Under the pieces are notes generated by a model that was not told the origin of the DNA, did no database searches, and saw nothing but the letters and a program-made list of their open reading frames with translations. The translations under genes and the position numbers were made by a program. 34,179 bases of DNA. It comes from an uncultured Clostridia bacterium. Its GTDB lineage: Bacteria > Bacillota > Clostridia > Oscillospirales > Acutalibacteraceae. Positions 1 to 34,179 of the stretch are shown here, piece after piece. Where the stretch lies: contig CANPZK010000007.1 in NCBI GenBank assembly GCA_947588875.1, positions 1-34,179 of the forward strand, in the 5' to 3' direction. How positions within the stretch are numbered: the first letter of the stretch is position 1; the number at the start of each line of letters is the position of its first letter.

Positions 1-71
1 AAGAGCAGTAAAGCCGAATAAACTATCAAAAGCGCCTTATGCTTTTTTATGCTCCAGAGAAAAACGCTCAT
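1..71 (-). CDS. ABC transporter permease, N-terminal fragment (runs off left edge)
   Basis: Minus-strand ATG at 69-71 reads MSVFLWSIKKHKALLIVYSALLL..., a hydrophobic N-terminus directly downstream of the ABC ATPase gene; open at the window edge so absent from the ORF track. Confidence 0.55.
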   Translation of the reverse strand, partial: MSVFLWSIKKHKALLIVYSALLL

Positions 72-93
72 AAATGAATTGCTTCTTTTTTTA

Positions 94-990
94 TTATCCG
101 ATAATATTGCTGACGTCATATCCCGCACCCTCCATTTCATAAATAAATACCTCTTCAAGCGACAGCGGCAAAGCCTCGATGAACAGAGGCTCAAGAGTAC
201 GCAGCCTTGCGAGAACCTCGTCCTGCTTACCTCTTATAATCATTTTGTAAAGCTGACCGTGTACGCTCGAATCCAATATCTCAAACCCTTCCATATCATA
301 CTCGCTTAAAGCGCTCTTAAACGCCGCCTGAACCTTGGTTATGCCGATTTTCGCGTCGTCAAGCTCGTTTTTGAAAATCAGACTGCCGCAGTGCAGCAGA
401 GCCACATGGTCGCAAAAGTCCTCAAGCTCGCGCAGATTGTGCGAGGCTATTATAACGCTCATGCCCTCCGTCACGTCGTCGATTATCAGCTTTTTAACAA
501 GCATTCTCACCACCGGGTCAAGCCCGTCGAATATCTCGTCGAGCAAAAGGTATTTCGGCTGACAGCTAAGCGCCAGTATCAGCGCCGCCTGTCTTTGCAT
601 ACCCTTTGACATATTGATTATTTTTGCGTTTTGGTCGATTGGAAACGTCGCGCATAGGCGGGCGTATTTTTCATCGCTCCAGCCGCTGTAAAGCCTCTTG
701 TACAGTCCGGCGGTGTTTTTAACGGTTGAATCGTTATAAAAATACGGGTAATCGCTGACGAAAAAGACCTTGTCCTTGGCGTCGATGTTTTCAAAGCTCT
801 CCATACCGTCTATCATGATTTCACCATGATCCGGCTTATACACTCCGGCGATGAGCCTCAGCATAGTTGATTTTCCCGAGCCGTTCGAGCCGAGAAGTCC
901 GAGAATACTCCCGTCTTCAACGCTCAGGCTCACCTCCTTAAGCGCCTCAAGAGAGCCGAATTTTTTTGTAATATTATAAAGCGCTATCAT
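94..990 (-). CDS. ABC transporter ATP-binding protein (YtrB-like, GntR-linked)
   Basis: Walker A GSNGSGKST, signature-like MSKGMQRQAALILAL, Walker B YLLLDEIFDGLD, H-loop ASHN; adjacent to a GntR regulator. Confidence 0.93.
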   Translation of the reverse strand: MIALYNITKKFGSLEALKEVSLSVEDGSILGLLGSNGSGKSTMLRLIAGVYKPDHGEIMIDGMESFENIDAKDKVFFVSDYPYFYNDSTVKNTAGLYKRLYSGWSDEKYARLCATFPIDQNAKIINMSKGMQRQAALILALSCQPKYLLLDEIFDGLDPVVRMLVKKLIIDDVTEGMSVIIASHNLRELEDFCDHVALLHCGSLIFKNELDDAKIGITKVQAAFKSALSEYDMEGFEILDSSVHGQLYKMIIRGKQDEVLARLRTLEPLFIEALPLSLEEVFIYEMEGAGYDVSNIIG

Positions 991-1361
991 TACTTTTTCC
1001 CTCCTTCAAAGTATTCGTTGACAAGCCGAAGAACGTCGTCCCGCGTCATACCCAACTCTACCGTCTTGTCTATTGCGTCCGACAGCTGTTTTTTCGCGGT
1101 CATGAGCTTAAGCTCCTCGGACGAACGTCCGCTTGACACGAACGAGCCCTTGCCTATAAAGGAATATATAACTCCGTCGCGTTCGAGCATTTGATATGCC
1201 TTTGCGACCGTGTTGGGATTTATGCCTAATTCCTTGGCGAGCGCGCGCACCGTGGGCAGTCGCTCGTCGTGCTTTAAAACGCCGAGGGCGATAAGCTTGA
1301 CCACGTTGTTGTACAGCTGTTCGTATATAGGCTCGTGGCTTTCAAAATTTAACGAGAACAT
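990..1361 (-). CDS. GntR family (YtrA-like) transcriptional regulator
   Basis: FESHEPIYEQLYNNVVKLIALGVLKHDERLPTVRALAKELGINPNTVAKAYQMLERDGVIYSFIGKGSFV is a typical GntR wHTH with short C-terminus. The likely start is the internal Met at 1361 (MFSLNF), not 1514. Confidence 0.92.
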   Translation of the reverse strand: MFSLNFESHEPIYEQLYNNVVKLIALGVLKHDERLPTVRALAKELGINPNTVAKAYQMLERDGVIYSFIGKGSFVSSGRSSEELKLMTAKKQLSDAIDKTVELGMTRDDVLRLVNEYFEGGKK

Positions 1362-1419
1362 AAAATCATCCCTTTCACTGTTTTTATCTGACGGTTTTTG
1401 CCACCTCCCGATAAATGTG

Positions 1420-1475
1420 AATTGTACTATTTCTTGTACTACAATTAATATAATACACTTATCGTGGTTTGTCAA
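1420..1475 (-). promoter_or_regulatory. Promoter and overlapping candidate operator of the gntR-ABC operon
   Basis: Minus strand: TTGACA (1470-1475), 17-nt spacer, TATATT (1447-1452), followed by the imperfect inverted repeat AATTGTAGTACAAGAAATAGTACAATT (1420-1446). Confidence 0.65.
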
Positions 1476-1525
1476 TATGTTTTTGCCCTGTATTTTCATA
1501 GCTTGACTCAGCATAGAAATGTAAC

Positions 1526-1666
1526 GCGGGGGCGGCGGCGACCCAAATTCCCGCCTCCGGCGGGAATTTGGAAAAACACGGCGGGAGGGGGCGCTGCCCG
1601 CGTTAAAAAAATCCTGCGCCGTGTTTTTTGGCGCGGCTTCGCCGCGCCGGTCGCCGCCGCCCCCGC
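1526..1666 (+). repeat. Cloverleaf intergenic element, copy E1
   Basis: Perfect 18-bp closing stem 1526-1543/1649-1666; hairpin A 1543-1555/1559-1571 (13 bp); hairpin B 1572-1583/1617-1628 (12 bp); hairpin C 1630-1637/1641-1648 (8 bp). Same architecture as 25674-25818 and 31630-31774. Confidence 0.85.
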
Positions 1667-1694
1667 CAAAAATCCTGCCGCGAGAGGAGGAGTA

Positions 1695-2690
1695 ATAATA
1701 AAAAAGATAAAGCGAAATTTGCTTTTCATAGCCATAATCGCAGCGGCATCCGCCTTATGCTTCGCCGCCCTCTTTTACAACAACGGCATAATCGACAGAG
1801 AAAAGCCCTATACCTCGTCGAGGGTTTACGAGGATATAAAACTCCTTGCGGAAAAATACCCCGATTTGATAAAGCTCGGCTCTATCGGAAGCAGCGTAAG
1901 GGGCAAAAATATCCCGCTGATAATTCTCGGCAAAGGCGGCAAAAAGGCGTGCGTCATCGCGGGACTTCACGCGAGGGAGCATATAACGGTGAGCTTCACT
2001 CTGCTCTGCGTCGAGGAGTATTGTCGGGCGTACAGCTCCGACAGCGGACTGTACGGAAAATATAATATGAGGGAGCTGTTAAACGAATACACGCTTTACA
2101 TAGCGCCCGCCTGCAATCCCGACGGTATGGACATCTGCAACAGCGGTGAAGAGCCTAAGACCAAGGCGGCGGGCGGCTTGGACAGAGAGCATTATAAAAA
2201 CAACTCAAACGACGTGAACCTTAACGCGAACTTCCCGTTTTACTGGAGCGATATATCCGATAAAAGTCGGCAAAAGGGGCCAAGAGCGGCGAGCGAGGCG
2301 GAAACGAGGAATATTATGAAATTGTGCAGAGAGAACAGCTTTGAGTGGCTGCTTGATATGCATATGGCGGGGAACTGTATTTTTTGGAGAGACGCGGCGA
2401 ACGGCGAGGTCGAGGGCGACAACGAGCTTGCGGCGGCTCTCGAATCGGAGTGCAGGTATTACCGATGTCCTGTCACAAGCGACGTAAACGACTATGGCGG
2501 AGGGCTTGAAAACTGGTTCAGAGGTGAGATGAAAAGGCCTGCCGTTTGCGTGGAGCTTGTGGTAAAGAGCGAAGCGACCGCAGGAATGTCGATTGCCGAT
2601 TATAATAAAAATTTTGATAAGGCTCTGAACTGGGAGAAAACTCGGTTCACCTTTGCCGCGGCTATGGCGGCGCATGAAATTAAAATTTAA
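1695..2690 (+). CDS. M14-family zinc carboxypeptidase with N-terminal membrane/signal segment (start codon uncertain)
   Basis: KKACVIAGLHAREHITV (HxxE), APACNPDGMD, DVNLNANFPFYW, LLDMHMAG are M14 motifs; N-terminus KKIKRNLLFIAIIAAASALCFAALF is signal-like. SD AGGAGG at 1685-1690 is followed by GTA ATA ATA AAA. The ORF stays open upstream to GTG 1464 through element E1. Confidence 0.8.
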   Translation: MIKKIKRNLLFIAIIAAASALCFAALFYNNGIIDREKPYTSSRVYEDIKLLAEKYPDLIKLGSIGSSVRGKNIPLIILGKGGKKACVIAGLHAREHITVSFTLLCVEEYCRAYSSDSGLYGKYNMRELLNEYTLYIAPACNPDGMDICNSGEEPKTKAAGGLDREHYKNNSNDVNLNANFPFYWSDISDKSRQKGPRAASEAETRNIMKLCRENSFEWLLDMHMAGNCIFWRDAANGEVEGDNELAAALESECRYYRCPVTSDVNDYGGGLENWFRGEMKRPAVCVELVVKSEATAGMSIADYNKNFDKALNWEKTRFTFAAAMAAHEIKI

Positions 2691-2703
2691 AGCAGCGGAG
2701 AAT

Positions 2704-2750
2704 AAAAAGCGGCAAAGCCCCGTCAGATAGACAGAGCCTTGCCGTTTTTC
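2704..2750. terminator. Bidirectional terminator-like hairpin between M14 gene and rluA-type gene
   Basis: AAAAAGCGGCAAAGCC...AGCCTTGCCGTTTTT; overlaps the last codons of the minus-strand pseudouridine synthase. Confidence 0.6.
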
Positions 2751-3688
2751 ATAATAAATTTTACGTCCCGCGCCTTAAACTCTCTGCCGTTTAAATAGCC
2801 GAGAGGGCCGTCGCTGAAATTAAATTTCAGCTTGTAGGCGTAAAGAGCCTGATATTTGTAATCGCTGTTTGCGTTTTCGCGCTTGCCGTATTTTATATCC
2901 CCGCACAGAGGGTGACCTATGCTCGCAAGGTGCGCTCTTATCTGATGCGTCCTGCCGGTTATCAGCTCGACCTCCAAAAGCGAGGTGCCGTTCGGGTATT
3001 CCTCCAAAACGCGGTACGCCGTTATCATGGGCTTGCCGCCGTCTATAAAATCGTTGAACACGCGTATCCTGTTGAGCCTTTCGTCCTTTATCATATAAGA
3101 GCTGAGCGTGTCCTCTTTTTTGTCAAATATGCCGTGAGCCACGCAGAGATAATATTTCTCTATATCCCTGTTTTTTATCCTCAAATTCAGCTCGCGCAGA
3201 GCCTCGGCATTCTTTGCCCCTATAACCAGCCCGCCGGTGTTGCGGTCTATTCTGTTCGCAAGGGCTGGGGCAAAGCTCTGCTCGGCTTTCGGGTCGTATT
3301 CGCCTTTAAGGTATAGATAGTGCTTTAGCCTTGATACGAGGCTGTCAAAGTGATACGAGCTGTCCGGGTGGACGATAACTCCCTGCTTCTTATCGAGTAT
3401 TATTATGTTCTTGTCCTCATACACAATGTCGAGCTTTGCCGGGGCTTTCATAAAGTCGTATTGAGCCTTCTTGGGCTGAGAGTCGAAGAATTCGTCCTTG
3501 ATAAACAGCCTTATCACATCTCCCTCGCGGAGCATAGTGCTTATTTCAGCCTTCTTGCCGTTGACCTTTATACACTTTTTGCGTATATACATATACATCA
3601 TAGACTTTGGCAAGGCTGAAAATCTCTTGCTCAGAAATTTATCAAGGCGCTGGCCTGCGTCGTTTTTGTTTACGGTTATCTCTCTCAT
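2723..3688 (-). CDS. RluA-family pseudouridine synthase
   Basis: S4-like N-terminus ([13 protein letters not shown]), [15 protein letters not shown] (catalytic Asp motif HRLD-like), [24 protein letters not shown]. Confidence 0.93.
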
Positions 3689-3752
3689 ATTTTAATATTC
3701 CTCTGCGCGCCAAATCGCTTTGCCGTCTTATCTAAATAAAAATATTTTATCC

Positions 3753-4122
3753 AGCAAAATAGGGGGCATTAGGTGGAGCGAAGCTCCTCTAAAAATTCCG
3801 TTTTAGTCCGCAAAATAAGGGGGGTAGGGGGGAGCGAAGCTCCCTTATTTTAAATTCGCTCTATAAATCTATTTACGGGCATAAAAGCTCAGCAAAAAAA
3901 TATATTTGAGCGAGAAGGTGAAGGTGCAGGAGGAGCGAAGTTCCTTTAAAAAATTATTACTTTAGTCCGCGAAATAAGGTGACATTAGCGGGATCTCCGC
4001 TCCCCTTATTTTAAATTCGCTCTATAAATCTATTTACGGGCATAAAAGCTCAGCAAAAAAACATATTTGAGCGAGAAGGTGGAGGCGCAGGAGGAGGCGA
4101 AGCACCTCCTGCAAATAAATAA
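3753..4122. repeat. AT-rich ~160-bp tandem repeat with embedded hairpins
   Basis: Unit 3802-3960 and unit 3961-~4120 share CTTATTTTAAATTCGCTCTATAAATCTATTTACGGGCATAAAAGCTCAGCAAAAAAA(T/C)ATATTTGAGCGAGAAGGTG; a partial unit (CAGCAAAATAGGGGGCATTAGGTGGAGCGAAGCTCC) precedes from 3753. Confidence 0.85.
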
Positions 4123-4205
4123 TATCTAAAGCAGCAGTCCCGCTGCGCAGCAGCGCCGACTGCGGTCCAAGAATAACAAAATTAAAACAGGATTTTAGGG
4201 GAATT

Positions 4206-4229
4206 AAAAAGGGGCTTGCAGCCCCTTTC
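4206..4229 (-). terminator. Rho-independent terminator of yebC
   Basis: Minus strand GAAAGGGGCTGCAAGCCCCTTTTT immediately after the yebC stop. Confidence 0.85.
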
Positions 4230-4233
4230 CATC

Positions 4234-4968
4234 TTACTCCATTTCCCAGTTGTGCCATACGTTCTGAACGTCGTCGTTGTCCTCGAGCATATCAAGGAGC
4301 TTCTGCATCTTGGAAAGCTGTTCCTCGTCGGAGAGCTTTGAGTAGGTGCTCGGCACCATCTCCACCTCGGCGGAGGCGAAGGTGTATCCCTTGCCCGAGA
4401 GGTCGTCGTTCACGCCCGAAAAGTCGTCCGGCTCGGTGAATATCTCGAATACGTCGTCGTCAGCCTGAAAGTCTGCGGCTCCCGCTTCAAGAGCGTCCTC
4501 CATGACCTTGTCCTCGTCAAAATCGCACTCCTCGCGGTCAACCACAAGCACGCCCTTTTGCTCAAACATAAATGTAACGCAGCCCGGCGTGCCCATGTTT
4601 CCGCCGTTCTTGTCAAAGGCGTGGCGAACGTCGGCGGCGGTTCTGTTTTTGTTGTCGGTGAGAGTTTCAACTATAACGGCGATACCGCCCGGACCGTAGC
4701 CCTCGTATGTGATAGCCTCATAGTTGTTCGCGTTGCCCTCGCCCGAGGCCTTCTTGATTATCCTCTCGATATTGTCGTTGGGTACGTTGTTAGCCTTTGC
4801 CTTTGCTATGCAGTCGCGCAGCTTTGAGTTTACGCTCGGGTCGGCGCTTCCGCCGTCGCGAACAGCAACGGCAAGCTCTCTGCCTATCTTGGTGAATACC
4901 TTGGCCCTTGCCGCGTCGTTCTTACCCTTTTTCTGCTTTATCGTGCTCCATTTATTATGTCCTGACAT
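4234..4968 (-). CDS. yebC: YebC/PmpR family transcriptional/translational regulator
   Basis: MSGHNKWSTIKQKKGKNDAARAKVFTKIGRELAVAVRDGG, YEGYGPGGIAVIVETLTDNKNRTAADVRHAF. Confidence 0.97.
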   Translation of the reverse strand: MSGHNKWSTIKQKKGKNDAARAKVFTKIGRELAVAVRDGGSADPSVNSKLRDCIAKAKANNVPNDNIERIIKKASGEGNANNYEAITYEGYGPGGIAVIVETLTDNKNRTAADVRHAFDKNGGNMGTPGCVTFMFEQKGVLVVDREECDFDEDKVMEDALEAGAADFQADDDVFEIFTEPDDFSGVNDDLSGKGYTFASAEVEMVPSTYSKLSDEEQLSKMQKLLDMLEDNDDVQNVWHNWEME

Positions 4969-5004
4969 AAAAGCTATTCCTCCTGTGAAAAAACATTCTG
5001 CTTA

Positions 5005-5033
5005 ATTCTATCACAAATATTTTGTCTTTGCAA
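5005..5033 (-). promoter_or_regulatory. sigma-A-like promoter for yebC
   Basis: Minus strand TTGCAA (5028-5033), 17-nt spacer, TAGAAT (5005-5010). Confidence 0.5.
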
Positions 5034-5053
5034 CCGTTTGAGAGGAGCGCAGG

Positions 5054-6043
5054 TCATTCGGCAAGCTCTCCGCAGATATTTTTTTCAAATTCGCTCCGTA
5101 TCCTATTTGTATCGCTTTTATAAACGCTCGCAAGCAGGAGGAGCTTGCAGTACGCGCACTCAATAGTCATGTCGCGCGCCGAGATTATACCGAGGCGCTC
5201 AAAATCCCCTCCGACGGCGTACCGCGAATGTACTATCGCGCCGTTTCTGCACTGCGAAGCCATGACCGTTACCACCCCGCGCGACGCGGCGTATTCTATC
5301 GCTTTTGACCACTTATCGTCGGGTATTCCGCCGGAGCCGTAGCCGCACATAACTATGCCCTTATAGCCCGAGTCGGCGCACAGCCTTATCAGCTCGCCGC
5401 TGTCGGACGGCACGACGGTTATTACAGCCGTCTTGGCGGAAAGAGATTCGCCGCCGTATTCAAATTCGGTTACTGCGCGGGGCGGCGCGCCGCCTGCAAA
5501 AAAGACCGCCCTGCCGTCCTTGATTTCTCCCGCATAGGGCGCGCCCAGCGAAACAAATCCGTCAGCAGATGAGGACGAGCTTTTGTAAGCCCTCGTGCCG
5601 TGTATTATCCTGCCGCCGAACACGACGTAAACTCCGCTTATCCCACATTCCGCAGTCTTTATTGCATCCGATAGATTTTTAGGAGCGTCGCTTTCGCTCT
5701 CGTACATTGTTTTCATCGAGCCGGTAATTATTATCGGCTTGTCGGCATTGCAGAGCATAAACGAGAGCATGGCGGAGGTGTAGGCGAGCGTATCCGTGCC
5801 GTGCGTTATTACAAAGCCGTCAAAGTCCGACATTCTGCGCCTGAGCTCGCCTGCGATAAGCTCCCAATGCCCGGGCTTTATAGCGGTGCTGTCTATGAAA
5901 AGCAGATCGCTTATTTCAATTTCCGCGCCGTCCGTATCTATAAAGCCGAGCAGCTCGCTCCCCCTTAGGGCGGGCGCGAGAGCGCCCTCGCCGTTTCCGC
6001 AGGAGATCGTTCCGCCGGTCGTTAAAAGTAATATTTTTTTCAT
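5054..6043 (-). CDS. Type I L-asparaginase-like amidohydrolase
   Basis: ILLLTTGGTISC, FVITHGTDTLAYTSAMLSFML, PIIITGSMK: asparaginase signatures 1 and 2. Confidence 0.93.
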   Translation of the reverse strand: MKKILLLTTGGTISCGNGEGALAPALRGSELLGFIDTDGAEIEISDLLFIDSTAIKPGHWELIAGELRRRMSDFDGFVITHGTDTLAYTSAMLSFMLCNADKPIIITGSMKTMYESESDAPKNLSDAIKTAECGISGVYVVFGGRIIHGTRAYKSSSSSADGFVSLGAPYAGEIKDGRAVFFAGGAPPRAVTEFEYGGESLSAKTAVITVVPSDSGELIRLCADSGYKGIVMCGYGSGGIPDDKWSKAIEYAASRGVVTVMASQCRNGAIVHSRYAVGGDFERLGIISARDMTIECAYCKLLLLASVYKSDTNRIRSEFEKNICGELAE

Positions 6044-6276
6044 ATTTTATCGCCCCAATCGCAAATCGCCGCCCCGCCTGAAAAGGCTGGCTGTAAGCAT
6101 AAAATAAAATCTCAAAATAAAATCACAATTATTATAAGCCAAAGCCGCGTTTTAAATCAAGACTTCGCGTTTGCCGAAATTATTACGCCTTTCATATCTT
6201 GCATTTGCGGCAATTTAATGGTATTATAATAACATATAAAATTGGCTAAGTGTGCCAATCTGTTAGGAATGATATA

Positions 6277-7155
6277 ATGATACGCAGTATGACCGGCTTC
6301 GGACGAAGCGAACAAAAGGTTGACGGCAGAGAGATAATCGTCGAGATCAAATCGGTGAACCACAGATATTTTGAGTTCGGCTGCCGCGTGACAAGGAGCT
6401 ATTCCTTCCTCGAGGAAAGGCTGAAAACCTATATTCAGAAACGCGTCGCAAGGGGAAAGCTCGACGTGTACGTTTCGGTGAACGATACCGAGGAAAAGGA
6501 GTCGAGCGTGACGGTGAACCACTCTCTCGCGGCGGGGTACGCCTCCGCGCTGAGAGAGCTTAAAGAAGCATACTCGCTTGCGGGCGAGCCGTCGATAGGC
6601 GATATTATCCGTTTCGGAGATATATTCACCGTCCACAAAGCGCCCGAGGACGAGGACGCGGTTTGGGCGAGCGTTCAGACGGTGCTTGACGACGCGCTCT
6701 CGCGCTTCATATCAATGCGCGAGCGCGAGGGCGAGAAGATGAAGGAGGATATTCTCGAAAAGAGCGATACTGTATTGAGGCTCGTCGGAGATATAGAGGA
6801 GCAGTCGCCGCAGACGGTGAAAAACTACCGCCGCAAGCTCGAGGAGAGAATGAAGGAGATACTCGACGGCGTGCAGATAGACGAGCAGAGAATACTGACC
6901 GAGGCGGCGATATTTGCCGACAAGGTCGCTGTGGCTGAGGAAACGGTCAGACTGCGCAGTCATTTTGACCAGATGTTTTCAATGCTCGACAGCGGCGAGG
7001 CGATAGGCAGAAAGCTCGACTTTATCCTCCAAGAGATGAACCGCGAGGCGAACACGATAGGCTCAAAGGTTCAGGACGCGGAGCTTGCTCATACTGTGGT
7101 GAACATAAAGGGCGAGCTTGAAAAAATAAGAGAACAGGTACAGAATATAGAGTAA
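6277..7155 (+). CDS. YicC family endoribonuclease-like protein
   Basis: [24 protein letters not shown] and C-terminal [22 protein letters not shown] are YicC hallmarks; start moved to ATG 6277. Confidence 0.95.
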
Positions 7156-7171
7156 AAACGGGGGAAATATA

Positions 7172-7423
7172 ATGCAGCTTATAAATATCGGCTTCGGCAA
7201 CCTTGTTTCAGCCGATAAGATAGTCGCGATAGTGTCGCCCGATTCAGCGCCTATAAAGCGCATGGTTCAGGACGCCAAGGCGCAGGGAACGCTGATAGAC
7301 GCGACCTACGGCAGAAAGACGAAATCCGTCATAATAACCGAGTGCGATATGATAGTCCTCTCGGCTAAAACGGCGGAGAGCTTTGAAAACAAAAATTCAA
7401 AAGGAGGCGGCGCAGGTGAATAA
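7172..7423 (+). CDS. remA: DUF370/RemA-like regulator
   Basis: [34 protein letters not shown]...[19 protein letters not shown]; gene order yicC-remA-gmk-rpoZ. Confidence 0.92.
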
Positions 7424-8018
7424 AAAGGGCAGCGCGGTTATAATCTCCGGACCGTCGGGCTCGGGCAAGGGTACGACGGTCAAGGCGCTTTTAAAGGCGC
7501 GCGGCAGCGTCAGACTCTCCGTATCGGCCACCACAAGACAGCCAAGACCGGGCGAGGAGCACGGCAGAGAGTATTTCTTTTTGAGCAAAGAGGAATTTGA
7601 AAATAAGATAAAAAACGGCGAAATGCTCGAATATGCGCAGTACTGCGACAATCTCTACGGCACGCCGAGGGATTATATCGAGCGCTGTGTGTCGGGCGGC
7701 GAGGACGTTATCCTTGAAATCGACGTTCAGGGGGGAATGCAGGTCAAGAACAAGATGCCCGACGCCATTTCGATTTTTCTCATTCCGCCGGACAGAGCCA
7801 CGATTGAAAAGCGGCTGAGGGGCAGAGGCACCGAGAGCGAGGAGGTCATAGCCCAGCGCCTGAAAAAGGCGGACGAGGAGCTTGAATACGCGGACAAATA
7901 CGATTACATCGTTATTTGCGGCGAAATTGACAAATGCGTCGCGGATATACTCGGGATAATCGACAGCAAAAAGCTCGAAAGCGCAAATATGATTGATTAT
8001 GTAAAGGAGAATTTTTGA
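7416..8018 (+). CDS. gmk: Guanylate kinase
   Basis: [44 protein letters not shown] at 7416 with AGGAGG (7402-7407) is the preferred start, overlapping the remA stop. Confidence 0.96.
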
Positions 8019-8020
8019 TT

Positions 8021-8233
8021 ATGAGCAATATGATAAGACCGTCAATAGACGATATGCTGGCAAACAGAACTACAAGATACGCCCTTGTTGTCGGCGTTGC
8101 AAAGAGAGCGCGCGAAATTGCGGCGCAGTTTCAGGACGACGGAATAGTGACGGACGAAAAGCCCGTGCTGCTCGCGGTAGACGACTTTAAGCACCACCGT
8201 TACAGCATACTTGAGCCGGACGTAAATGACTGA
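8021..8233 (+). CDS. rpoZ: DNA-directed RNA polymerase omega subunit
   Basis: MIRPSIDDMLANRTTRYALVVGVAKRAREIA...KPVLLAVDDF; between gmk and priA. Confidence 0.92.
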   Translation: MSNMIRPSIDDMLANRTTRYALVVGVAKRAREIAAQFQDDGIVTDEKPVLLAVDDFKHHRYSILEPDVND

Positions 8234-10682
8234 ATCGTATAAAAAAATCTGCAAGGTGGCGGTTGAAAACGCCGCCTTTGGCTTTGACAGGCTCTTTGAC
8301 TACGAAATACCCGACGGCGCGGACGGCGCGGAGCTTGTCGGCAAAAGGGTGCTGGTTCCGTTCGGACGGTCGAAATACGCGCGTCAGGGCATCGTGTTTG
8401 AAGCGTGCGCGGCTGAAAAAAGGCAGGGGATAAGATTAAAAAAAATATCCTCCGTGCTCGACGGCGCGCCGCTGCTTTCAAGCGAGATGCTCCGCCTTGC
8501 CGAGTTTATGAAATCGCGGTTTTACTGCACATATTTCGAGGCGGCTAAGGCGATGCTGCCGGCGGGCTTTAATTTCAAGGTTAAAGAGGTATATACGGCG
8601 AGCGACGGTTTTTCCGCGGACGATTTGCCGGACGACCTGCGGCGGGCAGTGTTTTTATTCGTTAAAAGAATGAAAAAGCCCGTGACAAAGCAGGAGATAT
8701 GCGCGGCGTTCGAGCTTGAGGAAAACGCGGAGGTAATATCCGAGCTTGTGCGCTCGGGCGCATTGGAAACGAGCGAAAACGCCGTGAGGCGCGTCGGAGA
8801 CGCAAGCGAGAAGATGGTGACGCTCTGCGAATACGATGAGGATATAAGGCTTACGCCCAAACAGCGCGAGGTCGTTGAGCTGCTGAAAATGGCAGGGGAA
8901 ATTTCCTTAAAGGAAATAATATATTATACCGGCTACACAAAGGCGGTGACGGACGCGCTCGTAAAAAACGGGGTCGCCCACTACTACGACCGAGAGGTTA
9001 TAAAGCCTTATTACGGCGGCGAAGAGACAGAAGCCGCCGAGGATATAGTCCTTACACAGGAGCAAAGCAGAGCCTATGCGGGCCTTTGCGAAAAGTACGA
9101 GAGCCGTATGCCGTGCGTATCCCTGCTGTACGGAATCACCGGCTCGGGAAAAACATCAGTGTTTATGAAGCTGATAGAGCGAGTCCTCGGCGACGGCAGG
9201 GGCATAATAGTTATGGTGCCGGAGATAGCGCTGACCCCGCAGATGATTTCAAAATTCAAGGCGAGCTTCGGGAGCGACGTCGCGGTATTTCACAGCGCGC
9301 TCTCCCTTGGGGAAAGATTAAACGAGTGGAAACGCGTAAAAATGGGGCAGGCGCGGATAGCGATAGGAACGCGCAGCGCCGTTTTCGCCCCGATAGATAA
9401 GCTCGGGCTGATAATAATGGACGAGGAGCAGGAGCACACCTACAAATCCGAAAGCTCTCCGAGATACCACGCGAGGGACGTGGCGAAATTCCGCTGTAAG
9501 GAAAATTCGTGTATGCTGCTGCTGTCCTCAGCCACGCCGAGCATAGAGAGCTTTTATATGGCGAACAGGGGAGCGTATTCCCTGTTCACGCTGAGGAACC
9601 GCTACGGTTCGGCACAGCTTCCGCAGGTGCTGACGGCGGATATGAATATAGAGCAGGAGCAGGGAAACAAAAGCGTTATATCGTCGGTACTGCTAAAAAA
9701 TCTTAGGGATAACCTCGACGACGGCAAGCAGTCTATACTTCTCTTGAACCGGCGCGGCTACAATACATTCGCAGCCTGCCGCAAATGCAAGGAGGTCGTG
9801 ACCTGCCCGAACTGCTCGATATCCCTGACCTACCATTCGGCTAACAACCGGCTTATGTGCCACTACTGCGGATATTCGATGAGAATGACGGACGAATGTC
9901 CCTCGTGCCGCGAGCACGCCCTGCGCTTTTCCGGCACGGGAACGCAAAAGGCGGAGGAAACTTTGGCGGCTCTCCTGCCGGACGCGAGAATACTGCGGCT
10001 CGACGCGGACGCGACGATGAGAAAAAACTCGCACGAAACACTTCTCAATTCATTTAAAAACGGCGAGTATGACATTCTCGTCGGGACGCAAATGGTCGCA
10101 AAGGGGCTTGACTTTCCGAACGTCACCCTCGTCGGGGTCTTGGCCGCCGACCAGCTTTTGTACAGCGACGATTACCGCAGCTTTGAGCGCAGCTTTTCAC
10201 TGCTGACGCAGGTCGTCGGCAGAGCGGGGAGAGGCGAGTGCCCGGGCAGGGCGGTGATACAGACCTTTACGCCCGAGAGCTACGTTATAAGCCTTGCGGC
10301 GACTCAGGACTACGACGCGTTCTACGCCACAGAGATAGCGATGCGGCGCGGGCTTTTATATCCGCCGTTTTCCAAAATATGTATGATAGGCTTTGTCGGG
10401 ACGGACGAGCTGAAAACGGCGAACGCCGCGCGTGAGTGTACGCAAATTTTGTGCGGCATAGCGAGGGAAAAATACCCGTCCCTGCCGCTGAGAGTGCTGG
10501 GGCCGACTGCGGCGACGGTAAAAAAGGTAAGCAATAAATTCAGGTATAAGACCGTTTTAAAATATAAAAACAACGAGGATTTCCGCTCGATGCTCGCGCA
10601 GACGCTCACGGACTTCGGGAAGCTGAGCAAGTTTTCGGGAGTTACGGCTTATGTGGACGTCGATCCGGAATCCATACTTTAA
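8226..10682 (+). CDS. priA: Primosomal protein N' (replication restart helicase)
   Basis: LLYGITGSGKTSVFMKLIE, MDEEQEHTYKSES, Cys-rich zinc binding CRKCKEVVTCPNC...CHYCGY...CPSC, GTQMVAKGLDFPNVTLVGV. Confidence 0.97.
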   Translation: MTESYKKICKVAVENAAFGFDRLFDYEIPDGADGAELVGKRVLVPFGRSKYARQGIVFEACAAEKRQGIRLKKISSVLDGAPLLSSEMLRLAEFMKSRFYCTYFEAAKAMLPAGFNFKVKEVYTASDGFSADDLPDDLRRAVFLFVKRMKKPVTKQEICAAFELEENAEVISELVRSGALETSENAVRRVGDASEKMVTLCEYDEDIRLTPKQREVVELLKMAGEISLKEIIYYTGYTKAVTDALVKNGVAHYYDREVIKPYYGGEETEAAEDIVLTQEQSRAYAGLCEKYESRMPCVSLLYGITGSGKTSVFMKLIERVLGDGRGIIVMVPEIALTPQMISKFKASFGSDVAVFHSALSLGERLNEWKRVKMGQARIAIGTRSAVFAPIDKLGLIIMDEEQEHTYKSESSPRYHARDVAKFRCKENSCMLLLSSATPSIESFYMANRGAYSLFTLRNRYGSAQLPQVLTADMNIEQEQGNKSVISSVLLKNLRDNLDDGKQSILLLNRRGYNTFAACRKCKEVVTCPNCSISLTYHSANNRLMCHYCGYSMRMTDECPSCREHALRFSGTGTQKAEETLAALLPDARILRLDADATMRKNSHETLLNSFKNGEYDILVGTQMVAKGLDFPNVTLVGVLAADQLLYSDDYRSFERSFSLLTQVVGRAGRGECPGRAVIQTFTPESYVISLAATQDYDAFYATEIAMRRGLLYPPFSKICMIGFVGTDELKTANAARECTQILCGIAREKYPSLPLRVLGPTAATVKKVSNKFRYKTVLKYKNNEDFRSMLAQTLTDFGKLSKFSGVTAYVDVDPESIL

Positions 10683-10695
10683 GGGACGTGATAAA

Positions 10696-11181
10696 ATGGC
10701 GATAAGGAATATAGTAAAGGAGGGCGACCCGATACTGACAAAAAAGTGCCGTCGGGTCGAAAAATTTGACGACAGACTCTTTCAGCTTCTCGACGATATG
10801 AAGGAAACGCTGATACAGTCGGGCGGAGTCGGGCTTGCCGCGCCGCAGGTGGGAATACTGAAAAGGGTGGTCGTGATCTGCACCTCACAGGACAAGGTGG
10901 AGGAATTTATCAACCCCGAAATAATCGAAACGAGCGGCAATCAGCAGTCGGTCGAGGGGTGTCTTTCCTGCCCGGACATATGGGGCGTTACAAACCGCCC
11001 GATGAACGCCGTCATAAGGGCGTTTGACAGGAACGGAAACGAGTTCACGATGAGCGGCGAGGGTCTGCTCGCAAAGGCGTTCTGCCACGAATGCGACCAT
11101 CTCGACGGTATCCTCTTCACGAAATATATAATAAAAAGGATAAATCCCGCCGAGCTTGAGGAAAGGAAACAGAAGAAATAA
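10696..11181 (+). CDS. def: Peptide deformylase
   Basis: GGVGLAAPQVGILKR, EGCLSCPDIWG, FCHECDHLDGILF (HExxD-type). Confidence 0.97.
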   Translation: MAIRNIVKEGDPILTKKCRRVEKFDDRLFQLLDDMKETLIQSGGVGLAAPQVGILKRVVVICTSQDKVEEFINPEIIETSGNQQSVEGCLSCPDIWGVTNRPMNAVIRAFDRNGNEFTMSGEGLLAKAFCHECDHLDGILFTKYIIKRINPAELEERKQKK

Positions 11182-11182
11182 T

Positions 11183-12100
11183 ATGAAGATTGTATTTATG
11201 GGTACTCCGGATTTTGCCATTCCCTGCCTTGAAAGCGTGATAAAGGCGGGACACGATGTGGCGGGGGTGTTTACTCAGCCGGATAAGCCCAAGGGCAGGG
11301 GGTATGCTCTCACTCCGCCGCCGGTCAAGGTCAAGGCGCGGGAATACGGCTTGACGGTTTATCAGCCGTCAACTCTGCGCGACGGCTCCGCGCTGTCGTA
11401 TTTAAAGGAGCTTGAGCCGGATTGCATAGTCGTCGTGGCATACGGCAAAATACTCCCGAAGGAGATAATCGAATTGCCGAAATTCGGCTGTATAAATATA
11501 CACGCATCTCTTCTCCCGAAATACAGGGGAGCCGCGCCCATACAGTGGAGCATAATAAACGGAGAGCGCGAAACCGGAGTTACCGCTATGTATATGGACG
11601 AGGGGCTCGACACGGGCGATATGATAATGAAAAAAAGCTGCGTTATAGGCGAAAACGAAACGGCGGGAGAGCTGCACGACAGGCTCTCGGCTCTGGGGGC
11701 GCAGATTCTTCCCGAAACGCTCCGCGCGCTTGAGGACGGCACGGCTGTGCGCGAAAAGCAGGACGGCTCCAAGTCGTGCTACGCCGCCATGCTCGATAAA
11801 TCGCTGTGCCAAATAGACTGGAGCCTGCCCGCCGAGGCGGTGCATAATAAGGTGAGGGGATTAAGCCCGTGGCCGACCGCAACAGCCGTGATAGACGGCA
11901 AAAGCGTAAAAATTCATAAAACGCGACTGTGCGAAAAAAGCGGCGCACCCGGCGAGATAATTTCACTCTCTCCGCTCACGGCGGCGTGCGGCAGCGGCAG
12001 CGTGATAATTGACGAGCTTCAGCCGCAGGGTAAAAAGCGAATGGACAGCCGTTCGTTTTTAAACGGACATAAACTCGCCGTCGGCGAATGCTTTGAGTGA
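11183..12100 (+). CDS. fmt: Methionyl-tRNA formyltransferase
   Basis: MKIVFMGTPDFAIPCLE, GVFTQPDKPKGRG, NIHASLLPKYRGAAPIQWSIINGERETGVT. Confidence 0.97.
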   Translation: MKIVFMGTPDFAIPCLESVIKAGHDVAGVFTQPDKPKGRGYALTPPPVKVKAREYGLTVYQPSTLRDGSALSYLKELEPDCIVVVAYGKILPKEIIELPKFGCINIHASLLPKYRGAAPIQWSIINGERETGVTAMYMDEGLDTGDMIMKKSCVIGENETAGELHDRLSALGAQILPETLRALEDGTAVREKQDGSKSCYAAMLDKSLCQIDWSLPAEAVHNKVRGLSPWPTATAVIDGKSVKIHKTRLCEKSGAPGEIISLSPLTAACGSGSVIIDELQPQGKKRMDSRSFLNGHKLAVGECFE

Positions 12101-12240
12101 ATAATTAATATTTAAAAGAATATTTCAAAGATACGCGCAGATATTTTTAAATGTACAAATAAAATAATCGCGAGTAAATAAATAGCGAGTAAATAAGCAA
12201 GGCAAGCGCTGAGTGCCGCAAGGCAGAGAGGAGAACAGCA

Positions 12241-12945
12241 ATGGGACTGTACTATTTTGACAGAACGTATATTATCTTCATTCTTCCCGCAGTGATTTTA
12301 TCGCTGATAGCGTCGTGCATGGTAAATATGAGGTTCAGCAAATACTCAAAAATACCGAACCGCAGAGGTATCACCGGTGCGCAGGCGGCTTATAACGTGT
12401 TGAGCGCGCACGGCGTTACCAACGTGAGGATAGAGCGCGTCAGGGGCAACCTTACGGACCACTTCGACCCGCGCACAAACACGATAAGGCTTTCCGACAA
12501 GGTGTACGACTGCTCGACGATAGCGGCGGTCGGGGTCGCGGCGCACGAGGCGGGTCACGCCGTCCAGCACGCGGTGGGTTATGTGCCGAACAAGATACGC
12601 TCGGCGATAGTCCCCGTGGTGAATATCGGCTCTAAGCTCTCGTGGATAGTTATAATAGTAGGTCTTGTATTGCCGGTGCAGTACGTTGCGGTGCTGTATA
12701 TAGGAATCGCGCTTTTCGCGCTGACGGTTCTGTTCTCAGTAGTCACTCTGCCGGTTGAATTTAACGCGAGCAGACGGGCGCTGCAAACGATAAAATCCAC
12801 AAATATGCTCAGCGCGGAGGACGAGTACTCCGGCGCGAGGGCGGTGCTGAGCGCGGCGGCTATGACGTATGTCGCGGCGGCGTTTTCGTCTGTTATGAAC
12901 CTGCTCAGACTGCTTGTCATCGCGAGCAGCAGAAACAGGAGATAA
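12241..12945 (+). CDS. Zinc metallopeptidase, YugP-like membrane protein
   Basis: VAAHEAGHAVQHA (HExxH), multiple TM segments, position between fmt and rsmB. Confidence 0.92.
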   Translation: MGLYYFDRTYIIFILPAVILSLIASCMVNMRFSKYSKIPNRRGITGAQAAYNVLSAHGVTNVRIERVRGNLTDHFDPRTNTIRLSDKVYDCSTIAAVGVAAHEAGHAVQHAVGYVPNKIRSAIVPVVNIGSKLSWIVIIVGLVLPVQYVAVLYIGIALFALTVLFSVVTLPVEFNASRRALQTIKSTNMLSAEDEYSGARAVLSAAAMTYVAAAFSSVMNLLRLLVIASSRNRR

Positions 12946-12946
12946 T

Positions 12947-14284
12947 ATGGGCGACGGTAGGAGAGCGTCGTTCAAGGCGCTTTATAATGTGCTTTTTAAA
13001 GGCGCGTATTCAAATATAGAGCTTAACAGAGCTATAAAAGCGGCGCAGCTTGACCGGCGCGATTCTGCGCTTGCGTCCGCGATTTTTTACGGAGTGCTCG
13101 AGCGGAAGCTGACGCTTGAGAGGATAATAAGGCAGTATTCGTCGGTGCCGTTTCGTAAGATAGAGGACAAGGTGCTGATAATACTCGAGCAGGCGCTGTA
13201 CCAGATGCTTTATCTCGACAAGATACCGGACAGCGCGGCGGTCAACGAGGCGGTAAAGGCGGCGAAGGCGATGCGGCTGTCAAAGTCGTCGGGCTTTATA
13301 AACGGCGTGCTGCGCTCGTTTTTGCGCGCGGACAAAAAATACAAAATGCCGGACAGGGAAAGAGAGCCGGACGATTACCTTTCGGTGAAATATTCCTGTC
13401 CAAAGGAAATAATAGAGATATTCAAAGCCTCATACGGCGGCGAAAAAGCCGAGAGCATACTGTGCGCCTCGCTCGGCAGACCGCCGGTAAGCGCGGCGGT
13501 GAACACGCTGAAAACAACCCCGCAGACGCTCATAGAGGAGCTCGGGCGCGAGGGCGTGAGCGCCCGACTGTCGCCGCTTGCAAAGAACTCGATAGAGCTG
13601 AGCGGGACAGGCTCGATAGAGGAGCTAAGCTGTTTTAAGCGCGGCGAGCTTTATATTCAGGACGAAGCGTCGCAGCTTGCATCCGAGATATTAAACCCTC
13701 AGCCCGGACAGCGCGTTATCGACGTTTGCGCCGCGCCCGGCGGCAAGAGCTTTAAATCGGCGATAATGATGCAAAACCGCGGCGAGGTCAATTCCTTTGA
13801 CCTTTACCCGCACAAGACCGAGCTGATCGCAAAAACAGCCGAAAGGCTCGGAATTTCCATTATACGCGCTTCTGTCAGAGACGCTCTCAAATCAGACGGG
13901 CAATTATTAGAGGCAGACAGAGTTATCTGCGACGTTCCCTGCTCGGGACTCGGCGTGTTGAGAAGAAAGCCCGAAATCAAATATAAAAATACCGGGGAGC
14001 TTGAACCGCTGCCGGAGCTGCAATACAGAATACTAATAAATTCTTCACAGCTTGTTAAAAAAGGCGGAGTATTATTATATTCTACCTGTACTTTAAATAA
14101 AAAAGAGAATAATGATATATGCGATAAATTTCTTTCCGAAAATAAGGGCTTTGAGCCGCTGGCGATAGATCTGCCCGACGGAGTGTCAAGGGAGATCGAC
14201 GAAAGGGAAAACTGCCTTACGCTGTTCCCGGGCGCTCACAATACGGACGGATTTTTTGTCGGCACGTTTATAAGGTGTGAATGA
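12947..14284 (+). CDS. rsmB: 16S rRNA (cytosine-5-)-methyltransferase RsmB
   Basis: NusB-like N-terminus, VIDVCAAPGGKSFKSAIMM, CDVPCSGLGVLRRKPEIKY, YSTCTLNKKEN; start ATG 12947. Confidence 0.95.
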   Translation: MGDGRRASFKALYNVLFKGAYSNIELNRAIKAAQLDRRDSALASAIFYGVLERKLTLERIIRQYSSVPFRKIEDKVLIILEQALYQMLYLDKIPDSAAVNEAVKAAKAMRLSKSSGFINGVLRSFLRADKKYKMPDREREPDDYLSVKYSCPKEIIEIFKASYGGEKAESILCASLGRPPVSAAVNTLKTTPQTLIEELGREGVSARLSPLAKNSIELSGTGSIEELSCFKRGELYIQDEASQLASEILNPQPGQRVIDVCAAPGGKSFKSAIMMQNRGEVNSFDLYPHKTELIAKTAERLGISIIRASVRDALKSDGQLLEADRVICDVPCSGLGVLRRKPEIKYKNTGELEPLPELQYRILINSSQLVKKGGVLLYSTCTLNKKENNDICDKFLSENKGFEPLAIDLPDGVSREIDERENCLTLFPGAHNTDGFFVGTFIRCE

Positions 14285-15318
14285 TCTTGACGGATATTAA
14301 ATCACTCGGCATAGAGGCTCTTGAGGAAAGGCTCGCGGAAATGGGCGAGCCGAAATTCAGAGCGAAGCAGATTTTTTTATGGCTTCATCAAAAAAATATC
14401 GAAAATTTTGACGAAATGATGAATATTCCCAAAAATCTTAGGGAAAAATTGAAAGAAATTTATTACATATCTCATTCTGCTATTGAAAAAAAATTGATTT
14501 CTTGTTATGATAGTACAGTAAAATATCTTTTTTCGTTTAATGACGGAGAATGTGTCGAGGCTGTTTTGATGAGCTATCATCACGGCTATTCGGCGTGTAT
14601 ATCGACTCAGGCGGGCTGCAAAATGGGCTGTACGTTCTGCGCGACAGGTCAGGGCGGCTTTCGCCGGAACCTCACGGCGGGCGAAATGATTTCCCAGCTC
14701 CAGGCGATGGAGAGGGACGCCGGCGTGCGTATTTCAAACGTCGTGCTGATGGGAATGGGCGAACCGCTCGACAACTACGACAACGTGATAACCTTCCTCC
14801 GCCTTGCTTCAAGCGGGAGCGGAATGAATATAGGAATGCGCCATATAACCCTTTCCACCTGCGGGCTTGCCGATAAGATAAGGGAGCTTGCGAAGCTAAA
14901 GCTGCAAATAACGCTTTCGGTTTCGCTCCATGCGCCGAACGACGAGATACGCGGACGGACAATGCCCGTAAACAAGCGCTTTAACGTCGAAGAGCTTTTG
15001 GCGGCGTGCAGGGATTACTGCAAGACAACCGGCAGGCGGGTGACCTTTGAATACGCGATGATAAGCGGAGTGAACGATTCGCCCGATTGCGCAAGGGAAT
15101 TGGCGCAAAGGCTCAGTGGAATGCTCTGCCACGTCAATCTGATACCCGTAAACGAGGTTGAAAGGACGGGCTATAAGAGGAGCGGAAAAAAGAGCCTGAA
15201 CGATTTTTGCTCTTACCTCAATTCAAACGGAGTTCCGGCTACCGTTAGGAGAACGCTCGGGGCTGATATAAACGCCTCGTGCGGACAGCTCAGGGGAAAA
15301 TACGAAAAATCCCGGTGA
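14281..15318 (+). CDS. rlmN: Dual-specificity 23S rRNA/tRNA adenine-C2 methyltransferase RlmN
   Basis: CISTQAGCKMGCTFCATGQGGFRRNLTAGEM (radical SAM CxxxCxxC), VVLMGMGEPLDNYDNV. Confidence 0.97.
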   Translation: MILTDIKSLGIEALEERLAEMGEPKFRAKQIFLWLHQKNIENFDEMMNIPKNLREKLKEIYYISHSAIEKKLISCYDSTVKYLFSFNDGECVEAVLMSYHHGYSACISTQAGCKMGCTFCATGQGGFRRNLTAGEMISQLQAMERDAGVRISNVVLMGMGEPLDNYDNVITFLRLASSGSGMNIGMRHITLSTCGLADKIRELAKLKLQITLSVSLHAPNDEIRGRTMPVNKRFNVEELLAACRDYCKTTGRRVTFEYAMISGVNDSPDCARELAQRLSGMLCHVNLIPVNEVERTGYKRSGKKSLNDFCSYLNSNGVPATVRRTLGADINASCGQLRGKYEKSR

Positions 15319-15357
15319 GCCTGATATACAGTCAATTTTACCAAAGGGGGTAACAGC

Positions 15358-16107
15358 TTGGAGGTATTTTTAAAAAGCGACATAGGCCTTGTAAGGTCGA
15401 CAAATCAAGACGCCTGCACCGGCGGAGTGTTCTCGGAAAATGCCGCCTGGGCTGTTGTTTGCGACGGAATGGGCGGAGCCAACGGAGGCAACATTGCAAG
15501 CTCCGTCGCGGTAAAGGAGATCTCAAAACGGCTCAAAAGAGGGTACCGTGACACGCTCTCCGACGACGAGCTTGTCGATTTGCTGACCGAGATAGTTCAA
15601 AAGGCGAACAGCAAGCTGTTTAAAATACAAAAGAACGACAAGGACCTGCGGGGCATGGGCACAACGGTAGAGCTTGTTGTGGTAAAGGACGGCAAAATAC
15701 ACGTCGTCCATGCGGGCGACAGCAGAGTGTACTGCATAAGGGGCCGCCGCATAAAGCAGCTCACGATGGACCACTCGGTCGTGCAGGAAATGGTCTTAAA
15801 GGGCGAGATAACAAGGGAACAGGCAATGGCTCACCCGAACAAAAATATAATAACGAGGGCGCTCGGAATATCTCAGGATATACACCTTGATTACATCGAG
15901 GGCGAGTTTAAAAACGGTGATTATGTTATAATCTGCACCGACGGCCTTTCAAACTATATAGAGCCCGCCGAGCTTGTGAGGATATCAAAGACTCACTTCG
16001 GCGAGGATTATACGCAAACGCTTGTTGACGCGGCAAAGGATTTAGGCGGAAGCGACAACATTACCGTTGCGGTGATAACAAATTCAACAGATTTGGGAGT
16101 GAATTAA
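15358..16107 (+). CDS. PP2C-family Ser/Thr phosphatase (Stp/PrpC)
   Basis: SDIGLVRSTNQDA, VVCDGMGGANGG, VHAGDSRVYCIRG, CTDGLSNYI, GGSDNITVAVI; TTG start; precedes PASTA kinase. Confidence 0.95.
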   Translation: MEVFLKSDIGLVRSTNQDACTGGVFSENAAWAVVCDGMGGANGGNIASSVAVKEISKRLKRGYRDTLSDDELVDLLTEIVQKANSKLFKIQKNDKDLRGMGTTVELVVVKDGKIHVVHAGDSRVYCIRGRRIKQLTMDHSVVQEMVLKGEITREQAMAHPNKNIITRALGISQDIHLDYIEGEFKNGDYVIICTDGLSNYIEPAELVRISKTHFGEDYTQTLVDAAKDLGGSDNITVAVITNSTDLGVN

Positions 16108-16110
16108 GGA

Positions 16111-18231
16111 ATGGATAAATATTCTGGAAAAAAGCTCGACGGAAGGTATGAAATACACGAGCTTATTGGAACGGGCGGTATGGCGATGGTGTACCGCGCA
16201 TACGACACGATAGACGACAGAACGGTAGCGATAAAGATATTAAAGGACGAGTTTTCCGCAAACGATGAATTTATACGCCGCTTCAAAAACGAGTCCAAGG
16301 CTATCGCCGTTTTGAACCACCCTAACATAGTAAAGGTTTACGACGTGAGCTTTGGCGACGTTATACAGTATATAGTGATGGAGTACATCGACGGTATAAC
16401 GCTCAAGGAATATATGGAGCTTCAGGAGAACAACATAAGCTGGAAGGAGGCTGTGCTGTTCACAACGCAGATACTCCAGGCGCTCGAGCACGCGCACAGC
16501 AAGGGGATAGTTCATCGCGACATCAAGCCGCAGAACATAATGCTTTTGCAGGACGGCACGATAAAGGTGACCGACTTCGGCATAGCCCGTTTCAGCAGCG
16601 TTGAAACAAGGACGATGACCGACAAGGCGATAGGCTCCGTGCATTATATAGCGCCGGAGCAGGCTAAGGGCGAGCTTACGGACGGCAAGACCGATATTTA
16701 CTCGGTCGGCGTAATGCTCTATGAAATGCTCGCGGGCAAGCTCCCGTTTGAGGCGGACAACGCCGTATCGGTAGCTATAATGCAGCTCCAGGAGGCGCCC
16801 AAGCCGATAAAGGAGGTAAACCCCGAGGTTCCGGACGGACTCGCGGAGATAACCCTGAAGGCGATGCAGAAGGAGCCGTCGCTGCGCTATCAAAGCGCGA
16901 GGGAAATGCTCGACGACATAGAGCTGTTCAAGCAGAACCCGTCGATAGTATTTGAATATAAATATATGACGCCGGACGACACGAGCCTTAAAATAAGGGA
17001 AACCTTTGAGGAGTCGAGAGGCTCTGCCGACGACGACGCTTACAGCGACGAATACGGTAAATACGCAAACGACGCGGAAAAGGCGAAATCTCCGGCAGGC
17101 TCGATAGTTGCGGGTATCATCTCCGCGTTCGTGCTCGTCGCGATAGTCTGCTGTATTCTCGGGGCGTTCAGAGCGTGCCAGAGTCAGAACGCGCCGTCGG
17201 TCGACATTCCGAATTTCGTCGGTATGAATTCCGACGACGTAATAAACGGCGGCAGATATAACTTTAAGTTTGAAACGGTAAATTCCTTCGACCCAAATCA
17301 GGCGATAGGCACTATACTAAAGCAGTCGCCGGAGGCAGGCTCTAAGCAGATAAAGGAGGGCTCTTCGATAACCCTCACGGTGAACAGCACGAGCACGGTC
17401 GTTTCCGTGCCGTATGTAAACGGCTTTTCAGCGGAAAACGCGCTGGCGAAGATGAACGACAAAAACCTCAAGGCGACTATCGTATATGTTGAGGACGAGG
17501 AAACCTCGGTGGATATGGTCGTGGATACCTCGCCGAAGGCGGGCTCAAAGGTTGAGGTCGATTCGCCGGTGAAGATATTTGTCAGCCGCGAAAGAGTAGA
17601 TACCGACGTAGAGGTCCCGAATGTTACGGGTCAGTCGCTCGAGGAGGCAATGGCTTCCCTTGAAGCGCTCGGCTTTACGGTTGACTACGACTACAACGAA
17701 GAGGTCGATAAGCCGAAGGATTCGGTTCTCGCTCAAAGCCCGGGATACGGCGTAAAGATGAAGAGCGGAGAAAAGATAAAGCTCATAGTTGCAAAGGGCT
17801 TAGACAAGACGAGGACCTGCGAGCTTTACGTCGATCTGCCGGAGGACGTTGAGAAAGAGGTATTTCTCAGAGTAACGGTGGACGGAGTTGTGAACGACGA
17901 ATATTCGCAGACCGTGATCCCCGCCTACAACAGCACATACACGATCAAGCTCACGGGCGAGGGCGAGGTTTACGTTCAGATAACGCTCGACGACAATCTT
18001 TACAGAGAATACACCATAGACTTCAACGAGGGCAAAATAGTAAACTCGCAGAAGTACGATTACGTCGAGTCAACTCAGCCCGCGACTGAGGATACGACCG
18101 AGCCGGACGATTCAAGCGACCCCGACGCTACCGAGGAGCCGGATTACGGCGATTCGAGCAGCGAGGAAACAAGCAGCGACGAGGATTCGAGCAGCGAGGA
18201 CAGCGACTACGATTACGGCTGGCTTTGGTGA
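16111..18231 (+). CDS. prkC: Ser/Thr protein kinase with three PASTA repeats (PrkC/Stk1 type)
   Basis: GTGGMAMVYRAYD, VHRDIKPQNIML, TDFGIARF, APEQAKGELTDGKTDIYSVG; TM; three PASTA-like repeats; Asp/Ser/Glu-rich C-terminus ending DYDYGWLW. Confidence 0.96.
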   Translation: MDKYSGKKLDGRYEIHELIGTGGMAMVYRAYDTIDDRTVAIKILKDEFSANDEFIRRFKNESKAIAVLNHPNIVKVYDVSFGDVIQYIVMEYIDGITLKEYMELQENNISWKEAVLFTTQILQALEHAHSKGIVHRDIKPQNIMLLQDGTIKVTDFGIARFSSVETRTMTDKAIGSVHYIAPEQAKGELTDGKTDIYSVGVMLYEMLAGKLPFEADNAVSVAIMQLQEAPKPIKEVNPEVPDGLAEITLKAMQKEPSLRYQSAREMLDDIELFKQNPSIVFEYKYMTPDDTSLKIRETFEESRGSADDDAYSDEYGKYANDAEKAKSPAGSIVAGIISAFVLVAIVCCILGAFRACQSQNAPSVDIPNFVGMNSDDVINGGRYNFKFETVNSFDPNQAIGTILKQSPEAGSKQIKEGSSITLTVNSTSTVVSVPYVNGFSAENALAKMNDKNLKATIVYVEDEETSVDMVVDTSPKAGSKVEVDSPVKIFVSRERVDTDVEVPNVTGQSLEEAMASLEALGFTVDYDYNEEVDKPKDSVLAQSPGYGVKMKSGEKIKLIVAKGLDKTRTCELYVDLPEDVEKEVFLRVTVDGVVNDEYSQTVIPAYNSTYTIKLTGEGEVYVQITLDDNLYREYTIDFNEGKIVNSQKYDYVESTQPATEDTTEPDDSSDPDATEEPDYGDSSSEETSSDEDSSSEDSDYDYGWLW

Positions 18232-18273
18232 TAAGAGCGCAATCGGATAAGAGCGCGGAATTTTAATTGACCC

Positions 18274-19170
18274 ATGGGTGATTTTGTGATAACTGAAAAG
18301 GGTATTATAACAAAATTAGTCGGCGGCTTCTATTATGTAGAAGCCGCCGAAAAGGTATATGAATGTAAGGCGAGGGGCGCGTTTCGCATAAAGGGAAACG
18401 CTCCGTGCGTCGGGGACAGCGTCGAGATAGGCATACCGGACGACGGCTACTGCGTTATCGAGAGCGTGCTCGATAGAAAAAACAGACTCGTCCGCCCCGC
18501 TCTGGCGAATATAGACAGGCTCGTCATAGTCGCCTCGTCGGCTCAGCCCTCGCCGAACACGCTCATAATAGATAAAATGATAGCGACGGCAGTCAAAAAG
18601 GGAATCGAGCCGATGGTCGTCATCAGCAAGACGGATTTAAAAAATCCCGAGGAGCTTTATAGGATATACAAAAATTCGGGAATAAAAACGGAGCTGTTCT
18701 CATCAAAGAGCTATGACGCGGAAGAGCTGCGAAAAAGCATACTCGCGCCCGGGCTTACGGCGTTCACGGGAAACTCCGGCGTCGGAAAATCCACGCTCTT
18801 AAACGCAATGCTTCCGTCGCTCACCCTTGAAACGGGAGATATAAGCCAAAAGCTCGGCAGAGGCAGACACACGACAAGGCAGGTCGAGCTGCACAAATGC
18901 GAGCAGGGCTATGTCGCCGATACTCCGGGATTTTCGACCGTCGATTTGCAAAGGTATGAAATCATCAAAAAGGACGAAATAGCTCCGTGCTTCACGGAGT
19001 TTATTCCATATCTGAACGATTGCCGCTTTACCTCCTGCTCGCACACGAAGGAGCTTGGCTGCGCCGTGCTTGAGGCGGTAAGGGAGGGCAAAATCGAGAA
19101 ATCGCGGCATACAAGCTACGTCGCAATGTATAACGAGGTAAAGGATATAAAGGAGTGGGAAATGAAATGA
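18274..19170 (+). CDS. rsgA: Ribosome small subunit-dependent GTPase A
   Basis: ISKTDL, GNSGVGKSTLLNAML, GRGRHTTRQVEL, DTPGFSTVDL, zinc knuckle CRFTSCSHTKELGCAV. Confidence 0.95.
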   Translation: MGDFVITEKGIITKLVGGFYYVEAAEKVYECKARGAFRIKGNAPCVGDSVEIGIPDDGYCVIESVLDRKNRLVRPALANIDRLVIVASSAQPSPNTLIIDKMIATAVKKGIEPMVVISKTDLKNPEELYRIYKNSGIKTELFSSKSYDAEELRKSILAPGLTAFTGNSGVGKSTLLNAMLPSLTLETGDISQKLGRGRHTTRQVELHKCEQGYVADTPGFSTVDLQRYEIIKKDEIAPCFTEFIPYLNDCRFTSCSHTKELGCAVLEAVREGKIEKSRHTSYVAMYNEVKDIKEWEMK

Positions 19171-19793
19171 ACAGATGTATAATAATCTCCGCCGCGCCGT
19201 ATTCGGACATCAGCTTTTACAAGAGTAAAATAGCCGACGGCGATTTTATAATATGCGCGGACGGCGGATATGATTACGCGCGCAACGCCGGAATAGAGCC
19301 GGATCTCATAGTAGGCGACTTCGACTCGGCGAGTATTCCCGATACCGACACGGAAACGATAATACTCCCCGTCCATAAGGACGACACCGACACAATGTAC
19401 GCCGCGCGCGAGGCGCTGAAAAGGGGATTTCGGGATATAGTTATGCTCGCCGCGACGGGCGGCAGAGAGGACCACACTCAGGCGAATTACGCCGTTATGC
19501 TCTATTTAAAGCGCCACGGGTGCAGCGTTAAGATAGCGGCGAAGGACTTTACCGTCTTTATCCTTGAAAACGAGCTTGTGACGATAGAAAATCAAAAGGA
19601 CAAGACCTTTTCAATTTTCCCGTTCGCCTGCAAGAGGTGCGGAATTTCCCTCAAGGGCTTTGAGTACCCGCTCGCCAGCTATACGCTCAAGGCGGAGTAC
19701 CCGCTCGGAGTCAGCAATGTGATAACCTCAGACAAGGCCGAGGTCGGCATAAGCGGCGGCTCGGCGATAGTATATATTTACGAGCTGTCGTAA
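19167..19793 (+). CDS. Thiamine pyrophosphokinase
   Basis: FIICADGGYDYARNAGIEPDLIVGDFDSA, HKDDTDTMYAAREAL, ATGGREDHTQANY; start ATG 19167 overlapping the rsgA stop. Confidence 0.94.
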   Translation: MNRCIIISAAPYSDISFYKSKIADGDFIICADGGYDYARNAGIEPDLIVGDFDSASIPDTDTETIILPVHKDDTDTMYAAREALKRGFRDIVMLAATGGREDHTQANYAVMLYLKRHGCSVKIAAKDFTVFILENELVTIENQKDKTFSIFPFACKRCGISLKGFEYPLASYTLKAEYPLGVSNVITSDKAEVGISGGSAIVYIYELS

Positions 19794-19801
19794 GGGGGAA
19801 T

Positions 19802-20731
19802 ATGGATATGAAGAAAATTCTTGTTACGGGCGGCACGGTTTTCGTCAGCCGCTACATTGCGGAATACTATGTGGCTAAGGGCTATGATGTGTACGTCCTC
19901 AACAGAAACAGCCGAGAACAGTCAAAGGGCGTAAGGCTTATAGAGGCTGACAGGTTTCATCTCGGAGAAGCGCTGCGCGAGCATAGCTTTGACGTCGTAA
20001 TCGACACGGCATACAGCGCCGAAGGGGTAAATTGCCTGTTAGACGCGATAGGGCATTACGAGGATTATATTTTCATCAGCTCCAGCGCCGTATATCCGGA
20101 GTACGGAACACAGCCGTTTAAAGAGGAAGCAAGAACGGCTGAAAATAAATATTGGGGAAAATACGGAACGGATAAAATCGAGGCTGAAAAAGCCGTATTA
20201 AGCAGAGCGCCGTCCGCATACATATTGCGACCGCCTTACTTATACGGGCAGATGAATAATGTGTACAGAGAAGCGTTCGTGTTTGACTGCGCGCTGAGCG
20301 GCAGGCGCTTTTATCTGCCTGAAAACGGCGAGATGAAATTGCAATTTTTTCATGTGGAGGACTTGTGCCGCTTCATTGACGTGCTGCTTGTAAAAAGACC
20401 GCAATACCATGTTTTCAATGTGGGAAATCAAAATCCCGTATCGGTTCGCCAATGGGTTGAAATGTGTTACAATGCAGTCGGAAAAGAGCCTGAAATCAAG
20501 AACGTCTATGATAATGTAGAACAGCGAAAATATTTTTGCTTTTATGATTATGAATATTACCTCGATGTATCAAGACAGCATGAATTGATGCCGGACGAAA
20601 AGGATTTGTGCGAGGGACTAAAGGAAGCCTTTGCATGGTATAAGGACAACTCGGATAAAGTGAATAAAAAGCCTTACTTTGAATTTATTGACAATGCGTT
20701 TGAATCGCGGCAAAATTCAAAGAGCATATAA
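19802..20731 (+). CDS. NAD-dependent epimerase/dehydratase family protein
   Basis: KKILVTGGTVFVSRYIAEYYVAKGYDVYVLNR (GGxxxxS Rossmann), FISSSAVYP, Y-x3-K-like YGTDKIEAEKAV. Confidence 0.88.
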   Translation: MDMKKILVTGGTVFVSRYIAEYYVAKGYDVYVLNRNSREQSKGVRLIEADRFHLGEALREHSFDVVIDTAYSAEGVNCLLDAIGHYEDYIFISSSAVYPEYGTQPFKEEARTAENKYWGKYGTDKIEAEKAVLSRAPSAYILRPPYLYGQMNNVYREAFVFDCALSGRRFYLPENGEMKLQFFHVEDLCRFIDVLLVKRPQYHVFNVGNQNPVSVRQWVEMCYNAVGKEPEIKNVYDNVEQRKYFCFYDYEYYLDVSRQHELMPDEKDLCEGLKEAFAWYKDNSDKVNKKPYFEFIDNAFESRQNSKSI

Positions 20732-20799
20732 ATTATTCTTTTGCGCTGTACTTTGTGCAAAGGATAGGAGCGCCGAGCAGAAATTTAGGAGTGATTTTA

Positions 20800-20916
20800 T
20801 GAATGAATTTTCTCAAAATATAAATGCGTTTTTCTCAAATTTTGGAAAGGGAAAAATAATGGTGCTTTCCACAGCCGAAAATCGGTATTTTAGGAAGTGG
20901 CGAATATGGATTTAAA
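20800..20916 (+). pseudogene. Truncated N-terminal remnant, possibly of a pyridoxamine 5'-phosphate oxidase-like protein
   Basis: AGGAG RBS then ATG reading MNEFSQNINAFFSNFGKGKIMVLSTAENRYFRKWRIWI*. The GKxMVLSTAEN segment resembles the start of PPOX-like flavoproteins, but the frame ends after 38 aa and overlaps the next gene start. Confidence 0.4.
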
Positions 20917-21376
20917 GTTAATTCGTGCCGACGTTAAGGACGCTGAACGTCTTTGGCGAATGCAGGCAGAGGCGTTTATGGATATGTATAATAGGTATCA
21001 GGATAAGGAAACAAGCCCGGCTGCCGAGCCGTTGGACAGAATGCTTGAACGGCTGAAGCAACCATTTACATATTACTACTACATTCAATCAGAGGGCGCT
21101 GTTGTGGGCGCTATCAGAGTAATTGATATGAAGCAGGCGGATAAATCGAAAAGGATATCGCCTATTTTCATAATGCCGCCCTATCGGAACAAGGGCATTG
21201 CGCAGAAAGCGGTGTTGGAAGCGGAGAGGATACACGGCAATTCAAACTGGGAGTTGGATACCATATTGCAGGAGGCGGGCAACTGCCATTTGTATGAAAA
21301 GCTGGGGTATCGTCAGACAGGGAAAACAACGCAAATCAACAACAAGATGACGCTGGTATTTTACAAAAAGGATTAA
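20906..21376 (+). CDS. GNAT family N-acetyltransferase
   Basis: DLKLIRADVKDAERLWRMQAEAF...GAIRVIDMK...ISPIFIMPPYRNKGIAQKAVLEAE (motif A R/QxxGxA) ... YEKLGYRQTG. Confidence 0.9.
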   Translation: MDLKLIRADVKDAERLWRMQAEAFMDMYNRYQDKETSPAAEPLDRMLERLKQPFTYYYYIQSEGAVVGAIRVIDMKQADKSKRISPIFIMPPYRNKGIAQKAVLEAERIHGNSNWELDTILQEAGNCHLYEKLGYRQTGKTTQINNKMTLVFYKKD

Positions 21377-21493
21377 CCAAATTACAGCTTGTCAAAATGA
21401 ACAAACAAAATTTTACACCGCTGATGTGACAAGTATTTATTTTTTATCAAAGCCGCAAAGAACACAGAACCACATTATGATAGAGGACAAGAT

Positions 21494-22291
21494 ATGATTT
21501 ACAGGCTTGACGAGCTTAGCGAAAACAGCATAAACCCCGTCACCGGCAGAGAATACGACGGCTCATGGATAATCCTGATTCTCACCGACAGCCGCGATTA
21601 CCGCTATATGTGCGGCGGCAATAACGGCTGCGCATATACGATAAAGCTCAGCAAAGCCCTGTGCGGCGACTGGAGAATGTCGGTCGGCGACTTCATAGGC
21701 TTTAACACCGCGAGAGAAAAGAATATGATACTCGTGATGACGGAAGACGAATTAAAAAGCGCCGAGCGCGGTTATTCGGGACACAGCTTTAACGAGCCCG
21801 AGCTGCGCCGAGGTGAACCGACCGTTCTCGTCCACAGCACTACAAAGGACGGCTGGCGCTCGATAGAGCGCGACGGTATGCTCAAATCATGGAACAGATT
21901 GAAATATGAAAATAAAATTTCCGAGGAGGAGCCGATAGGCTCAAAGCTCGGCGACCCGCCCGATTTCAGAGATTACATAATGTTCGGCGGAGGAGCGACG
22001 GGCGAGATAGTGGTTAATTCAAAGCAGAGCGGCAAAATCGTAATGGACGACAGCGCCGAATATGTAACGGGCGCAAGGCTCTACTTCGACGCGGATAAAA
22101 TGGCGCGCGACGGCCTGCTCATACGCGACGGCTGTCACATCAAGGCGGAGGGCGCTCTGCCGCTTGAGCCGTATATGATATGGGCGGCGACATGGGAAAG
22201 CGTCGGGCTTGAAGGTGAGATTTCAACTCCGAAAATCTTTTCAAGCTACGCCGACAGGAGATTTACTGATTTAACGGGAATCGTGATATGA
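21494..22291 (+). CDS. Uncharacterised protein with possible KptA/Tpt1-like ADP-ribosyltransferase fold
   Basis: TVLVHSTTKDGWRSIERDGMLKSWNRLK and ARLYFDADKMARDGLLIRDGCHIKAEGALPLEPYMI resemble the H-G-T and C-terminal segments of RNA 2'-phosphotransferases; low-confidence fold assignment. Confidence 0.8.
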   Translation: MIYRLDELSENSINPVTGREYDGSWIILILTDSRDYRYMCGGNNGCAYTIKLSKALCGDWRMSVGDFIGFNTAREKNMILVMTEDELKSAERGYSGHSFNEPELRRGEPTVLVHSTTKDGWRSIERDGMLKSWNRLKYENKISEEEPIGSKLGDPPDFRDYIMFGGGATGEIVVNSKQSGKIVMDDSAEYVTGARLYFDADKMARDGLLIRDGCHIKAEGALPLEPYMIWAATWESVGLEGEISTPKIFSSYADRRFTDLTGIVI

Positions 22292-22316
22292 ATAAAAATA
22301 ATAACGAGGTGAAAAT

Positions 22317-23015
22317 ATGTATCTGCGCGTTTCTGTGAGGAATACGGACAAAAAGGAAAGCTTTATGATAGAATCCGACGGCAAGAAGCGGCCGCTCGAC
22401 GGCTTTTCGAGAACAGCGTCGTTTGACTGCGGAAAAAATATAAACTGCCACGCCAATATCGAGTATATACCCAAAAACTCGTTTATGGGCTTTTGGGGGT
22501 GGCTTATGTTCATACTAAAGGAGATAGTAACGTCTATTCTCTTTTTTCTCGTGTTTGACAGGGGCGCGTGGTACGAGAATATAAGCCCGTTCAGAATCAA
22601 AAAGAAAATAGCCTTTAAGCCCTCGTCCAACGACGCGGGCGAGCTGAATTTTGAATTTAAAAACAGCGTGTTCAGCCGCAAAAACGGCAAATATACCCTG
22701 CCGAAAATAAGCATAATGACAAACGGAGTCATTCTGACGGAGGAGGTCGGCTATCTGCCGAACCTCGGCGGCATAAGGCTGGGCTTTATACATTATCTGT
22801 TTCAGGTGCTGGTTCCGTCCGTCATACTTTTGGCAATCTGCGCCTATGGTATAATCGCCGGTATCCTGCACTACAATCTGCCGGTTATGATAATAGCCTC
22901 GTCGTGCGCCTTCGTAATAGCGCTGGTAGACGTACTTATGCTTATCAGAGGCGTGAAAACAAGGCGCAGTATAGAAAATATAGTTCTATCGCAGATGAGG
23001 GGCATGGGAATATAG
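22317..23015 (+). CDS. Uncharacterised membrane protein
   Basis: 232 aa ORF with at least three hydrophobic segments (WGWLMFILKEIVTSILFFLVF, VLVPSVILLAICAYGIIAGIL, LPVMIIASSCAFVIALVDVLML). Confidence 0.8.
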   Translation: MYLRVSVRNTDKKESFMIESDGKKRPLDGFSRTASFDCGKNINCHANIEYIPKNSFMGFWGWLMFILKEIVTSILFFLVFDRGAWYENISPFRIKKKIAFKPSSNDAGELNFEFKNSVFSRKNGKYTLPKISIMTNGVILTEEVGYLPNLGGIRLGFIHYLFQVLVPSVILLAICAYGIIAGILHYNLPVMIIASSCAFVIALVDVLMLIRGVKTRRSIENIVLSQMRGMGI

Positions 23016-23094
23016 CTGCAAAATTTGCAATATCCGATATGTGTTGATATAATATAGTGGTTGATTGGAGATAAATTAAAAAGGAGGCTGCATT

Positions 23095-23622
23095 GTGAAA
23101 TACTATTGCGGCAAATGCCACAGAATATATGATGAAATGAAAAGCTGTCCAAAATGCAAGAGGGCGCTCACCGAGGGTGTTGACGGCAAAGCGCCGGTTA
23201 CCATAGTAAGCGCGTTCGGAATTGAAAAGGACAGGATAACGGCGGCGCTTGAAAGCGCGGATATCCCGTTTGCGACGAGAGCGGAAAGAAAGGAAATATC
23301 CGCCGACGCCATAACGGGGCTTGACAGCGCGCGGTACAGGATAGAGGTGCCGTATATGTATTATAAAAGGGCGATGAACGTCCTTGTGGGCATAAACGCC
23401 GTTTCGGTCGAGGATTATCCCGATGCCGACGGAGAGCCTGTGGACGAGAGCGACGAGGAGCTTTCTTCCGCCGTCGAGGAGTTTGAGGAGATGTCGCCGA
23501 GCAAGAGGACGTTCGTGAGGATAATTTCGATAATCTTGCTCATACTTGTGGTTTCGCTCGTGATTTTCGGGGTGGATTTTATCGCAAACGCGGTAAAGGG
23601 ATTATTCGCTCAGGGAGCATAA
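23095..23622 (+). CDS. Zinc-ribbon protein with DUF2007-like domain and C-terminal TM
   Basis: YYCGKCHRIYDEMKSCPKCKRAL zinc ribbon; IEVPYMYYKRAMNVLVG; C-terminal TM. GTG start with AAGGAGG upstream. Confidence 0.82.
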   Translation: MKYYCGKCHRIYDEMKSCPKCKRALTEGVDGKAPVTIVSAFGIEKDRITAALESADIPFATRAERKEISADAITGLDSARYRIEVPYMYYKRAMNVLVGINAVSVEDYPDADGEPVDESDEELSSAVEEFEEMSPSKRTFVRIISIILLILVVSLVIFGVDFIANAVKGLFAQGA

Positions 23623-23663
23623 TATTTGTAATTAAAAGCTAAATATAAAGGAGAGATTTTAGC

Positions 23664-24935
23664 ATGGGAAGAAAAATAAGCACCGCCTGCGTGCAGGGCG
23701 GGTATGAGCCGAAGGACGGCGAGGCGCGCGTTTTGCCGATAATACAGAGCACGACCTATAAATACAACAGCGCCGACACCATGGGCAAGCTGTTTGACCT
23801 TGAGGAGGACGGCTTCTTCTACACAAGGCTCGCAAACCCGACGCTCGACGCGGTCGAGAGAAAGATAGCGGAGCTTGAGGGCGGAGTCGGAGCGATGCTC
23901 ACCTCATCGGGACAGGCGGCCTCTATGATGTCTGTAACGAATATATGCCACGCGGGCGACCACGTCGTATGCGCCAGCGCGATATACGGCGGAACGTTCA
24001 ATCTTTTCAACAAGACCCTGCGCGAGCTTGGGATAGATTTTACCTTTGTAAACCCGACCGCAAGCGAAGATGAGCTTATGGCGGCGTTTAAGGACAACAC
24101 GCGGGCGGTTTTCACCGAGAGCCTCGCAAATCCGTCGCTCGTCGTTACGGATATAGAGATGTACGCCCGCTGCGCCCACGCTCATAATGTTCCGCTGATA
24201 GTCGACAACACCTTCCCAACGCCGATAAACTGCCGCCCGTTTGAGTTCGGAGCGGATATAGTGGTACATTCGACTACAAAATATATGGACGGTCACGCGG
24301 TCGCCCTCGGCGGAGTTATAGTAGACAGCGGAAAATTCGACTGGAAAAAGGGCGGCTATACGATGCTCACGGAGCCGGACGAAACGTATCACGGCGTTGT
24401 CTATACCGAGATGTTCGGCAATATGGCTTATATAGTAAAGGCGAGGACTCATCTTATGCGCGACATGGGCGCGCAGGCGGCCCCGATGAACGCATTTTTG
24501 CTGAATTTGGGACTTGAAACGCTTCATTTAAGAGTGCCGCGCCACTGTGAAAACGCGGCTGTTCTCGCGGAATTTCTTGAAAACAACGACAAGATAGAGT
24601 GGGTGAATTACCCGGGGCTTAAGAGCAGCGAGTACTATGAGCTTGCTCAGAAATATATGCCTAACGGCAGCAGCGGAGTTATATCGTTCGGCGTTAAGGG
24701 CGGCAGAGACGCGGCTGCAAAGCTGATGGAATCTCTCAAGCTTGCGGCTATGGTAATACACGTTGCGGACGCGCGTACCAGCGTGCTTCACCCCGCGAGC
24801 ACCACTCACAGGCAGATGAGCGACGAACAGCTTGCCGACTGCGGCATAAGCCCGAATATGATAAGGCTCTCCGTCGGCATTGAGGATATAGACGATATAC
24901 TCGACGACTTTAAACAGGCGTTGGAGAAGATTTGA
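23664..24935 (+). CDS. Cys/Met metabolism PLP-dependent enzyme (O-acetylhomoserine sulfhydrylase-like)
   Basis: STACVQGGYEP, PIIQSTTYKYNSAD, YTRLANPTLDAVERKIAELEGG, DIVVHSTTKYMDGHAVALGG (PLP Lys). Confidence 0.94.
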   Translation: MGRKISTACVQGGYEPKDGEARVLPIIQSTTYKYNSADTMGKLFDLEEDGFFYTRLANPTLDAVERKIAELEGGVGAMLTSSGQAASMMSVTNICHAGDHVVCASAIYGGTFNLFNKTLRELGIDFTFVNPTASEDELMAAFKDNTRAVFTESLANPSLVVTDIEMYARCAHAHNVPLIVDNTFPTPINCRPFEFGADIVVHSTTKYMDGHAVALGGVIVDSGKFDWKKGGYTMLTEPDETYHGVVYTEMFGNMAYIVKARTHLMRDMGAQAAPMNAFLLNLGLETLHLRVPRHCENAAVLAEFLENNDKIEWVNYPGLKSSEYYELAQKYMPNGSSGVISFGVKGGRDAAAKLMESLKLAAMVIHVADARTSVLHPASTTHRQMSDEQLADCGISPNMIRLSVGIEDIDDILDDFKQALEKI

Positions 24936-24939
24936 TATA

Positions 24940-25608
24940 ATGTTTGAATTTAAGCATCTTACAATAATTTTGGGACATTACGGCTGCGGAAAAACGAATC
25001 TTTCGCTCAACATAGCGCTCGACCTCGCAAGCCGGGGCAAGCGGGTGACGATAGCCGACCTTGACGTAGTAAACCCCTACTTCAGGACAGGCGATTACCG
25101 CGAAATGCTCGAGCAGAGCGGGATACGCGTTGTAGCGCCGGTGTTCGCCGCAACCAATTTAGACAATCCTTCGCTTCCCGCCGCTATGGGAGATATATTT
25201 GAGCCGCACGGCGACGAGTATGCCGTTGTCGACGTGGGCGGGGACGACGCAGGAGCCTTCGCTCTCGGGCAGTATTCAGCTAAGATAAACAGCTATGAGG
25301 ACAAGGATATTTTCTATGTTGTGAATAAGTTCCGCTCGCTTACGTCAACGCCGGAGGACTGCGCCGAAATTCTCCGAGAGATAGAATCCGCGGCGAGGAT
25401 AAAAGCCACGGCGGTCGCGAACAATTCGCATTTGCAGGAGCTGACGACCCCGCAGGACGTGCGCTCCTCGGTCGAATACGCAAAAAAAACGGCGGATATA
25501 CTCAAATTACCGCTTGCATTTACCGCGCTTGAGAGTAAAATAATAGGCGGGGCTCGCGATATTTCTCCCGCGTATGAAATCAGGCGGATAGTTAAGCCTC
25601 CGTTTTGA
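24940..25608 (+). CDS. P-loop ATPase (MinD/ParA/CobQ-like)
   Basis: ILGHYGCGKTNLSLNIALDLASRGKRVTIADLDVVNPYFRTGD, deviant Walker A; adjacent to kor operon. Confidence 0.88.
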   Translation: MFEFKHLTIILGHYGCGKTNLSLNIALDLASRGKRVTIADLDVVNPYFRTGDYREMLEQSGIRVVAPVFAATNLDNPSLPAAMGDIFEPHGDEYAVVDVGGDDAGAFALGQYSAKINSYEDKDIFYVVNKFRSLTSTPEDCAEILREIESAARIKATAVANNSHLQELTTPQDVRSSVEYAKKTADILKLPLAFTALESKIIGGARDISPAYEIRRIVKPPF

Positions 25609-25630
25609 TTTTGCCGCGAACGGTTTATAC

Positions 25631-25862
25631 GCGCCGCAGCAGCCCGTTTTAGCTTAGCGACGGCGACAGAGGATTCGGGGCGGCGACCTCGGCGCGGCAG
25701 CTGCCGCGCCGGAAAAACGCGGCGGCGCAGATCCCCTGACAGGGGCAGGCTTGCCGTAGCGCCGCGTTTTTCGTTAAATTTCCGCCGGAGGCGGAAATTT
25801 AACGGTCGCCGCCCCGAAAGCCGGTCGCTCAGCCCAATGCGGCATAGAGCAGACTGCGGCGC
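25631..25862. repeat. Nested inverted-repeat shell around cloverleaf copy E2
   Basis: Outer GCGCCGCAG (25631-25639)/CTGCGGCGC (25854-25862), perfect; middle GCTTAGCGACGGC (25652-25664)/GCCGGTCGCTCAGC (25820-25833), near-perfect. Confidence 0.6.
25674..25818 (-). repeat. Cloverleaf intergenic element, copy E2 (inverted relative to E1)
   Basis: Perfect 15-bp closing stem TTCGGGGCGGCGACC (25674-25688)/GGTCGCCGCCCCGAA (25804-25818); hairpin C perfect palindrome 25690-25711; hairpin B 25712-25724/25760-25772; hairpin A 25773-25786/25790-25803. Confidence 0.87.
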
Positions 25863-25966
25863 CGACAGAGGGCTTAAAACCATCGCCAAATCATTGTAAA
25901 ATTATAAAAATAAAAAATGAAAAACCATAATCAAATTAAAATAAATTCGGAGGGAGGAATTTCTCT

Positions 25967-26173
25967 ATGGCTAAAATCACGGTCAATGAAAACCTGTGCA
26001 AGGGCTGCGAGCTCTGCGTGAACTCATGCCCAAAGCACATAATCGCGCTGAAGCACGACGTTATAAACGCAAAGGGCTATCATCCTGCCGCATTGATAAA
26101 CGAGGAGGAGTGCATAGGCTGTAAGGCGTGCGCGACAATGTGTCCCGATCTTGCTATAACGGTTGAAAGATAA
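25967..26173 (+). CDS. korD: 4Fe-4S ferredoxin-type subunit of 2-oxoacid oxidoreductase
   Basis: CKGCELCVNSCPKHII ... CIGCKACATMCPDLAI: two CxxCxxCxxxCP clusters; first gene of korDABC. Confidence 0.92.
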   Translation: MAKITVNENLCKGCELCVNSCPKHIIALKHDVINAKGYHPAALINEEECIGCKACATMCPDLAITVER

Positions 26174-26200
26174 CGATTAGGAAAGGAATGAATAATAAAA

Positions 26201-27262
26201 ATGGCAGAAAGATTTTTAATGAAGGGTAACGAAGCTCTTGCAGAAGCCGCAATACAGGCGGGCTGCCGCCATTTCTTCGGTTATCCTATAACTCCGCAGA
26301 CGGAGCTTGCGGCATATATGTCCAAGAAAATGCCGAAGGTCGGCGGTACATATCTTCAGGCGGAGTCGGAGCTTGCGGCGGCGAATATGGTGCTCGGCTG
26401 CGCGAGCGCAGGGTGCAGGGCGATGACCTCGTCAAGCTCGCCCGGAATAAGCCTGAAAACGGAGGCTATATCCTATATGGCAGGCTCGGACGTTCCGGCG
26501 CTCATAATCAACGTCCAGAGAGGCGGCCCCGGACTCGGCGGCATACAGCCCTCTCAGGCGGACTATTGGCAGGCGACAAAGGCCACGGGTCACGGCGACT
26601 TTCAAATACTCGTCTTTGCTCCGGCGACGGTGCAGGAGATGGTAAACCTTGTCGGCAAGGCGTTCGACCTCGGCGATAAATACAGAATGCCGGCGATGAT
26701 ACTCGCCGACGGTATGCTCGGGCAGATGATGGAGCCGGTTGAAATACCGGACGGCAGCAATACCGAGCTGCCCGAAAAGCCGTGGGCGACGAACGGACAC
26801 CAAAACAAGAGAGAGCACAATATAATCAACTCGCTCTACCTCACGCCGCAGGCGCTGGAAAAGCTCGTGCGCGAGAGATTTGAGAGATACGAGATAATAA
26901 AGAAAAACGAGCAAATGGCTGAGGAGTACCTCACGGACGACGCGGATATAATCGTGGTGGCATACGGAGCGTCGGCGAGAGTTTCGCACAGCGCGGTGGA
27001 CAGCGCAAGACAGCAGGGAATAAAGGCGGGGCTTATAAGACCGATAACGCTCTGGCCGTTCCCGACGGATACGCTCGCGAAGGCGGCGGAGCACGCGAAG
27101 GCGTTTTTGAGCGTCGAGATGTCAATGGGTCAGATGGTAGACGACGTAAAGCTCGCGATAAACTGCTCAAGACCGGTAGAGTTTTACGGCAGAACAGGCG
27201 GAATGATACCAACGCCCGATGAGATTTTACAGCAGATAATTGAGCTTGGAGGCGAGAAATAA
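26201..27262 (+). CDS. korA: 2-oxoacid:ferredoxin oxidoreductase alpha subunit (KorA/VorB type)
   Basis: [73 protein letters not shown]. Confidence 0.95.
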
Positions 27263-28017
27263 TGGCAGTCGTATTTACAAAACCGCACGCGCTTACGGAC
27301 GCGCCGTTTCACTACTGTCCCGGCTGCACCCACGGAATAATACACCGCCTTGTAGCGGAGGTAATAGACGAGCTTGGGGTAGAGGGCAAAACGGTCGGCG
27401 TTTCGCCGGTAGGCTGCGCCGTAATGAACTATGATTATTTCAACTGCGATATGGTCGAGGCGCCGCACGGCAGAGCGCCGGCAGTCGCAACGGGTCTTAA
27501 AAGAGCCAAGCCCGATAACGTGATATTTACATATCAGGGCGACGGCGACCTTGCCGCGATAGGAACGGCTGAAACGGTGCACGCGGCTACAAGAGGAGAG
27601 AATATAACGGTAATTTTCGTAAACAACACGATATACGGAATGACGGGCGGACAGATGGCGCCGACCTCGCTGCCCGGTCAGGTAACTCAGACGACCCCGT
27701 ACGGCCGCGACGTAAACACGGCGGGATACCCCGTAAGAGTGTGCGAGATGCTCTCAACGCTCGACGGAGTGGCGCTTGCACAGCGCGTCGCGGTGGACAG
27801 TGTAAAACATGTAAACGAGGCTAAGAAAGCGATAAAAAAGGCGTTTCAGAACCAGATAGACAAAAAGGGTTTTTCGATAGTCGAGGTTCTGTCCACCTGT
27901 CCGACAAACTGGGGACTGACTCCGGTCGAGGCGCTCGATTGGCTGAGAGAAAAGATGATACCTTATTATCCGCTCGGCGTGTATAAGGACGAGGAAAAGG
28001 GGGCAAGGCTGAAATGA
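27262..28017 (+). CDS. korB: 2-oxoacid:ferredoxin oxidoreductase beta subunit (TPP-binding)
   Basis: [85 protein letters not shown]. Confidence 0.95.
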
Positions 28018-28550
28018 GCACAAATTATAATATGCTGCTTGCGGGCTTCGGCGGACAGGGAATACTGTTCGCGGGCAAGGTAATAGCCTACGGCGGACTC
28101 AACGACGGCAAGGAAATATCGTGGCTGCCGTCCTACGGCCCCGAGATGCGCGGCGGCACGGCAAATTGCAGCGTCTGCATTTCCGATAAGGCGATAGGCT
28201 CGCCGCTTGTAACATCGCCCGATACGTTTATCGCGATGAATCTTCCCTCGTTTGATAAGTTTATCAACGACGTAAAGCCCGGCGGCACGGTGATAGTTGA
28301 CAGCTTTCTCATAGACAGAAAAGTGGAGAGGGACGACCTCAACGTGTTTTATGTTCCGGCTACAAAAATAGCCGAGGAGCAGGGACTCAAGGGTCTTGCG
28401 AATATTATCCTCGTCGGTAAGCTCTTTAAAGAAACCGGCTTTTGCACCGAGGAGGCTCTCTATAAGGCCGTCGAAAAATGCGTTCCCGCGAGAAAGGCAA
28501 ATATGCTTGATTTGAATAAAAAGGCTATAAAGCTCGGCATGGAGCAGTGA
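28014..28550 (+). CDS. korC: 2-oxoacid:acceptor oxidoreductase gamma subunit
   Basis: [44 protein letters not shown]. Confidence 0.94.
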
Positions 28551-28551
28551 G

Positions 28552-29190
28552 ATGATAACTCCTAAATGTATTTTCTGGGATTATAACGGAACTTTGATAG
28601 ACGACGTGAGCGTAGCGCTGGATTCGGTGAACGATATGCTGATAAAGCGGGGTATGCCCGTCATAGATATGGAGCAGTACAAAAGCTACATAGACGTTCC
28701 AATCTCGAAATTTTACGAGCATATTTTTGATTTAAATGAAGTCCCGTTTGACGTCATAGCCGAGGAATTTGCCCTCGGCTATGAAAAACATATTCCCGAG
28801 GACCCGGTGATGGACGGAGCAAAGGAACTGCTATGCTATTTTGCGAATGCGGGCAAATTTCAGGCGATAATCTCAGGCTCGCACAAAAGCTCCATCGAAA
28901 CGGGACTTGAGCGCTTTGGACTGCGTGAATATTTCGACCTCGTGTCCGGCGCGGACGATTTAAGAGCGGGCAGCAAGATAAGCCGCGCCGAGAGTATAGC
29001 GCGCGAGCATTGCCGCAGCAGCCGCGATATTCTTGTCATAGGCGACTGCGTTCAGGATTACGAGGTGTCAAGACGGCTCGGCGCAAACTGCGTGCTTTTA
29101 ACGGCCGGACACCAGAGCCGGGCGGACCTTGAAACGACGGGAGCGGTGGTTGTGGACTCGCTTTGCGAGATAAGGAAATATGTGCGGTGA
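28552..29190 (+). CDS. HAD-family hydrolase (phosphoglycolate phosphatase-like)
   Basis: IFWDYNGTLIDD (DxDxT-like), AIISGSHKSS, ILVIGDCVQDYEVSRRLGANCVLLTAG. Confidence 0.9.
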   Translation: MITPKCIFWDYNGTLIDDVSVALDSVNDMLIKRGMPVIDMEQYKSYIDVPISKFYEHIFDLNEVPFDVIAEEFALGYEKHIPEDPVMDGAKELLCYFANAGKFQAIISGSHKSSIETGLERFGLREYFDLVSGADDLRAGSKISRAESIAREHCRSSRDILVIGDCVQDYEVSRRLGANCVLLTAGHQSRADLETTGAVVVDSLCEIRKYVR

Positions 29191-29274
29191 CTGCATACGG
29201 CGGTACGGACGGTATAATTTGATTGGAGTAAATCGGGCGGCAGCCCGTTTAAGGATTTTCTCGGAGTTGGTTGA

Positions 29275-30144
29275 ATGGCTGAAAAGAAAAAAAGTGAAAA
29301 GGGCGTCGGTATTCTTGTCGCCGCTGCACTGCTCGTGGCGATAACAGTCGGTGCGCTGAGCTGGTATTTTATAAACGGCCAGACCAATACCGACTTTCTT
29401 AAAAGCTCGTCCGCCCAAAGCGGTACGGACAATTCAAATAAAACCGGCGGCAATTCGTCGGGAGATGAAGCCGACAAGAGCGCGGCGGGAGCCGGAGCGC
29501 ATTATACGGTTGAAAAGGATAAGGACGGCAACGACATCTACAAGTATTCCGATATTCCTATTGATTTTGAAAATATGCAGGAGATAAACGAGGATCTCTA
29601 CTCCTGGATATACATTCCAAACACACAGATAGACAACCCCGTCGCCCAGTCGAAAAACAACGACGAGTATTATCTGTCGCACGACATATACGGAAACTAC
29701 TCAATTTACGGAACTCTCTTTACCGAGCATTACAACTCAAAGGACTTTAACGACCCAAACACAATAATTTACGGTCACGATATGTTAAACGGCTCGATGT
29801 TCCAAAACCTCAAGCTGTATGAGGACAAAAAATATTTCAATGCGAATCCGTATTTCTATATATTCACGCCGAATAAGGTGCTAACCTATGAAATATTCTC
29901 CGTGTTTTTTAACGACGACAACCATTTGATGTATACATACGATTTTAAAAACAAGGAGGACTTTCAGAGGTTTATCAACAAGGCTATTGACAGAAACCCA
30001 AAGACGGCGAATATAAGAAAGGACGTCGAGGTCGATAACGGAGATAAGCTCGTGACGCTCAGCACAAGCGACGCGGACAACGAGGGGGTAAGGCTTCTTG
30101 TCGTCGGAAAGCTCATTGACGAGCAAAAATTTGATAAAAAATAA
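29275..30144 (+). CDS. Class B sortase homologue lacking the catalytic cysteine
   Basis: NEDLYSWIYIPNTQIDNPVAQSKNNDEYYLSHDIYGNYSIYGTLFTEHYN, TIIYGHDM (catalytic His), then LVTLSTSDADNEGVRLLVVGKL where TLSTC is expected. Confidence 0.9.
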   Translation: MAEKKKSEKGVGILVAAALLVAITVGALSWYFINGQTNTDFLKSSSAQSGTDNSNKTGGNSSGDEADKSAAGAGAHYTVEKDKDGNDIYKYSDIPIDFENMQEINEDLYSWIYIPNTQIDNPVAQSKNNDEYYLSHDIYGNYSIYGTLFTEHYNSKDFNDPNTIIYGHDMLNGSMFQNLKLYEDKKYFNANPYFYIFTPNKVLTYEIFSVFFNDDNHLMYTYDFKNKEDFQRFINKAIDRNPKTANIRKDVEVDNGDKLVTLSTSDADNEGVRLLVVGKLIDEQKFDKK

Positions 30145-30148
30145 TTCC

Positions 30149-30188
30149 GCTGTCTGTTATGCGCGCCGCGCGTGGCAGACGGCTTTTT
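30149..30188 (+). terminator. Rho-independent terminator downstream of sortase homologue
   Basis: GCTGTCTG (30149-30156)/CAGACGGC (30176-30183) stem followed by TTTTT (30184-30188). Confidence 0.7.
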
Positions 30189-30291
30189 GCTGTCCGCTTG
30201 AAAAGAGCGGTTGCCGGTGCTATACTGATTTTGCGGGAGTTTTGAAGAATCGGCTCGGCTTTATTCCGCAGAAGAAATTACAGGTGATAAA

Positions 30292-31551
30292 ATGATAGAT
30301 TTTAAACCGCACGCAAAAACAATAAAAGATTTCTTGACCGCCTTCCTGAAGTGGCTTATCGTATCCGTACTCTGCGGATTGATTGGCGGACTTATCGGCG
30401 CGGCGTTTGACAAAAGCGTCGGGTATGTCGCGCGGCTGCGCGACGTTTACCCGTGGCTTCTGTTTCTTCTGCCTCTCGGCGGCGTAGTGATAGTCGCGCT
30501 TTATAGGCTCTTTAAAATGGACGAGAGCGTCGGCACGAATAATATAATCAATTCCGTGAGAACCGGCAACGGAGTGCCGGTGATACTCGCTCCGCTTATA
30601 TTTGTCAGCACGGTAATAACGCATTTGTGCGGCGGCTCCGCCGGGCGCGAGGGCGCGGCTCTCCAGCTCGGCGGCACTCTCGGGGCGAAAATCGGAACTC
30701 AGATGAAGATGCAGGCAAAGGACGAAAATATAGCCATAATGTGCGGAATGAGCGCGGTCTTTTCGGCGCTTTTCGGCACTCCCGTTACCGCGACCGTGCT
30801 CGCTATGGAGGTCACAAGCGTCGGCGTTATGTATTACGCGGCGTTTCTGCCGTGCGTTTTTTCCTCAATAATCGCGCTGAAAACCTCGACGCTTCTCGGC
30901 GTTGTTCCGTTTACGCTGAAAATAGACAAGCTGCCGGAGTTTCACGTTCTGCTCGTCGCTCAGGTTATTTTAATAGCGGCTGTCTGCGCCGGGGTCAGCA
31001 TAGTATTTTGCTTTTTGATGAAGCTCGCCAACCGCTATTTAAGGATATACATCAAAAATCAGTATATCAGGGCGATAGCCGGCGGCTGCGCGATAATCGC
31101 CCTTACGCTCCTGCTCAACACTCGGGACTACAACGGAACGGGAATAAACATAATCGAGCAGGCTGTGAATTTTGGTCAGGTGCGGCCCGAGGCTTTTGCT
31201 TTGAAACTGATATTTACAGTCATAACGATAAGCAGCGGCTACAAGGGCGGCGAGATAGTACCCACGTTCTTTATCGGGGCGACTCTCGGGGGGCTTATCG
31301 GCAGCCTTATCGGCCTTGATGTGAGCTTTGCCGCCGCGATAGGACTTATCGCCCTTTTCTGCGGCGTTACAAACTGCCCGATAGCGTCGGTTATGCTAAG
31401 CGTTGAGGTGTTCGGCACGGCCGGGATACTTCCGTTTGTGACCGCCTGCGCCGTAAGCTATATGCTCTCCGGTTATTACGGGCTTTACAGCAGTCAGAAG
31501 ATAATGTACTCAAAGCTCAGGGCGGAGCTTATAAACATAAACACGAAGTGA
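30292..31551 (+). CDS. CLC family chloride/fluoride transporter
   Basis: THLCGGSAGREGAALQLGGTLG (gating Glu), GYKGGEIVPTFFIGATLGGLIG, GVTNCPIASVMLSVEVF; ~10 TM; single CLC domain without CBS. Confidence 0.93.
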   Translation: MIDFKPHAKTIKDFLTAFLKWLIVSVLCGLIGGLIGAAFDKSVGYVARLRDVYPWLLFLLPLGGVVIVALYRLFKMDESVGTNNIINSVRTGNGVPVILAPLIFVSTVITHLCGGSAGREGAALQLGGTLGAKIGTQMKMQAKDENIAIMCGMSAVFSALFGTPVTATVLAMEVTSVGVMYYAAFLPCVFSSIIALKTSTLLGVVPFTLKIDKLPEFHVLLVAQVILIAAVCAGVSIVFCFLMKLANRYLRIYIKNQYIRAIAGGCAIIALTLLLNTRDYNGTGINIIEQAVNFGQVRPEAFALKLIFTVITISSGYKGGEIVPTFFIGATLGGLIGSLIGLDVSFAAAIGLIALFCGVTNCPIASVMLSVEVFGTAGILPFVTACAVSYMLSGYYGLYSSQKIMYSKLRAELININTK

Positions 31552-31581
31552 TTTGCTCGCCGGTGACTGCGGGAGGATAGG

Positions 31582-31820
31582 GCGAGCTGTCGCGCGGCTC
31601 GTTTTTACGGTGTGCGTGCGTCAGGGTACGGTTCGGGCGGCGACCCGCGCGGCTGCGCCGCGCGAAAAGCGGCGGCGGGGAGAGCTGCCCGAACAGAGTA
31701 CAGTTCCTGCCCCGCCGCGCTTTTGCGCGCCATTCCGCCCGCAGGGCGGAATGGCGCCGGTCGCCGCCCGAACCCCTCGCCGCCCGCAGCAACCTTGCCG
31801 AGAATACAGCGACAGCTCGC
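31582..31820. repeat. Outer inverted repeat enclosing cloverleaf copy E3
   Basis: GCGAGCTGTCGC (31582-31593) and its perfect complement GCGACAGCTCGC (31809-31820). Confidence 0.65.
31630..31774 (-). repeat. Cloverleaf intergenic element, copy E3 (inverted relative to E1)
   Basis: Perfect 16-bp closing stem GGTTCGGGCGGCGACC (31630-31645)/GGTCGCCGCCCGAACC (31759-31774); hairpin C 31646-31653/31657-31664; hairpin B 31665-31680/31710-31724 (one bulge); hairpin A 31727-31740/31744-31757. Confidence 0.86.
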
Positions 31821-32011
31821 GGTCACCCTCCCAAAAAAAATTTTTAACGAGACTTCGCTCCCCGCAGAATATCTATCCTGCGCCGGCGGAGCCTTTTTTC
31901 ATTCATTTCCTAAGCAAAAGCCGAGCCAAAAACATTCTTAAGGCTCATAGAAAGCAAAACGGCGGCATATAAATTAGCAAAATATCAAGGCAAAAGAAAG
32001 GAAATGATAAT

Positions 32012-33163
32012 ATGAAAAAAAGGCTGAGAGCAGTGGCGGCGCTTGCCGCGCTGACCATTTTAAGCTCGGCGATAACGGCGGTCGGAGCGTCCGCGCTCTC
32101 CGCGGATTCCGTGTCGGCTCCGTCGGCGGTGCTTATGGACAGCGAAACGGGTCAAGTGCTCTTCGATAAGGACAGTCACTCAAAGCGCCCCTGCGCGTCC
32201 ATAACCAAGGTGATGACGCTGCTGCTCGTTTTCGAGGCGATAGACGACGGAAAAATCTCAATGAAGGACGAGGTAAGCGCGAGCGAGCACGCGGCGTCTA
32301 TGGGAGGAAGCGACATATGGCTTGAAGCGGGCGAGGTTATGAGCGTAGACGACCTTATCAAGGCGACGACGGTCGCAAGCGCGAACGACGCGGCGGTAGC
32401 CCTTGCCGAGCATGTAAGCGGAAGCGAGGAAGCGTTCGTAGAGTCGATGAATGCGAGGGCAAAGGAGCTGAAAATGAACGACACGACCTTCAAAAACTGC
32501 AACGGACTCGACGAGGAGGGACATATAACCTCGGCGTACGACGTGGCGATAATGTCGCGTGAGCTGATAAAGCACAAGGAGATATTCAACTACTGCACTA
32601 TATGGATGGATACGCTGAGGGGCGGCGAAACGCAGATAGTCAACACGAATAAGCTGTTAAAAACCTATAACGGAATAACGGGACTGAAAACAGGCACGAC
32701 CGACGACGCGGGCTGCTGCATTTCGGCGACGGCGGAAAGAAACGGCTTTAAGCCGATAGCCGTAGTCCTCGGAGCGGCGTCGGGCAAGGAGCGCTTTGCG
32801 GACGCGGCGACTCTGCTTGATTTTGCCTTTGCCGGGTACACAAGCGTAAAGCCGGAGCTGCCGAAGGACCTTGCGTCCTCGGTTGAAATATCGAACGGTA
32901 TGGAAAAGGAAATTCCGGTTAAGGCGGATATAAGCGGCTCGTTTTTAGTCGCAAAGGGGCAGGAGAAAAATATCGAGAGCAAAATTAAGATGAACGAGGA
33001 GATAAAAGCGCCGATAAAAAAAGGAGATACGCTCGGGAAGATATATTATTATCTCGACGGAAAGCAGATAGGGGAGTACGATATAAAGGCTCAGGGCGAG
33101 GTCGCAGAGATAACCTTCGGGGGAGTTTTCTCCCTGCTTTTACAATATCTTCTTCAATTCTGA
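32012..33163 (+). CDS. D-alanyl-D-alanine carboxypeptidase (PBP5/DacA family)
   Basis: Signal peptide, RPCASITKVMT (SxxK), TVASANDAAVAL (SxN), GLKTGTTDDAGCC (KTG), PBP5-like C-terminal domain. Confidence 0.95.
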   Translation: MKKRLRAVAALAALTILSSAITAVGASALSADSVSAPSAVLMDSETGQVLFDKDSHSKRPCASITKVMTLLLVFEAIDDGKISMKDEVSASEHAASMGGSDIWLEAGEVMSVDDLIKATTVASANDAAVALAEHVSGSEEAFVESMNARAKELKMNDTTFKNCNGLDEEGHITSAYDVAIMSRELIKHKEIFNYCTIWMDTLRGGETQIVNTNKLLKTYNGITGLKTGTTDDAGCCISATAERNGFKPIAVVLGAASGKERFADAATLLDFAFAGYTSVKPELPKDLASSVEISNGMEKEIPVKADISGSFLVAKGQEKNIESKIKMNEEIKAPIKKGDTLGKIYYYLDGKQIGEYDIKAQGEVAEITFGGVFSLLLQYLLQF

Positions 33164-33193
33164 ACGATTTAAGAAAAAAGTAACAATCTTACC

Positions 33194-33222
33194 TTGCAAA
33201 AAGGACGATTATATTGTAAAAT
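33194..33222 (+). promoter_or_regulatory. sigma-A-like promoter upstream of pgi
   Basis: TTGCAA (33194-33199), 17-nt spacer, TAAAAT (33217-33222). Confidence 0.5.
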
Positions 33223-33369
33223 AGTATTAAACCAATATCGCGTAATGCTCGGCGAACACCCCGCCGCACATCGGGCGCGGGTCTAAAATGCCGCGACTGC
33301 GCGGCGAAAGCGGCTGTTTGCGCATTCGGCAGCCGCCAAAAGACGGGCAAAAGCAAGGAGGAAAAATAT

Positions 33370-34179
33370 ATGTCAACAAGGTTAAGTGATAAGCATATCC
33401 AATCTTTCGTAAGCGAGGAGGAATATGCGGGAATAAAGTCGCAGGTAAAAGCGGCTCACGAGACGCTTCACAATAAATCGGGACTCGGAAACGACTTCCT
33501 CGGCTGGCTGACGCTGCCGACGGATTACGACAAGGAGGAGTTTTCGAGAATAAAGGCAGCCGCAGAGAGAATAAAGAAAAACACCGACGTGTTCATCGTA
33601 ATCGGCATAGGCGGCTCTTATCTCGGCGCAAGGGCGGCGATAGAATTTATAAAATCGCCAAACTACAACGCGCTCAAAAAGGATACGCCTGATATATACT
33701 ATACGGGAAACAGCATCAGCTCGACGGCTCTTTCCGAGCTGCTTGAAATATGCGAGGGCAGAGATGTTTCCATAAATATGATTTCCAAGTCCGGCACAAC
33801 GACTGAGCCGGCAATCGCCTTCCGCGTGCTCAGGGATATGCTCGAGAAGAAGTACGGCAAGGACGGCGCAAAGGAGAGAATATTCTGCACCACCGACAAG
33901 GCGAAGGGAACGCTTAAAAGCCTCGCCGACAAAGAAGGGTACGAAACCTTTGTAGTACCGGACGACGTAGGCGGCCGCTTTTCTGTGCTCACGGCGGTGG
34001 GACTTCTCCCGATAGCCGTTTCCGGCGCGGATATTGACGCGCTCATGGCGGGAGCGAAAAAAGCGCAGGATGAGCTTGCGGACTGCGATTTGAATACTAA
34101 CGACTGCTATAAATACGCGGCGCTGCGCAACATACTTTACGCCAAGGGCTACACAACGGAGATACTCGTCAGCTACGAG
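33370..34179 (+). CDS. pgi: Glucose-6-phosphate isomerase, N-terminal part (runs off right edge)
   Basis: ATG 33370 with AAGGAGG upstream; [25 protein letters not shown]...[18 protein letters not shown]...[20 protein letters not shown]...[19 protein letters not shown]. No stop before the edge, so absent from the ORF track. Confidence 0.96.

What the first reader, a model, noticed from the sequence alone, without database searches (positions are those of the whole stretch)
1526..1666. Family of cloverleaf-folding intergenic elements: copy E1
Seen directly: 141 bp close into a four-way junction with almost no unpaired bases. Closing stem GCGGGGGCGGCGGCGACC/GGTCGCCGCCGCCCCCGC is 18 bp perfect. 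Hairpin A is CCAAATTCCCGCC-TCC-GGCGGGAATTTGG, hairpin B AAAAACACGGCG...CGCCGTGTTTTT, hairpin C GGCGCGGC-TTC-GCCGCGCC. Two further copies at 25674 and 31630 share the closing-stem sequence (GGGCGGCGACC), arm order and length (141/145/145 bp), while arm sequences differ with compensation. Inference: either a non-autonomous mobile element that moves as folded ssDNA (comparable in principle to REP/RAYT or AAV-ITR-like folds) or a structured RNA. I do not recognise it as a named family.
Basis: partly seen in the sequence, partly recalled or inferred. Interest (0 to 1): 0.85.

Follow-up and report, generated by a model that had tools for sequence, protein, structure and literature searches.

The report
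Cloverleaf DNA repeats with self-rewriting arms
A gut Clostridia genome carries about 200 short non-coding DNA repeats between genes, each able to fold into a four-armed shape, and the arms keep changing sequence while staying perfectly self-complementary, apparently through DNA-copying events and not because they encode a folded RNA.

Summary
In detail: E1 (1526-1666) and its relatives E2 and E3 fold as described. They belong to a very large, genus-restricted family. The pattern GGCGACC-N(88-118)-GGTCGCC hits 135 places in this 2.0-Mb genome and 102 in a related species, with 0 for the reversed control. There is no Rfam, plasmid or phage match.

A cloverleaf (GGGCGGCGACC closing stem, three hairpins) sits inside an outer 8-9 bp inverted repeat (GCTGYCGC) spanning about 226 bp, without target-site duplication, usually just after a stop codon. 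E2 and E3 sites are empty in other congeners; E1 is absent from two relatives.

Pairing is kept at DNA level: 35 G.T versus 48 A.C mismatches against 8,117 Watson-Crick pairs, no strand bias, and among 36 orthologous pairs, side arms show 20 single and 21 double changes, 20 of them pair-preserving. One locus shared with a third species has rewritten arms.

Best reading: immobile remnants of a non-autonomous (MITE/REPIN-like) element whose arms evolve by hairpin template switching or conversion. The structured-RNA reading is disfavoured; REP/RAYT membership was tested and not met.

The parts
1526..1543 (.). E1 closing stem, left arm (18 bp, contains conserved GGCGGCGACC)
1544..1570 (.). E1 hairpin A (CAAATTCCCGCC-TCC-GGCGGGAATTTG)
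1571..1629 (.). E1 middle arm (AAAAACACGGCG ... CGCCGTGTTTTT, variable tip)
1630..1648 (.). E1 hairpin C (GGCGCGGC-TTC-GCCGCGCC)
1649..1666 (.). E1 closing stem, right arm; E1 has no recognisable outer repeat
25631..25639 (.). E2 outer inverted repeat, left (GCGCCGCAG, a variant of the usual GCTGYCGC)
25674..25818 (.). E2 cloverleaf (closing stem 25674-25688/25804-25818, hairpin C 25690-25711, middle arm 25712-25772, hairpin A 25773-25803)
25854..25862 (.). E2 outer inverted repeat, right (CTGCGGCGC)
31582..31593 (.). E3 outer inverted repeat, left (GCGAGCTGTCGC)
31630..31774 (.). E3 cloverleaf (closing stem 31630-31645/31759-31774, hairpin C 31646-31664, middle arm about 31665-31724, hairpin A 31727-31757)
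31809..31820 (.). E3 outer inverted repeat, right (GCGACAGCTCGC)

Best explanation
E1, E2 and E3 are copies of a genus-restricted, non-coding interspersed repeat of the MITE/REPIN kind, without its own gene. The full unit is about 226 bp: an outer 8-9 bp inverted repeat (GCTGYCGC), two roughly 45-bp spacers, and an inner four-way cloverleaf closed by GGGCGGCGACC/GGTCGCCGCCC with three hairpins. Copies spread before the two closest species split, landing mostly just downstream of stop codons, by a mobiliser not identified here (inferred). They have since stayed in place. What keeps the fold is DNA-level: when an arm changes, both strands of the hairpin change together, in blocks. The most likely process is replication template switching inside the hairpin, with conversion from other copies as a possible contributor (inferred). 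The fold therefore persists and covaries without an RNA function being required. Shown: anatomy, copy number, distribution, site absences, concerted Watson-Crick-preserving changes, absence of wobble tolerance. Inferred: past mobility, template switching as the agent.
For: About 200 intergenic copies (76 of 80 intergenic). Outer repeats with a sharp boundary and left-right identity at the T/C position in 83 of 83 elements. Congeners lack the E2 and E3 insertions, and G004 lacks E1. 36 of 37 tested loci are shared between the two close species and 33 of 33 in the reverse direction, so spread is old. Stem mismatches: G.T 35, A.C 48, WC 8,117, against 27 G.T and 0 A.C in 17 tRNA genes read from the same DNA. 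Side arms of orthologues: 636 pairs, 20 single and 21 double changes, 20 doubles WC to WC, about 1.5 doubles expected under independence; WC doubles over all regions are 22 transversion-type and 11 transition-type, often in runs of 2-4 neighbouring pairs. Many changed arms are unique in the sampled set. A G000/G004 orthologue pair keeps the frame and pairing with rewritten arms. Template switching producing multi-base compensatory changes is documented (PMC8794818; PMC8604942).
Against: No transposase was linked to the repeats, no target-site duplication was found, and no insertion polymorphism exists between the close species. Conversion from paralogous copies was not separated from local template switching: 6 of 30 loop changes are exact inversions, but in C arms that is what resampling the family's own loops would give (expected fraction 0.26). 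Conserved stem lengths and the GGCGACC motif could also mean selection for a protein-bound DNA cruciform.
Confidence: 0.62

Rival explanations
1. A structured RNA (3'UTR element, riboregulator or non-coding RNA family) whose fold is selected.
For: Strong covariation on a 50-copy alignment: covariation score 0.160 against 0.054 in shuffles, 19 pairs with two-sided changes; location downstream of stop codons, probably transcribed.
Against: G.T pairs are no commoner than A.C (35 vs 48), unlike tRNAs (27 vs 0). No orientation preference relative to transcription (33 vs 29). WC double changes are mostly transversion-type (22 vs 11). No Rfam match in the window.
Confidence: 0.1
2. A DNA cruciform or hairpin that is a selected binding site for a host protein (nucleoid protein, resolvase, transposase or segregation factor), with selection rather than mutation bias maintaining pairing.
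For: The junction sequence GGCGACC is invariant or nearly so while arms vary; three arms and stem lengths are kept; 36 of 37 loci are retained between species.
Against: More double than single changes at about 7% flank divergence, in blocks, points to concerted events and not sequential selected mutations. No partner protein known. The invariance of GGCGACC is partly ascertainment, since elements were detected by it.
Confidence: 0.2
3. Portable bidirectional transcription terminators: the middle arm AAAAACGCGGCGG...CCGCCGCGTTTTT is a GC stem flanked by A and T runs on both strands.
For: A-run/T-run geometry in most copies; median 77-84 bp after an upstream stop codon and depletion between divergent genes (8 of 111 vs 69 of 371 gaps of at least 100 bp, Fisher p = 0.00013).
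Against: E2 lies between genes that are only tens of bases apart in two relatives, where a terminator would be disruptive, and the E3 locus appears to keep a separate hairpin plus T-run downstream. A short-hairpin subfamily has no T run. The outer repeat and side hairpins are unexplained.
Confidence: 0.15
4. A true REP/REPIN family moved by a RAYT (TnpA_REP) transposase.
For: Two inverted half-units, each with a hairpin, around a variable centre; about 200 intergenic copies; the same bias to tandem and convergent intergenic regions downstream of genes as reported for REPs (PMC3733652).
Against: No RAYT: the single Y1 hit in G000 is an IS200-like 172-aa protein without neighbouring elements; none found in G005. 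No GTAG or CGTC tag was recognised. Copies are far more diverged than in active REP families.
Confidence: 0.08

Closest known systems
REP / REPIN elements with RAYT transposases (GTAG and CGTC families, PMC3733652)
   Same: High-copy intergenic palindromes downstream of genes; two inverted halves that fold into one larger structure
   Different: No RAYT, no GTAG/CGTC tag recognised; 226-bp nested architecture with three hairpins and an outer repeat; arm sequences not conserved between copies
Bacterial MITEs such as RUP, ERIC/IRU, Correia/NEMIS (PMC2229807)
   Same: About 100-250 bp, terminal inverted repeats, no coding capacity, around 100-200 intergenic copies
   Different: No target-site duplication and no related IS found; copies share frame and pairing more than sequence; cloverleaf interior
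Mobile GC clusters of yeast mitochondria (PMC4478555) and double-hairpin elements of fungal mitochondria (cited in PMC5910586)
   Same: GC-rich hairpin elements in intergenic DNA, many copies, fast evolution, thought to be mobile
   Different: Different genome type; 42 bp for the GC42 cluster versus 226 bp here; no cloverleaf of this kind reported in the passages read
Template-switch (quasipalindrome) mutation at hairpins (PMC8794818, PMC8604942)
   Same: Multi-base compensatory changes and spacer or loop inversion, giving perfect stems without stepwise G-U intermediates
   Different: Described for RNA genes and scattered inverted repeats; here seen across a whole repeat family at orthologous loci
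AAV-type inverted terminal repeats
   Same: Stem with hairpin arms at a junction; inner part found in either orientation relative to the flanks
   Different: Three arms, not two; chromosomal, intergenic, no replication gene found

Membership tests
REP/REPIN-RAYT | RAYT (Y1, TnpA_REP) gene in the genome, usually flanked by the repeats | tested here: not met
   PF01797: one hit in G000 (IS200-like, no GGCGACC within the locus), none in G005; genomes 91% and 87% complete
REP/REPIN-RAYT | GTAG or CGTC unpaired tag at the foot of the hairpin | tested here: not met
   by inspection the foot of the hairpins is GGCGACC/GGTCGCC and the outer repeat GCTGYCGC; no systematic tag scan was run
REP/REPIN-RAYT | High-copy, intergenic, mostly downstream of genes | tested here: met
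MITE | Terminal inverted repeats with a defined boundary | tested here: met
   8-9 bp outer repeat, complementarity at chance from position -2 outwards, 83 elements; a variant repeat of at least 8 bp in 24 of 79 others against 4% for mismatched partners
MITE | Target-site duplication | tested here: not met
   0 of 83 with 5 bp or more, no excess at 2-4 bp; some transposases make none
MITE | Parent transposase with matching ends | tested here: inconclusive
   only Y1 and IS110 families were searched; other transposases not examined
MITE | Filled and empty orthologous sites | tested here: met
   E2 site empty in G002 and G004, E3 in G004, E1 absent in G004
Structured RNA family | Stems tolerate G-U more than A-C | tested here: not met
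   35 vs 48 in 171 elements; tRNA control 27 vs 0
Structured RNA family | Match to a described family | tested here: not met
   Rfam 15, no gathering-score hit in the window
Template-switch evolution | Concerted multi-base Watson-Crick-preserving changes | tested here: met
Template-switch evolution | Loop inversion in excess of the pool | tested here: inconclusive
   6 of 30 loop changes are exact inversions; in C arms this matches resampling from the family

The most novel reading that the evidence does not exclude
A previously undescribed class of mobile DNA whose identity lies in a folded four-way junction rather than in sequence: an unknown enzyme recognises the GGCGACC junction and outer repeat, inserts the unit after stop codons without target-site duplication, and the arms are free to be rewritten as long as they pair.
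Probability: 0.15. Interest if true: 0.85.

Novelty: new variant of a known kind. Interest (0 to 1): 0.62.

Why it matters
The family is a natural data set of about 200 hairpin-bearing loci per genome, many shared between species at about 7% divergence, in which both sides of a stem change together as often as one side alone. That makes the proposal that replication template switching creates and maintains perfect hairpins directly testable. It also warns that strong covariation, the usual proof of a functional RNA fold, can arise at DNA level with no RNA involved; the G.T against A.C balance tells the two apart.

Tried and rejected
Rfam scan of the window: nothing. tRNA-like origin: ARAGORN finds none in the window. 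RAYT: rejected. IS110 as mobiliser: no hit in G000 or G005. Plasmid and phage collections: no match. Viral contigs and non-Clostridial genome hits of the pattern (Rhizobium, Streptomyces, Nocardioides and others) do not fold as the cloverleaf where checked and look like chance hits. E1 absent in G005 at 95% flank identity first looked like a clean empty site, but G005 keeps the left half-stem GGGGGCGGCG, so a GCG-microhomology deletion is more likely. Left-right identity of the outer-repeat T/C base was first read as compensation; orthologues never switch type, so it may mark two subfamilies. Loop inversions alone do not prove template switching. A first gene-context run was discarded because spurious ORFs run through the stop-poor hairpins; it was redone with a codon-usage filter. 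Two parser or index errors and partial failures were rerun.

Full report
Observation. E1 (1526-1666) is a real four-way fold: an 18-bp perfect closing stem, hairpin A, a middle arm and hairpin C. E2 and E3 share the frame but lie in the opposite orientation. The pattern GGCGACC-N(88-118)-GGTCGCC occurs 135 times in the host genome G000 and never in the reversed control. In 412 kb of sampled G000 DNA 47 elements were found, in 320 kb of G005 37, and none in shuffled or reversed sequence. Stretches were partly chosen around hits; counting only the large contigs C1-C5 gives about 200 copies per genome.

Distribution. Among 300 genomes of the same family only G000 (122-124), G005 (93) and G004 (2-4) carry the pattern with GGGCGG; two other genomes have single hits that do not look like the element. 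Two MAGs from different assemblies share orthologous copies, so this is not an assembly artefact. There is no match in plasmid or phage collections and none in Rfam for the window.

Anatomy. Many copies carry an outer inverted repeat GCTGYCGC about 50 bp outside GGCGACC on both sides, giving a full unit of 218-258 bp, mostly 225-228. In 83 elements the two sides always agree at the T/C position (43 T, 40 C, 0 mixed), and complementarity falls to chance two bases further out. No target-site duplication is seen. Of 79 elements without that sequence, 24 have another inverted repeat of at least 8 bp, mostly at about the same distance, against 4% for mismatched partners; E2 is one of these with GCGCCGCAG. 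E1 is an inner cloverleaf without the outer repeat. The spacers are of two types; which side arm lies next to which type is not fixed.

Context. 76 of 80 elements are intergenic by a codon-usage gene call. In the larger sample 82 lie between co-directional genes, 21 between convergent and 8 between divergent genes, a depletion of divergent regions (p = 0.00013); 69 of 82 lie nearer the upstream stop codon, and the A arm comes first in transcription in 33 and second in 29. Gene calls are approximate. At the E2 and E3 loci, congeners lack the insertion: the flanking genes are nearly adjacent in G002 and G004 (E2), and G000 carries about 300 extra bases after the stop codon (E3 versus G004). G004 has no trace of E1; G005 keeps only the left half-stem. 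In the other direction, 36 of 37 G000 loci and 33 of 33 G005 loci checked share the element, so there was no detectable transposition since the two species split.

Evolution of the arms. On 171 elements the stems hold 8,117 Watson-Crick pairs, 35 G.T and 48 A.C mismatches. In 17 tRNA genes from the same DNA the counts are 27 G.T and 0 A.C (ARAGORN itself admits G-U, so this control is lenient). Covariation is strong. In 36 orthologous pairs the side arms show 20 one-sided and 21 two-sided changes in 636 pairs, 20 of the latter keeping Watson-Crick pairing, where independence predicts about 1.5 double changes in total. Over all regions, Watson-Crick doubles are 22 transversion-type and 11 transition-type, often in runs. 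The closing stem shows no change, but detection required GGCGACC with at most one mismatch, so this is partly ascertainment. At one locus shared by G000 and G004 the frame and pairing are kept while the arms differ; in the in-register first arm 4 of 5 changed pairs are full replacements (the other two arms have small indels that inflate their counts). The E2 orthologue in G005 shows a one-sided block change, a possible intermediate.

Mechanism. Template switching within hairpins is known to make multi-base compensatory changes and to invert loops (PMC8794818; PMC8604942). It fits the block-wise changes, the lack of wobble and the lack of strand bias. Conversion from other copies remains possible: some changed arms exist elsewhere in the sampled family, many do not, and the 6 exact loop inversions in 30 changed loops are not above the pool expectation in C arms. 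How the family spread is inferred only from outer repeats, copy number and empty sites.

Comparison. It works like a MITE/REPIN-type interspersed repeat, but RAYT membership was tested and not met, and no IS parent was found among the two families searched. Literature searches in the held library found no description of a cloverleaf repeat of this type; subscription papers are not covered. Verdict: a new variant of a known kind, with an unusually clear DNA-level covariation signal.

Noticed in passing
L173:210-350: An apparent internal-deletion derivative: both GCTGTCGC-type outer ends and one GGTCGCCGCCC remain around a shortened interior.
   Followed up: no
G000 contig C138 (L070:1417-1935): The only Y1 transposase of the host is an IS200-like protein, nearly identical to one in G004, with a toxin-antitoxin-like gene pair and fragments resembling a type I restriction specificity gene nearby (assignments by eye).
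   Followed up: partly
L062:2648-2814 and L066:9873-9995: Variants with closing stem GGCGCCC/GGGCGCC, and L050:1250-1368 with GGCGGCC/GGCCGCC: the junction pair itself has covarying alternatives.
   Followed up: no
G000 contig C9:32742-32858: A short-hairpin element whose reverse strand shows a second GGGGCGGCGACC inside the match, suggesting overlapping or nested copies.
   Followed up: no
window 1690-2690: The M14 carboxypeptidase gene next to E1 has a ribosome-binding-like AGGAGG but no obvious ATG start in either species; the listed ORF start runs back through E1.
   Followed up: no
L063:306-408 and L094:9736-9838: A short-hairpin subfamily with three perfect hairpins and no A/T runs in the middle arm, shared at one locus by G000 and G004.
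   Followed up: partly
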